A DNA stretch of 64,000 nucleotides from an uncultured Prevotella sp. (lineage in GTDB: Bacteria; Bacteroidota; Bacteroidia; Bacteroidales; Bacteroidaceae): contig CALUEY010000009.1 in the NCBI GenBank assembly GCA_944319915.1, positions 16,322 through 80,321 of the forward strand, given 5' to 3'. This document shows, piece by piece, positions 1 to 64,000 of this stretch; position 1 is the first letter of the stretch; the number at the start of each line of letters is the position of its first letter. The translations under genes were made by a program, and so were the position numbers. The notes below the pieces were generated by a model. That model did no database searches and was not told where the DNA came from. It saw nothing but the letters and a program-made list of their open reading frames with translations.

Positions 1-1890
1 GTAATTGCTTCCGGGCTGCAGGTTGTCTACGGCTACGCTGAACTTGCCGTCAGCCATCGCCGCGGTCTTGTGCTCTCCATCTACCGTGGGGTTCTCCTCG
101 TGCGACCAGCAGAAACCGGTCTCGGTAACGCCAGCCGTGTTTCCAGTCATCTCGGCATTGAAGGTGGCCGACACGTCACGTATGTCTGTCGGCACGTTTG
201 TCTTCACCATATCCCACACCGACGTGCCTCCGCTTACCTGGAAACGTATGATGCCGTCCTGCTCTATGATGTTCGTCACAGGCACGTTTACCGGCTCGTT
301 GTTCCAGTTGAGCGAGTTTGGTGTGGAAGTGTCGGTAAACTCGGTGTTGGCGCTTGTTCCGGGATATGTGTCGCCGGCACGCGAGTTCTCGTCGTCAACG
401 CCGTCGGCCGCCTTGATGTACATGCAGCGGTGCTTTGCGTTGTTGTTCGGGCCGTTCACGCTCCAATACTCGTCCACCATCTCCTGCGTGTAGTCATAGT
501 GGTATATGAGCAGTCCGTGCGCAGGTATGTACGAGTCCCAGCCGGTCTGCTGCCTGTTTTCAAGCACAAACCACTCGTAGCCCGTGCCGGGGGCGCGGTC
601 GGGCTGCGCGTTGATATATCGCGCCTTGTTCGTCGAAACGTTGTCGAGCGTCACGTCTTCGGCAGCCTTCAGCTCTACTATGTCGGTGCCTTTCTTGGCC
701 CATCCCATCTGCAAACGCTCGAAAGCCATCAGGCAGGGCGGCGTGCGGCTGTCGTTGTTGTAACTGCCTGAAGCGTACAGGCTGTACGCGCCCGGGTCAA
801 CCCCGTAGCCATTTGTGTAGTCGTCGGTGTCGTACATGTCCTTCAGCCCGAGTATGTGGCCGAACTCATGGGTGAACGTTCCGATGCCGTCCATTGTCGG
901 TTCTTTCGGCGCATTGGGCATGCCTACAAGCTCGGCGGAGCATGAGTACTCGTCAATCTGCACTCCGTCTATCGCGAACACATCGTCACCCATTGTCCAG
1001 CTGTGCGGCCACATATCGTCAGCGTTGGCCGTGCTGGCCTCGCTATAGCCCGCGTATATTATGTAACAGTTGTCAACGACGCCGTCGCCGTTGTTGTCAA
1101 ACTGCCTGAAATCAAGGTCGGGATTGGCCTTCTTGGCCAGGTCGCAGGCCTCTTTTACCATTGCGCGGGGGTTCACGTCCTCGCCGGTATCTTCTGAATT
1201 GCCGGCGTAATACACTTGGTTCTGCGACAAAGTGTAGGGGCCTACCACGGTAAAGTTGGGTACAAACTGCCCCATCGAGTTGTCGCGCCAGTAGTCTTTT
1301 ACGCTGCCGGTGCCGCCGTTTGTGCTGTAGCCCGGCTCGTTGAGCCATGTCTCAAAGTCTTCATTCTTGTATTGGAACGCACAATCGGCGAAGTTCACGA
1401 GTATCACGAGATACTGGCTTTCGCCGTTGGCACTGTTCGCTGCTGCGGCGTTGGCGGCACCAACCTTCATCATAGGTTTTTTCTTGAGCCACGGCCGCAC
1501 CGTGCGGCCCGGCTGTTTCAGCGTCACCGTGCCGCGTGCCTTCATGTCGGCGGTAATCAACTGGGCCGCTTTCAGGTTGGCTACAAAGGTCTTTTCCTCC
1601 GCCGTGCGTTCACCCGCGTTGCGCGCACGCTGCGCAGAGAGGGCCTTCACGCCTGTTTTGAAGTCGTAATCTACATAACGGAAAAAGCCGGCCTTGTCTC
1701 TTTCGAGCATGAAACCGTCAATTGTCGTGGTGTAATGGAAACTCTCGTCACCGTGTATCCTAACGGTGATTTTCGTACCGTCGGGCTGCATGACGGTGAC
1801 GGGATGCGGATAAGCCTTGACGGCGTCGGCATCTTGCGGCACGCAGAGCAGCAAGCCCAAGCCCACAAGAATTTGCTTCAGAATCTTCAT
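1..1890 (-). CDS. M6-family secreted metalloprotease, 3' end outside the window
   Basis: The reading frame starts at an ATG at 1890 and stays open to the window edge, so 630 residues are visible and the C-terminus is missing. It opens with a hydrophobic signal peptide (MKILKQILVGLGLLLC). A zinc-protease signature HEFGH at residues 341-345, followed by G348 and D351, fits the HExxHxxGxxD pattern of M6 (immune inhibitor A-like) metalloproteases. The preceding segment contains DNNGDGVVDN, a calcium-loop-like stretch, common in this family. After about residue 560 the sequence resembles fibronectin-III-like Bacteroidetes repeats. The family degrades extracellular protein, and export is expected. 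It lies 82 bp downstream of a secreted beta-sandwich protein on the same strand, probably co-transcribed. A Por-type tail may lie beyond the window; that is inference. Confidence 0.88.
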   Translation of the reverse strand, partial: MKILKQILVGLGLLLCVPQDADAVKAYPHPVTVMQPDGTKITVRIHGDESFHYTTTIDGFMLERDKAGFFRYVDYDFKTGVKALSAQRARNAGERTAEEKTFVANLKAAQLITADMKARGTVTLKQPGRTVRPWLKKKPMMKVGAANAAAANSANGESQYLVILVNFADCAFQYKNEDFETWLNEPGYSTNGGTGSVKDYWRDNSMGQFVPNFTVVGPYTLSQNQVYYAGNSEDTGEDVNPRAMVKEACDLAKKANPDLDFRQFDNNGDGVVDNCYIIYAGYSEASTANADDMWPHSWTMGDDVFAIDGVQIDEYSCSAELVGMPNAPKEPTMDGIGTFTHEFGHILGLKDMYDTDDYTNGYGVDPGAYSLYASGSYNNDSRTPPCLMAFERLQMGWAKKGTDIVELKAAEDVTLDNVSTNKARYINAQPDRAPGTGYEWFVLENRQQTGWDSYIPAHGLLIYHYDYTQEMVDEYWSVNGPNNNAKHRCMYIKAADGVDDENSRAGDTYPGTSANTEFTDTSTPNSLNWNNEPVNVPVTNIIEQDGIIRFQVSGGTSVWDMVKTNVPTDIRDVSATFNAEMTGNTAGVTETGFCWSHEENPTVDGEHKTAAMADGKFSVAVDNLQPGSNY

Positions 1891-1916
1891 GTATTGAACT
1901 TTTATGAGATTGTAAA

Positions 1917-1956
1917 GGCGTTTGCCGCCCCCGGCAATGCAGGGGCAACAAACGCC
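1917..1956 (-). terminator. Hairpin between the beta-sandwich protein and the M6 protease
   Basis: An 8-bp stem, GGCGTTTG at 1917-1924 with CAAACGCC at 1949-1956, encloses a further GC-rich pairing. Read on the minus strand it is followed by only three T residues before the protease gene. It may be a weak terminator or an mRNA-processing or stability hairpin that tunes expression within the pair. Confidence 0.45.
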
Positions 1957-1972
1957 GATAAGGTCTTTGATG

Positions 1973-4498
1973 TTATCTTACGATGACTTTCTTCACCGTG
2001 TTGTTTATCTTTACAACATAAATGCCTTTGTCCAGGCTGAACGAAGCGTTGCCCGACACCTTCTCGCTTACAACCGCCGCGCCAGAAAGGGTGTAAACCC
2101 TTACATCGGCATTGTCAGCATTGATGTTGAGGGTGTTGCCGCTCATGCTGATTGCGGAGCCTGCGCCAACGCTGCCTATGCCTGTAGACGTTGCTGCAGA
2201 GAGCGTCATGTTGGTATTGCCATAGCACTGGTCTACCTTTATGTAATAATCGCCTGCGGCCTCAACGTCCTTGGTAAAGGTGTAGGTTGTTGCATAAGTT
2301 ACTTCATCAAAGTCGTAGGTGAATGCCATTGATTCGCCCGAGCCGGCAGTAGACTCCAAGCCTTGATACCAATATCCGCCCACGAAATTGTCGGCTGTAA
2401 TGGTAACCTTGCATGCTTCCGGCAAAGAAACCTTGTACCACATAGGCGTTGTGCGTGATACGGAAGGCACAACCACGGGCTTGTCAGCAGTCAGTTCGAT
2501 GGCAGTGGCAGCTGCCTCGCCCTCCTCAAAGTCTCTTATGGTGAATGTCACCGTGCATCCATCGTGGGGAGCGGTCATCTTCAGGTTGACGAGGAACACG
2601 TCGCCTGCTGATGCAATGACCTCAGTACCGTAAACGTTTGTAGATGTGCTGCCGCCAAAGTTGCTCATTACCATTTCAGACAAGTAACTGTCCGAAGGCT
2701 TGCCATACAGCATCTTTTCCGTGTAGTTATAGGGCACGTCGCTCTTGATGACAAGCATTCCGGCCTTGTCGGCGGTGTATTGCAGCCAGTAGTCGCCGTA
2801 AGTCTCCGTGCCGAAGGTGAACGTTCCGTTCTCTACAATTATCGGGTTGTCGCGCGTCTCGCCCTGCCCGAACTCGGCTTCTGCAAGAGTGAACTCGTCG
2901 CCGGCCTTGGCATTGTCTATCTGGATGTAATACTCTGTGCCTTCGGTAGCCGTGAGCGAGTATTCGGCCCCGGTGTGCAACGCTGTTACAGGGCTGTAAT
3001 ATCCGTAGCTGTACACAGAGAACGACACTGACATCTCAACCGTTCCGGCCAGGACAAGCTTGCAGTCCTTGGTGGCGGTATATTTGTAATACCTTGTGCC
3101 GTCGGCATCGATTGCGTTGGTGCCGAGCTTCGCCTCAATCGGCTCGCTTATCAGGTCGCCCGGGCGGATGTCTTCAAGCGTTACGGTGAAAGCTATCGGC
3201 TGCGTCTCTTGTGATGTCCACTTTATGATATAACGCTGGCCCGATGTGCCGCCGTTCACCTCCGCGCGGACTGAAGCGTTGCCGCTCGTAGCGCCGTAAG
3301 AGTTGCCCAACGGATATACAGCCACCGATGTGGCCGTGTTTGCTATTTCAGAGGTGGCCTCTACGTTGAGGAACTTGTGCTCGCCGGCAGGCACATCGTA
3401 AGCGTAATAGTAAGTGCCGCCTGCATTCCCAGTGGTTACGGGCTGCGTCAAGTCAGTGAGAACGATGGGGTTGTCTTCCTTTTCGCCCTGCTTATAGTCT
3501 TCAACTGCAAAGGCAAACGTGCTCGGTTCATCGGCATTGCTGCCACGGGCTACACATATATAATATGTATTGCCGGGATAAGGCAGCTCGAAGCGTACAT
3601 CCAGGCTGCCCATTTCCGACTCGGCATAGGTCTGTCCGTAGTCAATGTAAGCCTTGTTGTTGTAGACTTTCACCTGCGACCTGAACAGCTCTCCGCCGTT
3701 GATGGCGCCATAGCCGGTGCCGGTGTTCGTGAACGTGTACCAATATTCACCGCTCTCGGCAGGCAGCTCGTTGTCGCCTTCTACAAGCGTAAAGGGCATG
3801 TCAAAAGAACCCTCAACGGGATGGGTCATCTCAGCCGTAAGGATGAACGGACTGTAGTGGGTAAACGTAAGGTCGTATTTCTGGCCGTTCTCAACCGAGA
3901 ATTTATATACATACGCGGTGCTGCTTACCGACTCCGCGTATGCCGGCGTGCCGCCGTTGACCGAAACCTGCACGTATGTTGTCAACGAAAGTTCCAGCAC
4001 ACCGTCCTCGCCAGCGGTATATGTAGCATACGATGTAAGGTTGCTGCCGCCCACAATCGACGAACCCATGTAAGCCTCCTCGCCTACTGCGATGGGCATC
4101 GGGTCGTCAGCTGACAAGCCCTTGCCAATGTTTCCGCCGGTCTCCATGGCGGCGGTGAACGTCACAGTGGCACCGCCTCCAGCCTGAAGGTAATACTTCC
4201 GTCCGCCTTCCAGGCTGTAAATGCTCTGCGGAGACAGGTAAACGCTACTTAATCTAACTTGATTGGCATTGTCACCTTCGCCGTCATACGTGTAAACTGC
4301 CACATACCCGGCCGAGGGGGTAATCGTAAGAAGCGTGTTTTCAGAAGGCGTATACTGCCAATAGGCATAACTGCCGGAGGTTTCAAGGGTATAAGAATTC
4401 TCCCCCGCCTCCAATGCCAGCGCAGTTTCTTCTGTTGTCTGCGCCTTTGTCGTGATGGCAAAGATCGCCGTCAAAAACAAGAGTAATAGTTTTTTCAT
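1973..4498 (-). CDS. Large exported beta-sandwich repeat protein with Por-type C-terminal sorting tail
   Basis: The start is taken at the ATG at 4498 rather than the TTG two codons upstream, giving 841 residues and a clean signal peptide (MKKLLLLFLTAIFAITTKAQ). The body is made of about six or seven related units of 90-120 residues. Several open with acidic DNPI-like segments (ETRDNPIIVENG, EEDNPIVLTDL) followed by aromatic strands such as YWYTF, YYYAY and YWLQYTA; this resembles pre-peptidase C-terminal (PPC) beta-sandwiches. The last 50 residues (VRVYTLSGAAVV to GIYVVKINN and KKVIVR) match the Por secretion (type IX) sorting domain. No catalytic motif was recognised. It sits just upstream of the M6 protease and could be a partner or surface adhesin; that is inference. 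Confidence 0.8.
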   Translation of the reverse strand: MKKLLLLFLTAIFAITTKAQTTEETALALEAGENSYTLETSGSYAYWQYTPSENTLLTITPSAGYVAVYTYDGEGDNANQVRLSSVYLSPQSIYSLEGGRKYYLQAGGGATVTFTAAMETGGNIGKGLSADDPMPIAVGEEAYMGSSIVGGSNLTSYATYTAGEDGVLELSLTTYVQVSVNGGTPAYAESVSSTAYVYKFSVENGQKYDLTFTHYSPFILTAEMTHPVEGSFDMPFTLVEGDNELPAESGEYWYTFTNTGTGYGAINGGELFRSQVKVYNNKAYIDYGQTYAESEMGSLDVRFELPYPGNTYYICVARGSNADEPSTFAFAVEDYKQGEKEDNPIVLTDLTQPVTTGNAGGTYYYAYDVPAGEHKFLNVEATSEIANTATSVAVYPLGNSYGATSGNASVRAEVNGGTSGQRYIIKWTSQETQPIAFTVTLEDIRPGDLISEPIEAKLGTNAIDADGTRYYKYTATKDCKLVLAGTVEMSVSFSVYSYGYYSPVTALHTGAEYSLTATEGTEYYIQIDNAKAGDEFTLAEAEFGQGETRDNPIIVENGTFTFGTETYGDYWLQYTADKAGMLVIKSDVPYNYTEKMLYGKPSDSYLSEMVMSNFGGSTSTNVYGTEVIASAGDVFLVNLKMTAPHDGCTVTFTIRDFEEGEAAATAIELTADKPVVVPSVSRTTPMWYKVSLPEACKVTITADNFVGGYWYQGLESTAGSGESMAFTYDFDEVTYATTYTFTKDVEAAGDYYIKVDQCYGNTNMTLSAATSTGIGSVGAGSAISMSGNTLNINADNADVRVYTLSGAAVVSEKVSGNASFSLDKGIYVVKINNTVKKVIVR

Positions 4499-4591
4499 AT
4501 CCAATGTGTATTTAGTTGATATTAATTACCATGCTTAACATTTTATCGCAAACAAAGCACTTACAATGTGAATAAATCACTCTTTCGCCCG

Positions 4592-4599
4592 CAAATTTA
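4592..4599 (-). promoter_or_regulatory. Probable promoter -7 box for the beta-sandwich protein gene
   Basis: CAAATTTA on the plus strand reads TAAATTTG on the minus strand, matching the Bacteroidetes TAnnTTTG box. It lies about 95 bp before the ATG at 4498 in AT-rich DNA. No good -33 box was found at the ideal spacing. Confidence 0.45.
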
Positions 4600-4797
4600 C
4601 AAAATTAAAATGAAAACAATGGTTAAAGGTGGATTTTTCTTACAAAAAAATTCACCCTTCAGTATAACTCATCTAAGTTCGGGCGATTTTAATCGATAAT
4701 CTGCCCGGCTTGACGTGGAAGTCAACGTGTAAGTTAACGTGAGTGAATGTGGAAGCCAGCGTGGGTGAGCGGGTTTCCACGTTTCTCCCACGTTTCT

Positions 4798-4936
4798 CCC
4801 ACGTTCTGGCGGGTTTGCAACCCGCCAGCTCCCGTGGCCGGGTCTGTGACCCGGGGAGGCAAAGAAAACAAAGCACAGCGCGGGTTGCAAACCCGCAACA
4901 GGATGCAGGCTGGTTGCAAACCAGCCTGAACGTGGG
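4798..4936 (+). repeat. Full-length 139-bp four-hairpin REPIN-like element, copy 1
   Basis: The element is bounded by inverted ends CCCACGTT (4798-4805) and AACGTGGG (4929-4936). Inside are four hairpins in order. The first has arms CTGGCGGGTT/AACCCGCCAG (4806-4828). The second has arms CCGGGTC/GACCCGG (4838-4854). The third has arms GCGGGTT/AACCCGC (4880-4896). The fourth has arms CAGGCTGGTT/AACCAGCCTG (ending 4928). All have 3-nt loops. A spacer rich in AAAG separates hairpins two and three. Confidence 0.88.
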
Positions 4937-4999
4937 AGTCATCGTGGGAGTCATCGTGGGAATCATCGTGGGAATCATCGTGGAAGTTAACGTGGGTGA

Positions 5000-5056
5000 G
5001 CGGGTTGCAAACCCGCAATAGGATGCAGGCTGGTTGCAAACCAGCCTGAACGTGGG
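5000..5056 (+). repeat. Half element (hairpins 3 and 4)
   Basis: A 57-bp copy of the right half of the 139-bp element, with arms GCGGGTT/AACCCGC and CAGGCTGGTT/AACCAGCCTG and the end AACGTGGG. It is embedded in 12-bp satellites. Confidence 0.85.
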
Positions 5057-5122
5057 GGAGGGCAGCGTGGGGGTCAGCGTGGGAGTCATCGTGGGAATCA
5101 GCGTGGAAGTTAACGTGGGTGG

Positions 5123-5179
5123 GCGGGTTGAAAACCCGCAATAGGATGCAGGCTGGTTGCAAACCAGCCTGAACGTGGG
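5123..5179 (+). repeat. Half element (hairpins 3 and 4), variant
   Basis: A right-half copy with one loop substitution in the first hairpin (GAA in place of GCA). It is followed immediately by a partial repeat of the last arm and end (AAACCAGCCTGAACGTGGG), which points to local slippage or unequal recombination. Confidence 0.82.
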
Positions 5180-5280
5180 TTGTAAACCAGCCTGAACGTG
5201 GGGGAGGGCAGCGTGGAAGTCAGCGTGGGGGTCAGCGTGGGGGTCAGCGTGGAAGTCATCGTGGGAGCAGCGTGGAAGTT

Positions 5281-5457
5281 AACGTGGGTGGGCGTGGGGC
5301 GGGTATGTGTGTGGAGCTTGGCAGGCCTTGCTGTTGCTTGCAAATATGCAACTAACTGGCGGCTTAGCATTGGCCGTTTTGCGGGCGGTTGCGCCTTGGC
5401 TTGCGATATGTGCTGTTTGGGCTTGCGATATGTGCTGTTTGGCAGGGCGGAACGGCG
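5281..5457 (+). repeat. Duplicated intergenic module, copy 1
   Basis: This block recurs at 5945-6140. It contains the 19-mer CTTGCAAATATGCAACTAA at 5337-5355, a GCCGTTTTGCGGGCGG stretch, and two tandem units of a 22-bp repeat containing GCTTGCGATATGTGCTG (units begin at 5399 and 5421). No coding potential is supported. Confidence 0.85.
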
Positions 5458-5494
5458 TCTTTCCCAGTGTGGGTGAGCGGGTTTCCACGTTTCT

Positions 5495-5633
5495 CCCACG
5501 TTCTGGCGGGTTTGCAACCCGCCAGCTCCCGTGGCCGGGTCTGTGACCCGGGGAAGCAAAGAAAACAAAGCACAGCGCGGGTTGCAAACCCGCAACAGGA
5601 TGCAGGCTGGTTGCAAACCAGCCTGAACGTGGG
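5495..5633 (+). repeat. Full-length 139-bp four-hairpin REPIN-like element, copy 2
   Basis: It has the same length, end sequences (CCCACGTT at 5495-5502, AACGTGGG at 5626-5633) and internal order of four hairpins as copy 1. It differs from copy 1 at very few positions. It is preceded by a stretch that also precedes copy 1 (GTGGGTGAGCGGGTTTCCACG). Confidence 0.88.
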
Positions 5634-5684
5634 GGTCATCGTGGGAGTCATCGTGGGAATCAGCGTGGAAGTTAACGTGGGTGA

Positions 5685-5741
5685 GCGGGTTGCAAACCCG
5701 CAACAGGATGCAGGCTGGTTGCAAACCAGCCTGAACGTGGG
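5685..5741 (+). repeat. Half element (hairpins 3 and 4)
   Basis: A right-half copy identical in layout to that at 5000-5056. It is flanked by GTGGAAGTTAAC-type satellites on the left and a GGGAGGGCAGC segment on the right. Confidence 0.85.
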
Positions 5742-5819
5742 GGAGGGCAGCGTGGAAGTCAGCGTGGGAGTCATCGTGGGAGTCATCGTGGGAATCAGCG
5801 TGGAAGTTAACGTGGGTGA

Positions 5820-5876
5820 GCGGGTTGCAAACCCGCAACAGGATGCAGGCTGGTTGCAAACCAGCCTGAACGTGGG
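5820..5876 (+). repeat. Half element (hairpins 3 and 4)
   Basis: A further right-half copy, 135 bp after the previous one. The two copies and their intervening satellites form a higher-order tandem repeat. Confidence 0.85.
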
Positions 5877-5944
5877 GGAGGGCAGCGTGGAAGTCAGCGT
5901 GGGGGTCAGCGTGGGAGTCATCGTGGGAGTCATCGTGGAAGTTA

Positions 5945-6140
5945 ACGTGGGTGAGCGTGGGGCGGGTATGTGTGGAGCTTGGCAGGCCTTGCTGTTGCTT
6001 GCAAATATGCAACTAACTGGCGGCTTAGCATTGGCCGTTTTGCGGGCGGTTGCGCCTTGGCTTGCGATATGTGCTGTTTGGGCTTGCGATATGTGCTGTT
6101 TGGGCTTGCGATATGTGCTGTTTGGCAGGGCGGAACGGCG
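5945..6140 (+). repeat. Duplicated intergenic module, copy 2
   Basis: The second copy of the 5281-5457 block. It has three rather than two tandem 22-bp units (beginning at 6060, 6082 and 6104), so the unit number differs between copies. The 19-mer CTTGCAAATATGCAACTAA is at 5998-6016. Confidence 0.85.
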
Positions 6141-6391
6141 CCTTTCGCAATGCGTTGGGAATCAGTTGGTTGCGATGGAAGACCGGTCCTGTTCCCGTTA
6201 ACTTAATTATGTTAAGTAGAATGTAAAATGTTAATTGCCACCAAATTGTGCGCCATTTAGGAGATGCAGGCCAAAGCCCGACGAGAGAGTGTAGCGGGCT
6301 GCACGACCAATGACCGGTCGTTAGGGAGACAATCACACAACGACCGATTTTGCGTAAACGCCCCGGCGGGGCGGGCGGCCACACAAAAAAA

Positions 6392-6417
6392 CGCCCCGGG
6401 CTGCAATGCCCGGGGCG
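6392..6417 (-). terminator. Intrinsic terminator of the 1476-residue secreted protein gene
   Basis: A perfect 10-bp stem, CGCCCCGGGC with GCCCGGGGCG, has a 6-nt loop. On the minus strand it is followed by seven T residues. It begins 26 bp after the stop codon of the upstream gene. Confidence 0.9.
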
Positions 6418-6442
6418 CTTTTATTTCAGTGGATGGTGCGCT

Positions 6443-9400
6443 TTACTTCACCACAACCTTCTTGCCGCCAACGATGTAGAGGCCCTTGGCCAGGCCGTCG
6501 AGCGACTCGCCTGCCTTGCGTACCATTACGCCGTTGATGGTGTAAACGTTGTTGTCTGCGCGCTTCACGTCGGCGTTCACCTCGTTGATGCCAACGCTAA
6601 TCAGGTCGGCGTCGCCCACCTCGATGAGGTAGATGTGGCAGCCGCTGGTAGAGCTTACGAGCACGTCAACAGGCTCTGTGCCAAGATCCGTCGGGATGGT
6701 CCACTCGTAAGACTGCTTGCCGTCAGACGGCGTTGCGTCCTCGCCCACCTTGGTGCCGTTTACGCTCAGGCTTACGCCGCGGGCGTTGCCGTCCTTGTGA
6801 GACTCAACCTCCATGAGAATCTTCTGTCCGGGCATTACGGTCGGGATGGTGAACTGCAGGTCGGTGCCGTTGAGCCAGATGTAAGAGCCGCCGTCGTAGT
6901 CGCTGAGTGCGTGCGGATAGTCGATGGCTATTGCCACGGTGTTGTTCAGCTTCGTGATGTTGTTGAACTTCAAGCCCTTGGTCTCGGCTATGGTCACGCC
7001 GTTGGCCTTAAGCTCTGTAGGCTCGCTGATGTAGCTGCCGTACCAGTAGATGGTGCCTGCGTCCTTCAGGCCATCGGTCTCGGTCCACTCGGCTCCGTCC
7101 TTCTCGTAGCGGCGCCAGCCGGTCTCTGTGCCTTCGGGTGCGGGAGCCTCGGTGTAGCCATTGGCCTGGAACTCGGCCTCAAGGTTGTCCTTCGTCTCCT
7201 GGCTCCAAGCGGTGAAGTCCCACTTGCGGTACTCCTGCGGCTCGCTCGCGGTAACGGTGAACTTCACGCCGTGCAGTGCCACGTCGGCACCCTCGCCGGT
7301 GGCGTTTATGCCGGTGTAGTCAACGGCATACTGCTTCGTCGGGTCGAGCGTCAGCGTTACCACGGCCGTGTTGGGCTCGCTGGTAGCCTGGCCAATGACG
7401 GCCTCGCTACCGTCGGTAGGCGTTGCCGTTACAACGAGTGTGCGCGGGTCGCTGCTTTTGCCGGTAACTCCATAAGCTGTAAGCTCGTCGATGCCGGTGA
7501 CGTAGGTTACGAACGACTTGGCAGCGTTGCCCTTCTTCAGGCCAACGCCCGGGAAGTTCTGCGGCTCAACGGTCTCGCCCGTGGCCGGGTCGATTGTACC
7601 CTTCTTGTTGTCTGTGTAGTTGCCGCCGTGTTCAACCCATCCTTCAGCCACTGCTGCAGTCACGTTCTCAGCTGTTGGCAGGAACACCTCGCTCTTGGTG
7701 AACGTCTTGTAAACCTGCTCGGGCTCGGGCTCGGGCTCGGGCTCGGTGTAGCTCAGCGGCCAGAACTCGAAGTTGCCAACGTAGACATTATAGTAGATTA
7801 CGCCGGTGAGGTCTACGGCCTCCGTGGGAACTTCGGCCAGCTTCTGGAACTTGTCTACCATGGCTACCTGGGCCGGTATCTGGGCCTCGGGCTGTGTCAC
7901 GGTGTAGCCGGTGGCGGCGTCGCCGGAGATGACGGCGCCAGCGTACTTCACGAGCTTCAGCGAGTTCTCCTCAACCATCGACTCGGCCACGCTCATCTCC
8001 GTAGGCATAACCTCGGCTGCTGCTGAGGTGACGATAGAGCTGGCTGTCTTGTCGTTGGCGCTCAGGCTGATGTCGCCGTCGGTGTTGGCGAGGGTGGCGG
8101 TGAGCGAGCCGTTGAGGGCTATGCCGCTGCCGGTGAACACGGTGCTCAGGGCATCGGCCACGTCGGCGCTGATGGCCACGGCGCCGGTGGCGTCCTCAAC
8201 GATGATGGTGCGCTCGCCCTCGTCGGCCAGCGGGTCGGGCTCGCCGCCTTCGCCGCCCTCATCCTCGCCGGATGCGGCCACGGTCTCGTCTACGGTAACC
8301 TTGGCGTTGGTGAGCGTCAGCTCAACGGCTATGTTGCCGGGCATGTCGCGCAGGGCGGCAATGTTGGCCGCCTTCTCGGGCTGCACGTTGGCTGGTTCAA
8401 TGATATCCTCGGCACTAACCGGGTAAATCTCCTGTGTGACGCCATCAGATCCGCCAATGGCCAGCAAGCTGCCTATCTCGGAGGGATACTCGTACTCATC
8501 GGGCAGAACGTTGAAGTAGTCGTCAATCCATATCGTTGTGCCGCCGAACATCAGCCAATTGCCACTAACCGACATTGAGCCTACGAGCTTTATGAGGCGG
8601 TTGGTGTACATCATGCCGTTCAGGCCCTGAACGGTGGCCAGCGTCGGAGTGACTGTGGTTTCCTCAGAGGTGAACTTAGAGGTGGCCGTCTGGGCGTTGG
8701 AGCCTAACGATGGGATGCTGCCTCCAGTGTATGTGGCGTAGAGGTTGCCTTTGAGGGCGGTGCCTGCGGTGAGGCTGAGGCCTATGTTATTGAGCTTTAT
8801 GGCTCCGGTCTCGTCCTCGATGAAGGCCATGTTGTCCTTGACGAACGTTACCACTGCCCCGTTGAGCTTCAGGTTTACGTTGGTGCCGGTGGCTATGCCC
8901 TTGAGCGCGCCGATGTTTTCCACGTCGGTGGCAGGCTCCACGTAGTCGCCCACGGTGATGCCAGTGATCTCAGTGTCGAATGCGCCGTTGGTGAATGTCA
9001 CCTCTTCCTCGTCGCCAGTCCAAATCTTGCCATTGAGCGTGCCTTGTTGGGCCTTGATGCTGAAATTGCTTGATGAGGTGAACACAACGCGGTTGATGCG
9101 CTTGCCGTCCTTGCCTTTAATGACTAAGTTGCAGCCGGCTGCTTCTATGCCTATGTACTTCTTGCCGTTAAACTCGCGGTATGATACATTGCCGGTGAAA
9201 GTTGCGGTGAATTCGTCTGCCTCGAGCATGAGCGTGTTTTTAACGATTGAGCTTCCGCTGAGGGTGTCTATCGTGGCGAAGTCCAGCTTGCCCACGGCGT
9301 ACTCTACTGGCTCAGCAGCCTTGGGAGAGTAAATCTCAACCTTGGTGAGCATGTCGGAGAAGCGGTAGAGAGCATACTGCTGGTCGCCCGGCAGCACTGT

Positions 9401-10873
9401 GGTCTTCGTGCCGTTCTTGCTGTAGTTGTTTATATATGTATAAACGGCATATTGGTCGGCTGTGCCGTTGGCCACGCCGATGTTTCCGCTTGTGATGGCG
9501 GTGCTGCCGTCTGAGCCGTCAGCATTGAGAACGTATATCGGGTACATGAAGCCGAAGCCGGTGTAGAGTTTCGGGGTCTTGCCGTCCTTGTTGAACTCTA
9601 CGGTGAGCCCGTCGATGATGTCGGTCTCTGATGCCGTCTCGGCAGAGAAGTCGTAGTAATACTCATCGGCGGTAACGCTGGGATAATAGGCCTGCCACTG
9701 GTTGCTTTTGCCGGGCAGGAGTACGCCTGAAGCCTTGAGCTTCCAGTTGGCAGAAAGGTCTGCTGACGTAAGGGCGGCAAAGTCGATGGCCTTGCTCAGC
9801 TCGTACTCCTTGGTGTTGTCGATGGTAGCGGTAGTAGAGGTGTAGCCCTCGGCGCTTGCCGTAATGACATACGTGCCGGCCTCGGTGGCGTTGATGGTTC
9901 CATCGAACTCAACGTCGGTGGCGGCAGTTCCGCCTGCGGTCGGTGTGAATGTGTAGGTGAGCTTGGCTGCCGGGTTGAGCAGCACGTCCTTGTTGTCGCA
10001 AGTCACCGAGTAAGTCTTTGTGAAACCTGCGCCCATTGCCGTTATCGTAACGGTGGGTGTGGCCAGAGACACCTCTGTGCCGGCCTCTACGGTGAACGTG
10101 AGCACGTCAGACTTCTGGTCGCCGTTGGTGCTTACCACGTAGTAGGTGGTGGTCTCCGTTACTTCCAGTTCAAGCGTGTTCTGGTTTGTCTCGGTGTAAG
10201 TGTCGCTGCCGTCGGTGTTGTAGGCAAGGTTTGCGCCGGTGAAAGTCACGGTGCGCTTTGTGCCGTTCACTGCGGTAATCTTGCCGGTGGGCTGAACCAC
10301 TACCGTGCCGGGGGCATAAACGGAGATGCTTTCTATGTATCCTTGAGATCTATTGCCGCAGAAGCCCACATAACCGTCAGCTGTCATTGTGCAAAAATAT
10401 GAATTGCCGTCTTCGCTTAATGCGTAGGTGAAATTGCCGTCAGGCTCGCCTTCTGCATTTGTAAGGGTCATCACATTGCTTGCGGTCTGTGTGCATTTGA
10501 ACACAACGATGTAACCCTCTTTCAGATTTGGTATTGCTGCAGAACGAGAGCCGTTGTATGACCACAGTCCTCCCTTTGATGAACGGATAGCCCATCCTTT
10601 AGTTCCTGTGCCTTGCAGGTATATCAAGCCAGACATTGCAGCGGGGTCTGTTACATCATACAGCTGTTGCTGCTTTCCATTGCCCGTTTCGTAGGCTGTG
10701 ATGTCTTCTGCAGTAGAAGCCAGCGTGATGCCCCTGTCTTCGGGATATGTGTTAGTTGTAAAGTCAAGTGTGCTTATCAACGTATATCCGCTCAAGTCAG
10801 GGTCGGCGGCCAGTACAGACTTTGGCAGCGCCAGAGTCACGATGGCCAGTAAAAAGGTAAATAATCTTTTCAT
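6443..10873 (-). CDS. Very large secreted protein with Por-type tail
   Basis: The ATG at 10873 gives 1476 residues with a signal peptide (MKRLFTFLLAIVTLALPKSVLA). No enzyme motif was recognised. Ig-like or chitobiase-C-like beta segments occupy roughly residues 190-350. Two related domains near 650-740 and 840-960 (NIGALKGIATG and NIAALRDMPGN starts, then IEDETGAIKL and VEDATGAVAI) resemble OB-fold-like repeats of Bacteroidetes exported proteins. A PEPEPEPEQ linker lies near residue 1040. The C-terminus (VYTINGVMVRKAG to GLYIVGGKKVVVK) matches a type IX sorting tail, so surface display or release is expected. A strong terminator follows. A 43-codon ORF ends one base before its start. Confidence 0.85.
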   Translation of the reverse strand: MKRLFTFLLAIVTLALPKSVLAADPDLSGYTLISTLDFTTNTYPEDRGITLASTAEDITAYETGNGKQQQLYDVTDPAAMSGLIYLQGTGTKGWAIRSSKGGLWSYNGSRSAAIPNLKEGYIVVFKCTQTASNVMTLTNAEGEPDGNFTYALSEDGNSYFCTMTADGYVGFCGNRSQGYIESISVYAPGTVVVQPTGKITAVNGTKRTVTFTGANLAYNTDGSDTYTETNQNTLELEVTETTTYYVVSTNGDQKSDVLTFTVEAGTEVSLATPTVTITAMGAGFTKTYSVTCDNKDVLLNPAAKLTYTFTPTAGGTAATDVEFDGTINATEAGTYVITASAEGYTSTTATIDNTKEYELSKAIDFAALTSADLSANWKLKASGVLLPGKSNQWQAYYPSVTADEYYYDFSAETASETDIIDGLTVEFNKDGKTPKLYTGFGFMYPIYVLNADGSDGSTAITSGNIGVANGTADQYAVYTYINNYSKNGTKTTVLPGDQQYALYRFSDMLTKVEIYSPKAAEPVEYAVGKLDFATIDTLSGSSIVKNTLMLEADEFTATFTGNVSYREFNGKKYIGIEAAGCNLVIKGKDGKRINRVVFTSSSNFSIKAQQGTLNGKIWTGDEEEVTFTNGAFDTEITGITVGDYVEPATDVENIGALKGIATGTNVNLKLNGAVVTFVKDNMAFIEDETGAIKLNNIGLSLTAGTALKGNLYATYTGGSIPSLGSNAQTATSKFTSEETTVTPTLATVQGLNGMMYTNRLIKLVGSMSVSGNWLMFGGTTIWIDDYFNVLPDEYEYPSEIGSLLAIGGSDGVTQEIYPVSAEDIIEPANVQPEKAANIAALRDMPGNIAVELTLTNAKVTVDETVAASGEDEGGEGGEPDPLADEGERTIIVEDATGAVAISADVADALSTVFTGSGIALNGSLTATLANTDGDISLSANDKTASSIVTSAAAEVMPTEMSVAESMVEENSLKLVKYAGAVISGDAATGYTVTQPEAQIPAQVAMVDKFQKLAEVPTEAVDLTGVIYYNVYVGNFEFWPLSYTEPEPEPEPEQVYKTFTKSEVFLPTAENVTAAVAEGWVEHGGNYTDNKKGTIDPATGETVEPQNFPGVGLKKGNAAKSFVTYVTGIDELTAYGVTGKSSDPRTLVVTATPTDGSEAVIGQATSEPNTAVVTLTLDPTKQYAVDYTGINATGEGADVALHGVKFTVTASEPQEYRKWDFTAWSQETKDNLEAEFQANGYTEAPAPEGTETGWRRYEKDGAEWTETDGLKDAGTIYWYGSYISEPTELKANGVTIAETKGLKFNNITKLNNTVAIAIDYPHALSDYDGGSYIWLNGTDLQFTIPTVMPGQKILMEVESHKDGNARGVSLSVNGTKVGEDATPSDGKQSYEWTIPTDLGTEPVDVLVSSTSGCHIYLIEVGDADLISVGINEVNADVKRADNNVYTINGVMVRKAGESLDGLAKGLYIVGGKKVVVK

Positions 10874-10874
10874 T

Positions 10875-11006
10875 CTATTCCCTTATTGATTGTGTTATGC
10901 GCCATTCGGCCTGTTTGCGCTTGTTGAATAATGTGATGGTTGTACGCTGCCACAGGCCGTTCAATCCTCCCAGTCTCAGTGGTAAGGATGGCAGCGTGGT
11001 GTTCAT
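10875..11006 (-). CDS. Possible 43-residue leader ORF upstream of the large secreted protein gene
   Basis: An ATG at 11006 is preceded by AAAGAGGAGA, an unusually good Shine-Dalgarno stretch for this phylum. It opens a 43-codon frame (starting MNTTLPSLPLRLGGLNGLWQ) whose TAG ends one base before the ATG of the 1476-residue protein. The product is basic and has no signal peptide or recognised domain. The tight junction suggests translational coupling or a regulatory leader peptide. It could also be a chance frame in a long 5' leader, since the nearest -7 box is about 280 bp upstream of this ATG. Confidence 0.4.
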   Translation of the reverse strand: MNTTLPSLPLRLGGLNGLWQRTTITLFNKRKQAEWRITQSIRE

Positions 11007-11287
11007 TCTCCTCTTTGTTTTGTTCTTGGTCTTTAGGATGGTTTTATTGTTTATGTTGTTTGTATGATTGTCGGCTTTCAGTCTGCTTGTTGCGGTAGGC
11101 TTTCAAGTCTGTTTAGTTTCCGCCGCGTTGCGGCGTTGTGTTGTCATTTAGTCAGAGTCGTTATTGGCGTTCTTACTGCTTTCAGTCGCCTAAGATACAT
11201 ATTTTTTATGAAAGGCAAAGGAAACACGCCGCACATTTAATGTTTTTTAAGTAACAAAATTTGTGGGCTGCTTGCCATAAGCAAGTG
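11007..11287. other. Long leader region without a recognised gene
   Basis: This stretch lies between the possible promoter at 11288-11295 and the small ORF. It contains a GCCGCGTTGCGGC hairpin-like segment near 11127 and T-rich tracts. No tRNA, known riboswitch or longer frame was recognised. Confidence 0.5.
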
Positions 11288-11295
11288 CAAAGTTA
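11288..11295 (-). promoter_or_regulatory. Possible -7 box for the leader ORF and large secreted protein
   Basis: CAAAGTTA reads TAACTTTG on the minus strand, a full TAnnTTTG match. It would give a transcript leader of roughly 400 nt before the large gene. No convincing -33 box was found. Confidence 0.4.
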
Positions 11296-11361
11296 CATTA
11301 TTTCTTAACCATATCTATATTTTCTCCCACGTTAAGTTTCACGTTCTCATCCACGTTTGCA

Positions 11362-11500
11362 CCCACGTTCTGGCGGGTTTGTAACCCGCCAGCATCCTGT
11401 TGCGGGTTTGCAACCCGCGCTGTGCTTTGTTTTCTTTGCTTCCCCGGGTCAGAGACCCGGCCACAGTCGCTGGCGGGTTACAAACCCGCCAGAACGTGGG
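11362..11500 (-). repeat. Full-length 139-bp four-hairpin element beside the RAYT gene, copy 3
   Basis: Read on the minus strand, it has the same order as the copies at 4798 and 5495: end CCCACGTT, hairpin CTGGCGGGTT/AACCCGCCAG, hairpin CCGGGTC/GACCCGG, AAAG-rich spacer, hairpin GCGGGTT/AACCCGC, fourth hairpin, end AACGTGGG. The fourth hairpin has arms CTGGCGGGTT/AACCCGCCAG instead of CAGGCTGGTT/AACCAGCCTG, so both arms differ in a paired way. Length is again exactly 139 bp. The 12-bp-period satellites extend on both sides (about 11325-11361 and 11501-11578). Confidence 0.88.
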
Positions 11501-11588
11501 TGAGAACGTGTGTGAGAACGTGGGAGAAGACGTGGGAGATGGCGTGAAACTTAACGTGTGTGAGAACGTGGGAGTTGCTACGTCCTGA

Positions 11589-11628
11589 CGTGTTTGCATC
11601 CACGGAAGCTTCCGCGGATGCAAACACG
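11589..11628. repeat. Long hairpin next to the RAYT stop codon
   Basis: CGTGTTTGCATCC at 11589-11601 pairs with GGATGCAAACACG at 11616-11628, and the centre is the perfect palindrome CGGAAGCTTCCG. This gives a nearly continuous stem of about 19 bp. It could be the transposase gene terminator or a structure recognised by the transposase. Confidence 0.75.
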
Positions 11629-11706
11629 TTTATACCCACGTTTTGGCGAGGTTGCACCCACGTTCCTCTGCAACGTGTGAATCTGCCGCACGTGAGAGAG
11701 AGTCTT

Positions 11707-12243
11707 TCACGTGATGATGGTGACGTCCAACAGCCCTTTGCCTCCTGCGTAGTCGATGGCAGAGCTGTAGAGATAGTGTTCTGGTTGTGCCACTATGGCT
11801 TGTTTTACGGGGTTGTTGTGGATGTAGTTCAGTTTTTGCAGGTAAAAGTCACGTGAATGCAACAGTTCGGGGTGGTAGCCCTGCTGCCATAGGCAGAAGC
11901 TTCCGGGTTCCTTGCGGTTCGCTCCGGCAAAGCCGAATCTGCGGAGCATCCATTCGCTGCGGCTCTCTTGTTGGTTGTTGGCAATTTCGGTAAGCAGTCT
12001 CTTTGCGGTGAACTTCTTGAAGTCGCGCATGATGTCGGCCAAGGTGCAGTTTTGCGTTGCGCTTGCGATTATGTGCAGGTGGTTCGTCATGAGAACCCAT
12101 GCATACACTTTCAATCCTTTGTTGCGTTGGCAGTATCTGAGTGAGTCAACCACGATGTCCTTGTATGCTGGTCTTGTGAAAACATCAATCCAGTCGGTGA
12201 CTGTCGTAGTGATGAAATATGTTTCGTCTGTGATTATGTGCAT
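11707..12243 (-). CDS. REP-associated tyrosine transposase (RAYT, Y1_Tnp/HUH family)
   Basis: The 178-residue protein has the HUH metal-binding motif H55-L-H57 in VLMTNHLHII. It also has the family-typical segment KLNYIHNNPVK with candidate nucleophile Y140, near the end as in IS200/IS605-like single-strand transposases of the RAYT branch. These enzymes cut at the foot of hairpins in single-stranded DNA and are linked to REP/REPIN elements rather than moving themselves as an IS. Here four-hairpin elements lie on both sides of the gene (11362-11500 and 12335-12391), and no IS ends of its own were seen. The frame is complete and both motifs are intact, so the protein is probably functional. Confidence 0.9.
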   Translation of the reverse strand: MHIITDETYFITTTVTDWIDVFTRPAYKDIVVDSLRYCQRNKGLKVYAWVLMTNHLHIIASATQNCTLADIMRDFKKFTAKRLLTEIANNQQESRSEWMLRRFGFAGANRKEPGSFCLWQQGYHPELLHSRDFYLQKLNYIHNNPVKQAIVAQPEHYLYSSAIDYAGGKGLLDVTIIT

Positions 12244-12334
12244 AGTGCCTTATGCTTAATAATAATGATGTTTGTATTATGTTGTTCTCCATCAGCTCAC
12301 AGGCTTAGGCGTTAGCTTGGCTTTTGTATTCTTC

Positions 12335-12391
12335 CCGGGTCGGAGACCCGGCCACAGTGGCTGGCGGGTTGCAAGCCCGCCAGAACGTGGG
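12335..12391 (-). repeat. Left-half hairpin element upstream of the RAYT gene
   Basis: Read on the minus strand it has end CCCACGTT, a hairpin with arms CTGGCGGG/CCCGCCAG (12361-12383) and a hairpin CCGGGTC/GACCCGG (12335-12351). This is the left half of the 139-bp unit. From 12386 the plus strand continues into 12-bp-period repeats (GTGGGAGAGAGC, GTGTGAGTTGTC and variants) to about 12433. Confidence 0.85.
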
Positions 12392-12459
12392 AGAGAGCGT
12401 GTGAGTTGTCGTGTGGGCTTTCGTGTGAGTTAACTTTCTTAATCCTTAATTCTTAACTC

Positions 12460-14259
12460 TTAATTTTTAGTTCCCAGCGGGCTGCAGACTTCGGCGAGCC
12501 ATGCCCGCTCATCGTGGGAGAGGAGAGGTGCGAGGCTGCTGAATACCGTGGCGTGGTAAGAGTTGAGCCAGGCAAGCTCGTCGGCGGTGAGCATGGAGGC
12601 GATGATTGGAGCCTTGTCGATGGGGCAGAGCGTGAGCGGCTCGAAGGCCAGGAAGCGGCCAAACTCGGTCTCCGAGTGCGGAACAATGAGCAGGGTGTTC
12701 TCGGTGCGCACGCCGAAGCGGCCTTCAAGATATATTCCCGGCTCGTCGGTCACGGTCATGCCGGGCAGCAGCGGCGCGGGGCGCCACTCCATGCGTATCT
12801 GGTGAGGCCCCTCGTGAACGTTGAGGAACGAGCCCACGCCGTGGCCCGTGCCGTGCAGGTAGTTAAGACCCTCGCGCCACAGCGGTTCGCGGGCCAGCGC
12901 GTCGACCTGCGTGCCGCTGGCCCCGCAGGGGAACACGGCGCGCTCCAGGGCTATGTGGGCCTTGAGCACGAGCGTATAGACGCGCCGCTCCTCGTCGCTC
13001 ACGGGGCCGAGGGCGATGGTGCGGGTGATGTCGGTGGTGCCGTCGAGATACTGTCCGCCGGTGTCCACGAGCAGCAGCCCCTCGGGTTTCAGTGGCGCGT
13101 TGGTGGCAGGCGACGGCTCATAGTGAACTATGGCGGCGTGGTCGGCGTAGGCGGCAATGGTGTCGAACGAGGGGCCTCGGTACAGTTCCTGCCCGGCGCG
13201 CAGGCTCTCTATCATGGCCGCCGCGCTCATTTCCGTCTGCCCGCCCCGCTCCACGGCAGGCCGCAGCCAGCGCATGAAGCGCACCATGGCCACACCGTCG
13301 CGCAGCATGGCGCGGCGGAAGCCCTCAATCTCCGTCGTGTTCTTCACCGCCTTCATGGCCTCCACCGGCGACGGTGCGTCTACAACCTCGGCCCGCCGCA
13401 CACATTTATATAATGTATGGCAGGTAGTGGCGGAATCCATCAGTATGTTGTATTCGGAGTAAGATGTGAGCGCCGAGGCGATGGCGGAGTAAGGCGCGCA
13501 GTCTACGCCTATGCCTTTGAGGTAAGCCTGCACCCCGGGGCGGAGCTTGGCGGGGTTGGCAAAGAGCGTGGTGCGGCGCCCCTCCAGCAGCAGGTAGGCA
13601 AGGAACACAGGGTTGCAGTGTACGTCGGAGCCTCGCAGGTTGAGCGTCCAGGCGATGTCGTCGAGCGACGACATGAGCATCCCGCCCGCGCGCATGGCCT
13701 TGAGCCGCTCGCGTATGCGCCTTAGCTTCGATGCAGCAGGCTCGCCGGCAAGCTCCTCGGGGTAGACCTCTATGGGCGCCGTGGGCAGCGGCGGGCGGTC
13801 GGCCCAGATACGGTCGAGCACGTCGAGGTTGGTGCGCAGGGTGATGCCGCCCTGGCGGTGCAGCCCGGCGGCAAGGGCCTCCACATAGGCCGCAGGGGCG
13901 GACATACCGTCGATGGCAGCCTCTGTGCCTCCCGTGGCAGCCAGCTTGCGCCCTATCCATTCGCCCACGGTGGGCGTGCCGCCGATGCCCTGGCGCATGA
14001 GGGCGAACTCAGTGCCGCGCAGGGCCTCGGCGGCGGCGATGAAGTAGCGCGAGTCGGTCCACAGGGCGGCGGCATCCATGGTTACCACCGCCGTGCCGGC
14101 CGAGCCATCGAAGCCGCTTATCCACTCGCGCCCCTTCCAGTGGTCGGGTACGTACTCCCCGCAGTGGGGGTCGGTGCTTGGCAAGATGAACGCATCTATG
14201 CGCTCGCGCCTCATTTCCTCGCGCAGCGAGTCAAGGCGTTGCTGAATGTAGTCTTTCAT
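12460..14259 (-). CDS. pepP: Xaa-Pro aminopeptidase (M24B, aminopeptidase P family)
   Basis: Removes the N-terminal residue from peptides with proline in second place; cytosolic and metal-dependent. The start at 14259 (MKDYIQQ) is preferred over a frame extending 17 codons upstream, giving 599 residues, usual for the long three-domain form. Two creatinase-like N-terminal domains occupy about residues 1-310, and the pita-bread catalytic domain follows. The five metal ligands are visible: D399, D410 (in TTDITRT), H473 (in GTGHGVG), E506 (in DEPGIY) and E520 (in VRTEN). It stands alone between the RAYT region and the divergently transcribed mdh. Confidence 0.93.
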   Translation of the reverse strand: MKDYIQQRLDSLREEMRRERIDAFILPSTDPHCGEYVPDHWKGREWISGFDGSAGTAVVTMDAAALWTDSRYFIAAAEALRGTEFALMRQGIGGTPTVGEWIGRKLAATGGTEAAIDGMSAPAAYVEALAAGLHRQGGITLRTNLDVLDRIWADRPPLPTAPIEVYPEELAGEPAASKLRRIRERLKAMRAGGMLMSSLDDIAWTLNLRGSDVHCNPVFLAYLLLEGRRTTLFANPAKLRPGVQAYLKGIGVDCAPYSAIASALTSYSEYNILMDSATTCHTLYKCVRRAEVVDAPSPVEAMKAVKNTTEIEGFRRAMLRDGVAMVRFMRWLRPAVERGGQTEMSAAAMIESLRAGQELYRGPSFDTIAAYADHAAIVHYEPSPATNAPLKPEGLLLVDTGGQYLDGTTDITRTIALGPVSDEERRVYTLVLKAHIALERAVFPCGASGTQVDALAREPLWREGLNYLHGTGHGVGSFLNVHEGPHQIRMEWRPAPLLPGMTVTDEPGIYLEGRFGVRTENTLLIVPHSETEFGRFLAFEPLTLCPIDKAPIIASMLTADELAWLNSYHATVFSSLAPLLSHDERAWLAEVCSPLGTKN

Positions 14260-14379
14260 CGTGGTGATTTGTAAGTTGTACTTTACAAAGGTATTGCATT
14301 TCTTATTCAAAGCCGCCGCATTTCAGAATAAATAACAATTTAAAGCACCCGTATGCGCGCGCCATACGCTTTTTTTTCT

Positions 14380-14387
14380 TAACTTTG
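14380..14387 (+). promoter_or_regulatory. -7 box of the mdh promoter
   Basis: TAACTTTG matches TAnnTTTG, 52 bp before the mdh ATG and just after a run of T. No clear -33 box was found. Confidence 0.6.
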
Positions 14388-14438
14388 CCGTGGATTTGAG
14401 TAATCAGGAACGTTTAATCATTTATATAGATAAGGATT

Positions 14439-15431
14439 ATGGCATTTTTAACTAACGAAAAACTGACAATCGTCGGCGCAGCCGGCATGATTGGCTCCAA
14501 CATGGTTCAGACCGCACTTACCATGGGCCTGACGAACGATATCTGTCTCTACGATGTGTTCTCACCCGAAGGCGTTGCCGAGGAGATGCGCCAGAGCGGC
14601 TTCGGCGACGTGAAGATCACCGCTACCACCGACCCTAAGGAGGCATTCACCAACGCCAAGTACATCATATCTTCAGGCGGCGCTCCCCGCAAGGCCGGCA
14701 TGACCCGCGAGGACCTGCTCAAGGGCAACTGCGAGATAGCCGAGGGCCTGGGCAAGAACATCAAGGAGTACTGCCCCGACGTGAAGCACGTGGTGATAAT
14801 CTTCAACCCGGCCGACCTCACCGGGCTTGTAACGCTGCTCTATTCGGGCCTGAAACCTTCGCAGGTGACCACGCTGGCCGCCCTCGACTCTACGCGCCTG
14901 CAGAGCGCGCTGGCCAAGAAGTTTGGCGTGATGCAGAGCGAGGTGAAGGGCTGCGCCACTTACGGCGGCCACGGCGAGCAGATGGCTGTGTTCGGCTCTC
15001 ACGTCACCATCGACGGCCGCAAGCTCACCGACATCATAGGCACCGACGAGTTCCCCGAGGCTGAGTGGGAGCAGATGAAGAAGGATGTGACCCAGGGCGG
15101 AGCCAAGATCATAGAGCTGCGCGGACGCTCCTCGTTCCAGAGCCCGGCTTACCTGTCGGTGGAGATGATTCGCTCGGTGATGGGCGGCGAGCCGTTCAAG
15201 TATCCTGTGGGAACATACGTGAGCACCGACAAGTACAACCACATCATGATGGCCATGGCCACCACGCTCGACACCACCGGCGCACACTACGAGGTGCCGC
15301 AGGGAACCGCCGAGGAGAACGCCAAGCTCGACGCAAGCTATGAGCACCTGTGCAAGATGCGCGACGAGCTGGTGACGCTCAACATAGTGCCGCCAATCTC
15401 GGAGTGGAGCAAGGTGAACCCCAACCTGTAA
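14439..15431 (+). CDS. mdh: Malate dehydrogenase, NAD-dependent
   Basis: Interconverts malate and oxaloacetate; in anaerobic Bacteroidales it feeds the reductive branch to fumarate and succinate. The 330 residues carry the nucleotide-binding loop GAAGMIG (13-19) and D39 at the end of the second strand, which favours NAD. The mobile-loop arginines are in APRKAGMTR (about 83-90), followed by N123, D150 and R153 (LDSTRL) and catalytic H178 (in GGHGEQ). The gene is monocistronic, with its own -7 box and a perfect terminator downstream. Confidence 0.95.
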   Translation: MAFLTNEKLTIVGAAGMIGSNMVQTALTMGLTNDICLYDVFSPEGVAEEMRQSGFGDVKITATTDPKEAFTNAKYIISSGGAPRKAGMTREDLLKGNCEIAEGLGKNIKEYCPDVKHVVIIFNPADLTGLVTLLYSGLKPSQVTTLAALDSTRLQSALAKKFGVMQSEVKGCATYGGHGEQMAVFGSHVTIDGRKLTDIIGTDEFPEAEWEQMKKDVTQGGAKIIELRGRSSFQSPAYLSVEMIRSVMGGEPFKYPVGTYVSTDKYNHIMMAMATTLDTTGAHYEVPQGTAEENAKLDASYEHLCKMRDELVTLNIVPPISEWSKVNPNL

Positions 15432-15447
15432 TAAGGCATAACGTAAT

Positions 15448-15497
15448 AATAAAGCAAATCCCCCGCGCAGCGAGCTGTGCGGGGGATTTGCTTTATT
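15448..15497. terminator. Bidirectional terminator between mdh and the convergent thioesterase gene
   Basis: A perfect 19-bp inverted repeat (15448-15466 with 15479-15497) has a GC-rich core CCCCCGC/GCGGGGG and A/T-rich outer arms ending in ATAAAG and CTTTAT. It can therefore end transcripts from both sides. Confidence 0.92.
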
Positions 15498-15530
15498 GTC
15501 AGGGAGCGAATGGTGACGGGGCGCGACGGC

Positions 15531-15905
15531 CTATTTCAACTTGGCGAGGAAGCGCTCGCGGTCTACGATGAAGCGCAGGTGGGTGCCTTCGCCTATCACC
15601 TTGTCGCCCTCGGTGGCTATGACGTTGAAGAAGAGCTTGCGCCCGTCAATCTTTTCGAGCGTGGCCCGGGCGCTCACCACGGCACCCACCGGCGACGGCG
15701 CAAGGTGGGAGGAGGATATATGCCCGCCCACGGTGGTGCTGCCTTCGGGCAACTCGGCGGCCACGGCGAGCATGGCGGCGTTCTCCATGAGGGCGAGCAA
15801 GGCAGGGGTGGCGAGCACCGGCATGTCGCCGCTGCCCCTGGCGATGGCAGTGTCGCTGTCGCTGACAGTGAGGCTGCTTGTGTGTGACAGTCCTGTTTCT
15901 AACAT
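15531..15905 (-). CDS. FlK-like hotdog-fold acyl-CoA thioesterase
   Basis: The start at 15905 (MLETGLSH) gives 124 residues, the usual size; an upstream in-frame extension is rejected. The sequence keeps the triad spacing of fluoroacetyl-CoA thioesterase FlK: T33 (in LATPALLALMENAA), E41, and H67 26 residues later. Family members hydrolyse small acyl-CoAs. The true substrate cannot be read from sequence, and most Bacteroidetes homologues are uncharacterised. It converges on mdh and shares its terminator. Confidence 0.82.
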   Translation of the reverse strand: MLETGLSHTSSLTVSDSDTAIARGSGDMPVLATPALLALMENAAMLAVAAELPEGSTTVGGHISSSHLAPSPVGAVVSARATLEKIDGRKLFFNVIATEGDKVIGEGTHLRFIVDRERFLAKLK

Positions 15906-16000
15906 AATAATTATAGTGATTGTTTTATAACCAAACCCAAAATTACTCAATTATCGGCAAATGCAAGAAACAAAGCGGCGATGTTTTGCGGAAAATAAAC

Positions 16001-16008
16001 TAATTTTG
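16001..16008 (+). promoter_or_regulatory. -7 box upstream of the gamma-carbonic anhydrase gene
   Basis: TAATTTTG matches TAnnTTTG, 33 bp before the ATG. A TTTG at 15985 is too close to act as a normal -33 box. Confidence 0.55.
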
Positions 16009-16040
16009 CAAATGCAAACAATAAGAAAGCAACAAGCATC

Positions 16041-16562
16041 ATGGCATTGATAAAAACCATCAACGGCCTGAACCCGAAGTGGGGCAGGGACTGCTATTTC
16101 AGCGAGAACGCCACGATAGTGGGCGAGGTGACAATGGGCGACGAGTGCTCCGTTTGGTTCAACGCAGTGGTCAGGGGCGACGTGGCTCCGATAACCATGG
16201 GCCACCGCACCAACGTGCAGGACGGCGCCTGCATACACGTGACCAACACCACCGGTCCCACCGTGATAGGCAACGACGTGACCATTGGCCACAACGCCAC
16301 AGTGCATGCCTGCACCATCCGCGACGGCGCCCTCATAGGCATGGGGGCCACGCTGCTCGACGGTTGCGAGGTGGGGCAGGGGGCTGTGGTGGCCGCAGGC
16401 GCACTTGTGCTGCAGAACACCAAGATAGGGCCGCACGAGCTGTGGGGCGGTGTGCCTGCCAAGTTCATAAAGATGGCGCGCGAGGGCCAGGCCGAGAGCT
16501 TTGCCGCACACTATGTGGAATACTCACGCTGGTATAGGGAAGAGCAGGAAGGCAAAAATTAG
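16041..16562 (+). CDS. Gamma-carbonic anhydrase family hexapeptide-repeat protein
   Basis: The 173-residue protein folds as a left-handed beta-helix, seen as repeated [IV]G-x-x-[ATV] hexapeptides (IGNDVTIGHNATVHACTI and onward). R46, Q60, H66, H84 and H89 match the structural and zinc-ligand residues of gamma-class carbonic anhydrases (Cam/YrdA/PaaY group). Many YrdA-type members have weak or no hydratase activity, so the reaction is likely but not certain. The C-terminus ends in a short helix rich in E, R and W. It is a single gene with its own -7 box. Confidence 0.85.
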   Translation: MALIKTINGLNPKWGRDCYFSENATIVGEVTMGDECSVWFNAVVRGDVAPITMGHRTNVQDGACIHVTNTTGPTVIGNDVTIGHNATVHACTIRDGALIGMGATLLDGCEVGQGAVVAAGALVLQNTKIGPHELWGGVPAKFIKMAREGQAESFAAHYVEYSRWYREEQEGKN

Positions 16563-16758
16563 GAATAATGAAGAAGTAATAATGAAGAAAATATGCGTTG
16601 GGGAGAGCGTTGTGGATGAAAACGGGCTACGCAGGCCCTTGGCGTGGCTGGCATTTGTCCCCTAACTCCTTCTAACTCCTTATGCATTAGCTTCATGGCA
16701 GGTTTTGGCCTTCTAAGAGGCAATCAGCCAAATAAAATTGAAAAAAAACTGATAAAAA
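16563..16758. other. Intergenic stretch between the carbonic anhydrase gene and the rpsU promoter
   Basis: No gene or known RNA was recognised. It holds a short repeat (TAACTCCTTC, TAACTCCTTA) near 16665-16682 and weak inverted repeats. Confidence 0.5.
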
Positions 16759-16790
16759 GTTGGTGCATTGACAAATAAGCAGTAATTTTG
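16759..16790 (+). promoter_or_regulatory. rpsU promoter
   Basis: The -33 element GTTG (16759-16762) and the -7 box TAATTTTG (16783-16790) are separated by 20 bp. This is the Bacteroidetes primary sigma pattern. The leader is about 75 nt. Confidence 0.7.
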
Positions 16791-16872
16791 CACCCGCTTA
16801 CCGTGGGCGCAGTGCCTGCGGGCGCAACGCAATGCATATAATTAACAAACATAAAATTAAAAACCAAAGCAA

Positions 16873-17064
16873 ATGATTATTGTACCTGTAAAAGAAGGCG
16901 AGAACATCGAGAAGGCCCTCAAGAAGTTTAAGAGAAAGTTTGAGAAGACAGGCGTCGTTAGGGAGCTTCGTGCGCGTCAGCAGTACGACAAGCCGTCTGT
17001 CATCAAGAGGCTTAAGATGGAACACGCCATTTACGTACAGAAGCTCAGGGCAGCCGAGGACTAA
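16873..17064 (+). CDS. rpsU: 30S ribosomal protein S21
   Basis: This small basic protein (63 residues) of the 30S subunit sits near the anti-Shine-Dalgarno end of 16S rRNA. The start MIIVPVKEGENIEKALKKFKRK and the basic KRKFEKTG and RARQQYDKP segments are typical of S21, and the length matches the Bacteroidetes form. It is the first gene of the conserved rpsU-xerC-hpf-tRNA-tuf neighbourhood, with its own promoter 80 bp upstream. Confidence 0.96.
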   Translation: MIIVPVKEGENIEKALKKFKRKFEKTGVVRELRARQQYDKPSVIKRLKMEHAIYVQKLRAAED

Positions 17065-17279
17065 GCCGCACCGGCGGGCGCAGGGCGAGAGCCGCTGCGC
17101 AGGGTGGCGTGCGGTATAGGGCTGTGCTGCTGCGCAGGGATGTGCGCTGGCAGGAAGCTTGCATGAGGGCGATCGCAGGCGGTTTGCCCATGGCGGGAAC
17201 AAAAAATCCCGGGAAAATTTGGTAGTTTGAATTAATTTCCGTAAATTCGTTGCCGAAACCGTAATGGTGCAGCGTTTTT

Positions 17280-18164
17280 ATGATGATAAGACAATTTTTG
17301 GACTACTTGCGCTACGAGCGCGGCTACTCCGCGCTTACGGTGCAAAGTTACGGCGAAGACCTGAAGGACTTCCAGTCGTATGTCGAAAATTTGGATAGTC
17401 ATCTCTCTTTGTTGTCGGTCGACTCCGACATTATCCGTGACTGGATGGAGAGCATGATGGATAGAGGGAACACTGCCACTTCAATCTGTAGACGGTTGAG
17501 TGCGGTACGTTCCTTTTATCGTTTTGCCTTGTCGCGAGGCCTTGTAGAGGCTGACCCTGCCCACATGGTGAAAGGCCCGAAGAAGGGGCGCCCGCTGCCG
17601 CAGTTTCTCCGCGAGGAGGAGATGGGGCAACTGCTCGACGGCGAGGGGATGTGGGGCGACGGCTTCAAGGACGTTAGGGCGCGCACCATCCTCGACGTGT
17701 TTTATGAGACCGGCATCCGCCTGTCGGAGCTTACCGGCCTTGACGACACAGCCGTGGACCTGGCTGGCAGGCAGCTAAAGGTGACGGGCAAGCGCAACAA
17801 GCAGCGCGTGGTGCCATTCGGCCCCGGGCTTGAGCAAACGCTGCGACATTATATATATGTGCGCGATGCCGCCATGGCACGCTCCTCGGCAGCCTTGTTC
17901 GTCACCGAGAAAGGGGTGCGGATGAATCCCGGCCAGGTGCGCTACGAGGTGAAGAAGCACCTGTCGCGCGTGTCGACGCTCAAGAAGCGCTCCCCGCACG
18001 TGCTCCGCCATACGTTCGCCACGGCCATGCTGAACCACGGCGCAGGCATAGAAAGCGTAAGGAAGCTGCTGGGCCACCGGAGCGTGGGTACGACGGAAAT
18101 CTATACCCACACCACGTTCGAGCAGCTGAAGCGAGTTTATAACAAGGCCCTTGACCGGGCATAA
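17280..18164 (+). CDS. xerC: Tyrosine recombinase XerC/XerD-type
   Basis: Site-specific recombinase that resolves chromosome dimers at dif. The 294 residues have the N-terminal SAM-like core-binding domain (about 1-95) and the catalytic domain with all active-site residues: R147 (GIRLSE), K171 (TGKRNK), H240 and R243 (HVLRHTF), H266 (LGHRS) and nucleophile Y275 (EIYTHT). Either of two adjacent ATGs could start it. The position between rpsU and hpf is conserved in Bacteroidetes, where this copy is usually annotated xerC. XerC and XerD cannot be separated with certainty from one sequence. Confidence 0.92.
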   Translation: MMIRQFLDYLRYERGYSALTVQSYGEDLKDFQSYVENLDSHLSLLSVDSDIIRDWMESMMDRGNTATSICRRLSAVRSFYRFALSRGLVEADPAHMVKGPKKGRPLPQFLREEEMGQLLDGEGMWGDGFKDVRARTILDVFYETGIRLSELTGLDDTAVDLAGRQLKVTGKRNKQRVVPFGPGLEQTLRHYIYVRDAAMARSSAALFVTEKGVRMNPGQVRYEVKKHLSRVSTLKKRSPHVLRHTFATAMLNHGAGIESVRKLLGHRSVGTTEIYTHTTFEQLKRVYNKALDRA

Positions 18165-18195
18165 TCTTTAACCTTTTAAAAAATAGGAGGTAACT

Positions 18196-18495
18196 ATGGA
18201 AGTTAAGATTCAGTCAATTCACTTTGACGCTACCGAGAAACTGCAGGCGTTCATAGAGAAGAAAGTCGCCAAGTTGGAGAAAACATACGAAGATATACAG
18301 AAAGTAGAGGTACAGCTGAAGGTGGTGAAGCCTGCCACCGCCAACAACAAGGAGGCAAGCCTTACGGTGACCGTTCCGGGAGGCACTCTTTTCGTTGAGA
18401 AGGTGTGCGACACTTTTGAGGAGTCAGTAGACCTCGGAGTGGACTCAATGAGGGTTCAACTACAGAAATACAAGGAAAAAACGAGGGATTATTAA
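18196..18495 (+). CDS. hpf: Ribosome hibernation-promoting factor, short form
   Basis: The 99-residue HPF/RaiA-family protein binds the decoding region of the 30S subunit and inactivates ribosomes in stationary phase. The beta-alpha-beta-beta-beta-alpha pattern and the segment ATEKLQAFIEKKVAKLEK are typical. It lacks the C-terminal dimerisation domain of long HPF, so it is the short form. AGGAGG eight bases before the ATG is a strong Shine-Dalgarno, unusual in this phylum where most genes here lack one. It is followed by the promoter of the tRNA cluster. Confidence 0.93.
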   Translation: MEVKIQSIHFDATEKLQAFIEKKVAKLEKTYEDIQKVEVQLKVVKPATANNKEASLTVTVPGGTLFVEKVCDTFEESVDLGVDSMRVQLQKYKEKTRDY

Positions 18496-18512
18496 AAAAA
18501 TCCCGAAAAAGT

Positions 18513-18543
18513 TTTGGCGGTTAAAAAATAATGCGTATCTTTG
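18513..18543 (+). promoter_or_regulatory. Promoter of the tRNA-tuf operon
   Basis: -33 TTTG (18513-18516) and -7 TATCTTTG (18536-18543) are separated by 19 bp, 52 bp before the first tRNA. Confidence 0.8.
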
Positions 18544-18595
18544 CAGCCGTTTTCAAGCAGGTTCTAAATCTTCACGATTGCGACTGCAAAGAAAC

Positions 18596-18669
18596 GCCTC
18601 TTTAGCTCAGTTGGCCAGAGCACGTGATTTGTAATCTCGGGGTCGTTGGTTCGAATCCGACAAGAGGCT
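18596..18669 (+). tRNA. tRNA-Thr (anticodon TGT)
   Basis: Acceptor arms GCCTCTT/AAGAGGC, a D-arm TAGCTCAGTTGG, anticodon loop TTTGTAA and T-arm GGTTCGAATCC are visible. It is 74 nt with no encoded CCA. The anticodon stem has one T-T mismatch. Confidence 0.93.
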
Positions 18670-18768
18670 CGGCCAAGACTTGTAAGGCAAGGACTTGGGC
18701 GGCCAATGGCAAGAGGGCAAGAGGGGAAGCTGGCAAGGGTGCTTGCGCAAGCTTGACAAAACAAACAA

Positions 18769-18851
18769 GGGTGGTTACCAGAGTGGCCAAATGGGGCAGA
18801 CTGTAAATCTGCTGTCTTTCGACTTCGGTGGTTCGAATCCATCACCACCCA
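18769..18851 (+). tRNA. tRNA-Tyr (anticodon GTA)
   Basis: Acceptor arms GGGTGGT/ACCACCC, anticodon GTA within GACTGTAAATC, a long variable arm (class II) and T-arm GGTTCGAATCC are visible. It is 83 nt. Confidence 0.94.
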
Positions 18852-18864
18852 CTCCATGGTTTTT

Positions 18865-18937
18865 GCGGAAATAGCTCAGTTGATAGAGCACTAGCCTTCC
18901 AAGCTGGGGGTCGCGGGTTTGAGCCCCGTTTTCCGCT
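18865..18937 (+). tRNA. tRNA-Gly (anticodon TCC)
   Basis: Acceptor arms GCGGAAA/TTTCCGC, anticodon loop CTTCCAA and T-arm segment GGGTTTGAGCCCC are visible. It is 73 nt. Confidence 0.93.
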
Positions 18938-18945
18938 CACAACTC

Positions 18946-19017
<72 letters not shown>

Positions 19018-19068
19018 CAACGACTAAATCAGAATTAATCATTAAAAGTAAAATAAACAAGAAACGCT

Positions 19069-20265
19069 ATGGCTAAAGAGACATTCGTCCGTACCAAACC
19101 GCACGTAAACATTGGTACAATTGGTCACGTTGACCACGGTAAGACCACTCTGACCGCTGCCATCACCAAGGTGCTTGCAGAGAAAGTTGCCGGCAACGCA
19201 GACAAGGTAAAGTCTTTCGATCAGATTGACAACGCCCCTGAGGAGAAGGAGCGTGGTATCACCATCAATACTTCTCACGTTGAGTACGAGACCGAGACAC
19301 GTCACTATGCTCACGTTGACTGCCCGGGCCACGCCGACTATGTAAAGAACATGGTTACCGGTGCCGCTCAGATGGATGGTGCAATCATCGTTGTGGCCGC
19401 TACCGATGGTCCTATGCCCCAGACCCGTGAGCACGTGCTGCTCGCCCGTCAGGTGAACGTACCTCGCCTCGTTGTGTTCTTGAACAAGTGCGATATGGTT
19501 GAGGACGAGGAAATGCTCGAGCTCGTAGAAATGGAAATGCGCGAACTGCTTGATCAGTACGACTATGATGGCGAGCACACTCCTATCATCCGCGGTTCTG
19601 CTCTTGGTGCACTTAACGGTGTTCCAAAGTGGGAGGAAAAGGTTCTCGAACTGATGAAGGCTGTTGACGAGTGGATTCCACTGCCTCCGCGTGACACCGA
19701 CAAGCCTTTCTTGATGCCTGTTGAGGACGTGTTCTCAATCACTGGCCGTGGCACTGTTGCAACTGGCCGTATCGAGACTGGCCGCGTTAAGGTTGGCGAC
19801 GAGGTTGAGCTGCTTGGCCTTGGTGAGGACAAGAAGTCGGTTGTTACCGGCGTTGAGATGTTCCGCAAGATTCTTGACGAGGGTGAAGCTGGCGACAACG
19901 TAGGTCTGCTGCTCCGCGGTATCGACAAGAAGGAAATCAAGCGCGGTATGGTGCTCTGCCATCCGGGTCAGATTAAGCCCTACAAGAAGTTCAAGGCTCA
20001 GATTTATGTGCTGAAGAAGGAAGAGGGTGGCCGACACACTCCGTTCGGCAACAAGTACCGTCCTCAGTTCTACCTCCGTACCATGGACTGCACGGGTGAA
20101 ATCACCCTGCCCGAGGGCGTTGAGATGGTAATGCCTGGCGACAACGTGACTATCACTGTTGAACTTATCTACGCCGTGGCCCTGAACGTAGGTCTGCGCT
20201 TCGCTATCCGCGAGGGTGGCCGCACGGTAGGTGCCGGACAGATTACCGAGATCATTGACGATTAA
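19069..20265 (+). CDS. tuf: Elongation factor Tu
   Basis: GTPase that delivers aminoacyl-tRNA to the ribosome. The 398 residues have the P-loop GHVDHGKT (19-26), the switch II motif [12 protein letters not shown] for guanine recognition and the two C-terminal beta-barrels ending in [12 protein letters not shown]. Codon use is markedly biased, as expected for a highly expressed gene. It lies in the tRNA-Thr/Tyr/Gly/Thr-tuf-tRNA-Trp-secE arrangement conserved in Bacteroidetes. Confidence 0.98.
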
Positions 20266-20330
20266 TCACTTCGAATTAGCGATTACAGCTATATGGGGTT
20301 CCCGCTGGGCAACTGACGGGAACCTATTTT

Positions 20331-20403
20331 ACGGGATTAGCTCAGTTGGTAGAGCACTGGTCTCCAAAACCAGGTGTCGGGAGTTCGAGCCTCTCATCCC
20401 GTG
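20331..20403 (+). tRNA. tRNA-Trp (anticodon CCA)
   Basis: Acceptor arms ACGGGAT/ATCCCGT and anticodon stem-loop CTGGT-CTCCAAA-ACCAG are visible. It is 73 nt, between tuf and secE. Confidence 0.95.
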
Positions 20404-20421
20404 CAAAAAAGAAAAAACGTC

Positions 20422-20613
20422 ATGTTTAAGAGATTCATAAACTATTGTAAAGCATGCTACGACGAACTTGCGCATAAGACTACTTGGCCAAGCCGTTCAG
20501 AGCTTACACATAGCGCAGTGGTTGTTTTATCTGCTTCCCTAGTCATTGCGCTCATGGTGTGGGTCATGGATGTGGTTTTCAAGTTTGTCATGAGTTCTAT
20601 ATATCCAAATTAA
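20422..20613 (+). CDS. secE: Preprotein translocase subunit SecE
   Basis: The start at 20422 gives 63 residues; a longer in-frame start would lie inside the tRNA-Trp gene and is rejected. The conserved motif TWPSRSEL precedes the single transmembrane helix (about residues 28-50), the minimal SecE form. SecE clamps the SecY channel in the inner membrane. It is 19 bp after the tRNA-Trp gene and 24 bp before nusG. Confidence 0.95.
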   Translation: MFKRFINYCKACYDELAHKTTWPSRSELTHSAVVVLSASLVIALMVWVMDVVFKFVMSSIYPN

Positions 20614-20637
20614 TCATCTTATCTGATTTTATCCATC

Positions 20638-21183
20638 ATGTCTGAGACTGGAATGAAATGGTATGTCCTGCGTGCCGTCAGTGGGAAGGAGGCAAAGGTT
20701 AAGGAGTATCTTGAGGCAGCTATCAAGCACGACGCCACATTGTCGTCTCATGTGGGGCAGGTATTGCTCCCCACGGAGAAGTATGCAATGCTGCGCAACG
20801 GCAAGCGTGTCATCAAGGAGAAACTCTTCCTCCCCGGCTATGTGCTCGTTGAGGCTAACCTTCAGGGCGAGGTGGCTCACACCTTGCGCTTCATGCCTAA
20901 TGTCTTGGGCTTCCTTGGTGGTTTGGATAACCCGACTCCGTTGAGACAGGCTGACGTGAACCGCATCCTTGGAAATGCCGAGGAGACTGCCATCGAGAAT
21001 GTTGAGATGAACATTCCGTATAGCGTCGACGAGACAGTAAAAGTGACGGAAGGGCCTTTCAGTGGCTTCAGCGGCATCATCGAGGAGGTGAACGCCGAGA
21101 AGCGCAAACTGAAGGTCATGGTCAAGATCTTCGGGCGTAAAACCCCGCTGGAGCTTGGTTTTATGCAAGTCGAGAAAGAATAA
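20638..21183 (+). CDS. nusG: Transcription termination/antitermination factor NusG
   Basis: NusG binds the RNA polymerase clamp and couples it to the ribosome or to Rho. The 181-residue protein has the NGN domain (MKWYVLRAVSGKEAKVKEYL, LFLPGYVLVEA) and a C-terminal KOW domain (VKVTEGPFSGFSGIIEEVNAEKRKLKV). Length and order after secE are standard. Confidence 0.97.
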   Translation: MSETGMKWYVLRAVSGKEAKVKEYLEAAIKHDATLSSHVGQVLLPTEKYAMLRNGKRVIKEKLFLPGYVLVEANLQGEVAHTLRFMPNVLGFLGGLDNPTPLRQADVNRILGNAEETAIENVEMNIPYSVDETVKVTEGPFSGFSGIIEEVNAEKRKLKVMVKIFGRKTPLELGFMQVEKE

Positions 21184-21216
21184 GGCGTATATTGTTACGG
21201 TACGCTGAGTTCTTTA

Positions 21217-21250
21217 TAAGCGGGCATGGCGGGATGCTCCGCCGTGCTTA
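21217..21250 (+). promoter_or_regulatory. Hairpin in the rplK leader, possible ribosomal-protein autoregulatory site
   Basis: TAAGC/GCTTA outer arms and a GGCGG/CCGCC inner stem are separated by an asymmetric internal loop with GGGC on one side. It lies 28 bp before rplK. In other bacteria L1 represses the rplK-rplA mRNA through a leader structure at this place. Whether this hairpin is such a site was not tested. Confidence 0.3.
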
Positions 21251-21277
21251 CAACCAACCAATTAATCATCATTAGAA

Positions 21278-21718
21278 ATGGCTAAAGAAGTTGCTGGATT
21301 AATCAAATTGCAGATTAAAGGTGGCGCTGCGAATCCCTCACCTCCAGTGGGACCGGCTCTCGGTTCCAAGGGAATCAACATCATGGGATTCTGCAAGGAG
21401 TTCAACGCCAGGACCCAGGATAAGGCAGGCAAGATTCTCCCTGTCGTTATCACCTACTACACTGACAAGTCATTCAGTTTCATCATCAAGACTCCGCCAG
21501 CTGCCGTTCAACTCAAGGAGGCTGCCAAGGTTAAGTCTGGTTCTGCCCAGCCTAACCGCAAGAAGGTGGCCAGCGTGACGTGGGAGCAGGTTAGGGCCAT
21601 TGCTGAGGACAAGATGAACGACTTGAACTGCTTTACGGTAGAGGCTGCCATGAAGCTCGTGGCCGGAACGGCCCGCAGCATGGGCATCTCCGTTGAAGGG
21701 GACTTCCCTGGTAAATAA
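21278..21718 (+). CDS. rplK: 50S ribosomal protein L11
   Basis: L11 binds the GTPase-associated region of 23S rRNA. The 146 residues show the conserved start ([24 protein letters not shown]), the glycine-rich segment [15 protein letters not shown] and the C-terminal RNA-binding domain ending in [12 protein letters not shown]. It is followed 21 bp later by rplA. Confidence 0.97.
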
Positions 21719-21739
21719 CTTATAACTTCAATTAGGACA

Positions 21740-22432
21740 ATGAGTAAACTGACAAAAAATCAAAAGTTGGTCGCCGACAAGGTTGAAGCAGGGAAGGTGT
21801 ATTCTTTGAAAGAAGCCGCAGAGCTTGTAAAGGAAATTACCACCACCAAGTTTGATGCGTCGTTCGACATCGACATCCGCTTGGGCGTGGATCCCCGCAA
21901 GGCCAACCAGATGGTTCGTGGCGTCGTGACGCTGCCGAACGGTACTGGTAAGTCTGTGCGCGTGCTTTGCCTCTGCACTCCCGATGCTGAAGCCGCTGCC
22001 AAGGAAGCCGGAGCCGACTATGTTGGCCTCGATGAATATATCGAGAAGATAAAGGGCGGATGGACTGACGTTGACGTCATCATCACCATGCCGTCCTGCA
22101 TGGGCAAGATCGGCCCCCTGGGCCGTGTGCTCGGTCCGCGCGGCTTGATGCCTAACCCCAAGAGTGGCACTGTGACCATGGACGTGGCCAAGGCCGTGAA
22201 GGAGGTTAAGGCCGGTAAGATTGACTTCAAGGTCGACAAGGCTGGCATCGTTCACGCTTCCATCGGCAAGGTGTCTTTCCCCTCCGACAAGCTCTACGAG
22301 AACGCCAAGGAGTTCGTGCAGACCATAATCAAGCTGAAGCCTTCTGCTGCTAAGGGTACGTATATCAAGAGTATCTTTGTATCGAGCACTATGAGTAAGG
22401 GTATCAAGGTTGATCCTAAATCAGTTGAATAA
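21740..22432 (+). CDS. rplA: 50S ribosomal protein L1
   Basis: L1 forms the mobile stalk near the E site and usually represses its own operon. The 230 residues contain the characteristic [18 protein letters not shown] loop and the [24 protein letters not shown] segment. Its order between rplK and rplJ is standard. Confidence 0.97.
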
Positions 22433-22452
22433 CTCGTAAAAAGTTTAGTGAA

Positions 22453-22971
22453 ATGAAAAAGGAAGCAAAAGATACTATTATCGTAGAACTTGGTGAGAAA
22501 CTCAAGGCGTATCCGCATTTTTACCTCGTTGACACAGCAGGCCTGAACGCTGAGAAGACCAGCGAGCTGCGCCGCAAGTGCTTCAAGAGCGAGATAAAGA
22601 TGGTGGTGGTGAAGAACACGCTTCTCCACAAGGCTTTCGAGGCTTCTGACGTTGACTTTGAGCCGCTTTACGGCTGCCTTAAGGGCAACACTGCTGTGCT
22701 GTTCACCAATACGGCGAACCTTCCGGCAAAGCTGCTCAAGGAATATACCAAGGAGGGTGTGCCTTCGCTCAAGGGTGCTTACGCAGAGGAAAGCTGCTTC
22801 GTAGGTGCTGACAAGCTTGAGGAGCTGGCATCTCTCAAGAGCAAGAACGAGCTTATCGCCGAGGTTGTGGCCTTGCTGCAGTCTCCTGCAAAGAATGTCG
22901 TTTCGGCTCTGCAATCAGGCGCAAACACCATCCACGGTGTGCTGAAGACTTTAGGCGAGCGTCCTGAATAA
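22453..22971 (+). CDS. rplJ: 50S ribosomal protein L10
   Basis: L10 anchors L7/L12 dimers to the stalk base. The 172 residues have the conserved N-terminal fold (YPHFYLVDTAGLNAEKTSEL, VVVKNTLLHKAF) and a C-terminal helix for L7/L12 binding. It sits 20 bp after rplA and 50 bp before rplL. Confidence 0.96.
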   Translation: MKKEAKDTIIVELGEKLKAYPHFYLVDTAGLNAEKTSELRRKCFKSEIKMVVVKNTLLHKAFEASDVDFEPLYGCLKGNTAVLFTNTANLPAKLLKEYTKEGVPSLKGAYAEESCFVGADKLEELASLKSKNELIAEVVALLQSPAKNVVSALQSGANTIHGVLKTLGERPE

Positions 22972-23021
22972 CAAACAAAGTCGCCCAATTAACATTAAAA
23001 AACAATAAAATTTAGAATAAA

Positions 23022-23402
23022 ATGGCAGATATCAAAGCTATTGCTGAAGAGTTGGTAAATCTCACAGTAAAGGAAGTTAACGAGTTGGCAACTGTCCTGA
23101 AGGACGAGTATGGAATCGAGCCCGCCGCTGCAGCTGTTGCTGTTGCCGCTGGCCCCGTAGCAGGTGGTGCTGCTGAGGCAGCTGAGGAGAAGTCTTCCTT
23201 CGACGTAGTGCTGAAGGAAGTAGGTGCCGCCAAGCTGCAGGTTGTAAAGGCCGTTAAGGAGGCTTGCGGCCTTGGCCTGAAGGAGGCTAAGGACCTCGTG
23301 GACGGTGCTCCCTCTACCCTGAAGGAAGGTCTTTCCAAGGAAGAGGCCGAGAACCTGAAGAAGACCATCGAGGCAGCCGGCGCTGTTATCGAGCTTAAGT
23401 AA
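23022..23402 (+). CDS. rplL: 50S ribosomal protein L7/L12
   Basis: This is the multimeric stalk protein that recruits translation GTPases. The 126 residues comprise an N-terminal dimerisation domain, an alanine-rich hinge ([20 protein letters not shown]) and a C-terminal domain with the motif [19 protein letters not shown]. Confidence 0.97.
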
Positions 23403-23425
23403 TTTAGGTTACTACGATAATTTAT

Positions 23426-23458
23426 GGTTAAGAATCTCTAAGTAGGAGATTCTTAACC
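23426..23458 (+). terminator. Attenuator-like hairpin between rplL and rpoB
   Basis: A perfect 13-bp stem GGTTAAGAATCTC/GAGATTCTTAACC with a 7-nt loop is followed by TTTTGTGTCTT. The stem is AT-rich and rpoB starts 71 bp on with no obvious promoter. Partial termination that sets the ratio of L7/L12 to RNA polymerase, as known between these genes in E. coli, is a reasonable inference. Confidence 0.75.
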
Positions 23459-23528
23459 TTTTGTGTCTTATTCAAGACAAAACCTGACCAACAGGATGTG
23501 TCAGTCCATTCAAGTTTAATAATCATTT

Positions 23529-27341
<3,813 letters not shown>

Positions 27342-27381
27342 CAAAGTAACTCTTTGCATAACAACATATCAATAAGTAAAT

Positions 27382-31758
<4,377 letters not shown>

Positions 31759-31780
31759 ACATTTTTATGCAAGACTGACA

Positions 31781-31817
31781 AAAAGCTGCGTGGTGACGAT
31801 CCACGCGGCTTTTTTTT
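31781..31817 (+). terminator. Intrinsic terminator of the rpoBC operon
   Basis: AAAAGC-GCGTGG arms pair with CCACGC-GCTTTT around a 7-nt loop, followed by a run of T. Confidence 0.92.
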
Positions 31818-31896
31818 GTGTTAAAGAAGGGCAATAAAGAAAATGTTTTATTCAATATTCTTTTTGCTTGCTGAATTTTTTTTCCGTATCTTCGCC

Positions 31897-31962
31897 CAAA
31901 ATAAGCTGCGCTCGGGAAATTGTGATCAAGCTCACTTCCCACTCGCTTGCATTATTTTTGCG
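31897..31962 (+). repeat. Promoter-linked dispersed repeat, copy 1 (contains TATTTTTG -7 box)
   Basis: About 65 bp beginning AAAATAAGCTGCGCTCGGGA and ending in CTCGCTTGCATTATTTTTGC are nearly the same as 41986-42050. Both copies end in a TAnnTTTG box (here 31953-31960, 44 bp before the peptide gene), so the repeat carries or overlaps a promoter. The centre has inverted sequence around GTGATC-AA-GCTCAC. Confidence 0.8.
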
Positions 31963-32003
31963 AAAAGAGCTTGAAACTTTAAACAATCATAAATAGAAGG
32001 AGA

Positions 32004-32315
32004 ATGAAAAAAAGTAAGAGTATTTGTTGCGGCTATAGTAGCTGCGTGTGGTTTGATGGGTTATGTTGGATATGAAAAATATTCAAGAGTGTCCGAGAGA
32101 TTGGTTTGCTTCTTGCTAATGTGGAAGCACTGACGCAGGGTGAGTTCAAGACGACGTATAGTAGTATGCATCTTCCATGTTATGATGTAATAATGGTAAA
32201 CGGTGAGCTGACCACGATTGAAAACGGTAAGCATAGTGCTACTTGTTGGGAGAACCCTAATTCGTCTTCCACTACTTGTCATTCACATTCTTGTTCTTAT
32301 TGTAGTTCAGAATAA
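32004..32315 (+). pseudogene. NVEALA-family peptide gene with two compensating frameshifts
   Basis: An ATG at 32004 opens MKK and then runs into a stop. Shifting one base within the A7 tract (32007-32013) gives a normal signal-like segment (KKVRVFVAAIVAACGLMGYV). A second shift near 32100 returns to the first frame and gives LLLANVEALTQGE, the hallmark of the NVEALA family (PF14055), with a Cys-rich tail ending at 32315. An intact form would be about 104 residues. One extra A followed by one lost base explains both shifts. Possible causes are decay, phase variation in the A tract or base-calling error. NVEALA peptides are Bacteroidetes-specific and their function is unknown. A promoter-bearing repeat lies upstream and a propeller lipoprotein gene downstream. 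Confidence 0.8.
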
Positions 32316-32413
32316 GGCCGATGGATGTGGTCTTCTTTTTGTTTGGCAAATGGTTTCGGCGACCTTTTGCCAAGCAAATTTAAATATCAATATATTTCAT
32401 AAATTGTTTGTCA

Positions 32414-33423
32414 ATGAAATTACGTCAACTGTTTTTCCTCGTGTTGTTGCCATTGCTTTGTGGTTGTGCCGGTCAATCGGCCATTGCTGATATGGGCGAG
32501 CGTATCTCTATTCAGAGTGCGTCAGTGGATAGTGCTGTTGACAGTCGCACTTTCCTTGTTTCCATAGACTCGTTGTTGTTGATGCCCGATAGCGGAAGCT
32601 ATGTATCGTCAGTACAGGATGTTTGTGTTTCCGACTCAAACGTGATAGTGTTGGATGTGGCCAAGACCGTGTTTGTTTTTGCCCTTGGCGATGGCAGGCA
32701 GGTGGCCAAGCTTGAGAAAGTAGGCCGTGGCAGGGGTGAGTATATCGACCCCAAGGCTATATGTATCCGTGGTGACACTCTGTATGTATTAGATTTTCGA
32801 CAAAAAAGGTGCAGAAATATGATGCCTCCATGGCCGCTTTAGGCGAAGTCCGCTTGAAATTTCCTGCATTGGACTTTGCTGTCGTTCCGGGTGGATTCTT
32901 GTTTTATAACATGAATGCAGACGATAATCTTGGGCAGGTGGTTTATACAGATAATGACGGAAAGGTCATTGGCAGCTTCTTGCTGCGGTCCGAGCCTCTT
33001 GACATGATGCTCACAGACAAAGTGTTTGCAGACGACGGTTATGGCAATGTGTATTTCGTCGGGCCAAATACGAACACGATATATCAGTGGGATGACGGTG
33101 CGCTTGATCCCGCTTTTACGATAGGGTCGGGCGATGGCAGTGCAAGTGCTTCCTCTGCTGATGGCGGTTTGCGGTCGCGGCTTTCGTTTGTGTTCCATAA
33201 ATATGTCTTGACGCAGTTCTTGTCGGGGCGCTATCTGTTGAACAATATATTTGACAGGCAGGCCCGGTCGTCTCGGGCAGGCATGGTAAAGACCGGTACC
33301 CGCTTTCCTTTCATGCCGCAATGTCAAGGCAAGGACAAGCTGTTCTGTGTTTGCCATCCTTTTGACATTGGCACCAACCGCGAAAGTCGTGAACTGTTCT
33401 TGGTGACTTACTCATTGCGGTGA
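32414..33423 (+). pseudogene. Six-bladed beta-propeller lipoprotein gene, frameshifted at an A6 tract
   Basis: The ATG at 32414 begins a lipoprotein signal (MKLRQLFFLVLLPLLCGCAG, lipobox LLCGC). The frame breaks at 32802-32807, where one additional A would join LYVLDFRQKK to VQKYDASMAALGEV and continue to the stop at 33423, giving about 336 residues. Motifs such as VGRGRGEYIDPKAI and YVLDF are typical of the TolB-like or BF3164-type 6-bladed propeller lipoproteins of Bacteroidales, which from memory often sit beside NVEALA peptide genes. The rest of the downstream frame is intact and looks conserved, so the lesion is recent, programmed, or an assembly error. Confidence 0.78.
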
Positions 33424-33509
33424 CCGAGCCGCAGGAGGCATAACCCTTGTAAAAAATGTTTTGGATATAAAAGCCGCGCGGCCCGATGGGGTGCCGCGCA
33501 CTGCGAAAA

Positions 33510-33585
33510 GGGCCGTTTCGCCTTGCCAAACGGCCCGTTTTGGCCTCCCGAACGGCCCGTTTGGCAAGGCCAAACGGGCCTTTTT
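33510..33585 (+). repeat. Tandem GGCCGTTT hairpins, possibly a terminator
   Basis: Two hairpins share arm sequence: GGGCCGTTT/AAACGGCCC (33510-33536) and GGCCCGTTTGG/CCAAACGGGCC (33554-33580). The second is followed by TTTTT, so it could end the propeller transcript. Related sequence occurs at 47568-47650 and, more weakly, in the duplicated module near 5.4 and 6.1 kb. Confidence 0.75.
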
Positions 33586-33915
33586 CTCAACTCGCTGTGC
33601 GCCAGCGGGTTGCGCCTGGCTGCACGTTGCGGCGGTGTTAAGTTAAAATTAAGAATTGTTTTGATTGCCCGAGGCGGAAAAATGTGCTTGATGCAGGCTG
33701 GGCGTAGGCCGGATGTTTGCAAAAGCATGCCCGAATCATTGCCTTTGCGCTTGCCAGACCGTGGCTGGGCCAATGGTGGTAGGCGGCAGCGTGGCGTTCT
33801 GCAAGGCAGGGCAGGCCTGCCGGGCTGTTCCGCCTCCATGGGCGCACAAGGCAGCCGTGGGCAGGGCGCAAGGGCTGCAAAAAACATTGCCGACTGCAAA
33901 AATATTCACGAAACA
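33586..33915. other. Intergenic region before the argR promoter
   Basis: No gene is supported; frames here are GC-driven and run through the argR region antisense or out of frame. No RNA gene was recognised. Confidence 0.5.
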
Positions 33916-33947
33916 TTTGGCGGTTTGCATGGATATGTGTACATTTG
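33916..33947 (+). promoter_or_regulatory. argR promoter
   Basis: -33 TTTG (33916-33919) and -7 TACATTTG (33940-33947) are separated by exactly 20 bp, 29 bp before the ATG. Any ArgR operator overlapping it could not be defined by eye. Confidence 0.78.
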
Positions 33948-33976
33948 CACCCGAATTCGCATAAACATACATAGGC

Positions 33977-34465
33977 ATGAAAGCAAAGAACGACAGGCTG
34001 GAGACGCTGAGGATGATCATATCGAGCCGCGAGATGGGCAACCAGGAGGAGCTGCTCGCCGCCCTGCGCGAGGAGGGCTTCGTGGTTACGCAGGCCACGC
34101 TGAGCCGCGACCTCAAGCAGCTCAAGGTGGCCAAGGCGGCCACGATGCGCGGCAACTACGTCTACGTGCTGCCCAACGTCACCATGTACAAGCGCGTGAG
34201 CACCCCGGCGCAGATAAAGGAGATGATGCAGGTGCCGGGGTTCCTCTCGATTCACTTCTCGGGCAACATGGGCGTAATCAAGACGCGCCCCGGCTATGCC
34301 AGCAGCATCGCCTACAACATCGACGCGAGCAACATACCCTACATCCTCGGCACCATTGCCGGCGACGACACGATATTCATCGTGGTAAGGGAGGGCGTAC
34401 ACCAGAAGGACGTGGTGGGGGCGCTCAGCTCGGTGATGCCCGAGATGGCCAAGGCCAACATCTGA
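33977..34465 (+). CDS. argR: Arginine repressor
   Basis: Arginine-responsive hexameric regulator of arginine genes. The 162 residues show the winged-helix N-terminus (MGNQEELLAALREEGFVVTQATLSRDLKQL, with the recognition helix around TQATLSRDL). The C-terminal oligomerisation and arginine-binding domain includes GTIAGDDTIFIVV, with the GDD motif that contacts arginine. It heads the arginine cluster that follows on the same strand. Confidence 0.95.
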   Translation: MKAKNDRLETLRMIISSREMGNQEELLAALREEGFVVTQATLSRDLKQLKVAKAATMRGNYVYVLPNVTMYKRVSTPAQIKEMMQVPGFLSIHFSGNMGVIKTRPGYASSIAYNIDASNIPYILGTIAGDDTIFIVVREGVHQKDVVGALSSVMPEMAKANI

Positions 34466-34579
34466 GGTGCGCCGGCGCCTCTGCCGGCACCTTGCCGCCC
34501 GCGCCGGGCATTGCCGGCGGTGGAATGGGGCGCCGCGCAAGGCCTGGCTGACAACAAACACAGCAACTTTACCTACAGA

Positions 34580-35155
34580 ATGGAAATGGAAGAGATTGAA
34601 GTAATGGTGGCCGACGCCACCCATGAGCGCTACATTGACACCATCCTCGAGACGATGGCCGCCGCCGCCAAGGTGCGCGGCACGGGCATAGCACGCCGCT
34701 CCCACGAGTACGTGGCCACCAAGATGAATGAGGGCAAGGCCGTCATAGCCCTTTGCGGCGACCGCTTTGCGGGCTTCAGCTACATCGAGACGTGGGGCAA
34801 CAAGCAGTACGTCACCACCTCGGGCCTCATCGTGGCGCCCGAGTACCGCAACCTCGGGGTGGCCAAGCGCATCAAGGATCTTACGTTCTCGCTGGCGCGC
34901 ACACGCTGGCCCAAGGCCAAGATCTTCAGCCTTACGAGCGGCGCGGCGGTGATGAAGATGAACACGCAGCTGGGCTACGTGCCGGTGACCTTTGCCGACC
35001 TTACCGACGACGAGGCCTTCTGGCGCGGCTGCGAGGGCTGCGTAAACGTGGACGTGCTCAAGCGCACGGGCCGCCGCTACTGCATCTGCACAGGCATGCT
35101 CTACGACCCGGCGCTCCACCAGGGCGAGAAACCGCCCATCGAGATAAAAAGCTAA
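34580..35155 (+). CDS. GNAT-family acyltransferase, candidate N-succinylglutamate (or N-acetylglutamate) synthase
   Basis: The start at 34580 (MEMEEIEVMVADATHERY) gives 191 residues; an upstream extension is rejected. A GNAT acyl-CoA-binding region is recognisable around VAPEYRNLGVAKRIKDL (the R/Q-x-x-G-x-G/A loop). It lies between argR and argG. Bacteroides make arginine through N-succinylated intermediates, and I recall a GNAT beside argR/argG in B. thetaiotaomicron being assigned as the first, succinylating enzyme. By position and family this gene is the likely counterpart. The acyl donor cannot be read from sequence alone. Confidence 0.75.
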   Translation: MEMEEIEVMVADATHERYIDTILETMAAAAKVRGTGIARRSHEYVATKMNEGKAVIALCGDRFAGFSYIETWGNKQYVTTSGLIVAPEYRNLGVAKRIKDLTFSLARTRWPKAKIFSLTSGAAVMKMNTQLGYVPVTFADLTDDEAFWRGCEGCVNVDVLKRTGRRYCICTGMLYDPALHQGEKPPIEIKS

Positions 35156-35197
35156 GCATCAAGAACCAAGAAAAAGAACCCCTAAAAACTACAAGAT

Positions 35198-36397
35198 ATG
35201 GCAAAGAAGAAAGTGGTGGTGGCCTTTTCAGGCGGACTGGACACCTCTTACACAGTGATGAAGCTGGCCAAGGACGGCTGCGAAGTCTACGCCGCCTGCG
35301 CCAACACGGGCGGGTTCAGCCCCGAGCAGCTCAAGAAGAACGAAGAGAACGCCTACAAACTGGGCGCGGCGAAGTATGTAACGCTCGACGTCACCCACGA
35401 GTACTACGAGCGCTCGCTCAAGTACATGGTCTTCGGCAACGTGCTCCGCAACAACTGCTACCCTATCTCCGTTAGCTCCGAGCGCATATTCCAGGCCATG
35501 GCCATCGCCCGCTACGCCAACGAGATAGGCGCCGACGCCATTGCCCACGGCTCCACCGGGGCCGGCAACGACCAGATACGCTTCGACATGACCTTCCTCG
35601 TCATGGCCCCGGGGGTGGAGATAATCACCCTTACGCGCGACAAGGCACTCTCGCGCAAGGAGGAGGTTGACTTCCTCAACGCCAACGGCTTCAACGCCGA
35701 CTTCGCCAAGCTTAAGTATTCTTACAACGTGGGCATCTGGGGAACGAGCATCTGCGGCGGCGAGCTGCTCGACCCAACGCAGGGCCTGCCCGAGGAAGCC
35801 TACCTAAAGCACGCCACCAAGAGCGGCGAGGAGGAGCTGCGCATAACCTTCTGCAAGGGCGAGATAGTGGCCGTTAACGGCGAGGAGTTTGCCGACAAGG
35901 TGGCCGCCATACAGCGCATCGAGGAGATAGGCGCCGCCTACGCCATAGGCCGCGACTGCAACGTGGGCGACACCATCATAGGCATAAAGGGCCGCGTGGG
36001 CTTCGAGGCAGCCGCCCCCAAGCTCATCATCGAGGCCCACAGGCTGCTGGAGAAGTCTACGCTGAGCAAGTGGCAGCAGTATTGGAAGGACCAGGTGGCC
36101 AACTGGTACGGCATGTTCCTGCACGAAAGCCAGTACCTTGAGCCTGTCATGGCCGACATGGAGGCCATGCTCACCTCGTCGCAGCGCAACGTAAACGGCA
36201 CCGCCATCCTGAAGCTGCGCCCCTACGGCTTCGAGACCGTGGGCGTGGATTCGCCCGACGACCTCACCAAGTCGAAGCTCGGCGAGTACGGCGAGATGCA
36301 GCACGGCTGGACAGCCGACGAGGCCAAGGGCTTCATCAAGGTGCTGAGCACGCCGCTGCGGGTGTACTACGGCATACACAAGGGCGAAAGGCACTGA
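35198..36397 (+). CDS. argG: Argininosuccinate synthase
   Basis: Joins citrulline and aspartate at the cost of ATP to make argininosuccinate. The 399-residue protein has the PP-loop FSGGLDTS (9-16) and substrate-binding segments AIAHGSTGAGNDQIRFD and YSYNVGIWGTSICGGELLDP. Length is usual. It follows the GNAT gene by 42 bp and precedes the small PspC-domain gene by 3 bp. Confidence 0.95.
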   Translation: MAKKKVVVAFSGGLDTSYTVMKLAKDGCEVYAACANTGGFSPEQLKKNEENAYKLGAAKYVTLDVTHEYYERSLKYMVFGNVLRNNCYPISVSSERIFQAMAIARYANEIGADAIAHGSTGAGNDQIRFDMTFLVMAPGVEIITLTRDKALSRKEEVDFLNANGFNADFAKLKYSYNVGIWGTSICGGELLDPTQGLPEEAYLKHATKSGEEELRITFCKGEIVAVNGEEFADKVAAIQRIEEIGAAYAIGRDCNVGDTIIGIKGRVGFEAAAPKLIIEAHRLLEKSTLSKWQQYWKDQVANWYGMFLHESQYLEPVMADMEAMLTSSQRNVNGTAILKLRPYGFETVGVDSPDDLTKSKLGEYGEMQHGWTADEAKGFIKVLSTPLRVYYGIHKGERH

Positions 36398-36400
36398 GCC

Positions 36401-36598
36401 ATGTACAATGGGAAACGGCTCACACTGTCGGATGACAGGATGCTATGTGGCGTCTGCGGGGGCTTGGCCGAGTATTTCGGGCTCGACCCAACGCTCGTGC
36501 GCATAGCCTACGTGCTGCTCACCGTGTTCACCGCTTTCAGCGGAACAATCGTTTACATCATCCTTTACTGGATAATACCAAGCAAGTATAAGTTATGA
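36401..36598 (+). CDS. Small PspC-domain membrane protein
   Basis: The 65 residues consist almost only of a PspC domain: the cytosolic motif RMLCGVCGGLAEYFGLDPTLVRIAYVLL and a hydrophobic helix (VFTAFSGTIVYIILYWIIP). PspC proteins are inner-membrane parts of envelope-stress responses; isolated short copies are common in Bacteroidetes and uncharacterised. Its stop overlaps the argC start by 4 bp (ATGA), so translation is coupled to arginine genes although no link in function is known. Confidence 0.88.
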   Translation: MYNGKRLTLSDDRMLCGVCGGLAEYFGLDPTLVRIAYVLLTVFTAFSGTIVYIILYWIIPSKYKL

Positions 36599-37563
36599 TA
36601 AGAGTTGGGATATTGGGCGCAGCCGGGTATACCGGAGGCGAGCTAATAAGGGTTTTGCTGGGCCACCCGGAGGCGGAGATTGTGTTTGCCAACAGCGAGA
36701 GCAACGCCGGCAACGCCGTGGCCGACGTGCATGGCGGCCTCTTGGGCGACACGGAGCTGCGCTTCACCGGCGCCATGCCCTTCGATGAGGTCGACGTGGT
36801 GTTCTTCTGCTTCGGCCACGGCAAGAGCCAGGCTTTCCTCAGCGAGCACAGCGTGCCCGCCGGGGTGAGGGTAATCGACCTCGCGCAAGACTTCCGCCTG
36901 GCCGCGCCGGGCAACGACTTCGTTTACGGCCTGCCCGAAATCCACCGCAGCCAGGTAGCCACGGCCACGCACGTGGCCAACCCCGGGTGCTTCGCCACGT
37001 GCATACAGCTCGCCCTGCTGCCCGCAGCAAGGATGGGGCTGCTCACGGCCGACGTGATGGTGAACGCCATCACGGGGTCCACCGGGGCCGGCCAGAAGCC
37101 CGGGGCTACCACGCACTTCTCCTGGAGGGTTGACAACCTGAGCATATACAAGGCTTTCACGCACCAGCACGTGCCGGAAATAAGGCAGAGCCTTGCCGAG
37201 GTGCAAGGCTCCGAGGTGGGCGCGATTGACTTCATACCCTACCGGGGCAACTTCGCTCGCGGCATCTTTGCCACCGCCGTGGTGCGCACCACGGCCGCCA
37301 TCGACGACATAGTGGCGGCCTACAAGGACTTCTACGCGGGCGAGCCTTTCACCCACTATTCCGACCGGCCCGTCGACATGAAGCAGGTGGTGAACACCAA
37401 CAAGTGCCTCGTGCACTGCGACAAGCATGGCGACAAGCTCCTCGTGACCGCCTGCATCGACAACCTCCTGAAGGGTGCCGTGGGCCAGGCGGTGCAGAAC
37501 ATGAACATAATGTTCGGGCTGGAAGAAACTGCCGGGCTGAGGCTCAAGGCTTCTGCGTTCTAA
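36595..37563 (+). CDS. argC: N-acyl-gamma-glutamyl-phosphate reductase
   Basis: NADPH-dependent reduction of acylglutamyl phosphate to the semialdehyde, third step to ornithine. The 322 residues have the nucleotide loop GAAGYTGGEL (8-17), catalytic C132 in NPGCFAT, and the STGAGQKPGATTHF segment. In Bacteroidales the acyl group is probably succinyl. It overlaps the upstream PspC gene by 4 bp. Confidence 0.94.
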   Translation: MIRVGILGAAGYTGGELIRVLLGHPEAEIVFANSESNAGNAVADVHGGLLGDTELRFTGAMPFDEVDVVFFCFGHGKSQAFLSEHSVPAGVRVIDLAQDFRLAAPGNDFVYGLPEIHRSQVATATHVANPGCFATCIQLALLPAARMGLLTADVMVNAITGSTGAGQKPGATTHFSWRVDNLSIYKAFTHQHVPEIRQSLAEVQGSEVGAIDFIPYRGNFARGIFATAVVRTTAAIDDIVAAYKDFYAGEPFTHYSDRPVDMKQVVNTNKCLVHCDKHGDKLLVTACIDNLLKGAVGQAVQNMNIMFGLEETAGLRLKASAF

Positions 37564-37675
37564 GAGCGCAGGCCATGGCAAGGCCCGGCAAGGGCATCCC
37601 CGCCAACGCTTCCATCGTAGGGGCGCCCACGGGCGGAATGGTTTACATGATGACAAAAGTTTTAATCAGACAGCA

Positions 37676-38818
37676 ATGAAGTTATTTGACGTTTATCCCC
37701 TGTTCGACATAAACATCGTAAGGGGCAGCGGCTGCCACGTGTGGGATGCCGACGGCAACGAATACCTCGACCTCTACGGAGGCCACGCCGTGATAAGCAT
37801 AGGCCACTGCCACCCCCACTACGTGGAGATGATGACCGCCCAGCTGGGCCGCCTGGGCTTTTACAGCAACTCGGTCGTAAACTCCCTGCAGGCCGAGCTG
37901 GCCTTGAGGCTGGGCCGGGCCAGCGGCTATGAAGACTACCAGCTGTTCCTCATCAACAGCGGGGCTGAGGCCAACGAGAACGCACTGAAGCTGGCCTCGT
38001 TCGCCAACGGGCGCACCCGCGTGCTCTCGGCGCAGAAAGCGTTCCACGGGCGCACGTCGCTGGCTGTCGAGGCTACCGACAACCCCAAGCTCATAGCGCC
38101 CATCAACGCCGGAGGCCACGTTACTTACCTGCCGCTGAACGACCTCGCAGCGTGGGAGGCCGAGCTGGCCAAGGGCGACGTGTGCGCCTGCATCATCGAG
38201 TGCATACAGGGCGTGGGCGGCATCCGCCTGGCCACGCCGGAGTTTGCCCAGGGGCTGGCCGAGGCCTGCCGCCGCCACGGCGCGGTGCTCATCTGCGACG
38301 AGATACAGTGCGGCTACGGGCGCAGCGGGCGCTTCTTCGCCCACCAGTGGCTCGGCATAAGGCCCGACCTCATCACCGTGGCCAAGGGCATAGGCAACGG
38401 CTTCCCCATGGGCGCGGTGCTCATCTCGCCCCGGTTCAAGCCTCAGTACGGGCAGCTCGGCACCACCTTCGGCGGCAACCACCTTGCCTGCACAGCCGCA
38501 CTGGCCGTGCTCGACGTGATGGAGCAGGAGCACCTCGTGGACAACGCCCGCCAGGCCGGCGCCTACCTCATGGACAGCCTGCGCCTGCTGCAGGCCGAAT
38601 GCCCCCACATCACCGATGTGCGCGGCCGCGGGCTGATGGTGGGCATAGAGCTTGACGTGCCATACAAGGAGGTGCGCAACAGCCTCGTGTACAACGAGCG
38701 CGTGTTCACCGGCTGCTCCGGCACCAACACGCTGCGCCTGCTTCCGCCGCTCTGCCTCACCAAGGGCCAGGCCGACGAGTTTGTGCAGAAGTTGCGCAAG
38801 TGCCTCGCCGCGCTGTGA
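37676..38818 (+). CDS. argD: Acylornithine aminotransferase
   Basis: Class-III PLP aminotransferase that makes acetyl- or succinylornithine from the semialdehyde and glutamate. The 380 residues include SGAEANENALKLA, D208 in the ICDEIQCGYGRSG motif and the PLP lysine K237 in TVAKGIGNGFPMGAV. It lies 112 bp after argC and 28 bp before proC. Confidence 0.93.
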   Translation: MKLFDVYPLFDINIVRGSGCHVWDADGNEYLDLYGGHAVISIGHCHPHYVEMMTAQLGRLGFYSNSVVNSLQAELALRLGRASGYEDYQLFLINSGAEANENALKLASFANGRTRVLSAQKAFHGRTSLAVEATDNPKLIAPINAGGHVTYLPLNDLAAWEAELAKGDVCACIIECIQGVGGIRLATPEFAQGLAEACRRHGAVLICDEIQCGYGRSGRFFAHQWLGIRPDLITVAKGIGNGFPMGAVLISPRFKPQYGQLGTTFGGNHLACTAALAVLDVMEQEHLVDNARQAGAYLMDSLRLLQAECPHITDVRGRGLMVGIELDVPYKEVRNSLVYNERVFTGCSGTNTLRLLPPLCLTKGQADEFVQKLRKCLAAL

Positions 38819-38846
38819 TTGTAAATCAACATTAAAGCATGCTGAC

Positions 38847-39641
38847 ATGAAGAAAATAGCCATTATAGGCGCAGGGGCCATGGGAGGCTCGCTCGCCGAG
38901 GGACTGCTGGGCAGCGGACAGTTCGCCCCGAAAGACATAACCGTGGCCGACCCGTCGGCCGGGCGGCTTGAACCACTGGCCGCGCAGGGGGCCACCGTAA
39001 CCACCGACAACGTGCAGGCCGCCGCCGGGGCCGACGTGGTGATGGTGGTCGTGAAGCCATGGGTGGTGGAAAAGGTGCTCCGCCAGATAGCCCCCGTGCT
39101 GGGCGGAGGCAGCCGCATGCTGGTGGTGGTGGCCGCCGGGGTGGGCGGTGCCGACGTGATGGCGTGGGTGGGCGAATGCCCCGGAGGCGCACCCGCCACA
39201 TTCCTTGCCATACCCAACATAGCCGCCGCAAGGCAGTGCTCCATGACCTTCGTAGTGCCGGTGGCCGCCACAGAGGGGCAGACAGCCGCCGTAAGCTCCG
39301 TGTTCGGCGCAGTGGGGCATACCATCGTCACCGAGGAGCGGTTGCTCGCCGCCGGGACCACGCTCGCCTCGTGCGGCATTGCCTACGCCATGCGCTACGT
39401 GCGCGCAGCTGCCGAGGGCGGCGTGGAGCTGGGCTTCCGCGCCGATGAGGCCACCGCCATAGTGCTCCAGACGGTGCGTGGGGCCGTGGAGCTGCTACAG
39501 GCCGGGGGCGGGCACCCCGAGGCGGCAATCGACAAGGTGACCACGCCGGGCGGGGTGACCATCCGCGGACTGAACGAGATGGAGCACGCGGGCTTCACCA
39601 GCGCCGTCATCCGTGGCCTCAAGGCCGGCCTCAAGGCTTGA
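38847..39641 (+). CDS. proC: Pyrroline-5-carboxylate reductase
   Basis: The last step of proline synthesis, NAD(P)H-dependent. The start at 38847 (MKKIAIIGAGAMGGSLAEGL) gives 264 residues. An in-frame extension into argD is rejected. The Rossmann motif IIGAGAMGG and the C-terminal motif DKVTTPGGVTIRGLNEME, with the substrate-binding TTPGG, are present. Its place at the end of the arginine cluster ties proline and ornithine metabolism together. Confidence 0.93.
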   Translation: MKKIAIIGAGAMGGSLAEGLLGSGQFAPKDITVADPSAGRLEPLAAQGATVTTDNVQAAAGADVVMVVVKPWVVEKVLRQIAPVLGGGSRMLVVVAAGVGGADVMAWVGECPGGAPATFLAIPNIAAARQCSMTFVVPVAATEGQTAAVSSVFGAVGHTIVTEERLLAAGTTLASCGIAYAMRYVRAAAEGGVELGFRADEATAIVLQTVRGAVELLQAGGGHPEAAIDKVTTPGGVTIRGLNEMEHAGFTSAVIRGLKAGLKA

Positions 39642-39722
39642 GCGCGGCCCTGCCGGGGCCGGCAGGCGCTGGTTGCTGCGGCTTTTTTGCGCCATGGCGG
39701 GGCTGGCTGCGGCTAAATAATG

Positions 39723-39763
39723 GGCCAAACGTTTGGCCGTTACGGGAAATATCCTTACCTTTG
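39723..39763 (+). promoter_or_regulatory. tRNA-Leu promoter with an overlapping 16-bp palindrome
   Basis: -33 TTTG (39732-39735) and -7 TACCTTTG (39756-39763) are 20 bp apart, 31 bp before the tRNA. The -33 box lies in the perfect palindrome GGCCAAACGTTTGGCC (39723-39738), which could be an operator or the proC terminator stem. Confidence 0.75.
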
Positions 39764-39794
39764 CAAATGGGTTGGCGGCCACGCCGCCGAGGCT

Positions 39795-39880
39795 GCCGCA
39801 ATGGTGGAATTGGTAGACACGAGGGACTTAAAATCCCTTGGCCAGAAATGGCCGTGCGGGTTCGAGTCCCGCTCGCGGCA
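39795..39880 (+). tRNA. tRNA-Leu (anticodon TAA)
   Basis: Class II tRNA, 86 nt. Anticodon stem-loop AGGGA-CTTAAAA-TCCCT, variable arm TTGGCCAGAAATGGCC and T-arm GGGTTCGAGTCCC are visible. The acceptor GCCGCAA has one A-C mismatch with TCGCGGC. Confidence 0.93.
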
Positions 39881-39937
39881 CAGACAAACACCGTAACAAC
39901 ACAGCAAATGAAAATTTCTTAACAGCAATTGCTAAGG

Positions 39938-39972
39938 CCAAGGCAGCCCGTGATGGGTAGCCTTGGTTTTTT
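39938..39972 (+). terminator. Intrinsic terminator after tRNA-Leu
   Basis: CCAAGGC/GCCTTGG arms with an inner CCC/GGG pair are followed by six T residues. Confidence 0.9.
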
Positions 39973-40029
39973 GTTGCCCGCAATCCCCCTGCCTGGCCAT
40001 GCTGTCGGGGCTGTCGGTGCGCGTCTGGA

Positions 40030-40065
40030 TGTGGAAGCTTCCGTGGCAATCTGCGTGGGAAAACA
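40030..40065 (+). repeat. Isolated trio of 12-bp satellite units
   Basis: GTGGAAGCTTCC, GTGGCAATCTGC and GTGGGAAAACAA are consecutive 12-bp units of the satellite family that surrounds the hairpin elements at 4.7-6.1 and 11.3-12.4 kb. No hairpin element is present here. The rest of 39973-40210 holds no recognised gene. Confidence 0.6.
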
Positions 40066-40210
40066 AAGGAAGGCATATATATAAAAAAAGCACGTGTAAC
40101 ACTCGTGCAAGGCACGAGAACCAAAAAACGGAGAAATGCCGCAAACGCCCGGTTTGGGTTAAAATACATTAACCCTATGTTACGGTTGAGGCTATTTCGT
40201 GTCATATAGG

Positions 40211-40218
40211 TAACTTTG
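40211..40218 (+). promoter_or_regulatory. -7 box of the GH43-like gene
   Basis: TAACTTTG matches TAnnTTTG, 24 bp before the first ATG. A TTG at 40186 is slightly too distant for an ideal -33 box. Confidence 0.55.
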
Positions 40219-40241
40219 TAAGGCAGAAACCAAAATTAAGC

Positions 40242-41900
40242 ATGATGATTGAAAGACTGACGAGGGCGGCTCTGGGCCGCGTGGCGGCCTGGGCCGTGGC
40301 CCTGGGCTGCTGCACCGCAGCCGTGGCCCAGCAGGCGGCAGGCGGCGAGGGCAAGTTCCTGCGCATAGAGAACGACCGCTTCTGGACAGCGGCCGACAGT
40401 GTGCCTATATACAGCCAGGGCGGGGGCATCTTCCGCTTTGCCGACCCGGCCACGGGGCAGCAGAGGTATTACTGGTATGGCGTGCGCTACGAGCAGGCGG
40501 AGCAGTACAGGCTCGACCCGAGCCTTACGCCCGAGGGCGTGACGTTCCGCTCGGTGACGTGCTACAGCTCCGACGACCTCGTGAACTGGCGCTTTGAGGG
40601 CGACGTGCTCACGCGCGACGAGCTGCGCGAGAACGTGGGCAACCGCTCCACGTGGGTGGGCCGCCTGGGCGTGGCCTACGTGAAGGAGCTTGGCAGGTAT
40701 GCCATGTTCATACAGCACGCGGCCATGTCGTCGGAGAGCGCAGTGCTCATCGCGCTGGCCGATTCGCCCACGGGCCGCTTCAAGTGGCACCGCTGGATAA
40801 GCATGTACGGCATGATAGGCACCCACAACACGGGCGACCAGACAGTGTTCACCGACGAGGACACCGGCAAGTCGTACCTGATTTACTCCTATGGCCGTGG
40901 CCGCAACCGCATCTACGTATCCGAGATAGGCGTAAAGGACGGCGGCGTGGGCCTGCTCGACTGCCACGAGGTGTACCGGGGTGCCGGGCGCGAGGGCAAC
41001 TGCATGTTCAAGTTCAGGGGCAAGTACTACATGTGCGCCTCCGACCTCTACGGCTGGGATTCGTCACATGCCTACTGGCTCGTGGCCGACGACATACACG
41101 GACCTTACGTACCGAAGGACAGCATGGAGGTGATGGACGGGTGCATGACCGACTATGCGCACGTCACTCAGACGGGATTCTTCGTCACCGTGCGCGGAAC
41201 GAAGCAGGAAACCGTGGTGTACTGCGGCGACCGCTGGGCCGACTTCGCGGGCAACGGGCTGGGCTACAACCAGTGGTGCCCGCTGTCGTTCAACGGCGAC
41301 AGGCCTTTCTTCAACTCGCTCAGCGCCTGGGAGCTTAACTCCAAGACTGGCGAGTGGCGGGTGGCCCCGGGCAACAACTACGTGCTCAACGGCAGCTTCG
41401 AGGCCGACAGACGCAAGATTCCAAGCCCCGTGAAGCCCCGGCAGGAGTTCCTGCGAGGGTGGACTACGGAGTTCATCAGCGGCACAAAGGTGGTAAACGG
41501 CAATCCCGACTCGCTTACGCTCAACTACTTCAACACGCGCGACGACCGCCGCCACGTAACCGGCGAGAAGAGCCTGAACATCACAGACACAAGGGACTTT
41601 GACCGGCGAGTGAGCCAGCAGATAACCGCCATGCCTTATGTTGACCTGCCCGACGGCACCTACTCGCTATCGGCCACGGTGTGCTGGGACGGTGACTTCG
41701 ACCGCCTCGTGATGTATGCCGAGAGCGGTGGGGAGCGCGAGGCCCGCAACCTGACCCGCGCCAAGCGGGGCCGTTGGGAGCGGCTGAGCATAAAGGAACT
41801 GAAGGTGAGCGGAGGCCGCGCCGTGGTTGGCTTCCGCGCCAAGGGCAAGGCCGGGGCCTACTGCCGCATCGACGACGTTGAGCTGGTTAGGGTGAAGTAG
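40242..41900 (+). CDS. Secreted GH43-like five-bladed propeller protein with C-terminal carbohydrate-binding-like domain
   Basis: The 552-residue protein starts at one of two adjacent ATGs and has a signal peptide cleaved near AVA-QQ (residues 29-31). Residues about 50-375 resemble GH43-type (exo-galactanase-like) propellers: QGGGIFRF, YYWYGVRYE, SSDDLVNWRFEG, the blade motif THNTGDQTVFTDEDTGKSYLIYS and GREGNCMFKFRGKYYM. From about 385 a jelly-roll-like CBM is suggested by NNYVLNGSFEADRR and CRIDDVELVRVK. Catalytic residues could not be assigned with confidence. Function is probably plant or host glycan degradation. It is a single gene, not beside a SusC/SusD pair. Confidence 0.72.
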   Translation: MMIERLTRAALGRVAAWAVALGCCTAAVAQQAAGGEGKFLRIENDRFWTAADSVPIYSQGGGIFRFADPATGQQRYYWYGVRYEQAEQYRLDPSLTPEGVTFRSVTCYSSDDLVNWRFEGDVLTRDELRENVGNRSTWVGRLGVAYVKELGRYAMFIQHAAMSSESAVLIALADSPTGRFKWHRWISMYGMIGTHNTGDQTVFTDEDTGKSYLIYSYGRGRNRIYVSEIGVKDGGVGLLDCHEVYRGAGREGNCMFKFRGKYYMCASDLYGWDSSHAYWLVADDIHGPYVPKDSMEVMDGCMTDYAHVTQTGFFVTVRGTKQETVVYCGDRWADFAGNGLGYNQWCPLSFNGDRPFFNSLSAWELNSKTGEWRVAPGNNYVLNGSFEADRRKIPSPVKPRQEFLRGWTTEFISGTKVVNGNPDSLTLNYFNTRDDRRHVTGEKSLNITDTRDFDRRVSQQITAMPYVDLPDGTYSLSATVCWDGDFDRLVMYAESGGEREARNLTRAKRGRWERLSIKELKVSGGRAVVGFRAKGKAGAYCRIDDVELVRVK

Positions 41901-41985
41901 CCCTCAAGCAGTCTCCCTGCTCCCGCCTTCTGAAAAAAGTTCCCCTCGCTTGCATCCCGCCGGGAAAAAAGCATTATCTTTGCAT

Positions 41986-42050
41986 AAAATAAGCTGCGCT
42001 CGGGAAACTGTGAGCAAGCTCACTTTCCGCTCGCTTGCATTATCTTTGCA
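41986..42050 (+). repeat. Promoter-linked dispersed repeat, copy 2 (contains TATCTTTG -7 box)
   Basis: Nearly identical to 31897-31962. It starts AAAATAAGCTGCGCTCGGGA and ends with TATCTTTG (42041-42048), 61 bp before yicC. A second TATCTTTG lies just outside at 41975-41982. The inner part folds: GGAAA/TTTCC around GTGAGC-AA-GCTCAC. Confidence 0.8.
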
Positions 42051-42108
42051 TTTGCCGCGCAGGCGGAGCACATACCTAATTTATATGTAAACAAAACATA
42101 CAACGCAC

Positions 42109-42984
42109 ATGATACAGTCCATGACAGGCTACGGCAAGGCCGTCGTAACCTACGGAGAAAAGAAAATCTGCGTAGAGATAAAGTCGCTCAACAGCAAGTC
42201 GCTCGACCTCTCCACGCGCATGGCGCCACTCTACCGCGAAAAGGAAATGGAGATACGCCAGCTCATAGCGGCCAAGCTGGAGCGCGGCAAGGTGGACTTC
42301 ACCATCTGGATTGAGAAAGACGCCGGGGCCGATGCCACGCCGGTGAACGCCGCCCTCGTGGAGAACTACTACCGGCAGCTGAAGGACATAGCCGCCCGCA
42401 CGGGCATACCAGAGCCGCAAGACTGGTTTGCCACGCTGCTCAGGATGCCCGACGTGCTCACCAAGACCGAGCAGGAAACCCTCGACGAGGGCGAGTGGGA
42501 GGCCGTGCGCATGGCCATAGGCGACGCCATGGCCCGCCTCATGGACTTCCGCAGGCAGGAGGGCGAGGCCCTGCAGCGCAAGTTTGCCGAGAAGATAAGC
42601 AACATCTCGGCACTGCTCGCGGCCATTGAGCCTTACGAGAAGCAGCGCGTGGAGAAGATAAAGGCCCGCATAACAGAGGGCCTGAAGGCCATACCCGAGG
42701 TGGAGTACGACAAGAACCGACTTGAGCAGGAGCTTATCTACTACATAGAGAAGCTCGACATCAGCGAGGAAAAGCAGCGCCTGGCCAACCACCTGAAGTA
42801 CTTCAGCGAGACCATGGACGAGGGCCACGGCCAGGGAAAGAAGCTCGGCTTCATAGCCCAGGAGATGGGCCGCGAGATCAACACCACCGGCTCGAAGAGC
42901 AACAACGCCGAGATGCAGAACCTCGTGGTGAAGATGAAGGACGAGCTGGAGCAGATAAAGGAGCAGGTGCTCAACGTGCTCTGA
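42109..42984 (+). CDS. yicC: YicC-family endoribonuclease
   Basis: The 291-residue protein begins with the family hallmark MIQSMTGYGKA and ends in the conserved block GKKLGFIAQEMGREINTTGSK followed by SNNAEMQN. The family has been shown to contain endoribonucleases in several bacteria; its target here is unknown. The central region is largely helical. It forms the yicC-gmk-nadD cluster common in Bacteroidetes. Confidence 0.92.
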   Translation: MIQSMTGYGKAVVTYGEKKICVEIKSLNSKSLDLSTRMAPLYREKEMEIRQLIAAKLERGKVDFTIWIEKDAGADATPVNAALVENYYRQLKDIAARTGIPEPQDWFATLLRMPDVLTKTEQETLDEGEWEAVRMAIGDAMARLMDFRRQEGEALQRKFAEKISNISALLAAIEPYEKQRVEKIKARITEGLKAIPEVEYDKNRLEQELIYYIEKLDISEEKQRLANHLKYFSETMDEGHGQGKKLGFIAQEMGREINTTGSKSNNAEMQNLVVKMKDELEQIKEQVLNVL

Positions 42985-43099
42985 GGCACAAGGAGGGAGG
43001 AATCGGGAGGCAGGATGATGGAGCTAAGGGGGCAGGGCGCAAAATGCCAGTCTCCCGCACCCTGCCACCCGCTTCCCCAAACAAATAACCCAAGCAAGT

Positions 43100-43672
43100 A
43101 TGTCCGGCAAGCTGATAATATTCTCCGCCCCGAGCGGAACAGGCAAAAGCACCATAATTAACTGGCTCATGGCGCACAAGGAGCTGCGCCTGGCGTTCTC
43201 CGTGTCATGCACCAGCCGCCCGCCGCGCGGGTCCGAGCGCGACGGCGTGGAATATTTCTTCCTGTCGCCCGGCGAGTTCCGCAGGCGGATAGCCGCAGGC
43301 GAGTTCCTTGAGTATGAGGAAGTTTACCAAGACCGCTTCTACGGCACGCTCAAGTCGCAGGTTGACAGGCAGCTGGCCGCCGGCGACAACGTTGTGCTCG
43401 ACGTCGACGTGAAGGGCGGCTGCAACATCAAGGCCCACTATGGCGACCGCGCCTTGAGCGTGTTCATACAGCCGCCGTCGGTTGATGAGCTGCGCCGCAG
43501 GCTCGAAAGCCGCGGCACCGACGCCCCCGACGTGATAGCCCAGCGGCTGGCGCGGGCCGAGTTTGAGCTTGGCTTCGCCGGCGGGTTCGACCGTGTGGTG
43601 GTCAACGACGACCTCGCCAAGGCCGAGGCCGAGGTGCTTACGATAGTCACGGAGTTCATTGGCGGCCACTGA
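43100..43672 (+). CDS. gmk: Guanylate kinase
   Basis: Phosphorylates GMP to GDP with ATP. The 190-residue protein has the P-loop SGTGKST (12-18), the GMP-binding segment SCTSRPPRGSERDGVEYFF and EYEEVYQDRFYGT, and the lid region near RGTDAPDVIAQRL. Length is standard. Confidence 0.95.
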   Translation: MSGKLIIFSAPSGTGKSTIINWLMAHKELRLAFSVSCTSRPPRGSERDGVEYFFLSPGEFRRRIAAGEFLEYEEVYQDRFYGTLKSQVDRQLAAGDNVVLDVDVKGGCNIKAHYGDRALSVFIQPPSVDELRRRLESRGTDAPDVIAQRLARAEFELGFAGGFDRVVVNDDLAKAEAEVLTIVTEFIGGH

Positions 43673-43687
43673 GGCCGCCCCCGCGCC

Positions 43688-44332
43688 ATGGCAGAGCACA
43701 ATCCCTTAGCGCCGGCCGGCGGCGTTCCCGTCCGCCGCGTGGGCTTCTTCGGAGGCTCGTTCAATCCCATACACAATGGCCACATAGCCCTTGCCCGCAG
43801 CCTTAAGGAGGCCGCCGGGCTTGACGAGGTGTGGTTTGTGGTGTCGCCGCAGAACCCTTTCAAGCGGCAGGCCGACCTGCTCGGCGACGCCGCCCGCATG
43901 GAGATGGTGACTGCCGCGCTTGCCGGCGAGCAGGGGCTGAAGCCCTGCGGCGTGGAGCTTGGCATGCCCATGCCCTCCTACACCTGGCGCACGCTCTGCC
44001 GCCTGCGCCGCGATTGCCCCGGCTGCCGCTTCACTTTGCTCATCGGCGGCGACAACTGGGCGCGTTTCGGCCAGTGGTACCACAGCGCCGACATCCTTGC
44101 CTCATGCCCCATAGTCATCTACCCCCGGGGCGGAGAGGGCGGCGGCGAATCGATAGACCCGGCAGGGCTGCCCCCCGGCGTCACCCTCGCCCGCACGCCG
44201 CTCATAGGCATCAGCAGTACCGAGGTGCGCCGGCGGCTGCGCTGCGGCGAGCCTATAAGCGGGCTGGTGCCGCCGGTGGTGGCATCGATGATAGCCGAGC
44301 GGGGCTGGTATTCGGGGCGGCAGGCCCATTGA
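43688..44332 (+). CDS. nadD: Nicotinate-nucleotide adenylyltransferase
   Basis: Forms deamido-NAD from nicotinate mononucleotide and ATP. The 214 residues carry the nucleotidyltransferase motif GSFNPIHNGH (23-32), the VSPQNPFK segment typical of NadD and the C-terminal ISSTEVRRRL motif. It begins 15 bp after gmk. Confidence 0.94.
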   Translation: MAEHNPLAPAGGVPVRRVGFFGGSFNPIHNGHIALARSLKEAAGLDEVWFVVSPQNPFKRQADLLGDAARMEMVTAALAGEQGLKPCGVELGMPMPSYTWRTLCRLRRDCPGCRFTLLIGGDNWARFGQWYHSADILASCPIVIYPRGGEGGGESIDPAGLPPGVTLARTPLIGISSTEVRRRLRCGEPISGLVPPVVASMIAERGWYSGRQAH

Positions 44333-44357
44333 GCAATATTTTCGTGCAATTTAGGAG

Positions 44358-44544
44358 CTGTTTTGATTTTTTTACGGCAGCACACATTCCATGCCTTGAT
44401 GTTCGCTTTGCCCATGGCTTGCGGTGCTTTTCCGGCTGTTTCTTGTTGTCGCTTTCGTCATTTAGCCCGCTGAACTCTGTCAAACGACAGCAAAAAACAT
44501 CGCGGAAATCCACGGCAACCCATTAGGGCAAAAAATCAAAACAG
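44358..44544. repeat. 187-bp segment with perfect 15-bp terminal inverted repeats, MITE-like
   Basis: CTGTTTTGATTTTTT (44358-44372) is the exact reverse complement of AAAAAATCAAAACAG (44530-44544). The interior has no gene. No clear target-site duplication is visible. It fills most of the gap between nadD and the next promoter. A mobile-element remnant is possible; a chance AT-rich repeat or a regulatory structure cannot be excluded. Confidence 0.45.
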
Positions 44545-44550
44545 TTTCTT

Positions 44551-44581
44551 GTTGGTATTCAAATTAAAAGATGTAATTTTG
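44551..44581 (+). promoter_or_regulatory. Promoter of the EptA-like gene cluster
   Basis: -33 GTTG (44551-44554) and -7 TAATTTTG (44574-44581) are 19 bp apart, 20 bp before the start codon. Confidence 0.75.
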
Positions 44582-44600
44582 CAGCAAATTTGCAAAACAG

Positions 44601-46466
44601 ATGAAATTCGTGCGCCTCATAGGCCGGCTTCTTGGTTACATCTTTTACCCTATACAGAAGAGCCCGGCGTTCTTCGTGTTCATGTTCGTGCTTGGCTACG
44701 TGTGCAACAGGCTCGGCACCCCCACCTTCTCCGAGCTTGGCGTCTTTGAGCTTTTCGCCGACATCTACGTGCTTTGCATCATCCTTACGTTCATCCCCTG
44801 GCGTGCGAGGCGCTGGGTGAAGGGCGTTGTGTACGTGGCGATGTACCTCACGTCGGTCGTCGACATGTACTGCACGGTGAAGTTCGGCTCCACCTTCACC
44901 CCCACCATGCTCCTGCTGGTGGGCGAGACCACCGGCAGCGAGGCGTCGGAGTTCCTTGAGTCATACGTAGACTGGGGCCTGCTGCGCACCGACCTTGGCT
45001 GGGTGCTGCTCATAATGCTCGTCCACGTGCTCTACAACGTGTTCATGGGCGTGGCCAGGCGCAAGAAGCTGCGCCTTGGCATGGACATGAGGCTCGTCCA
45101 CCGCATGGCCGCCGTGGTGCTGCCGCTCATGGGGCTGCTCACCATCTTCATGCTCGAGAAAGGCATAGCCACGCGCGCGGCGAACAAGAAAGCCTTCGTG
45201 AGGCTGATGACCTACGACAACATTGGCGACGTGGAGCACGAGCTTACGCGCCGCGACAAGGCCGAGCTTTACCTGCCCGTATACCGGGTGGCGTTCAGCT
45301 TCTACGCCAACCGCCTGGCGGCGCGGCAGATAGACCGCCTCATCGAGGCCACGGGCAAGCTGCGCGTTGACAGCTGCTCGGCCCTCAGCCCCAACATAGT
45401 GCTCATCATCGGCGAGAGCTACAACAAGCACCACTCGCAGCTCTACGGCTACTCCAAGCCCACCACGCCGCGCCAGCTCAGGCGGGCGGAGCGGGGCGAG
45501 ATGGCCGTGTTCACCGACGTGGTGGCCCCGTGGAACCTCACCAGCTTCGTGTTCAAGCACCTCTTCTCGCTCTACACCGTCGGCGACAGTGGCGACTGGT
45601 GCGACTACCCGCTCTTTCCCGAGGTGTTCCGCAAGGCCGGCTACCGCGTCACCTTCGTCACCAACCAGTTCCTGCCGCAGGCCAAGGAGGCCGTCTACGA
45701 CTTCAGCGGCGGCTTCTTCCTCAACAACCCCGTGCTCAGCGAGGCGCAATTCGACGTGCGCAACACGGCCCTCCACCGCTATGACGACGGAGTGCTGGCC
45801 GACTACGACCGCTTGCTGGCCTCAGGCCGGCTGGCCACCGACAGCGCAGGCTGCCGCAACCTCATAATCCTGCACCTCAAGGGGCAGCACGTGAACTACC
45901 GCGACCGCGTGCCGCAGGCGCAGAAGCGGTTTACCGCAGGCACATACCCCGAACTGGCCCTCAAGCCCCACGACAAGTGGGTGATGGCCGACTACGACAA
46001 CGCCACGCTCTACAACGACTCCATAGTTGACGAGATATTGAAGCGGTTTGACGACAAGGACGCCATCGTAATCTACGTGCCCGACCACGGCGAGGAGTGC
46101 TTCGGCGGAGGCATAGGCACCTTTGGCCGCCTGCATTCGGCCGAGGTGGACTACCGCCTGGCCCACGAGGAGTTCGAGATACCGTTCTGGATATGGTGCT
46201 CCCCGCGCTACGCCGAGGCCCGCCCCGGGGTGGCAAGGGCCATAGCCGGGGCCAAGGGCCGCCCCATGATGACCGACCGCCTGGCCCACACGCTGCTGGG
46301 CCTGGCCGGCATAGCCTGCCCCTACTACCGCGAGCAGAGCGACGTGCTCAGCCCGCGCTACGACGCCGGCAGGCCCAGGGTGCTGAAGAACAGCGTTGAC
46401 TACAACAAACTTAAAGCCCAACATGAATACAACACAAAGGCCGCAGGCGTGGCTCAGCCGCGATGA
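44601..46466 (+). CDS. EptA-like membrane phosphoethanolamine transferase (sulfatase superfamily)
   Basis: The 621 residues have five hydrophobic helices in about the first 215 residues, then a periplasmic alkaline-phosphatase-fold domain. Metal-site motifs are E272 in LIIGESYNKHHSQLYGY, the likely nucleophile T314 in APWNLTSFVF, LHLKGQHVNY, and D495-H496 in VPDHGEE. Such enzymes move phosphoethanolamine from phosphatidylethanolamine onto lipid A or surface glycans. The lipid A acceptor is inferred from the family. It overlaps the next acyltransferase gene by 44 bp, which suggests coupled expression. Confidence 0.85.
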   Translation: MKFVRLIGRLLGYIFYPIQKSPAFFVFMFVLGYVCNRLGTPTFSELGVFELFADIYVLCIILTFIPWRARRWVKGVVYVAMYLTSVVDMYCTVKFGSTFTPTMLLLVGETTGSEASEFLESYVDWGLLRTDLGWVLLIMLVHVLYNVFMGVARRKKLRLGMDMRLVHRMAAVVLPLMGLLTIFMLEKGIATRAANKKAFVRLMTYDNIGDVEHELTRRDKAELYLPVYRVAFSFYANRLAARQIDRLIEATGKLRVDSCSALSPNIVLIIGESYNKHHSQLYGYSKPTTPRQLRRAERGEMAVFTDVVAPWNLTSFVFKHLFSLYTVGDSGDWCDYPLFPEVFRKAGYRVTFVTNQFLPQAKEAVYDFSGGFFLNNPVLSEAQFDVRNTALHRYDDGVLADYDRLLASGRLATDSAGCRNLIILHLKGQHVNYRDRVPQAQKRFTAGTYPELALKPHDKWVMADYDNATLYNDSIVDEILKRFDDKDAIVIYVPDHGEECFGGGIGTFGRLHSAEVDYRLAHEEFEIPFWIWCSPRYAEARPGVARAIAGAKGRPMMTDRLAHTLLGLAGIACPYYREQSDVLSPRYDAGRPRVLKNSVDYNKLKAQHEYNTKAAGVAQPR

Positions 46467-47493
46467 GTGCGCCGCGCTGCGCGGCCTGGCCATCATGGCC
46501 ATAGTGCTCCACAACTACTGCCACTGGCTCGGCCCGGCCGTCAAGGAGAACGAGTTCACCTTCACGGCGGCCAAGACCGCCAGGCTGTGGGCGGAGGTGG
46601 CCGCGCCGGGCGCGCTGCTGCCCGTCCACCTGCTGTCGTACTTCGGCCACTACGGCGTGCCGGTGTTCCTCTTCCTGAGCGGCTTCGGCCTGGTGATGAA
46701 ATACGAGCGCGGCCCGGCGGCGCCAGCTGCGTGGCCGTTCGTGCGCTTCCACTACCTTAAGCTGCTGCGCATGATGGTGCCGGGCTTCGTGGCCTTCGCC
46801 ATAGTAGACGCCATCACGCCCGGCTCTTTCCCGTTCAGGGCGGAGAACGTGGTGGCCCAGCTGCTCATGGTTATCAACCTCCTGCCCAACCCCGACGGCA
46901 TAATATGGCCCGGCCCCTACTGGTTCTTCGGCCTCATGATGCAGCTCTACGTGGTTTACCGCCTCGCGCTCTGCCGCCGCCACTGGGGCTGGGCCGTGGC
47001 TTTGGTGGCCATGTGCTGGGCGGCGCAGGCCGTGTGCCAGCCCGGGGGCGAGCTGCTCGAACGCCTGCGCTACAACTGCGTGGGAGCCATGCTCGTGTTC
47101 TGCGCGGGCTTGCTGGCTGCCCGCCACCTGCCTGCCGCGCGCCTGCAGGCCGCCGGCCGCTGGGCGTGGGTGGCCGTGGCGCTCTGCTCCACCTTGCTTT
47201 TGCTGGCCTGCTGCACGGCGTTCCAGGCGTGGCTCTGGTCGCCGCTGGCGGTGGTGGCCGCCTCGGTGGGTGTGGTAAAGGCCCTGCCCGGCTGCGCGCT
47301 GAGGCCGCTGTCGTGGCTCGGCGGCATCTCGGCAGCCATGTTCGTGGTGCATCCGCTGCTGCGCAAGGTGTTCATAAGGATATCGCAGCGCGGCGACGTG
47401 TACGACGGCCTGCTGCTCTACGTGGTGGCCACGGTGGCCGTGTCGTGGGCCTTCATGCTGCTCATCAACCGCATACCCAAGCCTAAGGCGTGA
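46423..47493 (+). CDS. Acyltransferase-3 family membrane protein
   Basis: The ATG at 46423 (MNTTQRPQAWLSRDECAALRG) gives 356 residues; an upstream TTG start is less likely. The family signature is visible: ALRGLAIMAIVLHNYCHW with the catalytic-type histidine, then GHYGVPVFLFLSGFGLVMKY, and about ten hydrophobic helices. These enzymes O-acylate (for example O-acetylate) sugars of lipopolysaccharide, capsule or peptidoglycan. It overlaps the EptA-like gene, so both probably modify the same envelope layer. Confidence 0.85.
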   Translation: MNTTQRPQAWLSRDECAALRGLAIMAIVLHNYCHWLGPAVKENEFTFTAAKTARLWAEVAAPGALLPVHLLSYFGHYGVPVFLFLSGFGLVMKYERGPAAPAAWPFVRFHYLKLLRMMVPGFVAFAIVDAITPGSFPFRAENVVAQLLMVINLLPNPDGIIWPGPYWFFGLMMQLYVVYRLALCRRHWGWAVALVAMCWAAQAVCQPGGELLERLRYNCVGAMLVFCAGLLAARHLPAARLQAAGRWAWVAVALCSTLLLLACCTAFQAWLWSPLAVVAASVGVVKALPGCALRPLSWLGGISAAMFVVHPLLRKVFIRISQRGDVYDGLLLYVVATVAVSWAFMLLINRIPKPKA

Positions 47494-47567
47494 GCGCGGA
47501 GCGTAAGAATTTTTCCCGTTCCGCCCCGCCCCGCGCAACCGTCTCAGCCCCAGCGGCTTGCGCCGCG

Positions 47568-47650
47568 TGCCGTTTCGCTGCGCAAAACAGGCCGTTTGGC
47601 AATGCCAAAGAGGCCGTTTGGGAGGGCGGAACAAGCCGTTTGTCGCGGCA
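47568..47650. repeat. GGCCGTTTGG hairpin repeat
   Basis: It contains the hairpin TTTGGC-AAT-GCCAAA (47595-47609) and repeated GGCCGTTTG blocks with GGGAGGGCGGAA. It is related to the hairpins at 33510-33580, in opposite orientation, and to the 3' end of the duplicated module near 5.45 and 6.13 kb. No gene is supported in 47494-47731. Confidence 0.65.
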
Positions 47651-47731
47651 GTATGCCTGCCGCCGCCCCGGCGAGGGCATTATGTAAATACAATTTACCG
47701 CCGCCGCGGGGTGGCGGCCAACCACAAGCCA

Positions 47732-48802
47732 ATGGACCAACATACGCATACATACGGCTGCCTGAGCAGCCAGCGGGGCCGCCTGATGGGCGCGGCCATG
47801 CTCATGGTGGTGCTCTTCCATGTGGGAGGGGCGCGCCACGACACCCTGTTCTATTGCCTCAGCCGCTGCGGCAACGTGGGCGTAGACGTGTTCCTCTTCC
47901 TCAGCGGCATCGGCCTGTGGTTCTCGTGGAGCAAGATAAGGAGTAAATCAAGAGTCAAGGATGATGGATTGAGGAATGATGCCGGAGGGGATGCAACTGA
48001 GGGGCGAGCCTCACTCAAGTCGCTTTCCGCGTTCTTCCGCCGCCGCTACGCGCGCGTCTACCCCGCGTGGCTCGTGGTGGCCTGCATCTTCTACCTGCCG
48101 CGCTTCTTCGACGGGCGCCTCTCGGCCCTCGACACCGCCCTCTCCATAGCCATCAACTGGGGCTTCTGGCAGCACGACGAGCTTACGTTCTGGTTCGTGC
48201 CGGCCATCATGGCGCTCTACACCGTGGCCCCGGCCTACATGGAGCTGATACGCCGCCACCCCGAGTGCCGCCTCATGCCGGTGGCAGCCATGGTGCTCTG
48301 CGTGCTCGTGCAGTACTGGCCGCCGCTCCACTCGGCCGTGGGCCACATCGAGATATTCACCAGCCGCATACCCATATTCCTCATCGGCATCAACATGGGG
48401 CAGGCTGTGATGGAGCGCAGGCCCATAAAGAGGGCAGGGTGGTGGATGGTGCTGGCCATCTTCGCGCTGAGCGCGCTGGCCTGCGTCAACTTCGAGGACG
48501 GGCTGCGGGGCCGCTTCCCGCTGTTCCTTGAGCGCATGGTCTACATTCCGCTCGCGGTGAGTATGTCGCTACTGCTGGCCCGCCTTATGGAGCCTATGCC
48601 CCGGTGGGCGGGAGCGCCGCTGGCCTTCGTGGGCGCGGTGAGCCTTGAGATTTACCTCATCCACGCCCAGTTCGTGCTGCTGCCCGTGCAGCGGTGGCAC
48701 CTGGGCTACTGGCCCACGGCCATAGCCGTGGTGGCCGCCTCGGCCCTGCTGGGCTGGCTCCTGCACAAGGCCGTGGGCATAGTTACAAGTAAGATATATT
48801 GA
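47732..48802 (+). CDS. Acyltransferase-3 family membrane protein
   Basis: The ATG at 47732 (MDQHTHTYGCLSSQRGRLMG) gives 356 residues; a frame extending upstream through the hairpin repeat is rejected. The signature LMVVLFHVGGARHD and GNVGVDVFLFLSGIGLWFSWSK is present, with about ten transmembrane helices. A short hydrophilic insert (about residues 75-100, KSRVKDDGLRNDAGGDATEG) reads like filler and is unlike the flanks. It is a likely sugar O-acyltransferase of the envelope. Confidence 0.84.
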   Translation: MDQHTHTYGCLSSQRGRLMGAAMLMVVLFHVGGARHDTLFYCLSRCGNVGVDVFLFLSGIGLWFSWSKIRSKSRVKDDGLRNDAGGDATEGRASLKSLSAFFRRRYARVYPAWLVVACIFYLPRFFDGRLSALDTALSIAINWGFWQHDELTFWFVPAIMALYTVAPAYMELIRRHPECRLMPVAAMVLCVLVQYWPPLHSAVGHIEIFTSRIPIFLIGINMGQAVMERRPIKRAGWWMVLAIFALSALACVNFEDGLRGRFPLFLERMVYIPLAVSMSLLLARLMEPMPRWAGAPLAFVGAVSLEIYLIHAQFVLLPVQRWHLGYWPTAIAVVAASALLGWLLHKAVGIVTSKIY

Positions 48803-48813
48803 AAACGCATTAT

Positions 48814-49695
48814 ATGGCAATTGAACTGATAAAGATGATAAGGCCGCAGCAGTGGGTGAAGAACCTCTTCGTGCTCGTGCCGCTCTTCTTCGGCGGGGGG
48901 CTTGCCGACGGCCGGAGCGTGGCCGCCGCGCTGACGGCCATGGTGGCCTTCTGCCTGGCTGCGTCGTCGGTGTACTGCTTCAACGACATAATAGATGCCG
49001 ACGACGACCGCCGCCACCCGCTGAAGTGCCGCCGCCCGGTGGCCTCGGGGGCCGTGAGCGTGCCGCAGGCCTATGCCCTCATGGCCCTGGCGCTCGCCCT
49101 CTCGGCCTGCGCCGTGGCCTTGCTCGGCGGGCGCGCCGTGGCGGCGGGCGTGGTGGTGGGCGGCTACTACCTGCTCAACCTTGCCTACTGCGCCTGGCTC
49201 AAGCGCTTCGCCATCATCGACGTGTGCGTGATAGCCTTCGGCTTCGTGCTCCGCATCCTGGCCGGGGGCGTGGCTGCGGGCATAGAGCTGAGCAAGTGGA
49301 TTGTGCTCATGACATTCCTGCTCACGCTCTTCCTCTCGCTGGCAAAGCGGCGCGACGACGTGCTGCGCATGAACCGCACGGGCCATGCGCCCCGCCGCAA
49401 CACGTCGCGCTACAACCTTACGTTCATCAACCAGGCCATCACGATAACAGCCACCGCCGCCATCGTGTGCTACATCATGTACACCGTGTCGCCGGAGGCC
49501 GCCGCCGTGATGCACACCGACTACCTCTACCTCACCAGCGTGTTCGTCATCATAGGGCTGCTGCGCTACATCCAGATAGCCGTGGTCGACGAGAAGAGCG
49601 GCGACCCCACGGCCGTGGCCCTGCACGACCGCTTCATCCAGGTGGTGGTGGCCTGCTGGGGGCTTTCGTTCTTCGCCATAATCTACCTGTCATGA
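48814..49695 (+). CDS. UbiA-family prenyltransferase, decaprenyl-phosphate phosphoribosyltransferase-like
   Basis: The start at 48814 (MAIELIKMIRPQQWVKN) gives 293 residues with eight or nine membrane helices. The motif N57-D58-IID61 followed by DDDRRHPLKCRRPVASG is the metal- and phosphate-binding signature of the subgroup that includes decaprenyl-phosphate phosphoribosyltransferase. KNLFVLVPLFFGG and KRRDDVLRM also fit that subgroup. It would attach phosphoribose to a polyprenyl phosphate, giving a lipid-linked pentose donor. The HAD phosphatase 4 bp downstream is a natural partner. Confidence 0.82.
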   Translation: MAIELIKMIRPQQWVKNLFVLVPLFFGGGLADGRSVAAALTAMVAFCLAASSVYCFNDIIDADDDRRHPLKCRRPVASGAVSVPQAYALMALALALSACAVALLGGRAVAAGVVVGGYYLLNLAYCAWLKRFAIIDVCVIAFGFVLRILAGGVAAGIELSKWIVLMTFLLTLFLSLAKRRDDVLRMNRTGHAPRRNTSRYNLTFINQAITITATAAIVCYIMYTVSPEAAAVMHTDYLYLTSVFVIIGLLRYIQIAVVDEKSGDPTAVALHDRFIQVVVACWGLSFFAIIYLS

Positions 49696-49699
49696 CGCC

Positions 49700-50305
49700 A
49701 TGGAAAGAAAAAAGGAGATAGTGGCATTCGACTTCGACGGCACCCTTACGCGCCGCGACACGCTCATAGCCTTTGCCTGCCGCGAGCGGGGAACGCTGCC
49801 CGTGGCCTGCTGGCTGGCCCGCCACGCCCTGCGCCTCGTGGCCGTAAAGCTGGGCCTGCGCCCCGGCGGGGCGGTCAAGGAGGAGTTCTTCGCCCGCTTC
49901 TTCGGAGGCATGGACGACCGCGCCTTCAGCTTCGCCTGCCAGTCGTTCGCCCAAAGTGGCGCCCGCCTGCTGCGGCCGGGGGGCATGGAGACCGTGGCCG
50001 CAGCCGTGGGCCGCGGGGCCACGGTGCTCATAGTGAGCGCGAGCGTAGACCGGTGGGTGGAGCCGTTCTTCGACGCCTTCGGCGGCAAGGTGGCCGTGGT
50101 GGGTACGAAGGTAGAGGCAAGCGGCGGCGTGATTACGGGCCGCTTTGCCACGCCCAACTGCAACGGGGCGGAAAAGCCAAGGCGCATCCTCGCGCTGTTC
50201 CCCGACAGGCAGGCCTACCGCCTCGTGGCCTACGGCGACAGCCGGGGCGACCGCGAGATGCTCGCCATGGCCGACGAGGCGCACTACAAGCCCTTCCGGG
50301 ATTGA
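49700..50305 (+). CDS. HAD-IB family phosphatase
   Basis: The 201-residue protein has motif I DFDGTLT with D11 and D13, motif II in VLIVSASVDRWV, and motif III in YGDSRGDREML. This is the SerB-like subclass IB. It starts 4 bp after the UbiA-family gene. Dephosphorylation of polyprenyl-phosphoryl-phosphoribose is plausible from context, as prenyl-phosphoribose pathways need this step. That is inference. Confidence 0.85.
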   Translation: MERKKEIVAFDFDGTLTRRDTLIAFACRERGTLPVACWLARHALRLVAVKLGLRPGGAVKEEFFARFFGGMDDRAFSFACQSFAQSGARLLRPGGMETVAAAVGRGATVLIVSASVDRWVEPFFDAFGGKVAVVGTKVEASGGVITGRFATPNCNGAEKPRRILALFPDRQAYRLVAYGDSRGDREMLAMADEAHYKPFRD

Positions 50306-50358
50306 CGGCGGGCAAGAAGAAATATGCGCATTCCTTTCGTTTGCTCGCGATTTTGCAT

Positions 50359-50366
50359 TAACTTTG
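50359..50366 (+). promoter_or_regulatory. -7 box of metG
   Basis: TAACTTTG matches TAnnTTTG, 32 bp before the metG ATG. A TTTG at 50340 is 15 bp away, shorter than ideal. Confidence 0.55.
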
Positions 50367-50397
50367 CATCCAAATAAGCAAAAAACATATTACACCG

Positions 50398-52449
50398 ATG
50401 AATACGGAAAAGAAACATTTCAAGCGCACCACCGTGACGGCGGCACTGCCTTACGCCAACGGCGGCGTGCACATAGGCCACCTGGCCGGGGTATATGTGC
50501 CGGCCGACATATACGCGCGCTATCTCCGCCTCAAGGGCGAGGACGTGCGGTTTATCTGCGGCAGCGACGAGCACGGGGTGCCAATAACCATCCGGGCCAA
50601 GAAGGAGGGCATAACGCCGCAGGCTGTCGTAGACCGCTACCACGCCATGATAAAGAAGAGCTTCGAGGACTTCGGCATATCGTTCGACATCTACAGCCGC
50701 ACCACATCCGACATCCACACCAAGACGGCGTCAGACTTCTTCCGCAAGCTCTACGACGACGGAAAGCTCATTGAGCGCGAAACGGAGCAGTACTACGACG
50801 AGGAGGCCCACCAGTTCCTGGCCGACCGCTACATCACCGGCGAGTGCCCGCACTGCCACAACCCCAAGGCTTACGGCGACCAGTGCGAGAAGTGCGGCAG
50901 CGACCTCGACCCCACCGAGCTCATCAACCCGCAGTCGGCCATCAGCGGCTCCAAGCCGGTGCTGAAGAAGACCAAGAACTGGTACCTGCCGCTCAACGAA
51001 TACCAGCAGTGGCTCAAGCAGTGGATACTCGAGGGCCACAAGGAGTGGCGGCCAAACGTGTACGGGCAGTGCAAGAGCTGGCTCGACCTCGACCTGCAGC
51101 CCCGCGCCATGACGCGCGACCTCGACTGGGGAATCCCGGTTCCCGTGGACGGGGCCGAGGGCAAGGTGCTCTATGTGTGGTTCGACGCGCCCATTGGCTA
51201 CATATCCAACACCAAGGAGCTGATGCCCGACGACTGGCAGAAGTGGTGGCAGGACCCCGAGACGCGCCTCGTGCACTTCATAGGCAAGGACAACATCGTG
51301 TTCCACTGCATCGTGTTCCCATCGATGCTCAAGGCCCACGGAGGCTTCATCCTGCCCGACAACGTGCCGGCAAACGAGTTCCTCAACCTTGAGAACGACA
51401 AGATATCCACCTCGCGCAACTGGGCCGTGTGGCTGCACGACTACCTCGTGGAGATGCCCGGCAAGCAGGACGTGATGCGCTACGTGCTCACCGCCAACGC
51501 ACCGGAGACCAAGGACAACAACTTTACCTGGCGCGACTTCCAGGACCGCAACAACAACGAGCTGGTGGCCGTCTACGGCAACTTCGTGAACCGCGCCCTG
51601 CAGCTCACCAAGAAATACTGGGGCGGGGTGGTGCCTGCCTGCGGCGAGCTTAACGACACCGACAGCCAGGCCCTGGCCGAGTTCAAGGACGTCAAGGGGA
51701 AGATAGAGGCCCTGCTCGACGCCTTCAAGTTCCGCGACGCGCAGAAGGAGGCCATGAACCTGGCCCGCATAGGCAACCGATACATCACCGAGTGCGAGCC
51801 GTGGAAGGTGTGGAAGGCTGACCCGAAGCGCGTGGAGACCATCCTCTACGTGTCGCTCCAGATTGTGGCCAACCTCGCCATAGCCTTCGAGCCGTTCCTG
51901 CCCTTCAGCAGCGCACGCCTGCGCAAGATGACGAACATGGGCGGGGCCGACTGGGGCAGCCTTGGCCGCACCGACCTGCTGCAGGCCGGCCACAAGCTCG
52001 GCGAGCCGGAGCTGCTCTTCGAGAAGATTGACGACGAGGCGATAGACTACCAGCTCAAGAAACTGGCCGACGCAAAGAAGGCCAACGAGGCTGCCGCCCG
52101 CAAGGCCGACCCGGTGAAGGCCACCGTAAGCTTTGCCGACTTCGAGAAGATAGACATCCGCGTGGGCCACGTGAAGGCCTGCGAGAAGGTGAAGAAGTCG
52201 GGCAAGCTCCTCAAGTTCACCATCGACGACGGGAGCGGACGCGACCGCACCATCGTCTCCGGCATTGCCAAATACTACGAGCCCGGGGAGCTTGTGGGCA
52301 AGGACGTGCTCTTCATGGCCAACCTCGCCCCGCGCAAGCTCATGGGCATAGAGAGCGAGGGGATGATCCTCTCGGCCGAGGATGCCGACGGCTCGCTCGC
52401 CGTCACCACCACGCTGCGCAAGGCCGCGCCCGGCAGCAAGGTGTGCTGA
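50398..52449 (+). CDS. metG: Methionyl-tRNA synthetase with C-terminal tRNA-binding domain
   Basis: Charges tRNA-Met. The 683 residues have the HIGH motif at 25-28, a zinc knuckle [18 protein letters not shown], and the KMSKS-type loop in the variant form KISTS at 335-339. A Trbp111-like C-terminal domain occupies about 580-683 ([37 protein letters not shown]). Length matches the dimeric form. A terminator lies 22 bp downstream. Confidence 0.96.
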
Positions 52450-52471
52450 GGGCGGCCGGCACTAACTATAT

Positions 52472-52521
52472 GCAAAAGCTCCGCCTGTGTCCTGCCAATG
52501 GCAGGGTGGCGGAGCTTTTGC
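52472..52521 (+). terminator. metG terminator
   Basis: A perfect 14-bp stem, GCAAAAGCTCCGCC with GGCGGAGCTTTTGC, encloses an inner CCTGCC/GGCAGG pair. It has the U-rich segment in its 3' arm. Confidence 0.85.
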
Positions 52522-52568
52522 GTTCTTGCGTCCTGGGCGGCGAGGCCGCAGGGCAAAACCAAAGTGTG

Positions 52569-53507
52569 ATGAAAGATAGAATCAACGAATACGATTACCT
52601 AAAGAGCGTGTTCATCACGCTGATGGTGGTGTTCCATCTGGCGTACTTCGGCGACAGCCACCCGTATGCCAAGGCGGTGGTCTACACGTTCCACATGCCG
52701 GCGTTCCTCATCCTGTCGGGCTACCTGGCCAATGTGGGCAAGCCATGGCGCGCCATGGGGCGGCAGCTGCTTTGGCTCTTCGTGCCTTACGCGGTGATGG
52801 AGGCGGCATACGCAGCAGCCACCTGCTTCATGGACGTGCGCGGCGGCATAGGCGAGCTGTCGGCGCAGTCGCTCGCAGTGGCCGTGCTGGCCAGGCCCGT
52901 TGGGCCTTACTGGTACCTGCACACCCTCATGCTGTGCCTTGCTGCCTACTGGCTTGCCGTGCGCATCACCCGCAATGGCGGCGGCGTGGCCACGCGCATG
53001 GTGCTGCTCGGCCTCATGTTGTGGGGGCTGGCCTGCGGGTGGGGCCTCATGGGCATGGCCAACGCCATGTATTTCCTTGCGGGTGCTGTGGCCCGGCAGT
53101 GCCGCGCGAGCCTCCTTTCGCTTGCCCCGCCGTCGTGGCTGGCGGTGGTGGCGCTGGCCTTGCTCTGCGCCGACGAGGCCAATCTCGACAAGTCTGCCGC
53201 TGGCGGCGCGGCCATCACGTGGCTCGTCTTCAGCTTCCTTTTGTGGCTCTATCCCTACATACCGCAAAAGGCCGGGCGGCTGTCGCTTTTCATCGGGCGC
53301 AACACTCTTGCCATACTTTTGTTCTCGCCAATCTTCACCATGGCGGTGAAGCCGCTGATTCCCTTCTTTGCCTTCGACCCAACGGCCATATCCTTTGCGG
53401 TGGTGGCCACGGCGCTGACGCTTGCCGGCAGCCTTGCCGTGGCGTGGTGCATGGACAGGCTGGGCCTCTCGCGCTGGTTCTGCGGCGACAGACTGCTGAA
53501 AGACTGA
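52569..53507 (+). CDS. Acyltransferase-3 family membrane protein
   Basis: The ATG at 52569 (MKDRINEYDYLKSVFITLMVVFHL) gives 312 residues; longer frames pass through the metG terminator. It has YDYLKSVFITLMVVFHLAYF and FHMPAFLILSGYLAN as in OpgC- and WecH-like acyltransferases, and about ten helices. It is a likely O-acyltransferase of a surface sugar at the edge of the glycan locus. Confidence 0.82.
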   Translation: MKDRINEYDYLKSVFITLMVVFHLAYFGDSHPYAKAVVYTFHMPAFLILSGYLANVGKPWRAMGRQLLWLFVPYAVMEAAYAAATCFMDVRGGIGELSAQSLAVAVLARPVGPYWYLHTLMLCLAAYWLAVRITRNGGGVATRMVLLGLMLWGLACGWGLMGMANAMYFLAGAVARQCRASLLSLAPPSWLAVVALALLCADEANLDKSAAGGAAITWLVFSFLLWLYPYIPQKAGRLSLFIGRNTLAILLFSPIFTMAVKPLIPFFAFDPTAISFAVVATALTLAGSLAVAWCMDRLGLSRWFCGDRLLKD

Positions 53508-53630
53508 CGCCGCCTCGCCCGCAAGGGCCGCTGCGCCTCATTGACGACGGAGTCGTGAAACGCGCTGCCATGGCGCAAGGCGCGTGAGGCAATGATATGT
53601 AGCGGCACCGCGCCCTGGTGCCGGTAGGGG

Positions 53631-54671
53631 CTATACGAGCGCGGCCCGCTGCTCCTCGATGGTGGCGCGCATCTTGTCCTGCCATCGGCCAGCAGCTCTC
53701 CAACCCAGACTTTCGAGCTTCCGCGTGTCGAAAACGGCATGCGTCACCACAGAGTAGCCCCGCCGCTCGGCCTCAGGAGGCAGCTCGGTGCGCACCTTGC
53801 GCCCCGCTATCTGCGCCACGGCCTCGGCCAGCTCGCGTATGGTGAAGTGCGACGTGGGGTCGGCCACGTTGTAGGCCTGGCCGCTCTCGCCTTTTAGCAG
53901 GATGTGGAGCAGTGCGCTGGCGCAGTCGGCCACGTAGCACCACGACCGCTCCTGTAGGCCGTCGCTCTTCATCACTATGTCCTCGCCGCGCAGCACGTTG
54001 CGTATGAACTGTGCGTATACGCGGTTGTCGCTCTCGGTGAAATGAGGGCCGTAAGTGTGGCATGGGCGGGCTATCACCACGTTGGCGCCGTGTTCTGCCG
54101 CATAGCTTGCGCACAAGGTCTCGGCGGCGCGCTTGGCCGATGGGTAGCAGGCGCGTGCGGTGGCGCAGTCCACGTAGCCGCTGTCGCATTCGGAAAAAGG
54201 CTTGCCGCTGCTGCCTTGCCCGTACACCTCGCCCGACGATACATAGAGGAAGCGGCGCAGGCCGTGCGCCATGCCGTAGGCGAGCAGGTTGTCGGTGCCG
54301 TTGAAGTTGGCCCGCATCACCTCCACGGGCGATGCGGCGAATGCCGCAGGCGCGGCTCCACCGGCTGCATGGACAATGTAATGGAACTCTTTGCTGAATG
54401 CAGGCTTTTGGCTTACGTCGTGCTCTATGAAGCAGAATCCGGGGTCGCCTGCGTAGCGGGCAAACCTCTGCCCGGCGCGGGCGGCGTTGCGCCCGGAGGC
54501 AAAAACGCGGTAGCTCCGCCCCGGGCGGGCCATGAGCACGTCTACGAGGCAGCCGCCTATCAGTCCGGTGGCGCCGGTAACGAGGATGTTGCAGCCCCCA
54601 AGTTTCTCCCAAGGCAGGGCGGCCGAGGCGGCTGCGGCCACGTCGGCGGCGTATGTCCTCACTTCAGCCAT
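53631..54671 (-). CDS. Extended SDR: NAD-dependent sugar epimerase/dehydratase-like
   Basis: The 346 residues have the Rossmann motif GATGLIG (33-39) and catalytic Y176-x-x-x-K180 (YPSAKRAAE), with an upstream serine pair in LYVSSGEVYG. HAAGGAAPAAFAASP and the AYNVADPTSHFTIRELA segment are typical of nucleotide-sugar epimerases, dehydratases and decarboxylases. It is the last gene of a five-gene minus-strand operon and overlaps the cytidylyltransferase gene by 13 bp, so it probably acts on the same nucleotide-activated compound. The precise reaction is unknown. Confidence 0.85.
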   Translation of the reverse strand: MAEVRTYAADVAAAASAALPWEKLGGCNILVTGATGLIGGCLVDVLMARPGRSYRVFASGRNAARAGQRFARYAGDPGFCFIEHDVSQKPAFSKEFHYIVHAAGGAAPAAFAASPVEVMRANFNGTDNLLAYGMAHGLRRFLYVSSGEVYGQGSSGKPFSECDSGYVDCATARACYPSAKRAAETLCASYAAEHGANVVIARPCHTYGPHFTESDNRVYAQFIRNVLRGEDIVMKSDGLQERSWCYVADCASALLHILLKGESGQAYNVADPTSHFTIRELAEAVAQIAGRKVRTELPPEAERRGYSVVTHAVFDTRKLESLGWRAAGRWQDKMRATIEEQRAALV

Positions 54672-55375
54672 GACTCCTTCTCCACGTGCATGAGGGCCTT
54701 GAGTATCTCCAAGTCCTCAACGGTTGTTATCTTTATGTTCTTCTCCGAGCCCGGCACAATATGCATCTCGCCCATCCCCAGCTCGGCTATCAGGGTGCAC
54801 GAGGCCACGCTGTTGGCGATGCCGCGCCGCGCAGCCTCTTCGTGAGCGGCGATGATGTTGCGGAGGCGGAAAGTCTGCGGCGTCTGGGTGCGTATGAGCC
54901 TGTCGCGCGGTATGCTGGTTGAGGCCGTGAACCCGTCGTCGCTCTCAAGTATGGCCTCGCGGCACTTTATGCCCGTGATGGCGTATCCGTACTTTTGGCA
55001 AATGGCGATGTTGGACGAGATGATGTCTTGCGAGAGCAGCGGGCGCACCCCATCGTGTATCAGCACCAGGTCGTCGCCGTCGCACCCGGCGTCGCGCAGG
55101 CCGTAGATGCCGTTGCGTATGGATGCCTGGCCGTTGTCGCCGCCGTTGAATATCCACTTCAGCTTGGTTACGGAGAACTGGTTGGCATACGAGCGCAGCA
55201 CCGTCTGCCAGCCGTCGAGGCAAACCACGGCTATGCCGTTTATGTCGGGGTGGCGCTCAAAGGCGAGCATGGTGTGGATTATCACGGGGCAGTTGTCCAC
55301 GTGGATGAACTGTTTGGGGATGTCCTGCCCCATCCTGTTGCCGGAGCCTCCGGCTATTATGAGTGCGTAATTCAT
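54659..55375 (-). CDS. IspD/TarI-like cytidylyltransferase
   Basis: The 238 residues have the nucleotidyltransferase start LIIAGGSGNRMGQDIPKQF, then HDGVRPL and IRTQTPQTFRL, as in IspD (MEP cytidylyltransferase) and TarI (ribitol-5-phosphate cytidylyltransferase). It sits between LicD and an SDR in a glycan operon rather than with isoprenoid genes. A role making a CDP-alditol or related CDP donor for LicD is therefore more likely than isoprenoid synthesis. Sequence alone cannot exclude IspD. Confidence 0.82.
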   Translation of the reverse strand: MNYALIIAGGSGNRMGQDIPKQFIHVDNCPVIIHTMLAFERHPDINGIAVVCLDGWQTVLRSYANQFSVTKLKWIFNGGDNGQASIRNGIYGLRDAGCDGDDLVLIHDGVRPLLSQDIISSNIAICQKYGYAITGIKCREAILESDDGFTASTSIPRDRLIRTQTPQTFRLRNIIAAHEEAARRGIANSVASCTLIAELGMGEMHIVPGSEKNIKITTVEDLEILKALMHVEKESWLK

Positions 55376-55380
55376 ACTCT

Positions 55381-56259
55381 CTACCTTATCTTTGTCTTTG
55401 TGCGTATTTCGTCAATGGTCTCGCGCCGGCTCAGGTTTATGTAGGCGCGGTTGTGCTTTTCGGTGCGCTGCTCCTCGGGCGGGAACTGCATGTAGTCGCC
55501 GAAGAAGTGGCGCAGGTATGTGTCGTACCGTTCCGGCAGGCGCACCTCTATGTCTTCGAACGGGAACATTGCGCCTTTGCCGAGCCACTCTTTTGGGAAC
55601 ACCTCTTTCATGCCGTAGGAGCCAGTGTACACCTGAACGTTCTTGGCGGCGGCGTAGTCGTAGCGGTGGCTCAGGGCGTCCATCTGCTTGAGTAGCGCCC
55701 GCCGCAGCCGCCTGCGCGCTACGAAGGCCACGGCCTTTATGGCAAAGCGGCCCCATTCGGCAGGCTTTGCGAGCAAGCCCATGTACTCGCCGAAGCTGTT
55801 GTGCGTGGATATGGCGTTCAGTCGGTTTATCACCTTGGTGTACTTGCGCTTCAGCCGCTTGGCTTCCTCGGTGTCGTCGTCGGTGGCATCGAGGGGGAAT
55901 ATGTCTATGTATAGCCCCAAGACGCACGGAATGTGGAAGTCTTCCACCAGCGTGGTGTGCTTGTTGGCCAGCTTCGAGAAGTAAAGCGGGTAGGCTGGGG
56001 TGTTGTAGGGCGTTATCAGCTCGTAGTTGCCGAGGTCGGCTGTTTGGGCCAAGGCGAGCAGGCGGTCGTAGTCTGGGCGCGGCATGAGCACGTCGATGTC
56101 GTCGTCCCATGGTATTATGCCGTGGTGTCGCACGGCGCCTATGGCCGTTCCGCCGCAGCAGTAGTACGTTAGCCCGTGCTGCTGGCACAGAGCTATGAAC
56201 GCCTTCAGCGCGTCAATGATAGTGGCGTTCCACTCTTTCTTTATGCCTTTGATGTCCAT
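55381..56259 (-). CDS. LicD-family phosphotransferase
   Basis: The start at 56259 (MDIKGIKKEWNATIID) gives 292 residues; an upstream frame is rejected. The family core is intact: YYCCGGTAIGAVRHHGIIPW followed by DDDIDVLMPRPDY. LicD proteins transfer phosphocholine or alditol phosphates from CDP donors to cell-surface glycans. The IspD/TarI-like gene starts 5 bp after its stop and could supply the donor. No choline uptake or LicC-like gene is visible in the window, which favours a polyol phosphate over phosphocholine. Confidence 0.88.
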   Translation of the reverse strand: MDIKGIKKEWNATIIDALKAFIALCQQHGLTYYCCGGTAIGAVRHHGIIPWDDDIDVLMPRPDYDRLLALAQTADLGNYELITPYNTPAYPLYFSKLANKHTTLVEDFHIPCVLGLYIDIFPLDATDDDTEEAKRLKRKYTKVINRLNAISTHNSFGEYMGLLAKPAEWGRFAIKAVAFVARRRLRRALLKQMDALSHRYDYAAAKNVQVYTGSYGMKEVFPKEWLGKGAMFPFEDIEVRLPERYDTYLRHFFGDYMQFPPEEQRTEKHNRAYINLSRRETIDEIRTKTKIR

Positions 56260-56266
56260 GTGTGGC

Positions 56267-57178
56267 TTATTTGTTTTTTTCGTTGTGGTAGGCAAACTTG
56301 TATTTCCCGTCGAAGTCGTAGTGCAGCACGTGCTTGCGGAACTTGTGCAGGTTGTAGCGCAGGGAGAATGCAGCAGCCGCGAGCGGCGGCGTGCGCGGCG
56401 CGGCATAGAGGCAGCGCGGCATGTTCACGTAGTACAGGTCGGCCATGGTGTCAAAAGCTGAGAAGTCTTTCGGGCCTCCCCGGTAGAGCCATTCCTCGGC
56501 GTAGTAGCGCTCTTTGAGGTCGCTGTCGGTGATTTCAGGCAGCGTGGCGAGGTAGCTGCCGCGCGCCCACCAGAAGTTGCCTGCGTAGAGGTAGTGCTTC
56601 TGTGGCGGTGGCGGCAGGCGGTAGCATCCGTATGTGTCGTAGCCTTCTGACAGGGCGTTTACGGCCACTCGCCACTTGTCGAACAGCGCCCATTCCATCA
56701 TGAGCCGCCACGAGGTGACGTTGCGCAGGAACTTCCGCCTGCTCCCGTCGCACTGGCCGTTGGCGGGGTAGTACGATACGCCCTTGGTGTGGAAGTAATA
56801 TACGAGGCAGCCTTGCTCGGTGCCGAGCTGCCGGGCTATGCGCAGCGCGGGATATTCAAAGTGGCCCGGGGGCGGCGTCACGGCGGCCATCACGGCCTTG
56901 CTGGTGCCGATGATGCGCTCCAGCTCGTCGCGGTCGCCCGGCTGCAGGGGTATGCAGCTCACGTAGAGCCGCCGCGTGGCCCCGAGCAGTCCGCTGCCGC
57001 GCAGGTGCTCCATCTGCTCGGCCACCATCTCGCGCCACGGCCCTCCGCAGTATACGTGGTACACCCCGTAGACGGGCAAGCCCCCGGCGGGCGGCTCGTG
57101 GTCCCACGGGCTGAGGTCGTGGCGGCTCGTGGCCCTGAAGAAAGTGTCGCGGAATTTGTGGAACAAAGTGTACTTCAT
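56267..57178 (-). CDS. Uncharacterised glycosyltransferase-like protein of the glycan operon
   Basis: The ATG at 57178 gives 303 residues. It is not assigned to a named enzyme. Visible features are an N-terminal YGVYHVYCGGPWREMVAEQM, a central VYYFHTKGVSYY and GYDTYGCYRL, and YAGNFWWARGSYLATLPEI. Similar HTKG and GNFWWA motifs occur in uncharacterised proteins of bacterial glycan clusters. There are no membrane helices or signal peptide. It overlaps the GT4 gene by 4 bp and ends 7 bp before licD, so it is part of the same operon. A much longer upstream frame runs antisense through the flippase gene and is not coding. Confidence 0.65.
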   Translation of the reverse strand: MKYTLFHKFRDTFFRATSRHDLSPWDHEPPAGGLPVYGVYHVYCGGPWREMVAEQMEHLRGSGLLGATRRLYVSCIPLQPGDRDELERIIGTSKAVMAAVTPPPGHFEYPALRIARQLGTEQGCLVYYFHTKGVSYYPANGQCDGSRRKFLRNVTSWRLMMEWALFDKWRVAVNALSEGYDTYGCYRLPPPPQKHYLYAGNFWWARGSYLATLPEITDSDLKERYYAEEWLYRGGPKDFSAFDTMADLYYVNMPRCLYAAPRTPPLAAAAFSLRYNLHKFRKHVLHYDFDGKYKFAYHNEKNK

Positions 57179-58275
57179 CTTTCTCTCCTGTATATTGCCT
57201 CGTATTGTCGGCGCATGGCGTCGATGCCGAAGTGCTCCGTGGCGTAGGCCCGTGCGCGGTTGGCCAGCGCCTCGCGGTCGGCCCCGGGCAGCACGCGGCG
57301 CAGCAGGTGGAGGTACTGTTCGAGGCTGTTGCCCTCCACCTTCAGCGGCCAGTCGGGTGGCATGGTGTCCTTTAGGCCGGGACAGTTGTTTATTATGTTG
57401 GGCAGGCCTGCCATCGACGCCTCTATGGATACGATGCTCAGGCCCTCGAATTCCGATGGCATTATCATGTAGTCGAACGAAGGCATGAAGGCCGACAGCC
57501 CGTAGAGCGGCGGCGTGAGGCGGGCGTTGGGCAGCCCGGCGAGCCTCCGCTGCGCCTCGCCCAGCAGCTGTCCGTCGCCCATCACGTGGAAGAAGTATCG
57601 ACCGTCGTCGGCCATTGCCTCTATTATGTCGAGCAGGCGCGCCACGCCTTTCTGCGGCTCCAGCCGCCCGGCGAAGAGTATGTTCACCTTGCCCTTGGCG
57701 ATGCTGGGGTACGGCTTGGCCTCGGGAAGCTCCACGCCGTTCGGTATTATGGGTGCTTGCTCGCCGTAGGTGTTGGCGTAGGCGTCCCTCACGGATGGCG
57801 ATATGGCCACGTTGGCGCCCACGCGCCTGAACACTCGCTCGCAGGCGGCGCCAAGGCGGCGCTGCCCAGTCCACAGCCGCGTGTTGTGGATGGTGCGCAC
57901 CAGCCTGCACTTGCGCAGCAGGCTGGGGAACAAGGTGAAGAAAGCCAGCGTGCTCATGTCGGGCACCTCGGTGTGGGTGTGCACCACGTCGGGCCGCCAG
58001 CGCAGCCATACGCAGATGAAGCGCAGCGGGAAGAGCAGCGCGGCAATGCGCTCGAAGACGAAGTGGAACCTTATGTCGGGCATCAGCGAGCGGTGGCAGC
58101 GCACGCCGCAGGCGCGCAGCTCGCCGAGGAACACCCTCGTGTAGGCCGAGCGGCCGCGCACCACCTCGAGCACGTGGTACTCCATGTCGGGCGACGCCGA
58201 CTTGGCTATGCTCGCGGCCACTCGTTCCGCCCCGCCCATGTCGAAGTGCGATATGATGTGGAAAACCCTCTTCAT
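57175..58275 (-). CDS. Glycosyltransferase family 4 (GT-B fold)
   Basis: The start at 58275 (MKRVFHIISHFDMGGAERVA) gives 366 residues. GGAERV near the N-terminus and the C-terminal EX7E motif in PSEFEGLSIVSIEASMAGLP mark a retaining GT4 enzyme, with FAGRLEPQKGVARLLD as the donor-side hinge. It is first in the five-gene minus-strand operon driven from the divergent promoter at 58362-58410. A 49-bp copy of its 5' end survives at 59923-59971. Confidence 0.9.
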   Translation of the reverse strand: MKRVFHIISHFDMGGAERVAASIAKSASPDMEYHVLEVVRGRSAYTRVFLGELRACGVRCHRSLMPDIRFHFVFERIAALLFPLRFICVWLRWRPDVVHTHTEVPDMSTLAFFTLFPSLLRKCRLVRTIHNTRLWTGQRRLGAACERVFRRVGANVAISPSVRDAYANTYGEQAPIIPNGVELPEAKPYPSIAKGKVNILFAGRLEPQKGVARLLDIIEAMADDGRYFFHVMGDGQLLGEAQRRLAGLPNARLTPPLYGLSAFMPSFDYMIMPSEFEGLSIVSIEASMAGLPNIINNCPGLKDTMPPDWPLKVEGNSLEQYLHLLRRVLPGADREALANRARAYATEHFGIDAMRRQYEAIYRRER

Positions 58276-58361
58276 AGGCAAATTGTAGTTGTCGTCCGGG
58301 TGCTTCGCCGGCTGCCTGGGGGTGCCTGCCCTTGGCTGGTTGCGGCAAAGCTTGCTTAGTG

Positions 58362-58410
58362 CAAAGGTAGGCATTTATTTTTGGAAATCTAACTTTTATT
58401 GTTACTTTTG
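58362..58410. promoter_or_regulatory. Divergent promoter between the GT4 operon and the flippase gene
   Basis: Plus strand: -33 TTTG (58380-58383) and -7 TACTTTTG (58403-58410), 19 bp apart, serve the flippase gene. Minus strand: TACCTTTG (CAAAGGTA at 58362-58369) serves the GT4 operon. A closely related module is at 61128-61175. Confidence 0.8.
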
Positions 58411-58420
58411 TAAGCTGAAT

Positions 58421-59863
58421 ATGGATACATTGAAGGAAAGGACTGCCCGGGGTCTGTTCTGGGGGGCGGTGAACAGCGGCGCCACGCAGCTGCTCAACAT
58501 TGTGGTGGGCATATTCCTGGCGAGGTTGCTCTCGCCGGGCGACTATGGCCTTGTGGGCATGCTGTCCATCTTCTCGGCCATAGCGGGCAACCTGCAGAGC
58601 AGCGGTTTCTCCACGGCGATAGTGAACATGAAGGCCCCCACGGCCAGCGACTACAACGCGGTGTTCTGGTTCAACGTGCTCACGAGCCTCGCCATCTACG
58701 CCGTGCTGTTCTTCTCGGCCCCGCTCATAGCGGCCTACTTCCGCCAGCCCTGCCTCGTGGAGCTGTCGCGCCTGGTGTTCCTCTCGTTCGTGATAGCCTC
58801 GTTCGGCATAGCCCACAACGCCTATATGTTCAAGAACATGATGAACCGCGAGCTTGCCGCCGTGGGGGTGGTGGCCTTGGTGGTGTCGGGCGCGGCGGCC
58901 ATAGCCATGGCCCTTTGCGGCCTTGCCTACTGGACGCTGGCCTGGCAGCAGATAATCTACATCGCCTTGGTGAACATTGGGCGCTACTTCTACACGCCGT
59001 GGAGGCCGAGCCTGCGCGTTGATTTCTCGCCCATCAGGCGGATGTTCCCTTTCAGCGTGAAGATACTTGTCACCACGATGGTAAGCACGGCCAGCAACAA
59101 CATACTGACGTTCATCTTCGGGCGGCTCTACAAGCCCGGGGCCGTGGGCAACTTCTCGCAGGCATACAAGTGGAATTTCATGGCCTACTCGTTCGTTTCT
59201 GGCACTGTGGCGCAGGTGGCCCAGCCCGTGCTGGCGGCCATCGCCGATGATGCCGGGCGCGAGAAGAGGGCGTTCCGCAAGATGGCCCGCTTCACGGCTT
59301 TCCTGGCCTTCCCGGCCATGCTGGGCTTGTCGCTGGTGGCCGACGAGTTCATCACCGTCACCATTTCGCGTAAGTGGGCCGACAGCGTGCCGCTGATGCA
59401 GATGCTGTGCGTGGGCGGGGCGTTCATGCCCCTGCACACCCTCTACCAAAACCTGGCCATAAGTCGCGGGCGGTCGGATATATACATGTGGTGCAGCGTG
59501 GCGCAGATAGTGCTCCAGGTGGCCGTCATCATGGCTCTCCACACGTATGGCATCGAGGCCATGGTGGGTGCCTACACCGCCCTGAACATAGCATGGCTGG
59601 GCGTGTGGCACGCGGCTGCTGGGCGGCTCATAGGCCTGCGGGCCGCCGACCTCCTTGCCGACACCGCGCCCTTCGCCTTGGCGGCTGCAGGCGTCATGTG
59701 CGTGGCATGGGCCGCCGCGCTGCCCGTTGGCAATGTGGTGGCCAGGCTGTTGCTTAAGGTTGCGGTTGCGGCTGTGCTCTACTTTGCCGTGATGCGCCTG
59801 GCCCGCGTGCAGATATTGCAGGAGAGCATCGACTTTGTTAAGGTTAGACTAAGGAGGAAATGA
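58421..59863 (+). CDS. Wzx-type oligosaccharide flippase (polysaccharide biosynthesis/MOP superfamily)
   Basis: The start at 58421 (MDTLKERTARGLFWGAVNSG) gives 480 residues with about 12-14 transmembrane helices. The opening GLFWGAVNSGATQLLNIVVGIFLARLL and LSPGDYGLVGM is typical of the polysaccharide_synt family (WzxC, TuaB and others). It would move lipid-linked glycan repeat units across the inner membrane, linking the glycosyltransferases in this locus into a Wzx-dependent pathway. No Wzy polymerase was recognised in the window. Confidence 0.9.
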   Translation: MDTLKERTARGLFWGAVNSGATQLLNIVVGIFLARLLSPGDYGLVGMLSIFSAIAGNLQSSGFSTAIVNMKAPTASDYNAVFWFNVLTSLAIYAVLFFSAPLIAAYFRQPCLVELSRLVFLSFVIASFGIAHNAYMFKNMMNRELAAVGVVALVVSGAAAIAMALCGLAYWTLAWQQIIYIALVNIGRYFYTPWRPSLRVDFSPIRRMFPFSVKILVTTMVSTASNNILTFIFGRLYKPGAVGNFSQAYKWNFMAYSFVSGTVAQVAQPVLAAIADDAGREKRAFRKMARFTAFLAFPAMLGLSLVADEFITVTISRKWADSVPLMQMLCVGGAFMPLHTLYQNLAISRGRSDIYMWCSVAQIVLQVAVIMALHTYGIEAMVGAYTALNIAWLGVWHAAAGRLIGLRAADLLADTAPFALAAAGVMCVAWAAALPVGNVVARLLLKVAVAAVLYFAVMRLARVQILQESIDFVKVRLRRK

Positions 59864-59884
59864 AGCATTGAAGTGTCAGCCTTC

Positions 59885-59927
59885 GGCGGCGGCAGCACCG
59901 GCGGCTCAGGCGCGGTGTGCGCCCGCC
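59885..59927 (+). pseudogene. Remnant of a GT2 glycosyltransferase 5' region
   Basis: This segment contains GGCAGCACCGGCGGCTC and GGCGCGGTGTGCG, close to 61386-61428, the DDGSTDGSGAVCDR codons of the GT2 gene. Just upstream AGGAGGAAATGAAGCATTGA (59853-59872) resembles the AGGAGGAAGTGAGGCATGGA ribosome-site and start region at 61259-61278. The remnant is therefore an internally deleted GT2 start. Confidence 0.7.
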
Positions 59928-59971
59928 CCGCCCATGTCGAAGTGCGATATGATGTGGAAAACCCTCTTCAT
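59923..59971 (-). pseudogene. 49-bp remnant of the GT4 gene start
   Basis: Bases 59923-59971 are identical to 58227-58275, the first 16 codons (MKRVFHIISHFDMGGA) of the GT4 gene. The remnant ATG overlaps the stop of the preceding GT4-like gene as ATGA, the normal operon junction, and then breaks off into the GT2 remnant. Confidence 0.88.
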
Positions 59972-61035
59972 CGGTTGTTGCCCTTTACGCATTCCTTGAT
60001 GGTCTCGGCCACTTGGGCCGCGCAAATCTTGTCGTTGAACGCCTTCTCGGCCAGGAGCCGCCCGCGGCGGCCCATCTCCGCAGCCTCGGCGGGGTGCGAG
60101 GCAATGTGCCTTATGGCGTCGGCCCAGCCTTTGGCGTCGTAGTATGGCACGGAGATGCCGCATCCTTCCTTGTCGAAGTCGATGGGTATCTGCGGGTTGC
60201 GGCTGCAGATAATGGGCAGGCCGAGGGCCATGGCCTCCACTACGGTGGTGAGCCCCACGGTGTAGTTGGTCTCCATGCAGCATATCACCACGCAGGCAGC
60301 GCGGTGTACCGGCAGGCACAGCTTGTCTTGCTGGTAGCCTGACACGTAGTGGAGCCTCACGTTGCCCTTCACGGCCATCTGCCCGAAGAGGGCCTCGTAG
60401 TCAAGTCCGCAGTTCTTCTTGTTGAGATAGATGTCGAGCTGCTCGCCCGTGGCGTTGAATGCTTCCACAAGTGTACGGAAGTCGCGCCGCTCGCGCCCGG
60501 TGGATATGAAGCCCCTCCTTTGCTCCACGGGGTTGGCCTCCATTAGGCGGTCATAGAAGTCGAGGTCTGGCCCCCAGTGGCCCACGCGCATCTGGCAGGG
60601 CCTTGCTTTCCCGGTGGAGAGCGAGTCGTCGTACAGCTTCCGCGAGAAGAGGAATATGCGGTCCATGCCTTTGTAGAACAGCTTGCCTATCCAGTCGCGC
60701 CACCGTTTGCCGGTTTTTATCACGGGCTGGTGGAGCCATACGATTGTTTTCGGGCGGAAGAGACCAAGCGCGCGCATGAATATGATGATTTCGAGGCCCT
60801 GGTAATGAGTGGCGTAGACGGCGTCGAGGCGCTCGCGGCAGGTGAGAATCCTCCATGCGGTGTATATGGCTGTCTGTATGCGCGTGGCAAAGTCGCGGTG
60901 GCGGTGCATCACCATCTCTATGCCGTGGTCGGCGAGGTGGGTGGCGCCGTAGAGGAAGTGGCCTGGAAAAGCGTTGCGTTTCCACCTGTCGTAGATGTAT
61001 TGCACGTCTTCCGTGTGGTAGAAATAAATCTTCAT
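59968..61035 (-). CDS. Glycosyltransferase, GT4-like
   Basis: The start at 61035 (MKIYFYHTEDVQYIYDRW) gives 355 residues. A GT-B C-terminal half is indicated by FISTGRERRDFRTLVEAFN and the EX7E-like METNYTVGLTTVVEAMALGLPI, with GGCG-like end segments. The N-terminal half is divergent, so the donor and acceptor cannot be named. It is transcribed from the second divergent promoter (61128-61175), and its stop overlaps the GT4 remnant start, so a further gene once followed it. Confidence 0.82.
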   Translation of the reverse strand: MKIYFYHTEDVQYIYDRWKRNAFPGHFLYGATHLADHGIEMVMHRHRDFATRIQTAIYTAWRILTCRERLDAVYATHYQGLEIIIFMRALGLFRPKTIVWLHQPVIKTGKRWRDWIGKLFYKGMDRIFLFSRKLYDDSLSTGKARPCQMRVGHWGPDLDFYDRLMEANPVEQRRGFISTGRERRDFRTLVEAFNATGEQLDIYLNKKNCGLDYEALFGQMAVKGNVRLHYVSGYQQDKLCLPVHRAACVVICCMETNYTVGLTTVVEAMALGLPIICSRNPQIPIDFDKEGCGISVPYYDAKGWADAIRHIASHPAEAAEMGRRGRLLAEKAFNDKICAAQVAETIKECVKGNNR

Positions 61036-61127
61036 GCGTATGTAGGATAAGTTCACGTTTGCCCTATGTGTCGGGCAGGCATTGCAAGATAGGTTCCGCA
61101 ATGGGCTGGCAAGCCTCTTGCCTTGTG

Positions 61128-61175
61128 CAAAGGTAAGCATTTCTTTTGAGAATCAAACTTTTATTGTTACTTTTG
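61128..61175. promoter_or_regulatory. Second divergent promoter, near-copy of 58362-58410
   Basis: Plus strand: TTTG (61145-61148) and TACTTTTG (61168-61175), 19 bp apart, serve the GT2 gene. Minus strand: TACCTTTG (CAAAGGTA at 61128-61135), with TTTG 18 bp upstream, serves the GT4-like gene. The block from GTGCAAAGGTA through ACTTTTATTGTTACTTTTGT is shared with the first module. Confidence 0.8.
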
Positions 61176-61272
61176 TAATCTCAATGCGTTGAGTGCCGGT
61201 GGCGTGGCCGGGTGCAGGCGGTGGCAGTGGCGCATGGATTTTATTTAAGCAAAATACAGGAGGAAGTGAGGC

Positions 61273-62172
61273 ATGGAAGTATCTGTTGTGATACCCGTAT
61301 ATAATAAGGTGGAATATGTGGAGCGGTGCCTTAGGAGCGTGCTCGCGCAGGATATGGACGGCTTTGAGGTGATAGCCGTCGACGACGGCAGCACCGACGG
61401 CTCCGGCGCGGTGTGCGACCGCCTTGCCCGTGAGGACGCCCGCCTGCGCGTGGTCCACACGCCCAACGGCGGCGTAACTGCTGCCCGGCGGCGCGGGGTG
61501 GAAGAGGCCAGTGGGCGCTACATAACCTTTGCCGATGCCGACGACATGATGCTGCCCGGCGGCCTGCGCAGCCTATGCGAGGCCATCGGGCGCGAGCAGG
61601 CCGACGAGGTGGTGGCCACGTACCGCAACCAGCATGGGCAGCACGTGGACAGCGGCCTGCGCGGCGTGGTTAGCCCCTCGCTCATGATAAGCCAGCTGCT
61701 CGGCTGCAGGGCGCGCTTCTGCGTGCTTTGGGGCGTCATCTTCAGGCGGGGGCTGCTCGACGGGTGCCTCACGGCCCCGAGGCAGATACGCTCCGGCGAG
61801 GACATCTTGATGCAGGTGATGTGCCTGGTGAAGCGCCCCAAGGTGGTGTTCATCCCCCACTGCGTTTACCTTTATACCGAGGGGCTGCCCAACGACCGCG
61901 GCCTTGAGCTTGCGGAGCAGATGGCTTACGACCGCCTGCTGCGCGAGGCGCTCGGCCCCTGCTGGGCCGAGCACGGCGACGACTTCACCCTCCACCAGCT
62001 CAAGATGTACGAGAACTTCATCGGCCAGAAGCTGTTCCACGTGCGCAGGGAGTATTACCGCCAGGTGCGCCCGCACCTCAGCGCCCGCCTGCCGCTGGCC
62101 GACCGCCTGGCTTTCCTGCTGCCGCCGCGCCTGGCTTACCCGTTGGTAAGCCTCAGGAAGCGGCTGCTGTAG
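61273..62172 (+). CDS. Glycosyltransferase family 2
   Basis: The 299-residue GT-A enzyme has VSVVIPVYNKVEYVERCLRS at the start, the nucleotide-binding DDGSTDGS (37-44) and the metal-binding D88-A-D90 in TFADADDM. An AGGAGG Shine-Dalgarno lies 9 bp before the ATG. The C-terminal part has no membrane helix. It is alone on the plus strand downstream of the divergent promoter. A damaged copy of its 5' region lies at 59853-59927. Confidence 0.9.
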   Translation: MEVSVVIPVYNKVEYVERCLRSVLAQDMDGFEVIAVDDGSTDGSGAVCDRLAREDARLRVVHTPNGGVTAARRRGVEEASGRYITFADADDMMLPGGLRSLCEAIGREQADEVVATYRNQHGQHVDSGLRGVVSPSLMISQLLGCRARFCVLWGVIFRRGLLDGCLTAPRQIRSGEDILMQVMCLVKRPKVVFIPHCVYLYTEGLPNDRGLELAEQMAYDRLLREALGPCWAEHGDDFTLHQLKMYENFIGQKLFHVRREYYRQVRPHLSARLPLADRLAFLLPPRLAYPLVSLRKRLL

Positions 62173-62195
62173 AGTGGGCAGGCATGGGCGCGGCG

Positions 62196-63644
62196 TCAGC
62201 CGGCGGCCGGCACTGCCAGGTAGCCTGCGGCCAAGTAGAAGTTGTATGCAAGCAGCCACGCCGTAAGGCAGGCCGCCACGGCGCGCGCCACCGTGAGCGC
62301 CCGCCCGCTGAGGCCCTTGAGCAGGAAGCCCGCCGCCACGGGTATTACGAAGAGCCAGTGGGCCCCCATGATGTGCACCTCGTTGATGCCGAAGCCCAGG
62401 CCGAGGTGCAGGGCCATGTCGAAGGCAAAGCACGACAGGCACAGCCATAGGAAACGCTGGCGCCGCCCGCACCAAACGCCCGCCGCGAACAGCAGCGCCA
62501 CGAGGGCCTCGGCTGCGTAGTTGGCCGCCCAGCCGTAGCGCACTATCACCGGGCGCGAGCGCAGGGTGTCCTCCAGCAGGTGCTGCCGGTGGAGCTGCAC
62601 CGACTCGCCGAACAAGTTCTCCACTATCGTCTCGGTGCGCGGCGTGGTCACGTCGGTCCACCTTAGGAATCCCCCCTTGCTTATAGGCTTGCCCGCGTGG
62701 GCGTTCCACGGGTCTTTCATGTTGCGCAGGTAAACCTCGTGTATGTGCTTCCTGTACAGCTTCATGGCCGCCCGGGCTATCTCCGCCGAGTCCTTTGTCC
62801 CCGTTGAGTCGGCCCAGGCGCGGGCTATCGCGCTTATGTCCTTGCGCTGCTGGGCCAGCTTCTGAGCCTCTGTCTTCTGCTCGCGCGGCATCACATACTT
62901 GCGGTGCTCCCACCGGCAGAACATCCAGATGAGCGCCGACGGCACGATGACGGCCAGGCAGAGGAACGCCGGCCTGAAGAACCTGCGGCCGTTGACGAAC
63001 AGCGCCGCAAGGAACACCTTAACCCCGTTGCTCAGCGTTACGCCGGCGGTCACGGCGAAGAGCGCCACCGTCTGCCACGCCTTCATACGCCCGCCGCCGC
63101 GCATCTTCATGCCCGCCACGTAGAGGGTGAGCAGCAGCAGGAAGAGCGAGATGATGAAGTGGTCGGGCACGGCGGCCGCCAGCATCACGTAGGCAAACGA
63201 GAACAGCATCACGGCCAGCAGCGTGGCGTCGCCCTTGGGAAGGCCCACCACGCTGCGCAGTATCCTCCGCATGAAGATGAACGAGTAGTAGGAGCAGAAC
63301 AGCAGCACAGCCGCCACGGTGAACTGCACGGGGTTGAAGCCCGTGGCCTCCATCACCCAGCCGTTGATGCACGACAGCGGGTACATCATGAACGCCAGCA
63401 GCGGGTGGCGGTAAACGTCGTAGAGCACCGACCAGTGCGACACGATGGAATACGTGATGGGGTCGAAGCCCGACACCCGGAAGTTGTTTACGAAAACGTT
63501 CCAGTATCCCATGCCGGTGTGGGTGAACAGCCCGCTGTACTTGTAGATGGCCAGCGCGTTGAGCACCGCCACCATGGCCAGCACGGCCAGCGACGGCCAC
63601 AGCTCCTCCCTCCTTACCTTGAACAGTCTTATTATCTTTCCCAT
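62196..63644 (-). CDS. Polytopic membrane protein, DUF6080-like
   Basis: The 482 residues have about ten to twelve hydrophobic helices and a soluble loop (about residues 250-350) rich in charged residues. The start MGKIIRLFKVRREELWPSLAVL, then NNFRVSGFDPITYSIVSHW and YRHPLLAFMMYPL, recall the DUF6080 family of Bacteroidetes; this assignment is from memory. Layout is GT-C-like (many helices with a large loop), but no catalytic motif was identified. It is convergent with the GT2 gene, and its position suggests a role in glycan assembly. Confidence 0.72.
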   Translation of the reverse strand: MGKIIRLFKVRREELWPSLAVLAMVAVLNALAIYKYSGLFTHTGMGYWNVFVNNFRVSGFDPITYSIVSHWSVLYDVYRHPLLAFMMYPLSCINGWVMEATGFNPVQFTVAAVLLFCSYYSFIFMRRILRSVVGLPKGDATLLAVMLFSFAYVMLAAAVPDHFIISLFLLLLTLYVAGMKMRGGGRMKAWQTVALFAVTAGVTLSNGVKVFLAALFVNGRRFFRPAFLCLAVIVPSALIWMFCRWEHRKYVMPREQKTEAQKLAQQRKDISAIARAWADSTGTKDSAEIARAAMKLYRKHIHEVYLRNMKDPWNAHAGKPISKGGFLRWTDVTTPRTETIVENLFGESVQLHRQHLLEDTLRSRPVIVRYGWAANYAAEALVALLFAAGVWCGRRQRFLWLCLSCFAFDMALHLGLGFGINEVHIMGAHWLFVIPVAAGFLLKGLSGRALTVARAVAACLTAWLLAYNFYLAAGYLAVPAAG

Positions 63645-63696
63645 TGTATGCCGTTATGTTTCGCGCCTGCTCCCGTAGTGGTTGCAAAACGCGCTG

Positions 63697-63704
63697 CAAA
63701 GGTA
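63697..63704 (-). promoter_or_regulatory. -7 box for the DUF6080-like gene
   Basis: CAAAGGTA reads TACCTTTG on the minus strand, 53 bp before the start codon. No ideal -33 box was found. Confidence 0.5.
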
Positions 63705-64000
63705 CTACAAAATCCGTGAAAAGGCGTGGTGGCAGGAGCCAAAATGCCTGCGGCAGGCTTGCCCCATGCCCATGGCGGCCATGTGCGGTTGGCTGGTTGC
63801 GCACTTACATTCATTAATAATGTTCGCGCAAAGGCGCCATCTCCCGTTACTTGCAAATATGCAACTAAAAAACGTTTCCATGCCCCATGGCTTGCGGCTC
63901 GTGCCAAGCCATGGGGCAAAACTGCCTGTATTCTAAGACTTAAGCAAGTATTTTGTGTTAAAGTTCTGGTTAAGAAATATTAAAACGGCCACACTTCAGA
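63705..64000. other. Intergenic end of window with a hairpin and a shared 19-mer
   Basis: No gene is supported. There is a 13-bp hairpin GCCCCATGGCTTG/CAAGCCATGGGGC (63882-63917). The 19-mer CTTGCAAATATGCAACTAA (63850-63868) also occurs twice in the duplicated module at 5.3 and 6.0 kb. Confidence 0.65.

Follow-up and report, generated by a model that had tools for sequence, protein, structure and literature searches.

A RAYT gene flanked by multi-hairpin elements

The window, the whole 64-kb (64,000-nucleotide) stretch of DNA from an uncultured Prevotella sp. analysed here, carries at 11707..12243 of its reverse strand a gene for a REP-associated tyrosine transposase (RAYT, TnpA-REP) of 178 aa. 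The product matched the NCBIfam model NF047646 (REP-associated tyrosine transposase) with 109.8 bits against a cut-off of 80 and Pfam Y1_Tnp with 36.6 bits, and a four-row profile of relatives reached E. coli TnpArep (PDB 4er8; E = 2.4e-6), with the match confined to the tyrosine region. An IS200 transposase model gave 25 bits, under its cut-off of 55. The catalytic motifs comprise HLH at residues 55–57 and Tyr140 within YIHNNP. A preliminary description of this DNA had proposed an intact Y1/HUH transposase with H55-L-H57 and a candidate Y140, which the open reading frame, the family models and the motifs bear out. The window RAYT is the sole NF047646 match in its genome (2.63 Mb in 45 contigs, estimated to be 89.8% complete). 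In the available text of PMC6006769, subclass 2.6, equivalent to Bertels group 5, is characterized by the motifs NH[LIV]H, WQ and YIH[QN]NP, a median length of 179 aa and a mostly Bacteroidetes distribution. The predicted protein fits this subclass, with NHLH, WQ, YIHNNP and its 178 aa matching the corresponding row. The same text describes the flanks of subclass 2.6 genes as ‘atypical secondary structures’ that are weaker, are without GT[AG]G and recur at other places in the genome. The window gene likewise has atypical hairpins on its flanks, and these too have genomic copies.

Three complete units, putative REPINs of 139 bp each, lie at 4798..4936 and 5495..5633 on the forward strand and at 11362..11500 on the reverse strand, the last being reversed relative to the other two and 3’ of the RAYT. 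Each has the layout CCCACGTT-HP1-HP2-centre-HP3-HP4-AACGTGGG with four perfect hairpins of 3-nt loop and stem lengths of 10, 7, 7 and 10, and their positions, ends and hairpins are those originally reported. The half element previously placed at 12335..12391 was also located there; it is a 57-bp tag-HP1-HP2 unit on the RAYT strand (reverse), about 90 bp 5’ of the RAYT start, and its outer hairpin is imperfect with one mismatch. On the 3’ side of the gene, a degenerate remnant read from the sequence (11635..11664, forward) consists of a tag, a hairpin 5’ arm and another tag. Absent from the preliminary description were four further halves, all on the forward strand, in which HP3-HP4 is present four extra times (5000..5056, ending in AACGTGGG; 5123..5179; 5685..5741; 5820..5876), and arrays of a 12-nt CGTGG tag that flank the units. 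These arrays occupy 4931..4998 (from periodicity) and 5737..5960 (between and after halves), as well as 11493..11575 between the third unit and the RAYT and, in inverted form (CCACG), 11325..11361 to the left of that unit, the latter two being read from the sequence and from the flank test described below; all coordinates are given on the forward strand.

The window contains 12 hairpins with a stem of at least 8 and a loop of 3, against 0 to 3 in each of ten dinucleotide shuffles. The complete units account for six of the 12 and the further halves for four, with two elsewhere. The 58-nt arms of the four-hairpin unit are 76% complementary, HP1-HP2 and HP3-HP4 forming inverted halves.

Several other features were seen in the window. 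Isolated 3-nt-loop hairpins at 33554–33580 and 8616–8634 do not belong to the RAYT-repeat family. A 178-bp direct repeat (5308–5485 and 5969–6146) is 88% identical, and a near-perfect palindrome of about 40 nt (ACGTGTTTGCATCC...GGATGCAAACACGT) lies at about 11587–11629, between the tag array and the RAYT. A TTAATTCTTAACTCTTAATTTT-like stretch at 12430–12476 has matches at many places in genomes of the genus.

Copies in the genome of origin and in a close relative

A BLAST search of the window’s own genome with the first unit returned 92 matches, including reverse self-matches and halves. Near-full copies, in which 136 or more of the query’s 156 bases are covered, numbered 23, of which 18 showed at least 80% identity to the query and five showed 70–75%. 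A further copy lacked part of HP1, and others were halves or copies with a longer centre. Dispersed inverted-pair copies, as in canonical REPIN/RAYT systems, are therefore present in this genome, and halves also occur alone. Among 19 units whose length was measured, 17 were 136–139 bp and two were 126 and 166 bp; the proposed exact length of 139 bp thus holds for the window copies and is not fixed genome-wide. A search of Rfam gave one match (E = 0.082), far below the gathering score. An ORF listing did not settle whether the copies lie inside or outside genes, as several reading frames are open through the repeats.

The word TTCGGGATAAG was observed immediately beyond the tag arrays that flank three units in the same genome (L007 1459; L012 1456 and 1684; L017 1665). 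Since it is shared, and stands on both sides in L012, some copies may have a longer common flank. Words resembling AAACGGCCTGTTT are numerous in several unit flanks and look like a second intergenic repeat family.

The close relative G089 is 89–94% identical to the source genome over long flanking stretches. Its RAYT has the same neighbouring gene in another setting: a complete unit lies upstream of it, and there are tag arrays to either side. Fourteen loci of the source genome were compared with G089, 12 of them being near-full units, one a unit whose centre is longer and one a locus with halves. The comparison gave a verdict for seven and none for L008, L011, L012, L015, L016, L024 and L030. 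Six of the seven carry a unit at the corresponding site (L013, where its length has changed, L014, L017, L018, L025 and L026), and at L007 the flanks align, the unit is absent and there is no clean join. With six sites filled and one without a unit, the unit sets of the two genomes differ. No clean empty site was found and no target duplication was established among these 14 loci. In G089 a dispersed family distinct from the units, about 170 bp long and near CATTTAACCCAAATCGGTCGTTAG, also gave over ten matches of 79–92% identity.

Paired hairpins flank many RAYT genes across Bacteroidota

Relatives of the RAYT were collected by scanning named genomes with the four-row alignment, and the best 80 of 403 loci were used, 78 of them being usable for flanks. 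Nearly all of these best 80 carry Bacteroidota names (one is labelled Chlorobiota), among them Segatella copri, Bacteroides xylanisolvens, Paludibacter, Pontibacter, Rufibacter and Adhaeribacter, a taxonomic reach that is partly set by the search because the query came from this clade. The earlier label of a Bacteroidales version is too narrow, as the reach extends to Cytophagales and others.

Strong hairpins, defined as a stem of at least 8 and a loop of 3 within 300 bp of the RAYT, were present upstream in 53, downstream in 58 and on both sides in 45 of the 78 loci, against 0.7, 0.4 and 0.02 after shuffling; they were absent upstream in 25 loci and downstream in 20. At a distance of 2.5 kb, the corresponding counts were 1, 1 and 0 of 44 loci, against 28, 33 and 25 near the gene in the same 44. 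The loop was TGC or TGT in 50 of 69 upstream hairpins and GCA or ACA in 58 of 93 downstream hairpins. This prevalence of TGY loops upstream and RCA loops downstream indicates that the two sides of the RAYT are mainly inverted, although loop orientation is a majority rule and in this respect counts against the explanation preferred below. The RAYT is thus flanked by inverted REPs as in canonical systems, with the downstream half degenerate in the window.

A second hairpin was found 5–15 nt inside the first at 42 loci upstream, 42 downstream and 28 on both sides of the 78, with none in ten shuffles; second hairpins outside the first numbered four upstream and two downstream. The centres of the two hairpins of a pair are spaced by 29–30 nt in four of the five families measured: successive spacings are 29-42-29 for the window, 29-41-29 for G089 and 29-45-29 for Adhaeribacter soli, and G116 has 30. 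S. copri deviates with 45–49 nt throughout. In Adhaeribacter soli (L141) the RAYT sits between HP2 and HP3, and gene-less units come after it. The preliminary description had suggested a fused pair of REPINs. Because the arms of the unit are 76% complementary, halves occur alone and other RAYT genes are enclosed by halves of this kind, the unit is better described as one REPIN whose halves are two-hairpin REPs.

Hairpin tip and 5’ foot

The tip of the outer hairpin is conserved as GGRTT-TGY-AAYCC. In 79 distinct stems, the five loop-proximal pairs are largely fixed (64 to 79 of 79 identical), and each of pairs 6 to 10 from the loop occurs as all four Watson-Crick types. As these hairpins were selected as perfect, their pairing is not independent evidence, which comes instead from their excess over shuffles.

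From the 80 loci, 147 distinct hairpins were oriented and the three bases at their 5’ foot compared. These bases are G (0.81), C/T (0.95) and C/T (0.92), most often reading GTT (65) or GCT (42). The G-Y-Y foot is exact in 116 of the 147 and present in 136 when a one-base shift is allowed. At the foot, GT[AG]G occurred within 6 nt in a single hairpin. By genome, exact GYY was found in 32 of 35 hairpins of the source genome, 27 of 30 in G089, 8 of 9 in G116, 8 of 12 in G049 and 3 of 6 in G192. S. copri, with 4 of 20 and its wider spacing, fits the model poorly. As defined from these hairpins, a REP reads from 5’ to 3’ as a tag, GTT, a 10-bp hairpin with TGC or TGT in its loop, a stretch of about 9 to 13 nt and a second hairpin, which is shorter. 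The predicted REPIN consists of two such double-hairpin REPs in inverted orientation.

A tree of the 80 RAYTs was built by a quick method, and the foot was scored on 49 of its rows (33 GTT and 16 GCT), leaving unlabelled 17 loci with other majority feet and the loci without such hairpins. The two foot types required two changes on the tree, against 13.6 for shuffled labels, and none of 500 shuffles was as low. At the level of sequence, foot type follows the RAYT tree, near-copies among the rows being of a kind that favours such clustering. Among the 22 RAYT alignment columns that best separate GTT from GCT, no residue tracked the switches.

Tag arrays

Flanks of about 100 nt were taken on both sides of the 19 measured units, some of these 38 flanks coming from neighbouring units and hence being non-independent. 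CGTGG occurred 108 times in them, up to 38 of which are the units’ own ends, against a mean of 5.7 and a maximum of 13 in letter shuffles. Arrays of this kind, together with the extra halves, may be products of ordinary slippage around hairpins in which the RAYT has no part, an explanation we consider evenly balanced and one that is compatible with the units being REPINs. It agrees with the periodicity, 37 of 70 successive CGTGG spacings being 12 nt, and with the HP3-HP4 array of the window not being seen at the matching place in G089. Against slippage without the RAYT stands the identity of the repeated word, as the 12-mer includes the foot (CCCACGTT on the hairpin strand). Over the 80 loci with duplicates kept, the foot hexamer recurs within 60 nt of 30 of 158 hairpins, against 2.5 expected, with other words and other periods. 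Either RAYT action or slippage could have made the arrays.

Truncated copies were also seen, in which a tag, the 5’ arm of the outer hairpin and the loop stand head to tail with another tag (L117, L144, L114, L033, L041, L009, L228 and L233), the junction often following TTTGCAA or TTTGCAACC. A precise junction after TTTGYAA was rejected as a rule for these half-hairpins: five locus sets gave 20, 10, 8, 1 and 1 distinct cases, and junctions are mixed. Templating of the arms, scored as left and right flanks matching locus by locus, gave a mean same-locus score of 13.5 over 15 loci that 965 of 20 000 permutations equalled or exceeded. The score is owed largely to L012, and the idea was dropped.

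Hairpin copy number and RAYT presence

A subclass 2.6 RAYT or a fragment of one was detected in 13 of 200 genomes of the genus, nine of which look full length. In two genomes it lies in pieces on separate contigs (G028 on C5, C31 and C34; G155 on C85 and C291), as broken genes or through assembly breaks at repeats. The hairpin pattern GRRTTTGYAAYYC had a median count of 14 in the 13 genomes with a RAYT and of 2 in the 187 without (p = 2.8e-7, or 1.0e-6 with the source genome left out, kinship being ignored in both); read backwards, the pattern gave 0 to 4 per genome. The proposal that copy number follows RAYT presence is upheld in part, in that seven of the 13 genomes with a RAYT have at least ten hairpins against 12 of the 187 without. 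The two highest counts, however, belong to genomes in which no RAYT was detected (G177 with 200 and G049 with 143), followed by G086 with 99 and G116 with 53, which counts against a strict link between RAYT and repeat. Conversely, four genomes with a full-length RAYT have just 4 to 8 hairpins (G007, G067, G074 and G198). Units in G049 and G116 have the same paired-hairpin layout with mostly GTT feet, and several contigs of G049 start or end in these repeats. In such genomes the gene may have been lost, or a repeat-flanked gene may have been lost in assembly, both being possible.

High copy numbers without a detected RAYT would be expected if the hairpins were resident intergenic signals, such as terminators, mRNA ends or topology sites, and the RAYT a neighbour or a relic that no longer moves them. 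The divergence among the near-full copies and the filled state of six of the seven judgeable sites in G089 also agree with this. Resident signals would not, however, explain why hairpins are concentrated beside RAYT genes rather than 2.5 kb from them, why they flank the gene in pairs on both sides or why the foot tracks the RAYT tree, and we regard this explanation as improbable. Still more remote is an origin of the unit as a MITE, derived from some unrelated insertion sequence that has CCCACGTT as its terminal repeats. Such an origin would account for terminal inverted repeats around a body without a gene, but between genomes just the GTT beside the hairpin is kept and the association is with the RAYT.

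A probable REPIN with a G-Y-Y foot

The unit of about 138 bp is probably a REPIN that belongs to a RAYT of subclass 2.6 (group 5), working through a single-stranded DNA hairpin and its 5’ foot. That the locus is a REPIN/RAYT system, as first proposed, is supported by the family model, by copy number and by the association across Bacteroidota. The unit would become single-stranded, for example on the lagging-strand template, and the RAYT would read the hairpin tip and the G-Y-Y foot on that strand. Tyr140 would cut beside the foot and the RAYT would rejoin the strand, with copying or movement of the unit in trans as the outcome. The available text of PMC8266576 describes how the guide of a group 3 member selects the cut, namely through complementarity between position 4 of the guide and position 3 or 2. 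If this rule is extrapolated, cleavage is predicted at A|A or A|C with a GTT foot and at A|G or A|C with a GCT foot; AAC is the foot of the inverted partner REP. On this view the CGTGG arrays would consist of repeated feet, arising from slippage or from repeated cutting and joining.

A more far-reaching reading, which we put forward tentatively and think somewhat unlikely in full, is that subclass 2.6 RAYTs form a distinct phylum-wide single-strand mobile system. Its basic element would be tag-HP1-HP2-RAYT-HP3-HP4-tag, as at L141 of A. soli, with the four-hairpin REPIN as the gene-less form; the G-Y-Y foot would pick the cut in the foot of the partner, and repeated cutting and joining would write the tag arrays.

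A defined substrate (hairpin tip, G-Y-Y foot and double hairpin) makes cleavage assays possible, and rewriting of the foot would allow the guide model to be tested outside Proteobacteria. The REPIN reading also explains a visible class of repeats in gut bacteria of the Prevotella group.

Comparison with known systems

IS200/IS605 elements such as IS608 use a Y1 HUH enzyme and a hairpin with a 5’ guide. The window system shares this enzyme type and logic and differs in that its hairpins are inverted and its transposase scores below the IS200 model cut-off.

Canonical REPIN/RAYT systems, in the available texts of PMC3116915, PMC2817692 and PMC8266576, comprise an inverted REP pair, a RAYT flanked by inverted REPs, a foot 5’ of the hairpin and coevolution with the RAYT, and the segments modelled in PMC3116915 are 71 bp and 110 bp. 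The present family resembles them in its inverted REP pair, its flanked RAYT-type HUH transposase, its 5’ foot and its coevolution with the RAYT. It differs from these descriptions in having GYY rather than GT[AG]G as foot, two hairpins rather than one per REP and a unit of about 138 bp; since both GT[AG]G and a single hairpin were looked for and not found, the unit is not a canonical REPIN. TIRYT/TIRtron elements, as far as described in the available text of PMC3733652, are RAYT-like genes with inverted repeats; some of these contain self-complementary tracts and are found as copies in the genome, and some share GGGGWSAS. By description they resemble the present family in a RAYT-like gene within inverted, doubly palindromic repeats, and overlap between the two is possible.

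No paper describing the four-hairpin unit was found in a literature search judged by titles, abstracts and partial texts. The closest likeness is to subclass 2.6 as given in the available text of PMC6006769, in motifs, in a length of about 179 aa, in a Bacteroidetes distribution and in flanking secondary structures with genomic copies. Beyond that text, in which the structures are ‘atypical’ and weaker and no unit is described, go the double hairpin, the GYY foot, the inverted four-hairpin unit and the tag arrays; some of the hairpins may already stand in its Additional file 2, Table S1. Within a widespread family of transposases, group 5 RAYTs make up a branch found mainly in Bacteroidota, and the same text leaves their substrate undescribed; the unit defined here would fill in this poorly described branch of a known bacterial mobile-repeat family.
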